43,449 bases of DNA from Candidatus Nomurabacteria bacterium. GTDB taxonomy: Bacteria; Patescibacteriota; Minisyncoccia; Phycocordibacterales; UBA9973. Below, piece by piece: positions 1 through 43,449 of the stretch. Numbering within the stretch: the first letter of the stretch is position 1; the number at the start of each line of letters is the position of its first letter. Location: assembly GCA_943350445.1 (NCBI GenBank), contig CALRAE010000007.1, positions 1-43,449 of the forward strand. Direction: 5' to 3'. Both the position numbers and the translations under genes were made by a program. The notes under the pieces were generated by a model, which saw nothing but the letters and a program-made list of their open reading frames with translations, had not been told where the DNA came from and did not search any database.

Positions 1-81
1 GAACATTTTTTCTTTTTGGGGTTGCCGAGTGAAGCGAGGCAGTGGCGGAACGATACGAGCGTACGATTTAGTTTCAAGTCA

Positions 82-100
82 CCACGCGCTCCGCGCGTGG
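82..100. other. Short GC-rich hairpin near window start
   Basis: An 8-bp perfect stem (82-89 with 93-100) and a 3-nt loop are visible. The first 110 bases are GC-richer than what follows and show no convincing reading frame; they may be the tail of an upstream unit cut by the window edge. There is no T-run after the stem, so a rho-independent terminator is not supported. Confidence 0.4.
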
Positions 101-113
101 CACATTACCGATT

Positions 114-141
114 TTGGAAATAGGTTCGAGCTTGGTACAAT
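114..141 (+). promoter_or_regulatory. Candidate promoter for the small membrane protein
   Basis: TTGGAA at 114-119, a 16-nt spacer and TACAAT at 136-141 lie 47 nt before the ATG at 189. The match to a sigma-70 promoter is moderate. Confidence 0.4.
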
Positions 142-188
142 AAACACACAGTTTTGATTTTTTTATCTATTTTTGCTAGTATTTACCC

Positions 189-446
189 ATGTCACCAGAA
201 GAGAGAGAACTTTTAAATAAGAGTGTGGCTCTTGCGGAAGACAATAATAAAATATTGCATTCGATGAAGCGCTCTATGCGCTACGCGAGTATTATCAGGG
301 CTATATACTGGATATTTATAATAGGTTCTGCTGTGGGCGCTTATTACTTTATACAGCCATATGTAGATCAAATAATGAGTATATATGGAGGAGCTAAAAG
401 TGATTTAAATAGTGTGGGCGAAATGCTTAAAAATTTTAAGAAATAA
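189..446 (+). CDS. Small single-helix membrane protein
   Basis: This 85-residue protein has a polar, helical N-terminus (about 1-33), one hydrophobic segment of about 20 residues rich in Ile, Trp, Phe and Tyr (about 37-57), and a short polar C-terminal tail. I see no catalytic motif and do not recognise a named family. Small one-helix proteins of this kind are common in Parcubacteria genomes, but that gives no function. The ATG follows a T-rich stretch without a Shine-Dalgarno sequence. A candidate promoter lies upstream, and the stop is followed directly by a tRNA-like fragment and a GC-rich hairpin. The call as a real gene rests on the clean membrane-protein profile and the isolated position. 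The function is unknown. Confidence 0.65.
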   Translation: MSPEERELLNKSVALAEDNNKILHSMKRSMRYASIIRAIYWIFIIGSAVGAYYFIQPYVDQIMSIYGGAKSDLNSVGEMLKNFKK

Positions 447-447
447 T

Positions 448-487
448 GCCGAGGTAACTCAACTTGCCCCGCCTGAACTAGGCGGGG
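448..487 (+). other. tRNA-like 5' fragment followed by GC-rich hairpin
   Basis: Bases 448-461 match the first 14 bases of the tRNA-Phe gene downstream (GCCGAGGTAACTCA against GCCGAGGTAGCTCA). They are followed by a perfect 7-bp stem (467-473 with 481-487) closing a 7-nt loop, the dimensions of an anticodon arm. No matching acceptor 3' strand was found, so this is not an intact tRNA. It may be a decayed tRNA copy, or a terminator-like hairpin that resembles one by chance. Confidence 0.4.
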
Positions 488-534
488 GGAAGTAGAGTGT
501 TTTCTCTGAAAGTATGTGTTAGATTGTAATATAT

Positions 535-607
535 GCCGAGGTAGCTCAGTTGGTAGAGCGCTCCCCTGAAGAGGGATAGGTCACCAGTTCAATTCTGGTC
601 CTCGGCA
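535..607 (+). tRNA. tRNA-Phe (anticodon GAA)
   Basis: A full cloverleaf can be drawn. The acceptor is GCCGAGG/CCTCGGC, the D arm is GCTC/GAGC, and the anticodon loop CTGAAGA reads GAA. The T arm is ACCAG/CTGGT with loop TTCAATT, and the discriminator is A. CCA is not encoded. The first anticodon-stem pair (27-43) is a C-T mismatch. A strong hairpin terminator follows 16 nt downstream. Confidence 0.95.
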
Positions 608-662
608 CAAAGCACTTACATCAAAAAGAGCACACTGCTGTGCTCTTTTTCTGTGCTTTGTG
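606..662. terminator. Nested bidirectional terminator after tRNA-Phe
   Basis: The inner perfect 12-bp stem (623-634 with 639-650) has A5 at its left foot and T5 at its right foot, so it can stop transcription from either side. A further 10-bp stem (606-615 with 653-662) encloses it and starts at the last acceptor base of the tRNA. It separates tRNA-Phe from the convergent Hsp20 operon. Confidence 0.85.
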
Positions 663-766
663 CAGACGGAAGTATGTTTTTCTAGCAAGAAAAACAACTG
701 AGTCCGGGGCTGGAAAATTCGTTTTTGACAAAAAGCGCATTATTGTGGCTCACCCTAAATAGTCTT

Positions 767-1246
767 TTAGATTGATCTCACTCTCACATTATTTTTCTTT
801 TCTTTATCCACTTTTCTGATTTTTATGGTTAGAAGTCCGTGCTTTTCGGTTGCTTCAACTTCTTCTGGTTCTACTTCAGCTGGTAGTGATAGTGTGCGGG
901 AGAATTTGCCCCAATAGAGTTCTTTTGTGAAATAGTTACCTTCATCTATGTTGCGATGTTCTTCACGCTTGCCAACTATCGTGATGATATCACGAGCGAT
1001 AGATAGTTCTAGATCTTCTGGTTTAACGCCAGCTACAAAAGTCTGTACCACGATATCCGTCGGAGTTTGGTAGACATCTACCGCTAACTCTGCTTCTTCA
1101 TTCTCTTCTTCGATCCAGTTGTTGTCTTGTTTCTTGTCTTTAGACCCTCTAGTTGTACCTACTGCGACTCTTCTAGGTTCTTCGCGTTCTTCTTCCATAC
1201 TTACACTTCCTGTTAACGTCTCCCAAAAACTTCTTTTTTTATCCAT
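767..1246 (-). CDS. Small heat-shock protein, Hsp20/IbpA family
   Basis: The protein has 159 residues. The N-terminal third (1-50) is polar and highly charged. An alpha-crystallin domain follows (about 52-150). It is recognisable from AVDVYQTPTDIVVQTFVAGV, PEDLELSI, the basic GKREEH segment, FSRTLSLPAEV and the closing GLLTIKI, which is the family's G-x-L signature. The family are ATP-independent holdases that bind unfolding proteins in the cytoplasm. The length is typical. The classical C-terminal I-x-I peptide is not obvious; the chain ends in VRVRSI, which may serve the same role. It is the last gene of a minus-strand run after valS and the PrsW-like gene, with a 50-nt gap holding only a small GC hairpin. 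No Shine-Dalgarno sequence precedes the ATG. Confidence 0.93.
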   Translation of the reverse strand: MDKKRSFWETLTGSVSMEEEREEPRRVAVGTTRGSKDKKQDNNWIEEENEEAELAVDVYQTPTDIVVQTFVAGVKPEDLELSIARDIITIVGKREEHRNIDEGNYFTKELYWGKFSRTLSLPAEVEPEEVEATEKHGLLTIKIRKVDKEKKNNVRVRSI

Positions 1247-1296
1247 ATAATTTTATTTTCCGCCTGGGGCGGGACAGCCTAAGGCTGATATTAATT

Positions 1297-2013
1297 TTAA
1301 TTCATTCTTCTTACTTTTTCAAAAAGTAGCATTAAGATAATGCTGACGACCCATAAGAAACCAAACACCTTCAATATTTCCAAGAAATAATTCGCATCAG
1401 TTGCTTTGACTCTTATTATAAAAAAATTAAAAACACTATGCAAGGCGATAGCCGACAAAAGACCAATCAAAAGATATAATTTCCTTCTGAATCCACTAAT
1501 ATGGAAAGAAATACCTAGTGCAATACCCATCATACCGCTTGCTACGGCGTGCAAGAGGGTAGCTCCTAGAAATCTAAATTGCCCAGTGAGTAAACTGAAT
1601 GTATCTTGTCCTAACTCTATTGGTTTCATTAAAAATAGGGCATTTTCTAGGGCAGCGAAGCCAAGCGCGGCAGTGACAAGATAGATCGGCCAATCTATCG
1701 GTTCATCTATATAAGCTGTTTTGTAAAGGATGACCAGGACTGCTAAGTATTTTATTATTTCTTCTGCGCTCGCAAACAAGACTAATTGAAGATCAGCTCC
1801 AGTTATATTTGCCTGTATAAATCTTTGGATGGGTATAACACAAGCGACAGAAATCATGCCCATTATAAATACGAGGGTCAAGATTGTTTTTGGTTCAGAT
1901 TTATTTTCTTCTTCTCTAACCCAAAACCACAACCACAAAAGAGCGGGGATCATGCCTCCTAAGAATGCTATGAATATGATTCTCGGGTCATTTATCATTT
2001 GGCTATTTTTCAA
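1297..2013 (-). CDS. PrsW-like intramembrane metalloprotease (CPBP/PrsW clan)
   Basis: This 238-residue polytopic protein has about seven hydrophobic segments. The PrsW motif set is present in order: EEIIK (residues 84-88), a GFAALEN segment (about 118-124), LLHAVASG (about 153-160) and ALHSVFNF (about 189-196). In the family the two Glu of the first motif and the later His residues are taken to form the membrane-embedded active site. PrsW in Bacillus cleaves an anti-sigma factor; the substrate here cannot be inferred. The start overlaps the 3' end of valS by 11 nt, so the two are almost certainly translationally coupled. All catalytic motifs are present, so there is no sign of decay. Confidence 0.85.
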   Translation of the reverse strand: MKNSQMINDPRIIFIAFLGGMIPALLWLWFWVREEENKSEPKTILTLVFIMGMISVACVIPIQRFIQANITGADLQLVLFASAEEIIKYLAVLVILYKTAYIDEPIDWPIYLVTAALGFAALENALFLMKPIELGQDTFSLLTGQFRFLGATLLHAVASGMMGIALGISFHISGFRRKLYLLIGLLSAIALHSVFNFFIIRVKATDANYFLEILKVFGFLWVVSIILMLLFEKVRRMN

Positions 2014-4147
2014 CCATCAATAATTTTTTATTATCTTTGGGTAACATCGACCAAATTTCTTCAGTTACGAATGGCATAAAAGGATGTAGAGCTCTTAAAA
2101 GAATATTTAGATGTCTATGTATAAGCGTTTGCGCCGAGAGAGCGTTTTTATTTTCTAGAATTTTCTTCTTTGAACGTTCAATGATAATATCTGCAAAAGT
2201 GTGCCAGAAATAGTGGTAAAGTTTTTCCGAGACTATGGAAAATCTGTATTCACTCATTTCTTTTGCTATCTCTTGTATTAAAGTATTTAATTCTTCTTCA
2301 GATTTTCTATCTTCTTCATCATATTCAGCCACATTTAAAACACTGAAGTCCTTTATGTTTTCGAGCACAAACCTGGCAACGTTCCATATTTTATTGGTGA
2401 ATTTTCCATAACCACGAATATCATTCTCGTTTAGTTTCAAGTCATTTCCTGGGGTATTGCCGATGACCATAGCCATGCGTAAGGCATCATTGCCATATTT
2501 AGCGATGATATCGAGTGGATCGATCGCTTTCTCGCCGAGGGACTTAGACATCTTTTTACCATCAACAGTGCGGACCATTCCATGCAGGTATACATTTTTA
2601 AATGGCACCTCACCAACTAAGTATTGTGACATCAGGATCATGCGAGCAATCCAGAAGAAAAGAATGTCGTGACCCGTCTCTAGCACAGAAGTCGGGTGGT
2701 AGGTTTCTAAGTCTTTTGTTTTATTTGGCCAGCCGAGAGTGGATAGGGTCCATAATCCTGAAGAGAACCATGTGTCGAGAGTGTCTTCGTCTTGAATCCA
2801 ACCTTCGCCTTTTGGTGCTTCAATATCACAATGAATTTCTGCACCTTTATACCATACAGGAATTCTATGACCATACCAAATCTGCCTAGATATACACCAG
2901 TCGCGCAGATTTTCGATCCAGTTGAAATAAACCTTTGCAAAATGATTTGGAATAATTTTTATCTTACCTTCTCGCACCGGTTCGAGCATGAGTTCCTTGA
3001 GGGACTTATTGTTACGAGAAGTAATTTTTTTGTTTACATCTACGAACCACTGTAGTTTAGGGAGTGGTTCGATAATTCCACTCGTTCGCTCTGCGGTCGG
3101 GATGTTTTGCATTATTTCTTCTTCTTTTTCTAGAAGTTTTTCTAATTTAAGCCATTCCACTATTACTTCTCTCGCCTCAACTGTCTTCTTTCCCAACAAA
3201 TTCTCTCCACCAACCATCATCTTTGCGTATTCATTGATGACTTGAACAAGGGGTAAATTGTGTCTTTGTGCTATTTCCCAGTCTATTTGGCTGTGCGCTG
3301 GTGTTACACCCAAGGCTCCAGTACCGAAATCTTTCTCTACGGCTTCGTCGGCAATTATTTTGATATGGATAGGTACTCCACAAAATACTTCGTTATATTC
3401 TTTGCCTATGTATTTTTGATATCTATCATCTTTTGGATGAACTGCCACAGCCACGTCTCCAATCTTTGTTTCTGGTCTTGTGGTTGATATTGAAATAGGG
3501 AAGTTGGGTCCATATTTAAAAGTATAGAGTTTAGCTTTTCTTTCTTCAACGACTGTCTCATCATCTGAAATAACAGTCTGTCCTTTTGGGTCCCAGTTTA
3601 CGATTCTGTGTCCGCGGTAGATGAGACCGTCATCATACATTTTCTTGAAAGCAGTCTTTACAGCGAGATTGCGATCTTCGTCCAGTGTGAATGCTTCACG
3701 AGACCAGTCGAGTGAAGCCCCCATTTTTTTACACTGATTTACAATTGTATCGTGCGAATTTTTTGCAAATTCATTAACTCGCTTTAGGAATTCCTCACGT
3801 CCAAGATCATTTTTTCGGACCCCTTCTTTCTCTAGGAGTTTTTCTACCTTGGATTGTGTGGCTATGGCTGCATGGTCGGTGCCTGGGAGCCAAAGGGTCT
3901 TTTTCCCTTGCATTCGGGCATGACGGATCATAATGTCTTGTATCACGAGCATTAGTGCGTGACCAGTGTGAAGATTGCCTGTGACGTTTGGCGGAGGAAG
4001 AACGATCGAGAAATGTTCAGCATCAGCTTTGGTCACCCCTTTTTCTATACAAACATCCGGATTAAAAAAACCACTATCTTCCCATAGCTTGTAGATCCTC
4101 TCTTCTGTTTCTTTCGGGTTGTAAGGTTTTAGAAGCTTATCGTTCAT
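2003..4147 (-). CDS. valS: Valyl-tRNA synthetase, short form
   Basis: This 714-residue class I synthetase charges tRNA-Val. Visible landmarks are the PPPNVTGNLHTGHAL signature with the HIGH-type motif (about residues 51-65), GTDHAAIATQ, a CP1 editing domain with STTRPET (about 220), and KKMSKSLG (about 545). The anticodon-binding helical domain closes with HPFMPFVTEEIWSML. Bacterial ValRS is usually near 880-950 residues and ends in a coiled-coil arm. Here the chain stops about ten residues after the anticodon domain, so that arm is absent, as in other reduced genomes. It sits 18 nt downstream of tsaD, overlaps the PrsW-like gene, and shares strand and probably transcript with the tRNA-Val gene at 5871-5942. 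Confidence 0.95.
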   Translation of the reverse strand: MNDKLLKPYNPKETEERIYKLWEDSGFFNPDVCIEKGVTKADAEHFSIVLPPPNVTGNLHTGHALMLVIQDIMIRHARMQGKKTLWLPGTDHAAIATQSKVEKLLEKEGVRKNDLGREEFLKRVNEFAKNSHDTIVNQCKKMGASLDWSREAFTLDEDRNLAVKTAFKKMYDDGLIYRGHRIVNWDPKGQTVISDDETVVEERKAKLYTFKYGPNFPISISTTRPETKIGDVAVAVHPKDDRYQKYIGKEYNEVFCGVPIHIKIIADEAVEKDFGTGALGVTPAHSQIDWEIAQRHNLPLVQVINEYAKMMVGGENLLGKKTVEAREVIVEWLKLEKLLEKEEEIMQNIPTAERTSGIIEPLPKLQWFVDVNKKITSRNNKSLKELMLEPVREGKIKIIPNHFAKVYFNWIENLRDWCISRQIWYGHRIPVWYKGAEIHCDIEAPKGEGWIQDEDTLDTWFSSGLWTLSTLGWPNKTKDLETYHPTSVLETGHDILFFWIARMILMSQYLVGEVPFKNVYLHGMVRTVDGKKMSKSLGEKAIDPLDIIAKYGNDALRMAMVIGNTPGNDLKLNENDIRGYGKFTNKIWNVARFVLENIKDFSVLNVAEYDEEDRKSEEELNTLIQEIAKEMSEYRFSIVSEKLYHYFWHTFADIIIERSKKKILENKNALSAQTLIHRHLNILLRALHPFMPFVTEEIWSMLPKDNKKLLMVEK

Positions 4148-4165
4148 AAGCTGAATAATATCATA

Positions 4166-5251
4166 TTAGAGCCTTAGATTACCAGTTGCTTTTATGCTAG
4201 CCGGTTTAGGTACTTTCTTTTTATTTTTTATATAATTTAGATATCCAGCTATGCCTATCATGAGTGAATTGTCTCCTGAGAGCTCTTGAGTAGGGAAGAG
4301 AAGCTTTATTTTATTTCCTGTGACCTTCTTCATCTCATTTCTTAAATGTTTATTAGCAGCGACTCCGCCAGCCACGATGAGGGTTTTGACCCCATATTTC
4401 TCCACAGCTTTTTTGGTTTTACGTACGAGGCACTCGATGGCTGCATTTTCGAATTCCAGCGCGATTGCACTTTTTGTTTTGTCATCCAGTTTTCCGTCTG
4501 GTGCAATTTTCTTAATTAAATATAGAACTGCTGTTTTTAATCCAGAAAAAGAAAAATTAAAGTCTTTGGTGTGGAGCATGGGGCGGGGGAGCGAAAAAGA
4601 AAAACCAATCTTTTCTGATTCTTTGAAATGTTTCCTTTCTATTTCTGCCATTTTTGAAATCTGTGGACCACCAGGATAGGGGAGGTCGAGCATGCGAGCC
4701 ACTTTATCAAAAGCTTCACCGACTGCGTCATCTAAGGTCTCACCAACGATTTCATAATCCATCCATTTTTTGGTTAGGACTAGTTGAGTGTGTCCACCAG
4801 AAACCAAAAGAGATAACATCGGAGCTTTTATTTTTGGAATTATAAATTTCCCTTTATGTTTTCCAAAAACTGAAAATATGTGCCCCTCCATATGATTCGT
4901 TGGTATGACTGGCACACCCCATTTTTTTGATAATTCTTTGGTAAAAATAATACCTTCCCAGAGGCACATTTCGAGCCCTGGACCATAAGTCACAGCGATG
5001 GCATCTACTGGCTTCTTTTTTCTATCCAACTTTGCCTGTTTAAGGCTTGCTTCAAGCAAGATGGGCAGATTCTTTGTGTGTTCTTTCTTGGCGAGAACTG
5101 GATAAACTCCTCCGTAGGGGATATGGATATTTATTTGCGAGTTGGAATTATTAGCTAAAACCTTGAAAGAAGCATTTGTGGTGCCTCCTTTTACCTCAAA
5201 AATACTTATGGCTGTGTCATCACAAGATGTTTCAATGTTTAAGATTTTCAT
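4166..5251 (-). CDS. tsaD: tRNA threonylcarbamoyladenosine transferase TsaD
   Basis: The 361-residue protein transfers the threonylcarbamoyl group from TC-AMP to A37 of ANN-decoding tRNAs, working with TsaB and TsaE. The ASKHA-fold landmarks are ILNIETSCDDTA at the N-terminus, NHMEGHIFSVF (the two metal-binding His), LLVSGGHTQLVL, the VGEAFDKVARML segment, PYPGGP, and the C-terminal LIVAGGVAANKHLR and SGDNSLMIGIAG. The length is slightly above the usual 335-345, mainly because of Lys-rich inserts near 125-140. It starts 6 nt after the JAMM-like gene ends and lies 18 nt before valS, so it is inside an operon. No Shine-Dalgarno sequence is visible. Confidence 0.96.
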   Translation of the reverse strand: MKILNIETSCDDTAISIFEVKGGTTNASFKVLANNSNSQINIHIPYGGVYPVLAKKEHTKNLPILLEASLKQAKLDRKKKPVDAIAVTYGPGLEMCLWEGIIFTKELSKKWGVPVIPTNHMEGHIFSVFGKHKGKFIIPKIKAPMLSLLVSGGHTQLVLTKKWMDYEIVGETLDDAVGEAFDKVARMLDLPYPGGPQISKMAEIERKHFKESEKIGFSFSLPRPMLHTKDFNFSFSGLKTAVLYLIKKIAPDGKLDDKTKSAIALEFENAAIECLVRKTKKAVEKYGVKTLIVAGGVAANKHLRNEMKKVTGNKIKLLFPTQELSGDNSLMIGIAGYLNYIKNKKKVPKPASIKATGNLRL

Positions 5252-5257
5252 AATTTA

Positions 5258-5869
5258 CTAATTAAGAGATCTTACTTCATAACGACCATCTTTTTTAATA
5301 AGACGGTAAAAAGCGTATTCTGTTTGACCATTTTCTCCTCGTCCAGCAATTCCAAAAATAAAAGGCTCATCAGGTTTAAGAACATTTCTTTCGTAATGAT
5401 CACTAATACTTCCCACATCTCCGTCTGACGGATCACATGGGTGTTGATTTTGACTTAATTTATTAGGTATAATTGGATGAGTATGAATTTCTCCAATAAG
5501 ATCGTATTGTTTAAATTCCGGATTTTCTCCTTGAATTTTGGTAACAAGTTTTTGTAGTGCAGGAATATCGATGCTGTGGATTTCATTAGTTCCTTCTGTA
5601 TAGTATTGCGGTTCATTTTTTTTTAATTCAAGAATTCCGTTAATAACAATTTTTACAGCTTTAGGCCTATATTGTATAATTTTTCCAAGTAAAACTCGAT
5701 ACTTTTCACGTTTTGTTTCTAAATCACTGTCGGTTACTTCTGGTAGGTATTTAACAGCAGTTTTATCTATTTTAAAAGAAACGACAACTTTTTCATCCAA
5801 AAAATTTATTTTTGTTCCCTGTTCATTAATTTCTTTTTTCCTTATTGAATCATCAGGTATAAATTTCAT
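5258..5869 (-). CDS. Putative JAMM/MPN-fold (JAB-like) metalloprotein
   Basis: This 203-residue protein has a polar N-terminal region (1-90) of mixed strand and helix and a C-terminal domain with a JAMM-like metal site. That site is GEIHTHP followed after about 16 residues by PSDGD, matching the E...H-x-H...S-x-x-D pattern of JAB1/MPN metallopeptidases. In that family the two His and the Asp bind zinc; members remove ubiquitin-like tags or process sulfur carriers. No ubiquitin-like partner gene is seen nearby, so the substrate is unknown. The start codon lies one base after the tRNA-Val gene, leaving no room for a leader if the tRNA is excised. Some phage-tail and toxin-associated JAB proteins look similar, so the exact subfamily is open. 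Confidence 0.6.
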   Translation of the reverse strand: MKFIPDDSIRKKEINEQGTKINFLDEKVVVSFKIDKTAVKYLPEVTDSDLETKREKYRVLLGKIIQYRPKAVKIVINGILELKKNEPQYYTEGTNEIHSIDIPALQKLVTKIQGENPEFKQYDLIGEIHTHPIIPNKLSQNQHPCDPSDGDVGSISDHYERNVLKPDEPFIFGIAGRGENGQTEYAFYRLIKKDGRYEVRSLN

Positions 5870-5870
5870 G

Positions 5871-5942
5871 TGCGCGGTGAGGGGATTGAACCCCCGGCCT
5901 ACTTTACGTCAAAAAGTCGCTCTACCACTGAGCTAACCGCGC
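5871..5942 (-). tRNA. tRNA-Val (anticodon GAC)
   Basis: Read on the minus strand, the acceptor GCGCGGT/ACCGCGC, D arm GCTC/GAGC, anticodon stem ACTTT/AAAGT with loop TTGACGT (anticodon GAC), T loop TTCAATC and discriminator A all fit. CCA is not encoded. A promoter ends a few bases upstream, and the next gene on the strand begins one base after the discriminator. The valS gene lies downstream in the same direction. Confidence 0.95.
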
Positions 5943-5950
5943 GTAGCTCA

Positions 5951-5978
5951 TTTATAGCATTTTATAATAATATTTCAA
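5951..5978 (-). promoter_or_regulatory. Promoter for tRNA-Val and the downstream operon
   Basis: On the minus strand, TTGAAA (5978-5973), a 16-nt spacer and TATAAA (5956-5951) place the expected start near 5944, one or two bases before the mature tRNA 5' end. It faces away from the promoter of the plus-strand PaaX-like gene. Confidence 0.6.
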
Positions 5979-5983
5979 ATATT

Positions 5984-6025
5984 TACTATAAACTCTGCTA
6001 TCGCCCAATTTATAGTATATATGAT
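5984..6025 (+). promoter_or_regulatory. Inverted repeat and -10 box before the PaaX/Cas2-like gene
   Basis: TACTATAAA (5984-5992) and TTTATAGTA (6009-6017) form a perfect 9-bp inverted repeat with a 16-nt gap. It sits just before TATGAT (6020-6025), a good -10 box 11 nt from the ATG at 6037. The geometry suits an operator for a dimeric winged-helix regulator, possibly the product of the gene itself. Confidence 0.5.
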
Positions 6026-6036
6026 ATACTTTCTTT

Positions 6037-6522
6037 ATGAATCTTGTTTATGAAATTTTAAAAGAATTAAACAGTCAGTCTTTTAAATATAAAGGAATCT
6101 GTGTAAATATTTTTGGTATCCCGAAATTTAAAAAATATTCACAAAATTCTTTAAGTGGCACTATGTCTCGTCTTCATAAAGATGGTTTTATTCAAAAGAG
6201 TGATGAAGAATTAATATTAACACTCAAAGGTCAAAAATATATAAAAAAGAAAATGGATTCCTTGAGACAATTTTATTATAACTTTGATAAAGATGCACAA
6301 AAAAATCTGATAGTGATGTTTGATATTCCTGAGACTAAAAAAGCTGAAAGGGAATGGCTTCGTCGGCATTTAAAAAAGTTTAATTATTCTATGATTCAAA
6401 AAAGTGTCTGGGTTGGTCCGTCGCCACTTCCCAAAGAATTTCTTGATTATGTAGAATTGATAAAAATCAAAGATGGTTTAAAAACTTTCAAATTAGCGAA
6501 AGGGTATGATTTTAAAAAGTAA
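6037..6522 (+). CDS. PaaX-like protein: winged helix plus Cas2-type ferredoxin fold
   Basis: The protein has 161 residues. The N-terminal part (about 1-75) reads as a winged helix, with a recognition-helix-like SLSGTMSRLHKDGFIQ and a wing ending in LTLKGQKYI. The C-terminal part (about 88-161) has the compact Cas2/PaaX C-domain look: LIVMFDIPETKKAEREWLRR, then a basic helix, SVWVGPSPLP and a final strand pair. Known PaaX proteins are repressors; in CPR genomes such orphan proteins are often labelled Cas2. No Cas1 and no repeat-spacer array occurs in the window, so a role in CRISPR adaptation is not supported. The ATG has no Shine-Dalgarno sequence and lies 11 nt after a -10 box. An inverted repeat upstream suggests self-regulation. 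Confidence 0.7.
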   Translation: MNLVYEILKELNSQSFKYKGICVNIFGIPKFKKYSQNSLSGTMSRLHKDGFIQKSDEELILTLKGQKYIKKKMDSLRQFYYNFDKDAQKNLIVMFDIPETKKAEREWLRRHLKKFNYSMIQKSVWVGPSPLPKEFLDYVELIKIKDGLKTFKLAKGYDFKK

Positions 6523-6589
6523 CTTACAAAAATTTACTACATTTTTTGTGATCGCATAATGTAAAGTATTTATTGTATTTAATTTCTGT

Positions 6590-7822
6590 CTATATAAGTT
6601 TCTCTTCAATTCTTTCAAGTGCTAAAATAAAAGCACCCATACGTAAAGAAGTATTTAATTCTTTTGATTTCTCTAGAGTCTTTTTTGAAGCTTCCTCCAT
6701 TGTTTTCTTTAATTTACTCAAAACTTCTTTTTCTGCCCAATGTGCATTGTTTAAGTTTTGCTGCCATTCGAAATAAGATACAGTTACACCACCTGAATTT
6801 GCTAAAATGTCCGGTATTACTGGAATTGATTTTTTGAATAATATGTCATCAGCTTCTGGAGTAATTGGTCCATTGGCAAGCTCTAAAATCACTTTGGCTT
6901 TTATTCCATCAGCGTTTTGATCGGTAATAACATTTTCAAAGGCAGCTGGTATTAGAAGATCACAGGGGAGCCTCAGTAATTCTTCATTTGTAATATTTCT
7001 AGCTCCGACAAAATATCTTAGGCTGCCTGTTTTTTTCTTGTGAGCTTCTACTTCCTTTAGATCTAATCCATCTTCTTTTAATATTGCAACATGTGAATCA
7101 GAAACAGCTATCACTATATGTCCATTTTCAGAAAAAATACGCGCTGCATTACTACCCACGTTACCGAAACCCTGGATTACCACTTTACATTTTTGCGGAA
7201 GTCCGACTTCCGCACGTAGTGTTTCAAAAACATAAAATCCACCCAAGCCTGTAGCCTGTGTTCGCCCCTCCGAGCCACCCACGCCCACGGGTTTACCAGT
7301 AAACGTCGCATTTGTCTCGCTAGTATTTTTATTTGCAGTTATTTTTGCAAACTCATCTACCATCCAAGCCATTATTTCCCCATTTGTATTTACATCTGGC
7401 GCAGGGACATCTTTATAGGGACCCAGAATATCTGAAAGACCTCGTACCCAGCCACGAGAAAGTCTTTCTAGTTCTCCTTTTGATAAATCTTTCGGCTCGA
7501 CGGTTATCCCACCTTTGCCTCCACCCATCGGGATGTCCACTACTGCACATTTGAGAGTCATCCAAAAGGCGAGGGCTTTCACCTCGTTTATTTCAGTATT
7601 TGGGTGGTATCTAATGCCACCCTTGTATGGGCCTAGAACATTATTGTATTCAACTCTATATCCCTCAAATGTTTTCTTAGAACCATCGTCCATCTTTATT
7701 GGAATGGAAATTCTGATATCATGGTTTGGTTTTTTTAAGCTATTTATAAATTCGCTCTCAAAATTTCTTATTTTAGTAGCCTTTTCTAGTTGAACCATTG
7801 CATTTTCAAAAGGATTTTTCAT
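6590..7822 (-). CDS. gdhA: Glutamate dehydrogenase (Glu/Leu/Phe/Val dehydrogenase family)
   Basis: The 410-residue enzyme interconverts glutamate with 2-oxoglutarate and ammonia using NAD(P). The N-terminal dimerisation/substrate domain carries PYKGGIRYHP (about 65-74), K91 and PMGGGKGG (about 99-105) with the conserved lysines, then DVPAPDVNTNGEIMAWM. The Rossmann domain begins near 205 with KVVIQGFGNVGSNAA. ELANGPITPEAD and the SGGVTVSYFEWQQN segment near 350-363 are typical of hexameric GDH. The length matches the small hexameric class (about 410-420). It starts 9 nt after the nucleotidyltransferase stop and is probably cotranscribed with it. No Shine-Dalgarno sequence precedes the ATG. 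Coenzyme preference cannot be fixed from sequence alone. Confidence 0.95.
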   Translation of the reverse strand: MKNPFENAMVQLEKATKIRNFESEFINSLKKPNHDIRISIPIKMDDGSKKTFEGYRVEYNNVLGPYKGGIRYHPNTEINEVKALAFWMTLKCAVVDIPMGGGKGGITVEPKDLSKGELERLSRGWVRGLSDILGPYKDVPAPDVNTNGEIMAWMVDEFAKITANKNTSETNATFTGKPVGVGGSEGRTQATGLGGFYVFETLRAEVGLPQKCKVVIQGFGNVGSNAARIFSENGHIVIAVSDSHVAILKEDGLDLKEVEAHKKKTGSLRYFVGARNITNEELLRLPCDLLIPAAFENVITDQNADGIKAKVILELANGPITPEADDILFKKSIPVIPDILANSGGVTVSYFEWQQNLNNAHWAEKEVLSKLKKTMEEASKKTLEKSKELNTSLRMGAFILALERIEEKLI

Positions 7823-7831
7823 TTGATTTTA

Positions 7832-8590
7832 TTATGAAACAACTCTTTCTAATATTTCCAGTTCGGCCCTAGTGTTTGCACCGAGAGCTTCGTGCGCCTC
7901 TATATCTATAGATTCTATGTCTATGCCCTCATTTGTCGCTATCTTAATTAAATCAGTTAGGTAGTATTCTTTTTGTGTATTATTGTTTTCTAGAGATTTT
8001 AAATTATCCCATAGCCAAGCTGCATCAAAGCAAAAGTAACAAGGGTTTACTTCGGTGACTTTTATTTCTTCATCATTCGCATCTTTAAACTGAACGTCTT
8101 TTATTATTTTTCCATTTTCATCTCTGATGATTCTAGAAAAATTTACGAAATTTATTCTCCAGTCTTTAAAGTTTAGCAACCTAACTGTCGCCATTGTTAT
8201 TTTCTTTCCTGACTTTAGATGTTGATCGCTAATATCTTTTATTGTTTTGGAATTGATGAAGGGGTGGTCTCCATATAGAATCATCACATGTCCTGCGATA
8301 TCTTTTAAAGAATTTTTAGCTAGACTGACTGCATGTCCTGTGCCGAGCTGTGTTTCTTGGGTTATGTAGTTATATTTTTTACCTTCTTTGCTCAATTCTT
8401 CCATCACCATTTCTTTCTTGTAGCCGACAATGATCGTAGGGGAGTCATCTACACCTGAGCCGTGGATGGACTCAAGTAAATATTTGATCATCGATTTACC
8501 TCGAATTTTAACCAAGACTTTTGGCTCATCGGAACGCATCCTTTCACCCTTTCCTGCCGCCAATATTATTATTTTTATCTTATCATTCAT
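7832..8590 (-). CDS. Sugar-1-phosphate nucleotidyltransferase, GlmU N-domain-like
   Basis: The protein has 252 residues with one GT-A-like nucleotidyltransferase domain. It opens with IIILAAGKGERMRSDEPKVL, the nucleotide-binding signature, followed by TQLGTGHAV (about 102-110), MILYGDHPF (the metal-binding Asp, about 123-131) and a later VNPCYFCFD segment. The pattern is closest to the uridylyltransferase half of GlmU. The left-handed beta-helix acetyltransferase half is absent, so it cannot acetylate on its own. The likely product is UDP-GlcNAc or another UDP-sugar for wall or surface glycan. A TATAAT box lies 7 nt before the ATG. It probably forms a two-gene unit with gdhA. Confidence 0.85.
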   Translation of the reverse strand: MNDKIKIIILAAGKGERMRSDEPKVLVKIRGKSMIKYLLESIHGSGVDDSPTIIVGYKKEMVMEELSKEGKKYNYITQETQLGTGHAVSLAKNSLKDIAGHVMILYGDHPFINSKTIKDISDQHLKSGKKITMATVRLLNFKDWRINFVNFSRIIRDENGKIIKDVQFKDANDEEIKVTEVNPCYFCFDAAWLWDNLKSLENNNTQKEYYLTDLIKIATNEGIDIESIDIEAHEALGANTRAELEILERVVS

Positions 8591-8597
8591 GTGGGAG

Positions 8598-8626
8598 ATT
8601 ATAGCAACAAATGAGGAGTATGAACA
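8598..8626 (-). promoter_or_regulatory. Promoter of the nucleotidyltransferase-gdhA unit
   Basis: Minus-strand TATAAT (8603-8598) is separated by 7 nt from the ATG at 8590. A weak TTGTTC (8626-8621) lies 17 nt upstream. The expected transcript start falls at or next to the A of the start codon. Confidence 0.55.
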
Positions 8627-8685
8627 AGTTTATTTGTTTAATATCCGAAAGTAGTTGCTATATGGTAATACATCTATACTAAGTC

Positions 8686-9276
8686 TTAGTTTTCTTCATA
8701 TTTTCGTATTTCCTTGAGTACTTTCGGAATCTTTTTAAAATCATCTTTTAGTGTTTCTCGCATTGAGCCGTTGTAGAGGGCGGCCGCTGGGTGATAGAGG
8801 GGGAAGAAGTATCGCGTAGACATACCCTTGAATTTTTTTACGAGTAATTTTCCGTGAGCTTCTGATATTTTTAAATCTGGGAAAAAATTATTCATTGCGT
8901 GGCGGCCGAGGAATATTATAAGTTTTGGTTTTATTATTTTTAATTCATCAAGTAACCATTCTCTACATGACGCTTTTTCTTTCGGCAGGGGATCACGATT
9001 GTTTGGTGGGCGATACTTTACTATATTTGTTATATATACATCTTCTCTTTTTAAATTTATCAGTTCAAGCATTTTTGCTAAGAATTTACCTGCGGCACCA
9101 ACGAATGGTATTCCTTGTGCATCTTCAGACTTACCAGGTGCCTCTCCAATGAAAACAATCTCTGCATTTGCATCACCATCTCCAGGTACCACCTGTGTCG
9201 CCATCTTCTTCAGTTTACACTGGCATTCTTCCTTCCATTTAATATGTAGGTTTTCTAGTTCCTGTTTTTTATCCAT
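8686..9276 (-). CDS. Family-4 type uracil-DNA glycosylase
   Basis: The 196-residue enzyme excises uracil from DNA and so starts base excision repair. Visible motifs are GEAPGKSED (44-52, the catalytic-water motif), GIPFVGAAGKFL (55-66), NIVKYRPPNNRDP (84-96), and the C-terminal HPAA motif near residue 160. Classical family 4 enzymes bind a 4Fe-4S cluster with four cysteines. Here C18, C20 and C104 remain, the N-terminal pair is spaced C-x-C rather than C-x-x-C, and the position within VKYRPP that is usually Cys is Tyr88. The cluster may be altered or absent. A TATAAT box 8 nt before the ATG suggests a near-leaderless mRNA. Confidence 0.9.
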   Translation of the reverse strand: MDKKQELENLHIKWKEECQCKLKKMATQVVPGDGDANAEIVFIGEAPGKSEDAQGIPFVGAAGKFLAKMLELINLKREDVYITNIVKYRPPNNRDPLPKEKASCREWLLDELKIIKPKLIIFLGRHAMNNFFPDLKISEAHGKLLVKKFKGMSTRYFFPLYHPAAALYNGSMRETLKDDFKKIPKVLKEIRKYEEN

Positions 9277-9284
9277 ATTTGCTT

Positions 9285-9290
9285 ATTATA
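9285..9290 (-). promoter_or_regulatory. -10 box of the uracil-DNA glycosylase gene
   Basis: A perfect TATAAT on the minus strand (9290-9285) lies 8 nt before the ATG at 9276. No good -35 box is seen; the upstream sequence is nearly pure A/T. Confidence 0.5.
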
Positions 9291-9320
9291 CAATATATTT
9301 TTTTTAATTAATTTTTATAT

Positions 9321-9352
9321 AAAAAAAGACACAGCGACATGGGTCGCTGTGT
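9321..9352 (-). terminator. Rho-independent terminator after the desaturase
   Basis: A perfect 10-bp stem (9329-9338 with 9343-9352) has a 4-nt loop. On the minus strand it is followed by a run of T residues (complement of 9321-9327). It lies just downstream of the desaturase stop. Confidence 0.85.
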
Positions 9353-9370
9353 TTGAAACTAATGTGAGCC

Positions 9371-10339
9371 TTAAAGGGCTCGAAGAATACCCAATTTGGT
9401 CAATAACCAAATAGATATTCCTGACCAATCGAAGCATTTCTCGAAAAACGTTTCTCCTTGCCAATAGAGCTCAGATTTTCCCCTTTTGAGACTGCCGGCT
9501 CGTTTTTGTGCTTGTGCAAGTGATGGAAAGTGATAGTGGTGATTATTGTGCCAACCCTCTCCAAGTGTGAGAAAAGCAGTTATGAAGCTGTTTCTACTTT
9601 CATCACCAGTATCGTATTTCTGTTTACCAACCAAGTGCATGGCAGAATTGATCATAAAAGTGCCGTGCCACAGTAGGGTGGTCGAGAAGAAGTATCCACA
9701 AAGCGAAAAAAGAAAATTCGCCATGAATGAGTGGAAACCACCGACAGATAAGAGAGAGCCGATCAGTGAAAACAGGACACCTCCGACAACAACTCCTATC
9801 CACTGGCGATTTTCGATCCACCTAACCGATCTCATTTTATTCAAATGAGGAATAAGTGACCACTTGATTCCTTGTTGGTCATCGCTCTTGACCACCCAAA
9901 GCCAGTGACACCAAGAGAAGCCTTTTTGTTTACAACTGTGCACATCTTCTGGTTTGTCGGAGTGCTTGTGGTGCCAGATATGATCTGCCGCCCACTGGCA
10001 AATGCCCCTTTGCGCATCCGCTGAACAGATGAAGGCAATGATTGGAATAACCCATTTAAGCCACGGATGGACCCTAAAGGATTGATGTGCGAAGAATCTA
10101 TGTCTCCACACTGTGACAAACCACATCCCGATAAAATATCGGGCGATAATCATCAAAAATATGGTGTGAAGATTCGATGAGGCAAGTGGTGACAAAGAAA
10201 ATATCTTTGAAAACAGAAGCCAAATGAACCACCCAACGCCAATTACTTGAACATTGAAGAACACGTGAGTGTTCGGGGAGTGCCAATCAACTTCAGAAAA
10301 AGCCTCCCGAAGTGACAGGACTTTATTGTTAGTTTTCAT
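9371..10339 (-). CDS. Acyl lipid/acyl-CoA delta-9-type fatty acid desaturase
   Basis: This 322-residue membrane protein carries the three histidine boxes of the di-iron desaturases: HRFFAH (about 81-86), HIWHH (about 120-124) and HNNHH (about 254-258). About four hydrophobic segments are arranged in two pairs around them. The family uses O2, electrons and a fatty acyl chain to insert a cis double bond, acting at the cytoplasmic membrane. No ferredoxin, reductase or fatty-acid synthesis gene is nearby, so electron donor and acyl source are unknown. CPR cells generally lack full lipid synthesis, so action on scavenged lipids is a reasonable inference. It is monocistronic, with its own promoter and terminator. 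Its base composition is somewhat GC-richer than its neighbours, which could reflect transfer. Confidence 0.93.
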   Translation of the reverse strand: MKTNNKVLSLREAFSEVDWHSPNTHVFFNVQVIGVGWFIWLLFSKIFSLSPLASSNLHTIFLMIIARYFIGMWFVTVWRHRFFAHQSFRVHPWLKWVIPIIAFICSADAQRGICQWAADHIWHHKHSDKPEDVHSCKQKGFSWCHWLWVVKSDDQQGIKWSLIPHLNKMRSVRWIENRQWIGVVVGGVLFSLIGSLLSVGGFHSFMANFLFSLCGYFFSTTLLWHGTFMINSAMHLVGKQKYDTGDESRNSFITAFLTLGEGWHNNHHYHFPSLAQAQKRAGSLKRGKSELYWQGETFFEKCFDWSGISIWLLTKLGILRAL

Positions 10340-10371
10340 GAGATGAGCTTACTTTTACTGAATTCTATAGT

Positions 10372-10401
10372 ATTATAACACAGAGAACTTTGCTTGGTGA
10401 A
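10372..10401 (-). promoter_or_regulatory. Promoter of the desaturase gene
   Basis: Minus-strand TATAAT (10377-10372) has a TTCACC (10401-10396) 18 nt upstream. The leader would be about 25 nt. No Shine-Dalgarno sequence is seen before the ATG. The rest of 10340-10470 holds no gene; the word ACAGAGAA occurs twice in it, about 53 nt apart. Confidence 0.45.
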
Positions 10402-10470
10402 CCCATTGCGTGGCTTTCAGAACTTAGTAAACAGAGAAGTTATATTGGTTTAGCTATAGAAAATATAAGT

Positions 10471-11055
10471 TTATTTATGGCTTAGTTTCTTGTTATTTTT
10501 GAATGCTTGAACAAAATGCTTCTGTAAGTATGTCATTATTTTACTTACATCTTTATTGAATAATTTCGCACCTTCTAACGAAAAGACCTTTTTACCTTTA
10601 TATAGAACTCTTTCATTCCCTAGGTTTTCAGGAATAAGTGAGTGAGCTATGGCATTTCTCAAATCATTTATCTTATTCAAATTAGAAGTAATATCTGAAG
10701 GAACTGCTATAAAACCTTTAATAACTACAACTTTTCGAATAAAAGGCATTTCTTTTAATAACTTATCTGTGAATACTAGATACTCCTTAGAGTTTGTTAT
10801 CTTTACCATATCCTCGTGTTTATCCTGACAGTGATGAAATAAAAAATCAGTAACTAAAATACTCATCTTTGCATCTATCTGTAAATAGCTTTCTAAAATC
10901 ATCATTCTAATAAGCTGTCTTTTTTGACCCTCTAAATTAGTGAAGGTATAAATATCACTTGGACCCTTGTCGGTAATTTTCTGTAAGTTTACTAACTTTA
11001 ATAAACTGTCTATTTCTAGCTGGTCTTTATTTATTTTCTTTTCTCTTTGGTTCAT
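10471..11055 (-). CDS. HEPN-motif protein at the end of the R-M operon
   Basis: The 194-residue, mostly helical, Lys-rich protein contains NDLRNAIAHSLIPEN, in which R133-N134-x3-H138 fits the R-x4-6-H RNase motif of HEPN domains. HEPN proteins are frequent effectors in toxin-antitoxin, abortive-infection and R-M-linked systems, where they cut RNA. I do not recognise a specific subfamily, and the motif could mark a non-catalytic HEPN-like bundle. An upstream TTG at 11100 keeps the frame open, but the ATG at 11055 is preferred because the extension overlaps the preceding 45-codon ORF. With this start the overlap is 29 nt, consistent with translational coupling. It is the last gene after mod, res and the small ORF. 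Confidence 0.6.
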   Translation of the reverse strand: MNQREKKINKDQLEIDSLLKLVNLQKITDKGPSDIYTFTNLEGQKRQLIRMMILESYLQIDAKMSILVTDFLFHHCQDKHEDMVKITNSKEYLVFTDKLLKEMPFIRKVVVIKGFIAVPSDITSNLNKINDLRNAIAHSLIPENLGNERVLYKGKKVFSLEGAKLFNKDVSKIMTYLQKHFVQAFKNNKKLSHK

Positions 11056-11164
11056 AATTTTCTGGGTTTTGTTTCTTATCCATACTGATAAGCAGTTCAA
11101 AAACAGCTACTACTCTATCAGTTTCTTCCTTTGTCCAAGGTAAGGTTTTGTTAGGTTCTTCCAT
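11027..11164 (-). CDS. 45-residue ORF between res and the HEPN gene
   Basis: The ATG at 11164 lies one base after the res stop, and the frame runs 45 codons to TAA at 11027. The product is acidic in its first half (MEEPNKTLPWTKEETDRVV), has a short hydrophobic helix VVAVFELLISM, and ends in a basic tail. Its 3' end overlaps the HEPN gene by 29 nt. The spacing and overlap fit a cotranscribed, coupled gene rather than random sequence, and its position suits a small partner or inhibitor of the HEPN protein. No family is recognised; the coding call is based on context only. Confidence 0.5.
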   Translation of the reverse strand: MEEPNKTLPWTKEETDRVVAVFELLISMDKKQNPENYEPKRKENK

Positions 11165-11165
11165 T

Positions 11166-13769
11166 TTATTTCAATGCTTCTACTTTATGTATTATAGATT
11201 GCTGTTCTGGAAGCATTCTTCCTTTGAAGGTGATGTGATATTCAAAGTTCTTATTGAGCTCTTGAAACTCTTGAAAACCAATTTCTTTCATTAAAGGGTC
11301 ACTGGTAATATCATCTTTTTTGAGAGTACCATTATTGTATTTTTCTTTTTCTGACTTATATGTCAATTCTTCATCACCACCTTTTACTTCGAGCACTAGA
11401 TGTCTTCCAAAAGATGTTTCTATTAAGAAATCTGGGAAGTATTTTGAAATGCGGTCCCCATCAGTAAGGTTCTTTTGATACTCAAAATAAAACTCATTAT
11501 GTTTTTCGTTGGTGACACCACCTGTAAAATACACATCATTCACAAGTTCACCATCTTTCAGGTTTGCTCGTAAATAACGAAACATTTCAAGCTCATCTGT
11601 ACTATCAAAGTTATATGGATTGATATGGAAACCAAGACGAGACATTCTCCCTTCAGCATCTTCTTGTTCACGAGACACTACCAAGCTACGAGAAAACGCT
11701 TGTTCGTCTGTTTCGTGTAAGTCTTTTTTGACAGTAATTTTGAAAGGAAATGCTTTTGTTAATTCTACTTCTTGCTCTATTTCAGTGACTTCCTTTGTGT
11801 ATTTGATTGATTGAGAAAGTATCTGGTCTGCAATGCCATAAATAGATAAATAATTCTTTTCTACAGCCTTGATTAGTTTGTCTTTAGTGATACTGTTTGC
11901 TTCTAAAACCTTATTGATTTCGGCGTATGAGAAATGTGTTTTATTCTGAATAAGAGCGATAACATCATAATATCCAAATACTCGGACCTCTTCTTGAGTG
12001 TCTTCTGAAGTTATTGCAACAGGGTCATTGTATACAGCTTTACCTTCATCATTTAGTGTTATTTCTCGCCCTTGAATAATAGGTATAAGTTTTTTCTCAG
12101 GGACCTTTTTGAGGTCTATAACAATCTTTTCAGGAGCTACTTTTTGTGATGAAAGTATTTCTGTTAGTTTTCTTTTTATTTTGACCGTATGTCTTTTCTC
12201 GACAATAAGGTCCACTTGAACCTCAGCTTGTTGCTTACCTGTAAGAGATGAAATACTGGTACTGAAATTACTCTTGAGCTCTCGGTCAAGAACCTGATAG
12301 TTTTCATCTGAAAGAAAAATGTGAGCTTTGGTGCTATTGTCTCCAATACGACGAAGACAGCGACAAGTTGATTGAAGTACAAAGTTATTACTCGTTGAGT
12401 TTTTGTATAATGCTACAGCTACGAGCGACTTACAGTTCCATCCTTCCGTTCCTTTATTTACAAGCAAAACAAATTGCTTTTCACTTTCTGGTGTATCTAA
12501 ACGATTAAACTCATAGTCAGCATCTTTCTTTTTGTCTCCTGTAAATGTAGAGTGCCAAACAAGTTTCTTTGAGAGGTCGATTTTGTGTTTACGGAGTGCT
12601 TTATCAAGATTGGTTTCAAGTTTCTCAAGCATTGTGATGTCAGTTGTATAAAAAGCAATCTTTGGAAGTCTTCCTTCAATACGAGTATCACCATATTTTT
12701 TCCAAAATGTATCTATTACAGTATTCACAAAGTCTTCAGATTGCACATCATCAGTTCTGCCGTGATTGGTAATTTCTACAAGTTTCAAAATACCTTTTTC
12801 CATACCTTGTTGAAGACCAAAAGTATAAACAGTATCAGAAAGCATCACATTTTTTACATACGGTGTACCTGTAAAGTTTGCGACAGTAATAACATTGGTT
12901 TGCTCTGCAAGGTGGGCAATGGTAAGACGTGATTGATTGAGCTTTTCAGACACATCATCTCCATATGAGTGATGAGCTTCATCTACGAACACAGCAAGGC
13001 TCTCAAGCCCTTGTAGGGCTCTTAAACGCTTATTTACAGGGTCTTTACGCAAGTCAAAGAGAGTATTTCCTTTATGTGTATCCTTCCAATTTCGGATGAT
13101 AATTTTCGAGGAGTTTGTGACTATGACATTGTAATTACCGATAGGGTTCAATGGGGTTTCTGGCTTCTCCAAATACCAATACTTGATATTAAGTAATATG
13201 TCATCGTATTCACGAGGTATAACAGAACTATAATCAAAGCTCTTTACTTCCTTGAGCACTTCAATAATACCTGTATCAGCAGGACCAAAGAGTAAGATAT
13301 TTTTTGCAAAGCGTGTGTCAGTGTCGTGTTTGTAGGAAATAATAAACTCATACATCATCAGTACTCCCATCAAGATAGTTTTACCAGCACCCATAGTAAG
13401 AGCCAATACATAGTTTGCATAACCATATTCTGCAAATCCAAGTTCAGAAAGTTTCTTTTCAATACGGTCTACCTTTTTCTCTTCTGTAAGGTCTTCAAAA
13501 AGCTCTATTATGTCAGCTGTAAAACCAAGTGCTCGGAGTAGTTCTTTGTTATCTTTTGCCATCACTGAAACAATTTGTGGGACCGATTTGTTATTTTGTA
13601 TTTCTTTGAGGTATATATATGTCTCAAAAGCTTCACGTTGTGGTTCGTGAAGAAAGTTATTGCTTTTGATATGAGTAAGAATGTTTTGTGTTTCTGGATA
13701 GATACCTTCATACCCATCTTCACGCCACGCTCTAACTAATTTTTGTAATTCTTGTACAAATGGTTGCAT
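11166..13769 (-). CDS. res: Type III restriction enzyme, Res subunit
   Basis: The protein has 867 residues. A superfamily 2 helicase/translocase core has Walker A TMGAGKT (about 126-132), Walker B DEAHHSYG (about 263), motif III NFTGTP (about 300) and motif VI QSTCRCLRRIG (about 460). The C-terminal endonuclease domain shows FPDFLIETSFGRHLVLEVKG (about 775-795), a PD-(D/E)xK site. With Mod it cuts DNA at a distance from two unmethylated asymmetric sites, using ATP. All motifs are intact and there is no frameshift. The gene lies 4 nt after mod, so one operon makes both subunits. It is slightly shorter than EcoP15I Res (about 970). Confidence 0.93.
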   Translation of the reverse strand: MQPFVQELQKLVRAWREDGYEGIYPETQNILTHIKSNNFLHEPQREAFETYIYLKEIQNNKSVPQIVSVMAKDNKELLRALGFTADIIELFEDLTEEKKVDRIEKKLSELGFAEYGYANYVLALTMGAGKTILMGVLMMYEFIISYKHDTDTRFAKNILLFGPADTGIIEVLKEVKSFDYSSVIPREYDDILLNIKYWYLEKPETPLNPIGNYNVIVTNSSKIIIRNWKDTHKGNTLFDLRKDPVNKRLRALQGLESLAVFVDEAHHSYGDDVSEKLNQSRLTIAHLAEQTNVITVANFTGTPYVKNVMLSDTVYTFGLQQGMEKGILKLVEITNHGRTDDVQSEDFVNTVIDTFWKKYGDTRIEGRLPKIAFYTTDITMLEKLETNLDKALRKHKIDLSKKLVWHSTFTGDKKKDADYEFNRLDTPESEKQFVLLVNKGTEGWNCKSLVAVALYKNSTSNNFVLQSTCRCLRRIGDNSTKAHIFLSDENYQVLDRELKSNFSTSISSLTGKQQAEVQVDLIVEKRHTVKIKRKLTEILSSQKVAPEKIVIDLKKVPEKKLIPIIQGREITLNDEGKAVYNDPVAITSEDTQEEVRVFGYYDVIALIQNKTHFSYAEINKVLEANSITKDKLIKAVEKNYLSIYGIADQILSQSIKYTKEVTEIEQEVELTKAFPFKITVKKDLHETDEQAFSRSLVVSREQEDAEGRMSRLGFHINPYNFDSTDELEMFRYLRANLKDGELVNDVYFTGGVTNEKHNEFYFEYQKNLTDGDRISKYFPDFLIETSFGRHLVLEVKGGDEELTYKSEKEKYNNGTLKKDDITSDPLMKEIGFQEFQELNKNFEYHITFKGRMLPEQQSIIHKVEALK

Positions 13770-13773
13770 ACAA

Positions 13774-15684
13774 TTATTTGATAGTTATTTCTTTTGTTTC
13801 AAAGTATTCTTCACCAAGTACATCGACTATTTTGACAGCTACAGTGTACGCACCTTTTTTCTCATAGCTGTACTCATTGACTGTTTCCACGAGCTCATTT
13901 TTCTTTTCCTTATGAGCAAATATCTCTGCATTGAAAGAAATATTATTACCTTTCTTTTTACCTTCTCCGTAGTTCACATCAATCACGATATGCTCGAGAG
14001 CTTGTCTGAAATCAAAGAGTTTTACACGCTCAGTCATAGAGAGACGCTTTTCATTCTCAAGCTCCAAACGCTTCATAAGAAGTGGTGAATAATAGTCTTT
14101 TACATCTACAGTGAGTTTGTTTCCTTTGACTGTATAAGTGACGACGGCTTCTGTCGGCTTCTTAAAATCAAGCTCTTTTTTATCTATCTGTATATCTCGT
14201 ATTTCTATCTCAACACCTGTGTTATTTTCTTTTTTTACAAAATCACGCACATCGAGTTCGGCTCCGCTACAGATAACTATTACTTTATTTTCAAAGGTTG
14301 CTTCTTTTTGTTTAGATACTTTTTTGACCACAAAGAGGTCTTTGTTTTTCTTTATAGCTTCTATAACAAGAGATATATCCATCTTGCTAAGTACACGGTT
14401 TGGAGAAATAATTTTCACATAGTCAGCACCGAGAGTACCATCAAAATCACCACGATTTAGCTCGTCTATCTTGTATGTTTCTATTAGTAATTGCTTTGCT
14501 TGGATGTCATTAGTGAATACTTCGTAGTGGTTTACATTGAACACTTTGAATGCTGTTTTATTTCCTTGTTCCTTCATTATTTTATTCAAACGTTCTGTCG
14601 TTGTGATTATCGCACCTTTGTTAATATCACAGCCAATCCATCGACGACCAAGTTTTTCTGCAACAGCGAGCGTGGTCCCTGAACCCATAAAACAGTCCAT
14701 AACAAGGTCACCTTCACTTGAAGATGCTTCAATAACTCTCGTTAGTAAAGCCTCTGCTTTTTGTGTGGGATAGTTTATATTCTCAGGAGATTTTGGGTCT
14801 ACTTTTTTTACATACCAAACAGAGCCTATTACCGACCCTGTCACTTCAAAAATAACATCCTCTGCTTTAGGTTCTCTTCCTTTTTCTTTTACAAACTTTT
14901 CATAATAAGTTTTGAAACGTAAATCGTCTTTTGGATAATTTTTCCCATATATTTTATTATCCTCTAAATATCTTTCCCATCTTTTTGCGTTTACTTGGTC
15001 TTCAGAATTATTTTCATACAGTCGATGAAATATCGCATTTTCAGATTTCTTGTAAAAAAGAATTGAATTATGTCGTCTAGGAAAGTAATTTTTTGGTTCA
15101 ACCCAAGAACCCTGATATTCCCAAATTATCTCATCTTGAAAATTCTCTTCACCAAAAACCTCATCCATTATTAAACGTAAGTGTGAGTTCTTATGATGGT
15201 CACAATGTAAATAAATTGAGCCTTTATCAGTAAGTAATTCCCTCATTATTATGAGACGCTCATACATAAATTGTAGGTATTCATCCTTTTCCCAAATATC
15301 AATATATTGCATCTGTTCAATTGCATTTTGTTCTACTCCATCAATAGTCTGACCATTCAGTTTTATTTTCTTTACATAATCTGCCTTACTATCAAACGGA
15401 GGGTCAATATAAATTAAATCTACTTTGCCACGATAGTCTTTTAGTAAATGTGCTAGGACTTGTTTGTTGTCTCCCCAGAAAATTTTATTCCAATCTTTTG
15501 CCTTACTATTTCCGTAGCTTTCTTTTTGCTGTGCGGGGAACCACTCAATACTCTTTGGAGCAGACTTTTCATACCACTGGAGCATCGCTCGCCCTTTTGT
15601 TTGAGAAAGTTTTTGCACAGTACTTGTGCTTTCTTTTGGAGTATCTTTTTTTGTAGTTTTCTTAATTGTTTTTTTCATATGCAT
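13774..15684 (-). CDS. mod: Type III R-M methyltransferase, Mod subunit
   Basis: This 636-residue DNA N6-adenine methyltransferase has motif order IV then I, the beta class. DLIYIDPPFDSK is at 89-100 and the SAM-binding MDCFMGSGTT is near 345, followed by LGRRWIGCDI. The region between the motifs probably carries target recognition. After about residue 400 there is an extra C-terminal region. Its last 80 residues read as an Ig/PKD-like beta sandwich ending YEKKGAYTVAVKIVDVLGEE. The N-terminus is Lys/Thr-rich and likely disordered. The start is ATG-CAT-ATG, so either ATG may be used. It follows the HTH gene by 20 nt and precedes res by 4 nt. Modification of host DNA would protect it from Res. 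Confidence 0.93.
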   Translation of the reverse strand: MHMKKTIKKTTKKDTPKESTSTVQKLSQTKGRAMLQWYEKSAPKSIEWFPAQQKESYGNSKAKDWNKIFWGDNKQVLAHLLKDYRGKVDLIYIDPPFDSKADYVKKIKLNGQTIDGVEQNAIEQMQYIDIWEKDEYLQFMYERLIIMRELLTDKGSIYLHCDHHKNSHLRLIMDEVFGEENFQDEIIWEYQGSWVEPKNYFPRRHNSILFYKKSENAIFHRLYENNSEDQVNAKRWERYLEDNKIYGKNYPKDDLRFKTYYEKFVKEKGREPKAEDVIFEVTGSVIGSVWYVKKVDPKSPENINYPTQKAEALLTRVIEASSSEGDLVMDCFMGSGTTLAVAEKLGRRWIGCDINKGAIITTTERLNKIMKEQGNKTAFKVFNVNHYEVFTNDIQAKQLLIETYKIDELNRGDFDGTLGADYVKIISPNRVLSKMDISLVIEAIKKNKDLFVVKKVSKQKEATFENKVIVICSGAELDVRDFVKKENNTGVEIEIRDIQIDKKELDFKKPTEAVVTYTVKGNKLTVDVKDYYSPLLMKRLELENEKRLSMTERVKLFDFRQALEHIVIDVNYGEGKKKGNNISFNAEIFAHKEKKNELVETVNEYSYEKKGAYTVAVKIVDVLGEEYFETKEITIK

Positions 15685-15704
15685 TGATTGATTATTTAAT
15701 AAAA

Positions 15705-15923
15705 TTATTCCGGCGACTGGACAAACTTTTCAAGGTCTTGTTTTTTGTATCGTCTGACCTTTCTTACTCCGATACGAATTGCGGGGAGGATGCCTTTACG
15801 GTCCCACGAGCGAAGCGTATTTGGATGACACTTCAGATATGCTGAAGCTTCCTCTAAGGTCAGAAGTTCTGGCAAATCCCCATCATTTTTCTGTATTTTT
15901 TTCATTGATTTCATACCTAACAT
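15705..15923 (-). CDS. HTH DNA-binding protein, MerR/excisionase type
   Basis: The 72-residue protein is a single winged-helix domain, LLTLEEASAYLKCHPNTLRS followed by a wing with VRRYKKQDLEKFV, the layout of HTH_17/MerR-type excisionases and small regulators. It heads the mod-res-HEPN operon and lies at the divergent promoter between the two halves of the element, so it may be an autoregulator controlling R-M expression, or an excisionase for the recombinase. Three in-frame ATGs (15923, 15914, 15905) make the exact start uncertain. The first is 11 nt from a TATAAT box. Confidence 0.8.
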   Translation of the reverse strand: MLGMKSMKKIQKNDGDLPELLTLEEASAYLKCHPNTLRSWDRKGILPAIRIGVRKVRRYKKQDLEKFVQSPE

Positions 15924-15934
15924 TTGCTACCATT

Positions 15935-15966
15935 ATTATACACAACATTCTCGATGTTCTCAATGT
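15935..15966 (-). promoter_or_regulatory. Promoter with palindromic operator for the R-M operon
   Basis: On the minus strand, TTGAGA (15963-15958), a 17-nt spacer and a perfect TATAAT (15940-15935) form a strong sigma-70 promoter. The spacer is filled by the palindrome AACAT-TCTCG-ATGTT (15944-15958). An imperfect tandem 9-mer, TCTCGATGT/TCTCAATGT (15949-15966), overlaps the -35 box. A repressor bound here would block the promoter; the adjacent HTH protein is the obvious candidate. Confidence 0.65.
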
Positions 15967-15991
15967 TCACAGAGCGTGATAAATGATGTAA

Positions 15992-16963
15992 ATGTATATG
16001 AAAAATAATCCTGAAAAAATAATTATTGACGATTTAAGTAATGGGCTTTACCGAACTCACTTAGATAGAAAAAATCATCGCATTTGCAATATAATGAGAG
16101 TGTTATTCCTTCGTTCTGATTTTCAAGATTTTCTTACAAGGATAGAAAAGGAAGCGGTCCACCAAACAGAAATAACCAGTAAAGGAAGTGATGGAAGTGA
16201 AATAAAAAGAAAAATATGGACGATTGATTTTCGTAAAGCTCCAGTTTTAATAAGAGAATATGTGGATGAAATCTGTGAAAGTAGATACTTTAGTAAGAAT
16301 GAAGGTCTTACTAATTATTTTTCATATATAAGCTCTTTTTTACTAGAACAAAGTTATGCCGATAGTTTTGCAAATCATAAAAATAAAGGTGGTATTTTTT
16401 CAAATGTAGTATTTATTGATGACGGTCAAAATTATCCTAATATATCAAAGGGATTTTTTGACCAAGAAACATTTTGGAAAGTTTTTGAAGGTGCTTTTTA
16501 TGGGGATGCAGAACACAATAAAAAAATAAAAGAAAAATACGGGCGACATCCGAGCGAAATTATTATTGGTGGAAGTAAGTATGATGAATTACCAAAAGGA
16601 CATAAAATGGAAATGTCCCGACCAAAAATCTGCCAAATAGTAATTGATGATACTACAGAAAAGAGTGAGTTAATTGATTATATAAACAAAAACTGGGGCG
16701 ACATAGAAATGCACCTAAAATCATTACGACCAAGCAGGAAAGAAAAAAGGATTACAACTTCCAGTAATTTATTGAGAGATATAGATATTTTTAATAAGTA
16801 TCAAGAATACAAAAAAGATGGGTACAAGAACCCAGATGTAAAAGTATATTCTTGGTTAATGAAAGAACCTCAATATCAAATTGAAATAGAGCCAAATACT
16901 ATTAGAAAAATAGTGTCTTTACTCTCAAAAGAAATTAAAGAAATAAATACGAAAAATAAGTAA
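15992..16963 (+). CDS. Element protein of unknown function, 323 residues
   Basis: This is a soluble, Lys/Ile-rich protein without signal peptide, membrane segment or motif that I can assign. The N-terminal 110 residues look helical. A middle section (about 125-215) has VVFIDDG, a Trp/Phe-rich FFDQETFWKVFEGAFYGD and a KYGRHPSEIIIGG segment. The C-terminus (about 255-323) is strongly basic and helical, with SLRPSRKEKR, which could bind nucleic acid. It begins with ATG-TAT-ATG, the start pattern shared by other genes of this element, and is transcribed away from the HTH/R-M operon. A hairpin terminator follows it. A replication or maintenance role is possible but not shown. Confidence 0.75.
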   Translation: MYMKNNPEKIIIDDLSNGLYRTHLDRKNHRICNIMRVLFLRSDFQDFLTRIEKEAVHQTEITSKGSDGSEIKRKIWTIDFRKAPVLIREYVDEICESRYFSKNEGLTNYFSYISSFLLEQSYADSFANHKNKGGIFSNVVFIDDGQNYPNISKGFFDQETFWKVFEGAFYGDAEHNKKIKEKYGRHPSEIIIGGSKYDELPKGHKMEMSRPKICQIVIDDTTEKSELIDYINKNWGDIEMHLKSLRPSRKEKRITTSSNLLRDIDIFNKYQEYKKDGYKNPDVKVYSWLMKEPQYQIEIEPNTIRKIVSLLSKEIKEINTKNK

Positions 16964-17031
16964 GGGGTTATATTCCACAAATTAGAGAAAAATAAATAAA
17001 ACCTTAAAACCGAACGACTATATTTGCAAAT

Positions 17032-17060
17032 AAAAGTACGCTTAATGCGTGCTTTTTCTT
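17032..17060 (+). terminator. Rho-independent terminator after the 323-residue gene
   Basis: A 10-bp stem (17032-17041 with 17047-17056, one G-U pair) and a 5-nt loop end in a T-rich tract. It separates the first plus-strand gene of the element from the remaining ones. Confidence 0.75.
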
Positions 17061-17100
17061 TTGGTGGAAAAGGTCCAATTAAAAATAAACACCAATGTAA

Positions 17101-17403
17101 ATGATTATGAATAAACATAGAGGAAGCGATGAGTTTGGTCACGTCACACTGGACGATTATGAGAATTATTATTACTCAAATGATATTGATGTTGCATCGG
17201 TACTTATTTGTAAAGGATACGAACTTCAAGATGTGGTTCCAATCTCTCACAACAAAGCAACTTTTGTCTTCAAAAACAATGAAGCTATCACTGATGCGGT
17301 CGAAGGTTTCTGGAGTAACAGGATTGAAGTTCATCCTCTTGAGTTTGCGAACCATCGTAAAAACCTAAAATCTCGCATTTTCGGAATGCGAAAAGATTAT
17401 TAA
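17101..17403 (+). CDS. DUF5659-like small protein
   Basis: The protein has 100 residues. The core, YYYSNDIDVASVLICKGYEL and VPISHNKATFVFKN followed by DAVEGFW and VHPLEFANHRKNLKSRIF, resembles the DUF5659 family found in phage and integrative elements: a short alpha/beta domain of unknown function. It starts ATG-ATT-ATG. A third upstream ATG is out of context. It ends 12 nt before the P-loop ATPase gene and is likely cotranscribed with it. The family match is from memory of its pattern and is moderate. Confidence 0.65.
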   Translation: MIMNKHRGSDEFGHVTLDDYENYYYSNDIDVASVLICKGYELQDVVPISHNKATFVFKNNEAITDAVEGFWSNRIEVHPLEFANHRKNLKSRIFGMRKDY

Positions 17404-17415
17404 AAAACATAAAAA

Positions 17416-18804
17416 ATGTATATGCAAAACAATGAAGAAAAACAAGAGAAGCCAATTCTCAAAACATCAATTATAAAACCAGATGCATTGTATGAAATGG
17501 TCTTTGACCGTACCACCAATAAAACTTCTTTTTCAAAGATGAGTAGAGATGGAAATCTTGAAAATGGTTTGGAGGAAGTAGAGCTTGAAGGAAGAAAATA
17601 TCGTCCTCTACCACCAACCTACAATCTAGTAGAAAAAGGTGTAATACTCTTTCCATCACTAGCAACTCCTTATGAAAACGAGGAAGCAATACTTAAAGAA
17701 ATACAAATCTTTATTCACAAATACTTGGATATTTCGGAAGTATTTGAACAGATAGCGACTTATTATGTGCTATTCACTTGGATGTATGACAGGTTTAACG
17801 AAGTGCCATATCTCCGTGCTATTGGTGACTTTGGAAGTGGTAAATCTCGCTTTATACAAGCCATAGGTATTCTTTGTTACAAACCAGTATTTACAGGTGG
17901 AGCAACCACTCCAAGTCCTATATTTCGCATTGTAAACGAAGTACACGGAACCTTAATCATTGATGAAGCTGATTTTAAGTTCTCAGATATGACATCAGAA
18001 ATCGTGAAGATTTTGAACACTGGATACCAAAGAGGTATACCTGTTTTACGCTCTGAAGGTAAAGGAACTTTTGAAGTAAAAGCGTATGACGTATTTTGTC
18101 CAAAGATTGTAGCTACTCGTGAGACCTTTTCAGATAAAGCACTTGAAAGCAGATTTCTTGTGGAAGAAATGGGTGCAGGAAAACTACGAACTGATATTCC
18201 TAGAACACTGGATGAAAACTTTTATCAAGATGCCGAAAAGATACGCAACAAACTATTGATGTGGAGATTGAAGAATTACTTTGAACCAATAGACCGTAGA
18301 GAAGATTTGATTGAAGGTATTCATCCTAGATTAAACCAAATTGTGATGCCATTGCTTTCAATTATTAAAGACAGTGCCATTCGTGAACATCTCAAGACAT
18401 TTATTGTGAAATACAATACGGACCTCGTAGCAGACAGAGGACTATCTTGGGAGAGCGATATTGTCTTTGCCATTCTCAAACTTGAATACGAAACAAAAGC
18501 TCATCAAGTAACAGTGAAGCAAATAACTGATGAGGTAAATCGAGAAATAGATATTAGTGATGACACTCTTCAAGCAAGAAAGGTCGGGTGGTATCTCCGC
18601 TCAAAGCTACAGCTCAAGCCATATAAAACAAGAAAAGGTTTCGTGCTTTCTTTCAAAGACAATCGAAAACGACTTGATATGTGGAAGGAGCGTTTCGGTA
18701 TTACTGATGCAGATATTAGAAGTGAAGATGTGAACGATGTGAATGTCGTGAACAATACAGAAGAAGAGTTTGTTATGCCAACAGCACAAGAAATCGGCTT
18801 TTAA
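17416..18804 (+). CDS. P-loop ATPase, plasmid/phage helicase-like
   Basis: The protein has 462 residues. A RecA/AAA-type ATPase core has Walker A IGDFGSGKSRFI (about residues 135-146) and Walker B LIIDEAD (about 177-183). The sensor-like KIVATRETFSDKALESR (about 232-248) carries the likely Arg finger. The C-terminal third contains a winged-helix-like part that ends before a short acidic tail rich in Asp and Val. The layout fits DNA-dependent ATPases encoded by plasmids, phages and integrative elements (DUF3631/D5-like). A role in element replication or primase loading is inferred, not shown. It starts ATG-TAT-ATG and lies between the DUF5659-like and terminase-like genes. Confidence 0.75.
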   Translation: MYMQNNEEKQEKPILKTSIIKPDALYEMVFDRTTNKTSFSKMSRDGNLENGLEEVELEGRKYRPLPPTYNLVEKGVILFPSLATPYENEEAILKEIQIFIHKYLDISEVFEQIATYYVLFTWMYDRFNEVPYLRAIGDFGSGKSRFIQAIGILCYKPVFTGGATTPSPIFRIVNEVHGTLIIDEADFKFSDMTSEIVKILNTGYQRGIPVLRSEGKGTFEVKAYDVFCPKIVATRETFSDKALESRFLVEEMGAGKLRTDIPRTLDENFYQDAEKIRNKLLMWRLKNYFEPIDRREDLIEGIHPRLNQIVMPLLSIIKDSAIREHLKTFIVKYNTDLVADRGLSWESDIVFAILKLEYETKAHQVTVKQITDEVNREIDISDDTLQARKVGWYLRSKLQLKPYKTRKGFVLSFKDNRKRLDMWKERFGITDADIRSEDVNDVNVVNNTEEEFVMPTAQEIGF

Positions 18805-18824
18805 TAGTAATAAATAAAATCATT

Positions 18825-19271
18825 ATGGAAATTAAAAAAGGCGGTCCAAAAACAGATGAAGGTAAAGAAATAAGCAAGATGAACGCACTCAAGCACGGGC
18901 TATTGAGCAAGGAGGTTTTAATTGATGGCGAGGATGAAGAAGAATTACTCTTACTAACTAAAAGAATACGCTCTGAAATTAAACCAGAGACAGAAATCGA
19001 GAGATTGCTGACCGATAGAATTGTGGCAAACGTATGGAGATTAAAACGAGCTCTTGGTATGGAAGATGGAGAAGTCATTTCAACTGGTGGAGGTCTGATG
19101 TATGACAGTGACAGGTTCTTTCGATACGAAACTATGCTTGAAAAAAGTTTATATAAAGCTCTACACGAACTTGAGAGAGTTCAAGCGAAAAGATGTGGTA
19201 AGAATGTACCACTTCCAACTGTGGTCGATATAAATCTTGATAGTTCGTTTGGTAAAAATGAGCTCCAATAA
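18825..19271 (+). CDS. Terminase-small-subunit-like protein
   Basis: The protein has 148 residues. The N-terminal GPKTDEGKEISKMNALKHGL is a hallmark of a family of small element/phage proteins often annotated as terminase small subunit-like. It is followed by an acidic stretch (DGEDEEELLLLTKRI) and a helical region with ERLLTDRIVANVWRLKRAL. No large terminase, portal or capsid gene is present, so DNA packaging is not supported here. A DNA-binding role within the element is more likely. It lies 20 nt after the ATPase gene. Confidence 0.7.
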   Translation: MEIKKGGPKTDEGKEISKMNALKHGLLSKEVLIDGEDEEELLLLTKRIRSEIKPETEIERLLTDRIVANVWRLKRALGMEDGEVISTGGGLMYDSDRFFRYETMLEKSLYKALHELERVQAKRCGKNVPLPTVVDINLDSSFGKNELQ

Positions 19272-19313
19272 CAGGACATTCCCAATTGATTTCGGACGAA
19301 ATTAAAAAAATAT

Positions 19314-19904
19314 ATGAGTAAATCTGAAGCGGACTGGTGTAAGAAAATAGAAATATGGTGGCTACTTCGAGACATCAAAGAAAAAGGTGGATACAAATAC
19401 ACCACTGTATCTTGGGGTGAGAATGGTTCTCGTGGAAGTATTTCAATACAAGTATCTATATGTAATGAAGAAAAATACGCACGGTTTATTTATACACAAA
19501 CAGACAACTCTACAGGAGAGAAGAAAGATTTTGATTATAAAGTTCCCATAGTAGAAACACCTTGTCACCTTGGAGGAAATCGATACTGGTTCAAATGCTC
19601 GCTATATAAAAGTGGTCAGTATTGCGGTCGTCGTGTCGGAGTTCTTTATAAAGACGGAGATTGGTTTGGATGTCGTCATTGCTATGACCTTACATACAGC
19701 TCACGCAAGGTGAATAAAAAATACAGATACTTTCCGATGTTTCGAGTAATTGAACTTGATAGCCAAATTGACAAAGCGTATGCAAAAGCAAAAAGATATA
19801 CCTATCGTGGAAAACCCACAAAAAAGAGACGGAGAATTGAAAAATTAAACGCAGAAGCAATGCATTACTACCAGAAGTTTGCACAGACAAAAGATAAGTA
19901 CTAA
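19314..19904 (+). CDS. Zinc-ribbon element protein
   Basis: The protein has 196 residues. Its central region contains spaced cysteines: PCHLGG, WFKCSL, YCGRRVGVLY and FGCRHCYDLTYSS (about 80-130). These suggest one or two zinc ribbons with an R-R-V-x-x-L-Y strand, a pattern seen in uncharacterised proteins beside recombinases. The C-terminus (about 140-196) is a basic, helical region with KKRRRIEKL. Nucleic-acid binding is likely. It is preceded by the terminase-like gene and followed by a small unknown gene and the recombinase, all plus strand. Confidence 0.7.
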   Translation: MSKSEADWCKKIEIWWLLRDIKEKGGYKYTTVSWGENGSRGSISIQVSICNEEKYARFIYTQTDNSTGEKKDFDYKVPIVETPCHLGGNRYWFKCSLYKSGQYCGRRVGVLYKDGDWFGCRHCYDLTYSSRKVNKKYRYFPMFRVIELDSQIDKAYAKAKRYTYRGKPTKKRRRIEKLNAEAMHYYQKFAQTKDKY

Positions 19905-19946
19905 TTGTGAATAAAAAGGTCGAAAAAAATAACAAAAAATGATATT

Positions 19947-20213
19947 ATGAACAAGCTACACAGAAGTCAATATGATGCTCCAGATTTTGAACCTAACGAG
20001 GGGCAACGCGGACTTTTGTGTAGCAACAATGTGTCATTGCGTTGTCCCTCATTGAGCTTGAACTCAACCCTCTCAAAAGAGACAATAGATGCACTTGAAG
20101 AACTTGGTGATGTATTGAAAGGTATCCATAAAAGAATGGTCTCTGAAGGGTACGAAATAAAAAATGGATACCTCGTAAAAGTTGAAACCCAAGATGTATA
20201 TGAAAAAAGTTAG
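19947..20213 (+). CDS. Small element protein, unknown
   Basis: The 88-residue protein has a disordered, polar first half with two Cys and a short amphipathic helix (KETIDALEELGDVLKGIHKR) in the second half. No family is recognised. Its 3' end overlaps the start of the recombinase gene by 20 nt (preferred ATG at 20194), which suggests translational coupling. It could be a recombination directionality or accessory factor because of that linkage, but there is no motif evidence. Confidence 0.55.
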   Translation: MNKLHRSQYDAPDFEPNEGQRGLLCSNNVSLRCPSLSLNSTLSKETIDALEELGDVLKGIHKRMVSEGYEIKNGYLVKVETQDVYEKS

Positions 20214-21921
20214 TATAAAAACAGAAAAAGATTTGATTGATGAAATACTTAGCGGTAAATACCGTGATAGCTATTTGATATACAACAGAAAAAGCACAGA
20301 CGAAGCTGACAATCAAAAGAACTCTATTTCATACCAAAAATCAGAAAACGCTCGGTATGCGTATCGAGAGAAACTTTCAATAGCACCAATTACAATAAAA
20401 GGATTTTCTGCTGATGGTATTATTTCAGAAAAGCATTCTGGTTTTACTGAAGATAACGATATAAGTATCACGGATGATGGATTGGTTCAGTATAGAATTG
20501 ATAGACCAAAGTTTCAGAAGATGCTTCAGTTTGTGAGCCAAGGATACTTCAAAGGTATTGTATGTCTTTGTTGGGACCGTATAAGTAGAAACAAGGGTGA
20601 CGATACTCTTGTGAGAAAATTGATGCGTAAAGGTATTGATTTTCGTTTTGTGTACGCCAAGTACGAGAAGACAAGTTCTGGAGCTCTTCATATGGATATT
20701 GATGGTATGTTCTCTCAACACCATTCTCGTGTTACAAGCGAAAAAGTAACTCTCACAATAAAGAATGCTCGAGAGAAAGGTATTTGTACTTATCGTGCAC
20801 CTATTGGTTATCTTAACTTAGGTGAAATGGAACATAAACCTCTTGACCCTGAACGTGCTCCAATAATTAGACAAATGTATGAATACTACGTTACGGGTGA
20901 TTGGAGTTTGTCAGACATCGCACGATACGCAAAAGAACAAGGTTTTGTTACAGTACCAATGAGACGGAGAAGAACTAAAGAAGAAATGCTTGCTGAAGAA
21001 GACGAGTTTGATGAGATTGAAAAAACTTCACGTCCTGTAAATGAGAACCATATTAGTCGAATACTCACCAACCCTTTTTATACTGGAAAGGTTCTCAATT
21101 CAGAAGGTAAATATATTCCAAGTAATAGTCACGAAGCCATTGTTAGTGATGAGCTTTTTAATCAGGTCCAATCTGTTCTTAAAAAGAAAAAAGTAAGTGT
21201 TCATTATGTAGAAAAGTTGGACCAACCACTTCGAGGTATCGTGCGTTGTGAACATTGTGAACGTGTATACACACCATACACAAAGAAAGGTATTCAATAC
21301 TTCAACTCACGATGTGTAAATGGATGTGAAAATACTTTCAAAAACTTCAATTTTACTTTTATAGATAAAAAGATTGAAGGACTAATGAATGGTTTATATT
21401 TTACAGATGAAGAAATAGAGCAAATGGATGCTCGTACTGGTACCGACATAGCACTCTTTGAAGAAAAGCGTCGAAAAGAATTGGACCAAGTAGAAAGAAA
21501 GAAGAAAAAGATACGAGAAGACCTCGCATACATACGTTCAAATAAACTTTCTCTGTTAAAGACAGGTGTATATTCTCCAGAAGGATTGATGGAAGAAGAA
21601 ACAAAACTTAATTCAGAACTTACCATTCTACAAAATCAAGAACAGTCATCTGACATCGCAATGCACGAGACAATGAAAGAGATACAAAAACTTTCAGAAC
21701 TTGTAAAAAACGTTATTCCATATTACAAGTTTGCTAATCCACACGAAAAAGAGAAAATCATACGAGTTATCTTTTCAGAACTCTCTATTTCTCAAAATAC
21801 GTTGAATTATAAGTGCAAAAAAGGGTTTGAGTGCTTTGAAAACCGCTTTGTTGCTTTATGTGACCCTACTGAGAATCGAACTCAGATTGACGGATTGAAA
21901 ACCCGGTGTCCTAACCATTAG
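20194..21921 (+). CDS. Large serine recombinase (integrase)
   Basis: The protein has 575 residues from the ATG at 20194; an in-frame TTG 12 nt upstream is less likely. The resolvase/invertase catalytic domain carries IYNRKSTDEAD with R32 and nucleophile S34, and the WDRISRN motif with catalytic arginines near 120-130. A recombinase domain follows (about 190-310), then a zinc ribbon with CEHCERVY and CVNGCENTF (about 350-385). A coiled coil comes next (about 420-505), then a C-terminal tail. The last 20 or so residues (from CDPTENRTQ on) are read from the complement of tRNA-Glu. Serine integrases join attP and attB with a short core. The overlap places one attachment site at the tRNA gene. The start is ATG-TAT-ATG. 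Confidence 0.93.
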   Translation: MYMKKVSIKTEKDLIDEILSGKYRDSYLIYNRKSTDEADNQKNSISYQKSENARYAYREKLSIAPITIKGFSADGIISEKHSGFTEDNDISITDDGLVQYRIDRPKFQKMLQFVSQGYFKGIVCLCWDRISRNKGDDTLVRKLMRKGIDFRFVYAKYEKTSSGALHMDIDGMFSQHHSRVTSEKVTLTIKNAREKGICTYRAPIGYLNLGEMEHKPLDPERAPIIRQMYEYYVTGDWSLSDIARYAKEQGFVTVPMRRRRTKEEMLAEEDEFDEIEKTSRPVNENHISRILTNPFYTGKVLNSEGKYIPSNSHEAIVSDELFNQVQSVLKKKKVSVHYVEKLDQPLRGIVRCEHCERVYTPYTKKGIQYFNSRCVNGCENTFKNFNFTFIDKKIEGLMNGLYFTDEEIEQMDARTGTDIALFEEKRRKELDQVERKKKKIREDLAYIRSNKLSLLKTGVYSPEGLMEEETKLNSELTILQNQEQSSDIAMHETMKEIQKLSELVKNVIPYYKFANPHEKEKIIRVIFSELSISQNTLNYKCKKGFECFENRFVALCDPTENRTQIDGLKTRCPNH

Positions 21922-21932
21922 ACGATAGGGCC
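21861..21932 (-). tRNA. tRNA-Glu (anticodon TTC), overlapped by recombinase gene
   Basis: On the minus strand the acceptor GGCCCTA/TAGGGTC has one G-T pair. The D arm resembles GTCTAATGGTTAGGAC, the anticodon loop is TTTTCAA (anticodon TTC), and the T arm is CTGAG/CTCAG with loop TTCGATT; the discriminator is A. Pair 27-43 is C-T, and 31-39 is G-T. CCA is not encoded. Its 3' 61 bases are also the end of the convergent recombinase gene, so this is the likely attachment site. Confidence 0.92.
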
Positions 21933-22031
21933 GTCGACAGGCACATATCAATAAAGCGATATGGCCATTAAAAACACTTGACCTAGGGTTTATATTATCT
22001 TATTTTTTGAAAAACTGCAAAAAGTGTATAA

Positions 22032-23168
22032 TTGTATTATAATTTGAAAAATTTTAATCTAGACAAAATAATAATTTTTTATTTGGTTATTCTTTGGTTG
22101 TTTTTTGGTGGTGGAAACACTCTTGCAAAGACTGATCCAAAAATAATCCCCGAAGGTCAACTGGTCCAGTATCTATTTGATATCAGTGGCGTTCCTGCAG
22201 TAAAAGGAGTGGCGGTGAGCTTAGATGGCAAGGAAATATGGGCGGCATTGCTACTCAACAAGCATCGAGGTGTTAGTATTTTTAGCACAGTAGATGGTAA
22301 TAAAATCACAGATATAGATCTCTATGGTGGGGGTGGAGTGGAAATAGTATTTTCAAGAGATGGCACAAAAGCTTATATAAGCCAAATGGAAACAGCCAAG
22401 GTTTATGAAATAGATACAAAAACCAAAGAAATTCTAAAGATATTCAATACAAAAAGTTCTTGGACAAAGGTATTAGAGATATCTCCCGATGGTACAAAGC
22501 TCTATGCTTCAAATTGGCTTGGTAACAATATTTCTGAGTTTGATTTGGTGAGTGGAAAACTCCTTAGGAATATAAAGACAGTTAAAACTCCGCGAGGCAC
22601 TTATGTTACAAAAGATGGAAAATATATTTATGTGGCAGGATATGGCAAAGGAGAAATTCAAAAAATAAACCTCGAGGACAATACAACGAAAATAATTTTC
22701 AAAAGTGGTGGAGCGATGAGGCATTTTGCATACGATGAAGAAAAGGGGATTTTATATATTTCTGATATGGCCAAAAATGTCATTTGGAAGCTCGATCTTG
22801 CAACTGATAATGTTACTCAATTTGCAAAGACTGACAGTCATCCAAACACTATCGCACTTTCAGGAAACAAGAAGATCTTGTTTGTCTCAAATAGGGGACA
22901 CAATTTTTCTGCCACAAATTATTATGTACCCGGGCCAGACTGGGGGTCGGTGTTATTGTTTGATACCAGCACTTCTAAAATGCTTGATGCGATAGTCGCT
23001 GGCAATCAACCCACCGCGCTCGATGTGTCGGGAGACGGCTCAATATTAGTATTTTCAGATTTTTTGGATGCAAAGATGGAAGTTTTTAAAGTGCCTTCTC
23101 ATGAAGAACTTTTGAAGGGTAATGGTGGTAGAAGTATGATATATAAAAAAGAATTAATTAAAAAATAA
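22032..23168 (+). CDS. Secreted seven-bladed beta-propeller (YVTN/NHL-like)
   Basis: The frame begins with TTG at 22032 or 22044; both leave an N-terminal signal segment (IIIFYLVILWLFFGGGNTLA) with a likely cleavage site after it. About seven repeats follow, each with a strand pair around a DG turn. Examples are SLDGKEIWAALLL, SRDGTKAYISQM, SPDGTKLYASNW, TKDGKYIYVAGY, ILYISDM, ILFVSNR and GDGSILVFSDF, matching a closed seven-bladed propeller. YVTN/NHL-type propellers bind proteins or glycans or act as scaffolds outside the cell. No catalytic residues stand out. It lies just beyond the integrative element, after tRNA-Glu, with its own AT-rich upstream region. The true start is uncertain because no ATG is available before the signal segment. 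Confidence 0.85.
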   Translation: MYYNLKNFNLDKIIIFYLVILWLFFGGGNTLAKTDPKIIPEGQLVQYLFDISGVPAVKGVAVSLDGKEIWAALLLNKHRGVSIFSTVDGNKITDIDLYGGGGVEIVFSRDGTKAYISQMETAKVYEIDTKTKEILKIFNTKSSWTKVLEISPDGTKLYASNWLGNNISEFDLVSGKLLRNIKTVKTPRGTYVTKDGKYIYVAGYGKGEIQKINLEDNTTKIIFKSGGAMRHFAYDEEKGILYISDMAKNVIWKLDLATDNVTQFAKTDSHPNTIALSGNKKILFVSNRGHNFSATNYYVPGPDWGSVLLFDTSTSKMLDAIVAGNQPTALDVSGDGSILVFSDFLDAKMEVFKVPSHEELLKGNGGRSMIYKKELIKK

Positions 23169-23182
23169 AAGTTTTTATTATG

Positions 23183-23211
23183 TTGGCATAAACTAACACT
23201 GGGTGTATAAT
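23183..23211 (+). promoter_or_regulatory. Strong promoter for the 106-residue orphan gene
   Basis: TTGGCA (23183-23188), exactly 17 nt, then TATAAT (23206-23211). The predicted start near 23218 gives a 5' leader of about 105 nt that contains the long hairpin at 23235-23298. Confidence 0.7.
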
Positions 23212-23234
23212 TAGAGTGTAAAGTTCTTTAAATT

Positions 23235-23298
23235 ATGTTGGGTTAATACTGCTCTTAGGAAATATTTAATGTTTCTTGAGAGCAGTAGTAACCAACAT
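23235..23298 (+). ncRNA. Long hairpin in the 5' leader
   Basis: Bases 23235-23255 pair with 23279-23298. The arms are complementary over about 19 positions with one mismatch and one bulge, around a 23-nt loop. It lies between the promoter at 23183 and the ATG at 23323. It may be a regulatory leader, an RNA-stability element or a processed small RNA. Confidence 0.6.
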
Positions 23299-23322
23299 AA
23301 ACGCACAAAAAATAAAAAAACT

Positions 23323-23643
23323 ATGGCAGCGATATCAGTAGCTAAAAAGGTTCCTGTTTCAGTTTTCTATGAAATGGGGAAAGTAGCGGGGGGACGATTT
23401 TTCGTCCTCTTGTTTCCTGCAGACACCAACGTGAGCACCCAAGTGCTTGCCCGAAAAATACACCGGGAGCTTGGTGTTCGCGTGGGGTTTGTGGAGAGTC
23501 CTCACAAAAAACTCTGCCAGTTTGTCTGGGGGCCCGTATCTACGGTTCCTTTTACCGCGAAGTTTCTCGCGGATCTCCAGACAGATCATCCCTACATGGT
23601 TCCGGGTTTCCGATGGTATTCGTCCATCTCCGCTTGGGTTTAG
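23323..23643 (+). CDS. Orphan small protein, GC-richer than neighbours
   Basis: The 106-residue frame uses the ATG at 23323. An earlier in-frame ATG at 23269 lies inside the leader hairpin and is rejected. The product is a compact, probably alpha/beta protein with FYEMGKVAGGRFFVLLFPAD, ARKIHRELGVRVGF and a C-terminal aromatic YMVPGFRWYSSISAWV. No family is recognised and no membrane segment or signal is present. Codon use is richer in C and G at third positions than in adjacent genes, which suggests separate ancestry. It is a complete unit with promoter, hairpin leader and terminator. Confidence 0.6.
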   Translation: MAAISVAKKVPVSVFYEMGKVAGGRFFVLLFPADTNVSTQVLARKIHRELGVRVGFVESPHKKLCQFVWGPVSTVPFTAKFLADLQTDHPYMVPGFRWYSSISAWV

Positions 23644-23683
23644 TGCTCAACAAGCACAACCCACCATGTTTTCATCGCGAGTC

Positions 23684-23716
23684 AGCCTCTGGTTTTCCGG
23701 GGGCTTTCTTTTTTCT
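23684..23716 (+). terminator. Terminator of the 106-residue gene
   Basis: A 9-bp stem with two G-U pairs (23684-23692 with 23697-23705), a TTTT loop and a following T-rich tract. A small hairpin (23643-23647 with 23653-23657) lies just before it. The trxB-like gene on the other strand ends 20 nt further on. Confidence 0.75.
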
Positions 23717-23736
23717 ACTTTATATTTTTCGAAATC

Positions 23737-24699
23737 TTACTTCGTATGTATTGATAAGTAAATATCTTCAAGTGCGCGTACACCGTCACCAGTAGCGATA
23801 TTGTTCTGATGGTATAAAACATCAGTGCAGTCCCCAGCTGCCCAGATGCCTTTAGTCTGAGTCTTTTGAGTCATCGGGTCTATTTTAATTCTGCCATATT
23901 CGTCGAGCGGGACGATATCTTTAGCAAAAGATGTATTTGGGATTTGTCCTATCTCCACAAAGACACCCGAAACATCCAGCTTGGTTTCTTTTTCTGTTAT
24001 TCTATCTTTATAAATCAAACCCTCTACAAATTTATCTCCCAGAATTTCTAAAATATCCACATTCTTAATTGCTTTCATTTTCGGATTTTTCAAGACTTTT
24101 TCAACAGTTATCTCATCTGCTCTAAATGTGTCGCTTCGGTGTAAAAGAGTGACGGATTTACAATAGGCGAGTAGTTGAGCTGCAGATTCAAATCCAGCAT
24201 TGCCTCCACCAGCCACTACCACATCCATGTCAGAGAAAAGGGGACCATCACAAGAAGCACAGTAGGTGAGGCCCTTGTGTTCTAGCCTATCTGCGCCCTT
24301 GGCTTCAAGTTTTCTACGACCACTACCTGTCGATATTAAAATTGTTTTTGTTTCGAATTCTAGACCTGACTCGGTTTTAACAACAAATAATTCCCTGTTC
24401 TTTACAATAGAGTTTACTTTTTCGCCTTCTTTAACAGCAAGAGTCGAGTCTGCATTTTCACCTTCTTTCTGAGTCTCACCACCCTTTGCATTTACCGTAA
24501 CGTGCTTCTTAAAACTTTCAGCAAGTCCATGACCAGAAATAGTCGGGCTACCGATCCAATTGTAAATAGTTTCAGACACGACAGATTGCCCGCCCCATTC
24601 GGCAGTTATGAAAAGCGTCTGCAATCTTTTACGAGCAGCATATACAGCGGCTGCACTACCTGCCGGCCCGCCTCCAATAATGATCAAATCGTAAGTCAT
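23737..24699 (-). CDS. trxB: Thioredoxin-disulfide reductase-like flavoprotein
   Basis: The protein has 320 residues from the ATG at 24699, which puts the FAD-binding IIIGGGPAGSAAAVYAARK at the N-terminus; upstream ATGs would add an unneeded tail. GGQSVVSETIYNWIG follows. The redox centre is YCASCDGPLF with CxxC. The NADPH-binding VVVAGGGNAGFESAAQLL and the C-terminal FAD motif GIWAAGDCTD are intact. The enzyme passes electrons from NADPH to thioredoxin. An unusual acidic insert rich in Gly, Glu and Lys (about residues 68-95) lies between the two FAD-domain parts. No thioredoxin gene is adjacent. It is convergent with the 106-residue gene. Confidence 0.93.
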   Translation of the reverse strand: MTYDLIIIGGGPAGSAAAVYAARKRLQTLFITAEWGGQSVVSETIYNWIGSPTISGHGLAESFKKHVTVNAKGGETQKEGENADSTLAVKEGEKVNSIVKNRELFVVKTESGLEFETKTILISTGSGRRKLEAKGADRLEHKGLTYCASCDGPLFSDMDVVVAGGGNAGFESAAQLLAYCKSVTLLHRSDTFRADEITVEKVLKNPKMKAIKNVDILEILGDKFVEGLIYKDRITEKETKLDVSGVFVEIGQIPNTSFAKDIVPLDEYGRIKIDPMTQKTQTKGIWAAGDCTDVLYHQNNIATGDGVRALEDIYLSIHTK

Positions 24700-24764
24700 T
24701 GCTCTAGTATACATTATTTCTAAAAGTTTCAAAATAACCCTATTTTATAGGTCCAAATAGCCTA

Positions 24765-24796
24765 TTGACTTTTAGTCCTAAATATGATAGTATAAT
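24765..24796 (+). promoter_or_regulatory. Candidate promoter for the 84-residue gene
   Basis: TTGACT (24765-24770) is followed by overlapping -10 choices (TAGTAT 24788-24793 at 17 nt; TATAAT 24791-24796 at 20 nt). The leader of about 130 nt has a small stem TGTAGC/GCTACA near 24835-24851 but no gene. Confidence 0.4.
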
Positions 24797-24929
24797 AAGT
24801 GAAGTGGGAACCTTGTCAGCAAAACGACATGATGGTGTAGCCAACGCTACATCGTTCATGCAGTCCGTTTCTGCTTAACTGCAGATTAACGTTTGACATA
24901 AAAAACTGGTAATCACATCTGTAAAGCCT

Positions 24930-25184
24930 ATGAAAAAGCCGAAATCGTTCAGATTCGAAGGCAGTTTCGAGCAGTATTGGGCAACGCACGGGAGTGTGTG
25001 GAAAAGATTCCTGATGCGTATGAGTAGGTGGGGTAAGAACTTCGACGAGTTCTTCGACAACATCCTCACGGTTCCCCAGGGGACCCCGTGGCAGATCGTC
25101 GGACAAGTGGTGCTGAAACTCACAGCTGTTGCTATAATGGCGGCGGGGATGTATATCTTCCTCGTTCTGGGTCTCGCGATGTAG
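24930..25184 (+). CDS. Orphan small membrane protein, 84 residues
   Basis: The N-terminal 55 residues are basic and aromatic (FRFEGSFEQYWATHGSVWKR, then RMSRWGKNFDEFFDNIL). One hydrophobic helix near 60-82 (VVLKLTAVAIMAAGMYIFLV) ends the protein. No family is recognised. A longer minus-strand frame covers the same bases, but the plus strand has the promoter and the downstream terminator and yields a sensible one-helix membrane protein. The GC-richer codon use resembles the neighbouring orphan genes. A dense set of hairpins follows the stop. Confidence 0.55.
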   Translation: MKKPKSFRFEGSFEQYWATHGSVWKRFLMRMSRWGKNFDEFFDNILTVPQGTPWQIVGQVVLKLTAVAIMAAGMYIFLVLGLAM

Positions 25185-25191
25185 GGTCATG

Positions 25192-25333
25192 ACTCTTGAG
25201 CTCTCCGCGCCAATACGGGCGCGGAGGCTCAGAGTTAAATAATTAAAATCTTGTCCAATCGGACAAGTACGAACCGCGAGGTTCGTCCAAGGCCTCGTGA
25301 AGAATTTTCTTCTCACGAGGTCTTTCTATTTTT
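25192..25333 (+). other. Cluster of four successive hairpins ending in a terminator
   Basis: (A) 25192-25235: 9-bp core CTCCGCGCC/GGCGCGGAG, extended by TGAGC/GCTCA and ACTC/GAGT with bulges. (B) 25251-25266: TTGTCC/GGACAA. (C) 25269-25286: 7-bp stem with a GCGA tetraloop. (D) 25293-25320: CCTCGTGA/TCACGAGG followed by a T-rich tract, so a rho-independent terminator. The stretch has no gene. It may be a structured 3' UTR or a separate small RNA of about 130 nt. Confidence 0.65.
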
Positions 25334-25411
25334 ATGTCAATTTTTTTGTTTGATTTTTATTATTTTTTGTGGTAAAAAGGCTTAAATGTCGGTTCTTCGA
25401 AAACTTAAACC

Positions 25412-25429
25412 GTACTCTCAGTAGAGTAC
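25412..25429 (+). other. Hairpin in leader of the 196-residue gene
   Basis: A perfect 7-bp stem GTACTCT/AGAGTAC around CAGT lies 27 nt before the ATG at 25456. A weak promoter (TTGATT 25350-25355, TAAAAA 25373-25378, 17-nt spacer) precedes it. No Shine-Dalgarno sequence is present. Confidence 0.45.
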
Positions 25430-25455
25430 ACAGCAGCGCCTAGCGCACAACACAA

Positions 25456-26046
25456 ATGACACAAAGACACGATGAAATCCTCGCCAAGATGTTTCGGGAC
25501 AAACTGCTCCCGTCTTGGATGATGAACTGGCTCAAAACCAGTGATGCGAGCTACTTCGACGTTTTCAATCAAGTCGAAGAACGACTATGGTTCTACTACT
25601 TCTTGCGGATCAAGAAGTGGATAGCTTGGACTGTGTTTGGTCTCAGTGTCTCAATCTACTTTGGGCACATAGTCTGGAGAGGTCCAGAAGGGCAAATTTA
25701 CCCCTCATTCATAGTGATAGCATTGATCTTCATGGTTTCATCGCTTGTGGTTGGGATAAAAATACATCAATCAAAGCCTCCTCCTGCGAAAGCTTGGGAT
25801 GAGCTTACGGCTGACCTCAGTCTTTTCCTCGAGACAGTCCATGGACCAGAATGGATTGTCCTTTTGTACGACTTACAACCAGAGGTTTTTGACCTGGAAA
25901 TTCTCGAAGGAGAAGTGGATCAGACACTTCTTGGTTTGGCGGAGAATGTGTTAGCCCCGCAGACTCCATTAAATGGTCCAGAAGCCGTGATCTTTCTCCA
26001 AATGCGTGAACTTGCCGATAAATTCTCGCTGGTTACTCAGGGTTAA
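25456..26046 (+). CDS. Orphan two-helix membrane protein, 196 residues
   Basis: The N-terminal cytoplasmic part (1-50) has MFRDKLLPSWMMNWLK and VEERLWFYYFLRIKKW. Two hydrophobic helices follow near 52-70 (IAWTVFGLSVSIYFGHIVW) and 80-98 (YPSFIVIALIFMVSSLVVGI). An acidic soluble C-terminal domain (about 105-196) completes it. No family is recognised. It shares GC-richer codon use, a structured leader and a strong terminator with the two upstream orphans, so the three may have arrived together or belong to one system. The start at 25456 is the first ATG after the leader hairpin. Confidence 0.65.
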   Translation: MTQRHDEILAKMFRDKLLPSWMMNWLKTSDASYFDVFNQVEERLWFYYFLRIKKWIAWTVFGLSVSIYFGHIVWRGPEGQIYPSFIVIALIFMVSSLVVGIKIHQSKPPPAKAWDELTADLSLFLETVHGPEWIVLLYDLQPEVFDLEILEGEVDQTLLGLAENVLAPQTPLNGPEAVIFLQMRELADKFSLVTQG

Positions 26047-26059
26047 TTCATGACCCGAG

Positions 26060-26155
26060 TAGCTGAGAGGCTAGCATCTTGTGCCTCAACAGGCTGAACG
26101 CCTGATCAATCTTACACAAGAAAACCCCGACTACAGTCGGGGCATTCTTTTTTTA
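26060..26155 (+). terminator. Structured 3' region and rho-independent terminator
   Basis: TAGC/GCTA (26060-26063 with 26070-26073) is followed by an outer stem TCTTGTG/CACAAGA (26077-26083 with 26115-26121) enclosing CAGGC/GCCTG (26090-26094 with 26100-26104). The terminator itself is a GC-rich 7-bp stem (26125-26131 with 26136-26142) followed by CATT and T7. It separates the orphan gene from the convergent ftsZ. Confidence 0.8.
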
Positions 26156-26178
26156 TAATAAAACTTCTAGATTTTTCT

Positions 26179-27396
26179 TTATTTCTTATTACGTCTTAGA
26201 AAAGCTGGAACAGCGCTCCAGTCATCATTGTCATCTTCAATAACTATATCTTTGATAGGTTCCGACTTCTTTATGGTATCCAGCTTTTTCATAAAGTCGT
26301 TATTGTTTACGTTGCTTAAATTTGTACTTTTTACACTATTGATACTATTATTTATTTCTTTTTTGATTGCAGAAGGGTTTTCGTCTTTCACAAGTGTCTG
26401 TCCCGTATTTGAATTACTAAAAAGTGTCTTGCGGGGCATGTCGGTAGGGAAGTTGGTGGCAATAACTGTAACTTTTAATTCTCCCTTTTTTAATTTCTCA
26501 TCACGAATCGTTCCGAAAATTACTTTTGCATCTTTGTCGATAGACTCTGTGATTATTTTTGCTGCTTCTTGTATTTCATGGATAGTTAAATCATCACCTC
26601 CAGAAATGGCGAATAGGACTCCTTTTGCCCCATGAATAGAAACTTCAAGGAGGGGAGAGTTGATGGCTGCGATAGCTGCTTTCTCTGCGCGTTTTTCACC
26701 TGATCCAATACCGATACCCATCAGCGCACTACCAGCGTCTCGCATGACGGCTTTTATGTCTGCGAAGTCTACATTGATGACACCAGGGGTGGTAATAAGG
26801 TCTGAGATGCCCTCGACTGCTTGCCGGAGGACATTGTCTGCACTAGCAAAAGCGTCCTTAAAGTTCGTATTTTTATCAGCTAATTGGAGAAGTTTGTCGT
26901 TTGGGATGACGATGATAGCATCTACTTCTTTAGATAATTCTTCGATTCCTTTTTCAGCAATTTTCATTCGGTGATTACCTTCGAAGAAGAAAGGCTTGGT
27001 GGTGACAGCGACGGTGAGTATGCCTTGTTCTCTAGCTGCGCGAGCGACGATCGGGGCTGCACCTGTGCCAGTGCCTCCACCCATTCCACAAGCGATGAAG
27101 ACCATGTCTGCACCTTTGATGACATCTTGAATTTCAGATTTAGTTTCTTCAGCTGCCTTCTTTCCAACTTCTGGATCCATGCCAGCGCCGAGACCCTTAG
27201 TTAAATTTTTTCCAATGTGAATTTTTTTATCAGCTAGAGAGTGGTGTAAGTCTTGCGTGTCAGTGTTCATGCAGATAAAAGAAACTCCCTTAACCTTAGA
27301 ATTTATCATGTGGTTGATCGCATTTTTACCTGATCCACCTACTCCGATCACCATAATACGAGCGAAAGTCTCTATCTCTTCATTTATTTTTGGCAT
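26179..27396 (-). CDS. ftsZ: Cell division GTPase FtsZ
   Basis: The 405-residue tubulin homologue polymerises into the Z ring. [16 protein letters not shown] (about 15-30) is the nucleotide-binding start. The tubulin signature [12 protein letters not shown] lies near 105-116, [11 protein letters not shown] near 208 and the T7 region is intact. After a Ser/Asn-rich linker (about 320-385) the chain ends with the conserved tail [13 protein letters not shown], the peptide that binds FtsA. It lies downstream of ftsA on the same strand across a 176-nt gap with hairpins. The usual ftsQ and murC are not adjacent. Confidence 0.97.
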
Positions 27397-27572
27397 AATG
27401 ATAATTTCGTTAAATTAATCCCTCGACTGCGCTCGGGATCCCGAATTAATGCTCGGGACTTATATAAAAGCATACTACCACCGAAGAGAAAAAAAGCAAA
27501 TTCGCCAAAATAGGGGTTAGCTTTTAGCTGATAGCTTATATGTTGCTAAGAGCTAAAAACTATTAGCTATTT
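27397..27572. other. ftsA-ftsZ intergenic region with palindrome and AGCT-rich repeats
   Basis: A 12-bp perfect palindrome is at 27433-27444. The word GCTCGGGA occurs twice (27431-27438 and 27451-27458). An imperfect inverted repeat made of AGCTTTTAGCT/AGCTAAAAACT-type words lies near 27516-27570. No coding sequence is seen. It may attenuate or insulate ftsZ expression, or be one of the small intergenic repeats common in these genomes. Confidence 0.4.
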
Positions 27573-28736
27573 CTAAGGCATCAGCTGTTTTACGCTTGAT
27601 TTTATGGCATTTTTAAGGTCATTAAATAGGTTTCTGAGTGTGCCTCCTGAGTAACCACTACTATCTCTACCGGAGATTACTAAACCAAGAGCAGTGAACC
27701 AGCATGAATCACGGAGTTTGGTTTTGGAATTTCCGAAAACTTCACTGGTGCCGATACTAGAGGGGAGTTTAAGGACAGACCTAGATAATTCTTCAAGGCC
27801 TAAAATATTTGCACCCCCACCGACGAACACAATACCCGCAGGTAGAAGTTCGTTGCGTTTTATTTTCTTTAAATGATTCTCTATTGATTCAAAAATATCA
27901 TAAAGTCGAGCTTCAATAATTTCATCCAGTTTTTTCTTGGAAAAATCTTCATTAACGCCTTCTTGTTTGAAGCGCTCTGCCACCTCGAGAGGAATTTTTA
28001 ATCCGAGAGCAATGTCGTTTGTAATATCAGATGACCCAATCGAAAAGCTATGAATGGATATCGGTGTTCCATTTTCAAAAACGGAAATAGAAGTAGTCTG
28101 GTGTCCGATGTTCACTAATGCCACTCCGACTATTTTTTGTCTTTCAGATAGTGCGATCTGTGTGATGGCCATAGGGGAGGCAATGGCGTCTATGGTTTCT
28201 ACTCCAGCAGCAGCCAAGACAGATATTAAATCCTCTAAATGCTTCATAGAATAGGTAATAAATAGGGCTTTTGCCTCAAGTTTAGTGCCACGCATGCCTT
28301 CTGGGTTGCCCAACACCTCTTTACCGTCGAGTCTATAAGAGAGAGGGAAAGTCTGAATGATTTTTTTGTTATTTAAATTTAAATTATCTTCACAATCCTG
28401 TAAAGCTTTACTGGTGTCTAGATTTGTCACTTCACCATCTGCTTTTGAAATAATTGTAGAACCAGAACTTGTCTCTCCACGTAGACTCACACCACCGACA
28501 GAAACAAAAGCGCGTTTTATTTCTATACCTGAAGAATTTTGTGCCGTTTCGATGGCGTTTTTTACAGAAGTTAAAAGAGCATCTCCATCTACTACATATC
28601 CATGTCGGAGCCCGATAGTCTCACTCTCGCCAACGCCAATAATTTTAGGATTTTTTTCTCCTTTGATGAACTCTCCCACTACGACTCTTGTCGTTCCTGA
28701 CCCCACGTCTATTCCGACTGTTATATTTCTTATCAT
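27573..28736 (-). CDS. ftsA: Cell division protein FtsA
   Basis: The 387-residue actin-like ATPase tethers FtsZ to the membrane. The N-terminal TVGIDVGSGTTRVVVGEF is the phosphate-1 motif, so the ATG at 28736 is right. SHS2-domain sequence follows (about 85-165), then ALVNIGHQTTSISVFENGTP (phosphate-2, about 205) and GIVFVGGGANILGLEEL (adenosine motif, about 300). The C-terminus after a Gly/Ser linker ends in an amphipathic segment, LRNLFNDLKNAIKSSVKQLM, the likely membrane-targeting helix. The gene start overlaps the 3' end of ybeY by 92 nt in another frame. Confidence 0.95.
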   Translation of the reverse strand: MIRNITVGIDVGSGTTRVVVGEFIKGEKNPKIIGVGESETIGLRHGYVVDGDALLTSVKNAIETAQNSSGIEIKRAFVSVGGVSLRGETSSGSTIISKADGEVTNLDTSKALQDCEDNLNLNNKKIIQTFPLSYRLDGKEVLGNPEGMRGTKLEAKALFITYSMKHLEDLISVLAAAGVETIDAIASPMAITQIALSERQKIVGVALVNIGHQTTSISVFENGTPISIHSFSIGSSDITNDIALGLKIPLEVAERFKQEGVNEDFSKKKLDEIIEARLYDIFESIENHLKKIKRNELLPAGIVFVGGGANILGLEELSRSVLKLPSSIGTSEVFGNSKTKLRDSCWFTALGLVISGRDSSGYSGGTLRNLFNDLKNAIKSSVKQLMP

Positions 28737-29097
28737 ATTTTGCTTCTGCTCTCTCCATTGTACTACTATGTTCGTGACCTTTCAAATGAAGCATTCCGTG
28801 GATAACTAAGAAGCACAAGAACTGACTGAAATTTTTGGAAAAATCTTTCGCTTCTCTTTTAATCACAGCCGGACACAAGACAAGCTCACCTTCATTTTTA
28901 CGCAAAGAAAAAGACAAGACATTTGTCGACTTATCTTTTTGTCTATATGTTTTATTTATTCTTCTAGATTCTTTTTCTTCTAAAAAAGCGATAGAGAGAA
29001 AATAATTTTTCCCTAATATATCATCTCTCAACTCTAAAAATGGCAAGGTGGGTATCTTGCTCTTTGTTTTATTTATTAGAGAAAGGTTCTCCTCCAT
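28645..29097 (-). CDS. ybeY: Endoribonuclease YbeY, with a basic tail
   Basis: The 150-residue protein includes the metal-binding motif IHGMLHLKGHEHS (about 99-111), the H-G-x-L-H-L-x-G-H/Y-D/E-H signature of YbeY. YbeY is a metal-dependent RNase of 16S rRNA 3' maturation and quality control. An N-terminal domain with KYTYRQKDKSTNVLSF-like strands precedes it. The family normally ends soon after the motif. Here an extra 30 or so residues rich in Arg, Lys and Ser read into the ftsA start in a different frame. This may be genuine overlap or a lost stop. It lies 3 nt after rpsU. Confidence 0.88.
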   Translation of the reverse strand: MEENLSLINKTKSKIPTLPFLELRDDILGKNYFLSIAFLEEKESRRINKTYRQKDKSTNVLSFSLRKNEGELVLCPAVIKREAKDFSKNFSQFLCFLVIHGMLHLKGHEHSSTMERAEAKYDKKYNSRNRRGVRNDKSRSGRVHQRRKKS

Positions 29098-29100
29098 AGA

Positions 29101-29334
29101 CTACTTAGTTACCATTTTGCCGAGTTTTTTCAAGTGTTCAATCTCAACTCTGCGGGCCATTCTCTTTAAGGCACTCTTTTTTACTTTAAGTTTTGACTCT
29201 TTGCGTTCGTTGTAGCGAGCACCTTTGACTTTACGAATTATGCCTGACTCTTGGATTCTGCGTGAAAAGCGACGCAAAATACTTGAATTGTTTTCGTTTG
29301 GGTTTTTTCTCACTTCTATTACTGTGTTTGCCAT
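29101..29334 (-). CDS. rpsU: Ribosomal protein bS21
   Basis: The 77-residue frame uses the ATG at 29334; an upstream start at 29352 adds six residues without support. It carries TVIEVRKNPNENNSSILRRF, an R-R-I-Q-E-S-G segment, and a basic C-terminal tail KVKKSALKRMARRVEIEHLK. bS21 sits at the 30S platform near the anti-Shine-Dalgarno end and aids initiation. It is a little longer than the usual 58-71 residues. It shares a divergent promoter region with greA and is followed within 3 nt by ybeY. Confidence 0.9.
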   Translation of the reverse strand: MANTVIEVRKNPNENNSSILRRFSRRIQESGIIRKVKGARYNERKESKLKVKKSALKRMARRVEIEHLKKLGKMVTK

Positions 29335-29344
29335 ATGGAGATAG

Positions 29345-29385
29345 ACTATCATATTATTGACTCTTTTGTCAAAAAAAGATAATAT
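29345..29385. promoter_or_regulatory. Interlocked divergent promoters of rpsU and greA
   Basis: Plus strand: TTGACT (29357-29362), 17 nt, TAATAT (29380-29385), then 7 nt to the greA ATG. Minus strand: TTGACA (29372-29367), 16 nt, GATAGT (29350-29345), then 10 nt to the rpsU ATG. The two -35 boxes face each other as the inverted repeat TTGAC-N6-GTCAA (29357-29372), so two polymerases cannot bind at once. Confidence 0.65.
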
Positions 29386-29392
29386 AACTTCT

Positions 29393-29860
29393 ATGGATCA
29401 ATCAGCTAATTACATAACTGAAGAAAAAAAGAAAGCCTTGGAGGCCGAGATGGAAGACTTAAAAGGCCCTAAAAGGAAGGAAATTCTGGTTACTTTAGAA
29501 TATGCAAAATCCTTGGGTGATTTGGGTGAAAACGCTGAATATCATCAAGCTCGCGAAGATCAGGCTAAACTCGAAGAGCGTATCAAACACATAGAGCAGA
29601 TCCTACAATCTTCACAGATTTTCAGGAGACACAGCGGAGATATTGTGGAAGTTGGTTCTAAGGTTGTGGTTCAAAAAGAAGGGTCCAAAGAAGAGAAGAC
29701 TTATGTAATTGTTGGCTCTGAAGAAGCTGATATGGTTGCGGGTAAAATTTCCAATAAGTCTCCGTTTGGCGAGTCTCTCTTTGGTAAGAAGAAAGGGGCG
29801 ATTTTTTCTGTGAAGACTCCATCCGGAGTAGTGAATTATAAAATAATCAGTGTTTCTTAA
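29393..29860 (+). CDS. greA: Transcription elongation factor GreA
   Basis: The protein has 155 residues. The N-terminal coiled coil (about 5-75) contains LEAEMEDLKGPKRKEI and the signature LGDLGENAEYHQAREDQ with the acidic tip residues that stimulate RNA cleavage by stalled polymerase. The C-terminal FKBP-like domain holds VGSKVVVQ, a VGSEEAD turn, GKISNKSPFGESLFGKKKG and VKTPSGVVNYKI, typical of GreA. The ATG at 29393 is chosen over an in-frame start at 29357 because that one lies inside the -35 box. The ATG is 7 nt from the -10 box. lysS follows after 32 nt. Confidence 0.95.
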   Translation: MDQSANYITEEKKKALEAEMEDLKGPKRKEILVTLEYAKSLGDLGENAEYHQAREDQAKLEERIKHIEQILQSSQIFRRHSGDIVEVGSKVVVQKEGSKEEKTYVIVGSEEADMVAGKISNKSPFGESLFGKKKGAIFSVKTPSGVVNYKIISVS

Positions 29861-29892
29861 TTTGATTTAATCTTACGCTATTGCGTATAAAA

Positions 29893-31389
29893 ATGTCTTC
29901 TATTGATGAAATTAGAGATGCCAGAATAAAAAAGCTTGAGCTCCTACGGAGTAAAGGTATAAACCCGTACCCAGCAGAGTCAAAGAGAGAGATTTCCTTA
30001 AAAGAAGCGATCGAAAATTTCGAAAATCTAGAAAAAAGCAAGGAAGTAAAATGGATTTCTGGACGTATTATGTCTATTCGTGGGCAAGGGGCTATTATTT
30101 TTATAACTTTAAATGACGGCACGGCTACTTTTCAAGGGCTACTTAAAAAAGATATTTTGGGTGATGAAAAACTAGGATTTTTTAGTGAAGTTGTAGACAT
30201 TGGAGACTTTATAGAGATTCAAGGAAGCTTTTTTACGACAAAAAGAGGGGAGAAAACACTAGAAGCAAAAGATTGGAGGATGCTTTCAAAGAGCCTGAGA
30301 CCACTGCCAGAAAAGTGGCATGGACTGGTAGATGTTGAAGAAAGATTTCGCAAAAGATATTTAGATATTTTAATGAATCCGGAGATTAAGGATCTTTTTG
30401 AAAAGAAGGCGAAATTTTGGAATACCATTCGAGAATATTTGATTTCTAAAAATTTTCTAGAAGTAGAAACTCCAGTTATTGAAAATATTACTGGTGGAGC
30501 TGATGCACGGCCGTTTATAACACATCATAATGCTCTAGATATACAAGTATATATGAGAATTTCTGCTGGTGAACTATGGCAGAAAAAGCTTTTAGTTGCT
30601 GGTTTTCCTCGTACTTTTGAGATAGGGCGTATTTTTAGAAATGAAGGTATTTCAAATGAGCACTTGCAAGACTACACCCAGCTAGAATATTATATGGCAT
30701 ATGCAGACTATGAGACCGGCATGGAGATGACTAAAGAATTATATAAATTAATTGGCGAAAAAGTTTTTAGTACAACTAAATTTAAAATAAAAGAATTTGA
30801 AGTTGATTTGGCTAAAGAATGGGAGATTTATGATTTTAGTAAGATGATAAAAGAGAAATTCGGATTAGATCCTATTACAGAAATTTATTCTAAAACTGAC
30901 AAAAGAGTAACCCTGGGTGATTTAAAAGAAATTTGTAAAAAAGCTAGTATTGATTATGACCACGATGATTTAAATATCACTCGTGCCGTAGATAATCTTT
31001 GGAAGGTTCTTCGGAAAGAGATTGCAGGTCCAGGATTCTTAATTAATATCCCTGTCTATTTAGAGTCTTTAGCGAAAAGAAATAGAAAAAATGAAAAGAC
31101 GGTTGAAAGATTTCAGGTTATTCTCGCAGGTAGTGAAATGGGCAAGGGTTTTAGTGAGCTGAATGATCCTATAGATCAACGTGGAAGGTTTATGGAACAG
31201 CAAGCACTGCGTGATAGAGGGGATGATGAAGCTCAAATGGCAGATATGGAATTTGTAGAAGCACTTGAGTACGCTATGCCTCCAGCGTTTGGCTTCGGAC
31301 TCTCTGAGAGACTCTTTAGTTTTCTAATGGATAAATCAGTACGTGAGACTCAGCTGTTTCCATTAATGAGACCAGAAGAAAAAAAATAA
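29893..31389 (+). CDS. lysS: Lysyl-tRNA synthetase, class II
   Basis: The protein has 498 residues from the ATG at 29893; an upstream in-frame TTG adds only four residues. An N-terminal OB fold for anticodon binding (about 55-145) includes SGRIMSIRGQGAIIFITL. The catalytic domain has VEERFRKRYLDIL, ETPVIENITGGADARPFITH (motif 1 region), GRIFRNEGISNEHLQDYTQL (motif 2) and the closing GFGLSERLFSFLMDKSVRET (motif 3, with S-E-R where many LysRS have D-R). It charges tRNA-Lys. It is cotranscribed with greA and followed by a strong terminator. Confidence 0.96.
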   Translation: MSSIDEIRDARIKKLELLRSKGINPYPAESKREISLKEAIENFENLEKSKEVKWISGRIMSIRGQGAIIFITLNDGTATFQGLLKKDILGDEKLGFFSEVVDIGDFIEIQGSFFTTKRGEKTLEAKDWRMLSKSLRPLPEKWHGLVDVEERFRKRYLDILMNPEIKDLFEKKAKFWNTIREYLISKNFLEVETPVIENITGGADARPFITHHNALDIQVYMRISAGELWQKKLLVAGFPRTFEIGRIFRNEGISNEHLQDYTQLEYYMAYADYETGMEMTKELYKLIGEKVFSTTKFKIKEFEVDLAKEWEIYDFSKMIKEKFGLDPITEIYSKTDKRVTLGDLKEICKKASIDYDHDDLNITRAVDNLWKVLRKEIAGPGFLINIPVYLESLAKRNRKNEKTVERFQVILAGSEMGKGFSELNDPIDQRGRFMEQQALRDRGDDEAQMADMEFVEALEYAMPPAFGFGLSERLFSFLMDKSVRETQLFPLMRPEEKK

Positions 31390-31408
31390 AAACGTCCTAT
31401 AAATAACG

Positions 31409-31440
31409 ACACCTCAGAATTTCTGAGGTGTTTTTATTTT
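31409..31440 (+). terminator. Rho-independent terminator after lysS
   Basis: A perfect 9-bp stem (31409-31417 with 31423-31431), a 5-nt loop and a T-rich tail (31431-31440) follow the lysS stop by 20 nt. Confidence 0.9.
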
Positions 31441-31604
31441 GGCGCGATTGCGCCGATATTTGGAGGACCCCCACCAACCTGCCTGCTGAAGCCAGCAGTT
31501 GGAACAAGTGGTGGGAGTGGTCGAATGGTCAGTTCGACTTATTTTTAATTATAAAACTTTTTAATCAAAAAGTCATTTTAAAATAAGCCCCGAATGCATA
31601 ATAG
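31441..31604. other. Structured noncoding region between lysS and mraZ
   Basis: Four hairpins occur in a row: GGCGC/GCGCC with GATT loop (31441-31454); a larger structure with CCCACC/GGTGGG (31470-31475 with 31510-31515) enclosing CTGCTG/CAGCAG (31483-31488 with 31493-31498); TCGAA/TTCGA (31521-31537); and ACTTTTT/AAAAAGT (31556-31573). No coding frame is convincing. It may hold a small RNA or a repeat unit inserted upstream of the mra promoter. Confidence 0.5.
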
Positions 31605-31613
31605 TTATCCACA
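31605..31613 (+). promoter_or_regulatory. DnaA-box consensus upstream of mraZ
   Basis: TTATCCACA at 31605-31613 is a perfect match to the high-affinity DnaA box. It lies 9 nt before the mra -35 box. A second perfect copy is at 36409-36417, just after murF. Confidence 0.45.
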
Positions 31614-31621
31614 GTTGGGGC

Positions 31622-31673
31622 TTGGCGTTGTATGATAATAGGCGTACAATATATCAAGTGGGAAAAAGTGGGA
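31622..31673 (+). promoter_or_regulatory. mra promoter and MraZ-type repeats
   Basis: TTGGCG (31622-31627), 17 nt, TACAAT (31645-31650). Two copies of GTGGGA (31658-31663 and 31668-31673), 10 bp apart, start at the expected transcript start, near 31657. MraZ is known to bind TGGGN repeats spaced by one helical turn in its own promoter, so autoregulation is likely. Confidence 0.75.
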
Positions 31674-31694
31674 AATAATAATTTTACGAAATAT

Positions 31695-32138
31695 ATGTTA
31701 ATCGGCGAATACATACACACCATAGACGAAAAATCTCGAGTCTCGATGCCGGCAAAGTTTCGTAAAGAACTCGGCAAGAAAATTATTATTACCCCAGGGC
31801 TTGGACAATGTTTGTTCATTTTCACAAATCAAGAATGGGAAAAAGTTAGCAAGAAACTTTCTGATTCTGAAACAAACCTTTCATTTTTAAAAGCCGACCA
31901 GAGAAATTTTAATCGATATATGTTTGGACGAGCGGCAGAAGTAGAGATAGATTCAATCGGCAGAATATTAATTCCAGATTTTCTGAAAAATAAGATCGGT
32001 TTAAAGGATACAGCGGCAATAATCGGAGTTAAAGATAGGGTAGAAGTGTGGAACGAGAAGGCGTGGTCGGAGAATAAGGCAATCATTGAGAAGCAAGCAG
32101 AAGAGTTAGCGGAAAAGCTTGCAGGCGATATGAAATAA
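31695..32138 (+). CDS. mraZ: Transcriptional regulator MraZ
   Basis: The protein has 147 residues from the ATG at 31695; an earlier in-frame ATG at 31632 lies inside the promoter and is rejected. Two AbrB/SpoVT-type repeats are visible: MLIGEYIHTIDEKSRVSMPA at the start and VEIDSIGRILIPDFLK near 82-97. MraZ forms ring-like oligomers that bind TGGGN repeats and controls the dcw cluster. Two such repeats lie in the leader. The C-terminus is a helical, Glu/Lys-rich segment. The rsmH ATG follows the stop with no gap. Confidence 0.93.
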   Translation: MLIGEYIHTIDEKSRVSMPAKFRKELGKKIIITPGLGQCLFIFTNQEWEKVSKKLSDSETNLSFLKADQRNFNRYMFGRAAEVEIDSIGRILIPDFLKNKIGLKDTAAIIGVKDRVEVWNEKAWSENKAIIEKQAEELAEKLAGDMK

Positions 32139-33005
32139 ATGACCATTCACAAGACAGTTCTTTTACAAGAAACAATAGACGGTTTGAATTTAAAACCTAA
32201 TTCCACAGTGCTTGATGGGACTTTTGGTGGAGGTGGGCATAGTTTGGAAGTCTTTAATAGATTTCCAAGTATAAAACTAATCGCCTTTGATCAAGATAAA
32301 AATGTTTTTGAAAAGGTTGAAGATAAATTTAAAGGATGCGATATAACTTTCATCAATAATAATTTCCGAAACATAGATCAAGAAAATATAGATGGAATCA
32401 TTTTGGATCTAGGTTTGAGTTCTGACCAACTAGAAAATTCTGGACGAGGATTTTCCTTTATGAAAGATGAGCCGCTCATCATGACCATGAAAGTAAATCC
32501 CTCTCAAGAAGATATTACAGCTAAAGACGTTGTAAACACTTGGGGAGAAGAAAGTTTAGCCGATATCATTTATGGCTATGGCGAGGAAAAACAATCCCGC
32601 CCAATTGCTAGAGAGATAGTGGAATTTCGAAAAAATCAAGAAATTAAAACCACCTTTGATTTAGTAAAAATAATAGAAAATGCAATTCCAGCAAAGTTTC
32701 GCAAAGGTAAGATACATTATGCCACAAAGACATTTCAAGCAATCAGAATAGCAGTCAACGATGAATTAGGAGCACTTAGTGAGGGTTTAGATAAGGGTTT
32801 CAAGGCATTGAACAGTGGTGGAAGGATGGCAGTGATTTCTTTCCATAGTCTAGAAGATAGAGTAGTGAAAAGATTTTTTAAAACAAAAGTGGATGAAGGG
32901 TTTGCAAATTTAATAAATAAAAAAGTTATTTTAGCAAGTAGTGAAGAAATTAAAAAAAATCCTAGATCAAGAAGTGCAAAGTTGAGAATTTTAGAAAAAA
33001 AATAG
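32139..33005 (+). CDS. rsmH: 16S rRNA m4C1402 methyltransferase RsmH
   Basis: The 288-residue SAM-dependent enzyme N4-methylates C1402 of 16S rRNA. HKTVLLQETIDGL, VLDGTFGGGGHS (SAM-binding motif I, about 25-36), FDQDK, GIILDLGLSSDQL and GRGFSFM are all present. Near the C-terminus AVISFHSLEDRVVKRFF and NPRSRSAKLRILEK are the family's closing motifs. It is the second gene of the mra operon, directly abutting mraZ. There are no oddities; the length is at the short end of the normal range. Confidence 0.97.
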   Translation: MTIHKTVLLQETIDGLNLKPNSTVLDGTFGGGGHSLEVFNRFPSIKLIAFDQDKNVFEKVEDKFKGCDITFINNNFRNIDQENIDGIILDLGLSSDQLENSGRGFSFMKDEPLIMTMKVNPSQEDITAKDVVNTWGEESLADIIYGYGEEKQSRPIAREIVEFRKNQEIKTTFDLVKIIENAIPAKFRKGKIHYATKTFQAIRIAVNDELGALSEGLDKGFKALNSGGRMAVISFHSLEDRVVKRFFKTKVDEGFANLINKKVILASSEEIKKNPRSRSAKLRILEKK

Positions 33006-33009
33006 AAAT

Positions 33010-33381
33010 ATGAGAGCAATAAGTTCAAAATTAAATATGTATGTTAGGGGAGTGGGTTTGATAAATAATAATATCGAAAAGTTTTTACTGAACCTAATTC
33101 TCTGGTCTTTTGGTGCTCTTGTGTTTCTTTATCTTCTATTTTTAGGAAATATGGTTAAAAATATCATAGAGCGAAGGGGTCTTGAGGCAGAGACTCGAGT
33201 GCTTTCTAGTGAAGTTGCCAATTTAGAACTTAAATATCTATCGATGACCAATGTCGTTGATCTTGCCTTCTCATATAGAATGGGTTTTAAGGAAACAAAA
33301 GCTACATTTGCTACTCGTAAAGCTCTAGGTTTGAGCAATATTCATGGTAAAAATATTCAAATAGCTCAAAATGACTTATAG
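33010..33381 (+). CDS. ftsL: FtsL-like division protein
   Basis: The 123-residue protein has a short cytoplasmic N-terminus, one membrane helix (about 25-47, NLILWSFGALVFLYLLFLGN), then a heptad-like coiled coil (about 50-80) and a short extracytoplasmic tail. Sequence identity to FtsL is not evident. The call rests on topology, size and position between rsmH and ftsI, the standard ftsL slot. Its 3' end overlaps ftsI by 11 nt, so the two should be coupled. FtsL/FtsB-type proteins activate the septal synthase FtsWI. Confidence 0.7.
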   Translation: MRAISSKLNMYVRGVGLINNNIEKFLLNLILWSFGALVFLYLLFLGNMVKNIIERRGLEAETRVLSSEVANLELKYLSMTNVVDLAFSYRMGFKETKATFATRKALGLSNIHGKNIQIAQNDL

Positions 33382-35077
33382 TTTTATTTCTAGGTTTAGA
33401 GTCGTACTTTTTTTTATAATATTGTTCTCGTTTGTTTTAGTAATAAAACTTTTCTTATTGCAAATCGTCCATCGTGAGGTGTATTCCGAGTCTGCAGATA
33501 GGCAATATGCCACTGCTTCTAGTGATCTATATGAACGTGGAACAATTTACTTTCAAAGTAAAGATGGCGGGCTTATCTCGGCTGCCACTCAAGCTTCTGG
33601 ATTCAAAATAGCTATTGATCCAAGTAAACTCAAAGATATTGAGGATGTTTATACAGAAATTTCGAAGATTGTGGTCATAGATCGTGATGATTTCATGATG
33701 AGAGCTCTAAAAGAAAATGATCCATATGAGGAAATTGCCCGTCGTCTTTCTAAGAAAGAAGCAGATTCTATTTCTATTTTAAAAATTCCTGGTGTCAGTA
33801 TTTTTAAAGAAAAATGGCGTTTTTATCCTGGCGGTACTCTCGCATCTCACGCTCTTGGCCTTGTGGCGTATAAAGATTCTGATCTTGGTGGACGTTATGG
33901 TTTAGAGAGGGAATATGATGCTGAACTTTCTAGAGATAATAAAAGTCCTTACGTGAATTTTTTTGCGGAAGTTTTTTCTAATATAAATAAGACCCTGTTT
34001 AAACATGAAGTGGCGCAAGGGGATTTAGTAACTACAATTGAGCCACAAGTCCAGAGTTTTCTAGAAAAAATTTTAGGAGATGTAAAAGAAAAATACAATA
34101 TAGATTCAATAGGTGGAATAATAATGGATCCAAAGGATGGTTCTATATATGCGATGGGTGTAAAACCAGATTTTAATCCAAATAATTTTTCTCAAATTAA
34201 AGCAGTTTCTGTTTTTTCAAATCCGCTTGTTGAAAATGTGCTTGAGTTTGGCTCTGTGGTGAAGCCGCTCGTTATGGCTGCTGCGCTCAATGCAACAGTT
34301 TTAACACCTGAAACAATATATGATGATAAAGGATTTGTTGTTATTGAAAAAACACAAATAAATAATTTTGACAAGAAGGGAAGAGGTCCGAATACAACTA
34401 TGCAGGACGTTTTAAATCAATCTCTAAACACGGGAATGGTGTATGTAGAACAAAAACTTGGTCGTGAAAGGTTGCGTGACTACTTATTCTCATACGGTAT
34501 TAAGGATAAAACAAATATTGATTTACCAAATGAAACCCTGGGACTTGTGTCAAATATTGTGAATAGTCCTCGAGAAATTGAGTATGCAAATGCTGCTTTT
34601 GGTCAAGGAATTGCTCTAACTCCGATGCAAATGACTCGTGCTCTGGCATCCCTAGGGAATGGGGGCAATTTGGTTGTACCACATGTGGTTAAAGAAATAA
34701 AATATAACAATGGAACATCTAAAAAGATAAAATATCCGACAACTCCCACAAAAATCAGCAAAGAAACCAGCACAGAGATCACACAAATGCTTGTAACGGT
34801 CATGGATAAGGGTATAAAGGCTGGCCTAGATCATTTTAATGTCGCTATAAAGACTGGGACGGCGCAAGTTGCAGACAATACAACTGGGGGATACTATGAA
34901 GATAGGCATACGCATTCTTTCGTTGGCTATTTCCCAGCATATGATCCAAAATTTATAGTTTTTCTTTACGCTGTAAATCCAAAAAATGTCCTTTATTCAG
35001 CGACCACTTGGACGAATCCATTTTTAGACATCACTAAATTTTTATTAAATTATTACGAAATTTCACCAGATAGATAA
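33371..35077 (+). CDS. ftsI: Septal peptidoglycan transpeptidase (FtsI/PBP2-type)
   Basis: The 568-residue class B penicillin-binding protein has an N-terminal membrane anchor (about 8-30) with the active domain outside. A dimerisation/pedestal domain precedes the transpeptidase domain. The active-site set is S295-V-V-K298 (SxxK with nucleophile Ser295), S351-L-N353 (SxN) and K494-T-G496. It cross-links septal peptidoglycan, expected with FtsW, whose gene is not in the window. It overlaps the ftsL-like gene by 11 nt and is followed 10 nt later by murF. Confidence 0.95.
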   Translation: MTYSFISRFRVVLFFIILFSFVLVIKLFLLQIVHREVYSESADRQYATASSDLYERGTIYFQSKDGGLISAATQASGFKIAIDPSKLKDIEDVYTEISKIVVIDRDDFMMRALKENDPYEEIARRLSKKEADSISILKIPGVSIFKEKWRFYPGGTLASHALGLVAYKDSDLGGRYGLEREYDAELSRDNKSPYVNFFAEVFSNINKTLFKHEVAQGDLVTTIEPQVQSFLEKILGDVKEKYNIDSIGGIIMDPKDGSIYAMGVKPDFNPNNFSQIKAVSVFSNPLVENVLEFGSVVKPLVMAAALNATVLTPETIYDDKGFVVIEKTQINNFDKKGRGPNTTMQDVLNQSLNTGMVYVEQKLGRERLRDYLFSYGIKDKTNIDLPNETLGLVSNIVNSPREIEYANAAFGQGIALTPMQMTRALASLGNGGNLVVPHVVKEIKYNNGTSKKIKYPTTPTKISKETSTEITQMLVTVMDKGIKAGLDHFNVAIKTGTAQVADNTTGGYYEDRHTHSFVGYFPAYDPKFIVFLYAVNPKNVLYSATTWTNPFLDITKFLLNYYEISPDR

Positions 35078-35087
35078 TTCACAGATT

Positions 35088-36392
35088 ATGAAAATAGTAT
35101 TTAAAAAAATAATAACTTATATATTACGCATCGAGTCTCGGTTGGTTTTGGCAAAATATAAACCAAAAATAATTGCGATTACTGGAAGCGTGGGAAAGAC
35201 TTCGACCAAAGACGCTGTGTATACTGTTTTGTCTGAGGTCTCTTATGTACGTAAAAGTGAAAAGAGTTATAACAGTGAGATAGGCCTACCCCTTACTATT
35301 CTAGGTATTCCAAATGGTTGGAGTAATCCATTTGTCTGGACGGTAAATATATTCAAAGGTATATGGCTTTTTCTTAGTCCTGTCAAGTTCAATAAATATC
35401 CAAAGTGGCTGATTCTCGAAGTGGGTGTCGGTAAGTCTGGAGACATGCGTCGCACTGCTTCTTGGTTGAAAACTGATGTTGTTATCATTACAGCAATAGG
35501 GGAGACTCCAGCTCACATTGAATTTTTTAGTTCAAGAAAAAATTTGATTGAAGAAAAAAGTAGTTTAATAAAAACTTTAAAAAAAGATGGACTTTTAATA
35601 TTAAACGGAGATGATCCAGATGTTTTAGAAATGAAAACTAAAACAAAAAACATAACAATAGTTTATGGATTTAAAGAGGGTGCCGACATTTTGGGCTCTG
35701 GTGAAAATATTTTATATGATGAAAATAATGTTCCAAAGGGAGTAATTTTTAGGGTAGATGTGGGTGGGGATAGTCTACCGGTTGTGGTGGAGGGGGTATT
35801 TGGGAGAAATCATATTTATGCTTCCTTGGCGACGCTAGCAGTGTCTTTTGGTTTAAAAATAAATATGTTAAATTCCATAAATTACCTTAAGAATTACGGT
35901 ATTTCACCAGGTCGCATGTCTTTATTAAAAGGTATTAGTGATTCTTTAATTATTGATGATACTTATAATTCTTCACCTTTTGCATGTAAATCGGCGCTTC
36001 AAACTCTTGGAGAAGTGAAATATTCTGGTAGAAAAATTGCTGTTTTGGGTGATATGTTGGAGTTGGGAAAACACACGATTGAAGCGCATAAAGATATCGG
36101 TAGAGTTGCGAAAGAAAATTGTGATGTGTTGTGTGTGGTGGGGCAAAGATCACAAGCTATAAAGTCTGGAGCGATAGAAGCAGGAATGAATCTTGGAAGC
36201 GTTTTTGAATTTTTAGATTCGCAAGAAGCAAATAATTTTATAAAAACTTTTATAAAAAATGGGGACTTGATACTGGTTAAAGGTTCCCAAGGAATGCGTA
36301 TGGAGAGAGTCGTTGAGGGCATACTTTTAGACAAAAAAAACACATTAAAATTACTAGTACGTCAAGACGATGAGTGGCTGAAAAAAGTGTAG
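35088..36392 (+). CDS. murF: UDP-MurNAc-tripeptide--D-Ala-D-Ala ligase MurF
   Basis: This 434-residue Mur ligase adds D-Ala-D-Ala to the UDP-MurNAc tripeptide. The ATP P-loop is IAITGSVGKTSTKDAV (about 29-44). LILNGDDPDVL, GVFGRNHIYASLAT, the DDTYNSSPFACKSALQTL segment near 289 and GDMLELGKHTIEAH are typical of MurF. The normal N-terminal UDP-binding domain is very short here, since the P-loop begins within 30 residues of the start rather than near 105. MurF is usually about 450; substrate choice might differ. It ends the mra operon. Confidence 0.9.
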   Translation: MKIVFKKIITYILRIESRLVLAKYKPKIIAITGSVGKTSTKDAVYTVLSEVSYVRKSEKSYNSEIGLPLTILGIPNGWSNPFVWTVNIFKGIWLFLSPVKFNKYPKWLILEVGVGKSGDMRRTASWLKTDVVIITAIGETPAHIEFFSSRKNLIEEKSSLIKTLKKDGLLILNGDDPDVLEMKTKTKNITIVYGFKEGADILGSGENILYDENNVPKGVIFRVDVGGDSLPVVVEGVFGRNHIYASLATLAVSFGLKINMLNSINYLKNYGISPGRMSLLKGISDSLIIDDTYNSSPFACKSALQTLGEVKYSGRKIAVLGDMLELGKHTIEAHKDIGRVAKENCDVLCVVGQRSQAIKSGAIEAGMNLGSVFEFLDSQEANNFIKTFIKNGDLILVKGSQGMRMERVVEGILLDKKNTLKLLVRQDDEWLKKV

Positions 36393-36408
36393 AGAATTTG
36401 GGATGGAG

Positions 36409-36417
36409 TTATCCACA
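36409..36417 (+). promoter_or_regulatory. Second DnaA-box consensus, after murF
   Basis: TTATCCACA at 36409-36417 perfectly matches the DnaA box and lies 58 nt before the giant gene. With the copy at 31605 it brackets the mraZ-murF operon. Confidence 0.45.
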
Positions 36418-36432
36418 TATTTTCTTCTTTAA

Positions 36433-36462
36433 ACCTATATGTTATTGATATAATATATAGGT
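36433..36462 (+). promoter_or_regulatory. Promoter and inverted repeat of the giant surface-protein gene
   Basis: TATAAT (36449-36454) lies 12 nt before the ATG. It is enclosed by the perfect 8-bp inverted repeat ACCTATAT/ATATAGGT (36433-36440 with 36455-36462). The -35 region is weak. The repeat spans the whole -10 region and could be an operator. Confidence 0.55.
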
Positions 36463-36466
36463 CCTA

Positions 36467-39400
36467 ATGAGAAACATAAATAAATTTAGGATACCCGTAA
36501 AAAAATTCTTCCTTGGACTTTTTGTCTTTGGTTTTTTCCTTTTTGCTTTCTCTCAGAATGTCTTTGCAGTGACCACAAGCACATCCCTAAAATCTGCTTT
36601 CCAAAAATATTTAACCCCCGTATCTCCAAAGCAAAATATTTTATCCGCTTCTATTATCACAAGTGTTTCTTTATTAAATAATTTTAAAAATTTCGTAGAA
36701 CCAATTGTATTCATTCCTAATGCTCCGAGGGTCACTTCTGTCGTCAACTCTTCCACTTCTACTATCACTCTACCATCAATCGTAAATGTTGCTCAACCAG
36801 CAACCCCAATCACTGAATCCTCCCTCCTCCCTCTCTTACGTAACCTTCTCTCTAAAAAAGAAATAGCAGATAAACTAAGAGGTCCCATAGGACTTCAAGG
36901 AGCCACAGGATCTCAAGGAGCAAGTGCGCCCATCGTATCAAATCCTGTTCCTTTTCTCCCTATTCACATATCGTATCCTAACTCTACAACTGGTTTCTCT
37001 GGTGGTGCTTCTGCAAACATAGCTAACCTATCTTCGAATGTTCTGACTACTACTACTTCTAATATTACTACTTTGAATGTTACGGGAGCGACCACACTTA
37101 CTGGAAGTCTCAATGTTACAGGTATAGCTACTATTCCAACCTTGGCTGCAACGACAGGAACTCTCGATTCTCTTACTCTAAGTTATATTACTGGTTCTAC
37201 TCAATGTCTCCGCGTGAACAGTAGTGGAGTAGTTTCTGGTACGGGTTCTGATTGTGGTAGTGGGGGAGGTGGAGGAACTCCTGGTGGCTCTACGACACAA
37301 CTTCAATATAATAATGCTGGTTCATTTGCTGGAATCACAGGTGCTACTACAAATGGAACGACTCTTACCCTAGTTGCTCCAGTTTTGGGCACTCCTGCAT
37401 CTGGATTAGCAACCAATCTAACTGGTCTTCCACTAACTTCAGGTGTAACAGGAGTTTTGCCGGTTGCAAATGGTGGTACTAATGCTTCATCTGCAGGTAT
37501 TACAGCCTTCAATAACATTACTGGATATACAGCAGCTGGTGCCACAGGAACAACTTCAACGAATTTAGTATTTTCAACTTCACCGACCCTGGTTACTCCT
37601 GTTCTTGGTGTTGCCACTGCTACTTCTATTAATGGATTAAGTATCACCTCTAGTACAGGAACTTTAACAATCGCAGCTTCGAAGACTCTCACAGCAAGTA
37701 ACACACTTACATTGGCTGGAACTGATAGTACTACTATGACTTTCCCATCTGCTTCTGATAATGTGGTTGGCACAACAGCAACCCAGACTCTTACTAGTAA
37801 AACTCTAAGTTCACCGACGGTCACAGGGAGCATCACTGGTTCCGGTAGTCCGACAATCACTAACTTTGGCACGATTAATGGAGCTACTTTATCTGGTGGT
37901 AGTTTAACTGGGGGTACTTTCTCAGGCGGTACTATTTCTGGAGGTACTTTGAGTGGTACAGTCCTTAATGGTACTGGTTCTTTCACTTTGACTGGTGGTA
38001 CTGGAGCTAATCAAACGTTAAGACTGATCTCTACTTCCAATACAACCAAAGGCGGTATTGAGTTTTTCTCAAGTAGTAATAATATAACCAGCGCTGGTGT
38101 TCTTACTGTTGCTGGGGGATTAAAATCAGCCGCGACATCCAATCAAATTGTTTTACAAAGTAGTGGTGTGACTGGCACTATAACCTGGACACCCACCACT
38201 TCCAACAAAACCTTAACCATTCCTAATGTCACAGGTACAGCTATTACCACTGGTAACTTAACTGATATTACAACGACTGGTACCATAAGCAGTGGTATTT
38301 GGAATGCTACGGCCATTAATCCACAATTTGGTGGAACAGGCATAGACACTAGTGGATCTACCGGTATTGCCACTGTTTCTGGTGGTTCATGGTCATTTAT
38401 TTCCTCTATCGGGCCAACCCAAGGAGGTACTGGCGTAACGAGTGTTACAACTGGAGATTTGCTCTTTGGTTCGGGAATCGACACTTGGGCCAATCTACCA
38501 GTTGGTAGTAATGGCCAATGTTTAAGTGTTGCCAGTAGTGGTTTGCCTACTTGGGGTAGTTGTAATCCAGGCAGTGTAAATGCACCAGTCGACGCTACTT
38601 ATTTGACTTTAAGTAATAACTCGACTCTTACCGCTGAAAGGGTAGCAACTGCTGGCACCAACATTAGTCTCTCAGATACTGGTGCTGATGGCACTCTTAC
38701 TATCGCTACCATTAATGCTCCGACGTTTGATTCTATAAACTTAGCGGCTAGTTCTAGTCAACTTGTGTTTGATTCAGGTGGGGCTGCTCCTGGTACACTA
38801 ACTTGGAGTCCCACGGGATCTGCAAAAACAATTACCTTGCCCGATGCTACGGACACAGTAGTGTTAGCAGCATTTGCTCAAACTCTTAATAATAAGATTC
38901 TCACTGCACCGGAAATCAATGGTGTTGTTACGACATCTTCCACTTTAACGTTACCAAACTTCACATCAAATAATATTACTGCTTCCGATAACTCAAAGAC
39001 TATTTCTGGTTTTGGTACTATCAATGGAGCAACACTCTCTGGTGGCACTCTTTCAGGTGGTAATATTTCTGGAGGAACTTTGACTGCTACATCTCTTGCA
39101 GGTACCGGCTCATTCACTATAACTGGTGGGACACAAGCGAGTGAGACACTTAGACTAATTTCTACTTCAGACGGAACAAAGGGAGCTATTCAATTTTTTG
39201 ATAGCACAAATACCATAGACAGTAGCGGAAACTTAGCGCTTGCCGGTGTCATCAAAAGCGCGGCGACATCAAACCAGATTGTTCTGCAGGACGGGGGAAT
39301 AACTGGTACGATTACCTGGACACCTACGACTTCCAACAAAACTTTAACCATTCCCAATGCCACTGATACATTAGTTGTCCAAAATCTCGCTCAAACTTTG

Positions 39401-42400
39401 ACCACTAAAACTTTTCGCGATGTTACGATTTTTGATACCTCGACTGCTACTGATGATCGGCTTAAAATTTTGGTTGCTAATACCGGTGCGGATCAATTTG
39501 ATGGCACAATTACCAACGCTGATCTGACTGCCAATCATACTTACACCTTGCCGAATGTTACTGGTACTATTGCTACGTTAAATGGAGGACAAACTTTTAC
39601 TTCAGCGACGTGGAATGGAACAACTATTGCTGTAGCGAATGGCGGTACTGGTGCTACAACTCTAGCTAGCAATGGCGTGGTGTTAGGTAATGGCACAAGT
39701 GCTGTTAATGTAACCACTGCTGGTAGCGCTAATCAGGTATTGCGGGTACCAGGCGCAGGTGGCGCTCCAGCTTTTGGGGCAATCGATATCGCTCAATCAG
39801 CAGCGGTTACAGGCATTTTGGGTGTGACTAATGGTGGTACAGGACTGAATACTATCGCTTCAGGAAGCATCTTATATGCTACGTCAGCGAATACTCTCAC
39901 GGCTCAAGGATTAAACAGCACATTAGCAGTCAGTGGTGGAAACCTTGGGGTCGTTGCCGATACCTCAACCCAAAAAGTTGGTGTTTCAAATAATTCACTC
40001 ACCGTCACTGGCACGCGTAAGCAACTTAATTTTATTCCAGGATCGAATGTGTCTTTGTCAGTCACTGATGATAATACTAATAACAAAGTTGATGTTACGA
40101 TCACTGCCACCGGCGCGCCAGCTAGTTCGGCGTTATGGTCAGGTAGTACTAATCCAGATGCCAACCTCGCATTAAGTATGGCTGCATTCACCAACACATT
40201 TACCTGGAATGATGCAACTGGTAGCAACGATTTATTTAAACTCACTGATACTACTAATAATACCGGCAATGGTAATTTGCTTAATTTAACCACTGCGTCA
40301 AATTCCGCCCTCAAGCCGTTTTATGTTAGTGCTGCCGGTGTGGAAACGATCGCTACAACGGCTGGTGGAAAAGTGGGTATCGGTACTGCTAGTCCAAATG
40401 CAAAATTAGAAATAACTTCTGGTGACGCTAATGCTTTGCGTATCAATCCGTTTAATACTTCAGCTGGTAACACTGGTGAAATTCAATTCATGGAGCTAGC
40501 TGCCAATGGTACAAATTACGTTGGTTTCAAGTCGCCAGATAGTATTACCACCAATAAAGTTTGGACACTACCAAACGTAGATGGTAGTAGTGGTGATGTC
40601 TTGGCGACCAATGGTTCGGGTGTCTTGTCTTGGTCAGCAGCTGGTACCGCAGCTCCTTCGAACGCTCGATACATCACTCTTGCGACCAATGGGACTTTGG
40701 GAGCAGAGGAGGTGCTTGTTGGCACAACCAATAAAATTGTCGTTACTCCTAGTAATTCCGATGGTGGCAACGTTACCTTAAATATCGGCACTGATGTTGT
40801 CACGTTAACAGATACACAGACCCTTACTAATAAAACACTCACTGCTCCCAAAATTGCCAACACTGGTTTTATCGCCGATGCTAACGGTAATGAACTTATC
40901 ATTTTCAATACCACCGCATCCGCGGTCAACGAAATCACTCTTGCTAATGCTGCTACTACCACCAATCCAACCATTACCGCGTCTGGTGGTGACACAAATA
41001 TTGGCGTAAACCTCAATCTAAAAGCCACCGGCAACTTGGTACTTGGTTCAACGACAGCTAATTCTGATAAGATAGGATTCGCGCCCAACACAGGTGGGGC
41101 AGCAACATTCACTGGTACTATCACGACTGCTGATTTGACAGGCACTAATCGTACTTACACTTTTCCCGATAGTTCTGGGACAGTCACATTACTTGGTAAT
41201 ACCACGACTGGATCAGGGTCTACTATTGTTTTAGGAACTTCGCCGACTTTGGCAAGCCCGGCCATCAATGGCACCGTTTCTACCACCGGCTTAACTATGC
41301 CGTCCTTTACTGCTAGTGGCAATATTACTGGATCTCTATCACCGACTATCTCGGGTATTCTAACTTATAACGGAGCGACTCTATCTGGAGGTACTTTATC
41401 TGGTGGTACTTATGCTGCCAATGCTATTACTGGCACTACTGCAGGAGGTGCTGATTTTGTGATTACTGGTGGTAGTAGTGCTAGTTCAACACTTACTTTG
41501 AAGTCTACTTCAGGCAGCACCCCGGGAGCAATTCAATTCTTTACTAGTGCTAACAATATTAGCTCGGCTAATAATTTAACGATCGGTAACAATATTACCA
41601 GTACCAGCGGCCAGCTTAAATTACTGGCCACAAGTAACCAGATGGTGCTCGGTACTACTAATACTGTGACCATTAGCTCGACTGCTCCGAGTACCTCTCG
41701 AACTTTTACTATCCCTGATTTTGGTAGCAATGATACTTTTGTTGGTGTAGCAGCAACTCAAACTTTGACTGCTAAAACTCTAACCAGCCCGACTATCACC
41801 GGAGCGACAATTACAACTGGTACTATAAATAGTACACCTATAGGCAATATCACTCCCTCCACTGGTGAATTTACAACACTTTCTTCAACTGGCGTAACCA
41901 CCCTTGGTAACAATTCAAGTACAGTTCAAGTAAATTCAAATATATGGGACGTTTCAACTGGTGGTGCGATCAGTGGTCTCACTGGTTACACTCAAGGTTC
42001 AGGTAACTTTGCGTTCTCTGGAACTGGAACTTTTCAGACCGGCACTGGTGCAGTCACGGTGAATGGTGCAAGTACATTTAATGAAAACGTTGCTATTGCT
42101 GCCAACAAAAATCTTAGCTTTACTTCAGGTACCGGACAGTTTATACAGACTTTTGCTGGTACCACGACCACCGCTGCAGCAATCACTGCGAACTCTTTAA
42201 CAACAGGTACAGCATTTGCGGTAACGGCAAGATCAAATCCAGCATCAGCCACAACGGTTAGACCAATTTTGTTTGATATTACAAATGGTAACGCTACGAG
42301 CGCAGCGACGATAAATGGTGTACAACTTGATTTTACCAATAACCCAACGGTTGCTGGTAACACAGAAAATGTTTTGCGTATTCAAAATCAGGCAACTAGC

Positions 42401-43449
42401 AACGCTACCGATAATGCAGTCGCGTCGCTTTTATTAATCGATAATGCTGATACATCGGCGACTGGTTCAACTAAGGTCACCGATGCCTTACGTATTACTA
42501 ATTCTGGCGCTATTGCTGATGGTGTACAAACCGCTATCAACATTGCCAGCAGCAGCATTACCACAGATTTTAAACTTCAAAACAGCGCGACGATTGATAA
42601 TGACACTAGTGGCACTATTTTACTTACTGCAACCACAATAAAAACTTCAGGTAATCTAACTGTTGGTACTTCTGGTACAGGTACTATCACTTCTGGCGCG
42701 CTTAATGGTCTAACTCTAGCATCAGCTGCTGATGGTTTCACTGCTGCCGGTGGTACAACAACTTCTCGTACTCTCACTGTGACTGGTGCTGACATTACTA
42801 TTGGTTCTACTATTCAGCCGACTTCATCTGGAGCCTTAACTGTTCAATCAAGTGGTGCTAATGGTCTCACTCTTGATGCTGGGGGAGCAGCAGCTGTAAG
42901 TTTGGGTACTACAAATGCTAGTGCAATTTCAATTGGTCAGACTGGAGTTACTACCACGATCGGTGGGCCTATCACGGCTGATGGTAGTGTCACGCTTTCG
43001 GAAAGTCAGAACCTCACTCTTGCCTCAGGTACTGGCCAATTTAGTCAGACATACTCGAATAGTTCTGCCGGCAACGCTCAAGCGTTAGTTTTCGCCAACA
43101 CAAACTCAGGCGCAGGGGTTACAATTAATGGGATTGATATTACTCCAACTAATAATACTGCGCCATCTTCAGGAACAAACACTGTAAATGTTTTATCCTT
43201 TGAAGCTGGTGCAGGCGGTAACGCTGCAGATAAGACAACCAATGGTATTAACTTTGCTTCAGTTACTGGCTATAAAAATTTCTTAAAAACTCCATCTATC
43301 GTAATTGATTCCTCTGGTAACATTTCTGGCGCTGGCACAATCGGCTCTGGAGCTATTACTTCAACAGGTGCTGTTACAGGAACTTCTCTTTCAGCTGGCT
43401 CTGGAGCCATCTCAGGTGGTGCTGGTTCTTTTACTACTTTGACTTCTAG
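36467..43449 (+). CDS. Giant exported protein with tail-fibre-like repeats (partial)
   Basis: One frame is open from the ATG at 36467 to the window edge, 2,327 codons without a stop; the C-terminus is missing. An N-terminal signal segment (FFLGLFVFGFFLFAFSQNVF, about 16-35) ends in A-V-T. A collagen-like G-x-y stretch lies near residue 139. The rest is Thr, Ser, Gly, Asn and Ala rich with almost no Cys or charge clusters. Recurrent motifs are the tail-fibre types QTLTNKTLTAP, ANGGTG, LPNVTGT and, near residue 1303, VGIGTASPNAKLEI, a segment that often precedes an S74 chaperone domain in phage fibres. The repeats suggest a long beta-structured surface fibre. A promoter lies 12 nt upstream, and the gene follows the murF operon. 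Confidence 0.85.
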   Translation, partial: MRNINKFRIPVKKFFLGLFVFGFFLFAFSQNVFAVTTSTSLKSAFQKYLTPVSPKQNILSASIITSVSLLNNFKNFVEPIVFIPNAPRVTSVVNSSTSTITLPSIVNVAQPATPITESSLLPLLRNLLSKKEIADKLRGPIGLQGATGSQGASAPIVSNPVPFLPIHISYPNSTTGFSGGASANIANLSSNVLTTTTSNITTLNVTGATTLTGSLNVTGIATIPTLAATTGTLDSLTLSYITGSTQCLRVNSSGVVSGTGSDCGSGGGGGTPGGSTTQLQYNNAGSFAGITGATTNGTTLTLVAPVLGTPASGLATNLTGLPLTSGVTGVLPVANGGTNASSAGITAFNNITGYTAAGATGTTSTNLVFSTSPTLVTPVLGVATATSINGLSITSSTGTLTIAASKTLTASNTLTLAGTDSTTMTFPSASDNVVGTTATQTLTSKTLSSPTVTGSITGSGSPTITNFGTINGATLSGGSLTGGTFSGGTISGGTLSGTVLNGTGSFTLTGGTGANQTLRLISTSNTTKGGIEFFSSSNNITSAGVLTVAGGLKSAATSNQIVLQSSGVTGTITWTPTTSNKTLTIPNVTGTAITTGNLTDITTTGTISSGIWNATAINPQFGGTGIDTSGSTGIATVSGGSWSFISSIGPTQGGTGVTSVTTGDLLFGSGIDTWANLPVGSNGQCLSVASSGLPTWGSCNPGSVNAPVDATYLTLSNNSTLTAERVATAGTNISLSDTGADGTLTIATINAPTFDSINLAASSSQLVFDSGGAAPGTLTWSPTGSAKTITLPDATDTVVLAAFAQTLNNKILTAPEINGVVTTSSTLTLPNFTSNNITASDNSKTISGFGTINGATLSGGTLSGGNISGGTLTATSLAGTGSFTITGGTQASETLRLISTSDGTKGAIQFFDSTNTIDSSGNLALAGVIKSAATSNQIVLQDGGITGTITWTPTTSNKTLTIPNATDTLVVQNLAQTLTTKTFRDVTIFDTSTATDDRLKILVANTGADQFDGTITNADLTANHTYTLPNVTGTIATLNGGQTFTSATWNGTTIAVANGGTGATTLASNGVVLGNGTSAVNVTTAGSANQVLRVPGAGGAPAFGAIDIAQSAAVTGILGVTNGGTGLNTIASGSILYATSANTLTAQGLNSTLAVSGGNLGVVADTSTQKVGVSNNSLTVTGTRKQLNFIPGSNVSLSVTDDNTNNKVDVTITATGAPASSALWSGSTNPDANLALSMAAFTNTFTWNDATGSNDLFKLTDTTNNTGNGNLLNLTTASNSALKPFYVSAAGVETIATTAGGKVGIGTASPNAKLEITSGDANALRINPFNTSAGNTGEIQFMELAANGTNYVGFKSPDSITTNKVWTLPNVDGSSGDVLATNGSGVLSWSAAGTAAPSNARYITLATNGTLGAEEVLVGTTNKIVVTPSNSDGGNVTLNIGTDVVTLTDTQTLTNKTLTAPKIANTGFIADANGNELIIFNTTASAVNEITLANAATTTNPTITASGGDTNIGVNLNLKATGNLVLGSTTANSDKIGFAPNTGGAATFTGTITTADLTGTNRTYTFPDSSGTVTLLGNTTTGSGSTIVLGTSPTLASPAINGTVSTTGLTMPSFTASGNITGSLSPTISGILTYNGATLSGGTLSGGTYAANAITGTTAGGADFVITGGSSASSTLTLKSTSGSTPGAIQFFTSANNISSANNLTIGNNITSTSGQLKLLATSNQMVLGTTNTVTISSTAPSTSRTFTIPDFGSNDTFVGVAATQTLTAKTLTSPTITGATITTGTINSTPIGNITPSTGEFTTLSSTGVTTLGNNSSTVQVNSNIWDVSTGGAISGLTGYTQGSGNFAFSGTGTFQTGTGAVTVNGASTFNENVAIAANKNLSFTSGTGQFIQTFAGTTTTAAAITANSLTTGTAFAVTARSNPASATTVRPILFDITNGNATSAATINGVQLDFTNNPTVAGNTENVLRIQNQATSNATDNAVASLLLIDNADTSATGSTKVTDALRITNSGAIADGVQTAINIASSSITTDFKLQNSATIDNDTSGTILLTATTIKTSGNLTVGTSGTGTITSGALNGLTLASAADGFTAAGGTTTSRTLTVTGADITIGSTIQPTSSGALTVQSSGANGLTLDAGGAAAVSLGTTNASAISIGQTGVTTTIGGPITADGSVTLSESQNLTLASGTGQFSQTYSNSSAGNAQALVFANTNSGAGVTINGIDITPTNNTAPSSGTNTVNVLSFEAGAGGNAADKTTNGINFASVTGYKNFLKTPSIVIDSSGNISGAGTIGSGAITSTGAVTGTSLSAGSGAISGGAGSFTTLTS
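36881..36925 (+). repeat. Collagen-like Gly-x-y segment
   Basis: Five consecutive G-x-y triplets (GPIGLQGATGSQGAS) encode residues 139-153 of the giant protein. Bacterial fibre proteins use such segments for trimerisation. Confidence 0.7.
37859..41735 (+). repeat. Three copies of a ~125-residue module in the giant protein
   Basis: Copy 1 (about 37859-38237) and copy 2 (about 39010-39370) share the same order: GTINGATLSGG, ISGGTL, GTGSFT(L/I)TGGT, TLRLISTS, KSAATSNQIVLQ, then TITWTPTTSNKTLTIPN. A diverged third copy spans about 41350-41735 (YNGATLSGGTLSGGT, then SSASSTLTLKSTS, ATSNQMVLGTTN, STSRTFTIPD). Copies 1 and 2 are about 1.15 kb apart. The QTLT-x-K-T motif occurs five times (near 37780, 38880, 39395, 40816 and 41757). 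Confidence 0.75.

Follow-up and report, generated by a model that had tools for sequence, protein, structure and literature searches.

A giant predicted surface fibre of a Candidatus Nomurabacteria bacterium with sequence blocks homologous to phage virion proteins

The window analyzed in this work, a stretch of 43,449 nucleotides from a Candidatus Nomurabacteria bacterium, is the complete contig G000:C7 of a source assembly of 617 kb in 15 contigs. A giant open reading frame (ORF) occupies its 3' end. The genes preceding it are, in order, lysS, mraZ, rsmH, a small ORF, a penicillin-binding protein (PBP) transpeptidase and a murF-type ligase; the small ORF stands in the ftsL position and gave no Pfam match. 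The features considered below are all on the forward strand:

31632..33005, forward: mraZ and rsmH (mraW), by Pfam
33371..35077, forward: ftsI-type penicillin-binding transpeptidase, by Pfam
35088..36392, forward: murF-type Mur ligase directly upstream of the giant ORF, by Pfam
36467..43449, forward: giant fibre ORF of at least 2,327 aa, its 3' end lying outside the contig
36467..36568, forward: signal-peptide-like start, aa 1-34 (KK, hydrophobic core, VFA-V), by sequence and conserved in three paralogues of a related genome
36467..37180, forward: N-terminal module, aa 1-238
36815..36919, forward: presumed coil ESSLLPLLRNLLSKKEIADKL and short collagen-like GPIGLQGATGSQG, aa 117-151, by sequence and alignment A1
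37334..37909, forward: phage-shared block 1, aa 290-481 (PVLGTPASG...LPVANGGTNASSAGITAFNNITGY...), by homology to phages and viral contigs
37908..39370, forward: internal duplication with a period of 1131 nt (about 377 aa), copies at 37908-38239 and 39039-39370, 70-74% identical
40373..40414, forward: VGIGTASPNAKLEI with the VGIGT motif, aa 1303-1316, its single occurrence in the protein
40481..41197, forward: phage-shared block 2, aa 1339-1577 (QTLTNKTLTAPKI...ADANGNELI...NEITLANAA), by homology to viral contigs
42095..42487, forward: aa 1877-2007, matching the start of the C-terminal fragment of the murF-rmuC fibre of the related genome (35% identity, E 7e-8)

From the ATG at 36467 the frame runs through 2,327 stop-free codons and two leftover bases to the last base of the contig, which confirmed the open frame of more than 2,327 codons described in a first-pass annotation of this DNA. 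The probability of such a run in random sequence of the same composition is about 1e-56, and GC content by codon position (0.43/0.59/0.29) differed as it does in coding DNA. As the window equals the whole contig, the gene is cut by the assembly and not merely by the limits of the window. An extension of the contig past 43449 had been proposed but did not succeed: none of the genome's remaining contig ends offered a convincing continuation, parts of contig C2 being N (G000:C2:1-8000 reads wholly as N, and so does part of its other end). Separately, an N-module, VGVASYPQIKSGILTLMRLITPDLTVTKSDGTV, was repeated near the edges of contigs C4, C8 and C15 of the same genome (L041, L044, and L035); these repeats represent another surface-protein family that breaks the assembly.

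The position of the gene directly after a peptidoglycan operon (mraZ, rsmH, PBP, and murF) and the lack of phage structural genes nearby, both pointed out in the first-pass annotation, held for the window, where the upstream neighbours tested were housekeeping genes. In the related genome of Ca. Nomurabacteria Ike-100m-2 (hereafter G008) fibre sequence adjoins murF on one contig and rmuC on another. No giant Thr/Ser/Gly-rich ORF adjoined murF in any of the 20 genus genomes fetched (in one of them the contig ends 0.9 kb after murF). The interval between murF and rmuC varied between genomes; within the 6-12 kb or so inspected after murF, rmuC was among the listed ORFs in 13 of 19 genus genomes, with varied small genes in between. 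In the window genome rmuC is located elsewhere, in the middle of a contig and with no fibre; the murF-rmuC slot is therefore confirmed for the window gene on the murF side only, and rmuC as its other side was rejected as not adjacent. Relatives of the fibre were located at three housekeeping sites (leuS, mreBC, and murF-rmuC), so that a peptidoglycan neighbourhood does not define the family; peptidoglycan genes as its preferred site were also rejected, leuS being commoner in the genus. Seven genus genomes had fibre-family genes in the ychF-leuS region, and two had them beside mreBC (L297, L298, L299, L303, L304, L058, and L012/L014); these look like recurrent sites of integration or exchange. 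At one of these loci in G008 (L014:8455-11961), leuS encodes 1,168 aa with internal alpha/beta-hydrolase and NUDIX domains (Pfam), an unusual fusion or insertion.

The N-terminal end of the protein belongs to the cell side and not to the phage side. Residues 1-245 showed 38-48% identity to three G008 paralogues (alignment A1), with which they share the signal-like start, a Leu-rich presumed coil ending in LSKKEIxDxxRGP and a short collagen-like GXY run, longer in the relatives than in the window protein. The signal segment that had been proposed was thus recognized both in the sequence and in its conservation, and the protein is predicted to be exported. Modules related to this N-terminus were detected in 21 of 80 genus genomes (E <= 0.01) and, across the order, in 4 of 397 genomes (E <= 0.001), and none was found in a scan of 2.9 million viral contigs.

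Searches of the window protein against Pfam, PHROGs, and NCBIfam matched no family, and a sequence search of the PDB returned nothing meaningful. Among the many fibre motifs listed in the first-pass annotation, those of the QTLTxKTL and LPNV types are indeed recurrent: QTL[T/N]xK[T/I][L/F] occurs five times (aa 440, 805, 976, 1451, and 1765) and LPN/IPN/FPD/LPD-type sequences ten times under a loose pattern. GGT[G/N] was present six times, and PVLGTP (aa 305) and PVLGVA (aa 378) once each. The VGIGT motif did not bear out that description, being found only once. Chance does not account for the fibre-type motifs, because the best BLASTP match to a phage virion protein scored 126 bits, and none of 100 local shuffles of the window protein exceeded 26.6 bits.

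Two internal blocks linked the protein to phages. TBLASTN of the window protein against 50,697 phage records gave matches in two podovirus-type genomes from Manatee Spring; in one of them (MW202483) the protein UOF77653 was 73% identical to window aa 307-433 over about 130 aa (126 bits). Its gene sits between portal and baseplate genes, and the protein was matched by PHROGs to a virion structural protein. Block 1 had hundreds of relatives in IMG/VR (at least 393 among the 600 pattern matches listed), with DNA identities of 75-83% over 110-220 nt to the best viral relatives, and a near-identical stretch of about 35 residues was common to the window protein and many phages. Block 2 had 178 viral relatives, belonging to another set than those of block 1. 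Three viral contigs with block 1 (L115, L118, and L162) looked like tailed phages by gene content, and portal, head or terminase genes were confirmed by PHROGs in L115 and L118. On this sequence evidence, we regard aa 290-481 and 1339-1577 as genuinely homologous to virion proteins of tailed phages. The phage homologues begin without a signal-like N-terminus. In the locus L037:11580-12851, a 718-codon open frame of fibre type lies on the strand opposite the annotated 'ribonuclease E' of MW202701, whose annotation is probably wrong.

Each of the two blocks was covered by at least three of the viral loci fetched, a coverage biased to the query blocks, whereas aa 840-1045 had no viral relative and most of the shaft was not phage-like in the viral loci tested. 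This indicated that modules of phage type and of other types are combined in the shaft, and that the proposal of a protein built from fibre-type modules holds in part. The AlphaFold monomer model of block 1 (pLDDT 61.5) was too poor to use.

The first-pass annotation had also predicted a self-cleaving S74-like chaperone, or another trimerizing end domain, beyond the window. In G008, one contig end carries murF followed by the 5' part of a fibre gene (490 aa) and another carries the 3' part (2,472 aa) followed by rmuC; joined by synteny, the two would make up a single gene between murF and rmuC, with a length of at least 2,962 aa. The 3' part contains eleven VGIGT-type sites, a Peptidase_S74 domain (PF13884; 49.7 bits, E 4.6e-13, Pfam cut-off 22), a tail of 76 aa, a Gly/Pro-rich spacer and an Ig-like domain (PF16403, E 2e-20). 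A complete G008 paralogue of 2,060 aa located after leuS has the same ending, and in a third G008 gene a Peptidase_G2-like region, weakly matched (16.7 bits, cut-off 25), takes the place of S74 and is followed by the same tail. Of the 397 genomes of the order, 66 carried the tail (alignment A2), in many cases right behind S74; the patterns with which viral contigs were scanned did not detect it there. Thus, the prediction was borne out in the murF-rmuC relative and not in the window's own 617 kb assembly, where neither S74 nor the tail was found; as the 3' end of the window gene falls outside this assembly, we infer an S74 domain at its missing C-terminus by analogy with G008.

The Ser-x4-Lys dyad, described with this spacing for endosialidases and MYRF (PMC3742443), reads SDINLK in the G008 S74 domain and was present in 60 of 68 Patescibacteria S74 domains. 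Across 26 aligned S74-plus-tail proteins, neither the dyad's Ser and Lys (S8 and K13 in alignment A4) nor two Cys of the tail varied. For the S74 domain of G008 with its tail, AlphaFold gave a model with a mean pLDDT of 77, whose first 11 PDB matches were the MyRF ICA domain (7dc3, E 4e-5) and intramolecular chaperones of phages (3gw6, 3gud).

A cell-wall anchor, which had been suggested as another possible ending, found no backing in the relatives: their ends displayed neither LPXTG nor a C-terminal membrane segment, and the G008 proteins with a complete C-terminus gave no Pfam match to the YadA anchor domain. The G008 relatives end in VNAPTPTPGP, VNAPAPTAGP, and DSTPAP, and C-terminal hydrophobicity was low in the complete frame measured. 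In view of this lack of an anchor in the relatives, the fibre protein might be released.

Comparison with known systems placed the window fibre and its relatives close to the phage tail fibres and tailspikes with S74 (K1F endosialidase, T5 pb1), as regards both the blocks homologous to virion proteins and the S74 domain of the relatives, with its Ser-x4-Lys dyad and fold matches to 3gw6 and 3gud. In contrast with them, the Patescibacteria fibre is cell-encoded, has a signal-like start and reaches thousands of residues, and whereas S74 ends the phage chain, in the relatives the conserved tail and the Ig-like domain come after it. MYRF/MrfA, with the best fold match (7dc3), likewise represents an S74-type ICA domain used by a cell, with sequence beyond the cleavage site. 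Trimeric autotransporter adhesins (YadA, AtaA) are also long fibres on the bacterial surface, and YadA-head-like NTAVGYxAL repeats were recognized by eye in relatives from G008 and G399; the relatives whose C-terminus is present nevertheless have no YadA membrane-anchor domain. Patescibacteria such as these are not known to have an outer membrane. The host-binding factors of Saccharibacteria (type IV pili and predicted adhesins) resemble the fibre in their proposed role in contact with a partner cell but are different proteins, and S74 fibre proteins are not mentioned in the available portions of the two articles (PMC12206443, PMC11665869).

The reading that we favour, with reasonable though not high confidence, is that of a giant secreted surface fibre with phage-homologous blocks and, by analogy, an S74 end, whose most likely role would be adhesion. 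The chain would be exported through its signal-peptide-like start, and its stalk would begin with the coil and collagen-like stretch and continue into a long shaft of Thr/Ser/Gly-rich modules, two blocks of which would have been exchanged with phages at some time. If the missing C-terminus resembles that of G008, an S74 intramolecular chaperone would drive trimerization and then cut itself off, being followed by the conserved 76-aa tail and an Ig-like domain; cleavage as in phages would make these last two parts leave the fibre. The fibre is probably trimeric, and self-cleavage and retention at the surface may be supposed. The varied shaft would bind something outside the cell, and module swaps could change the specificity of adhesion to, or recognition of, another cell. 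The phage-shared blocks together with the S74 ends of the relatives point to a surface fibre probably used for gripping other cells, attachment to a host cell being plausible. Export, phage homology and the S74 dyad of the relatives are all deduced from sequence. S74 fibres, MYRF and surface adhesins are already known kinds; what sets this case apart is that the fibre is cellular, giant, led by a signal-like start and in part shared with phages, and that in the relatives a conserved tail follows the chaperone. In the literature searched, with few subscription journals and no bioRxiv covered, no direct report of S74 or tail-fibre proteins in these bacteria was found.

The close match of the two blocks to phage virion proteins, and the variation of the murF-rmuC interval between genomes, would also suit a tail-fibre gene belonging to a prophage, or to what remains of a phage, that had inserted after murF. 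This explanation is mostly refuted, and a prophage origin of the window gene is very unlikely, since housekeeping genes stand beside the giant ORF on its visible side and on both sides in G008, the signal-like N-terminal module is missing from the viral contigs scanned and from the phage homologues, and the family recurs at three housekeeping sites; the cellular origin originally proposed for the gene is therefore upheld. Slightly less probable still is that the modules act against phages, as a decoy or by masking receptors shared with the phages of the partner cell. The near-identical stretch of about 35 residues would agree with such a function, for which there is no direct evidence, whereas most of the shaft had no phage-like character in the loci tested.

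More weight is due to the possibility that the protein is no host-binding adhesin but a secreted structural protein (of a matrix or sheath, or associated with an S-layer) or a product that is released, although we consider this clearly less probable than adhesion. The absence of LPXTG and of a C-terminal membrane segment in the relatives is in line with it, and S74 self-cleavage would part the fibre from its conserved tail. In contrast, fibre modules held in common with virion proteins of phages, and shafts that vary while their ends are shared, would, by analogy, better suit binding, which favours the surface fibre involved in adhesion.

S74 domains are not restricted to the close relatives of the window genome. 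PF13884 was detected in 90 of 380 sampled Patescibacteria genomes, many times in frames of 1,000-8,800 codons, vs. 1 of 14 control genomes (E. coli only) at the same threshold. Several complete examples inspected adjoined apparent housekeeping genes (murB and nusG, mreBC and tgt, murI-murD-murC and pheST, leuS, and hisS), recognized by eye and partly checked by BLAST. Partner choice and attachment are poorly understood in epibiotic Patescibacteria, and giant exported fibres with a phage-type chaperone, S74 being present in about a quarter of the sampled genomes of the phylum, provide named, testable candidates. The near-identical cassettes shared with tailed phages suggest that the same parts may serve both phages and these bacteria in similar tasks of recognition. 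A broader proposal, speculative and in our opinion rather doubtful as a whole, is that Patescibacteria as a group recognize partner cells by means of giant trimeric fibres of phage type, matured by S74, and that receptor-binding cassettes are traded between them and the phages of those cells, cleavage freeing a functional two-cysteine tail in one order.

The N-termini of the Patescibacteria S74 fibres were of more than one type: in some a cleavable-type signal was present, while in others the membrane segment was internal and preceded by a cytoplasmic part. In L293 (aa 1-200) and at the N-termini of L306 and L311, the cytoplasmic parts preceding the membrane segment resembled, by eye, small DNA-binding or integrase N-terminal domains.
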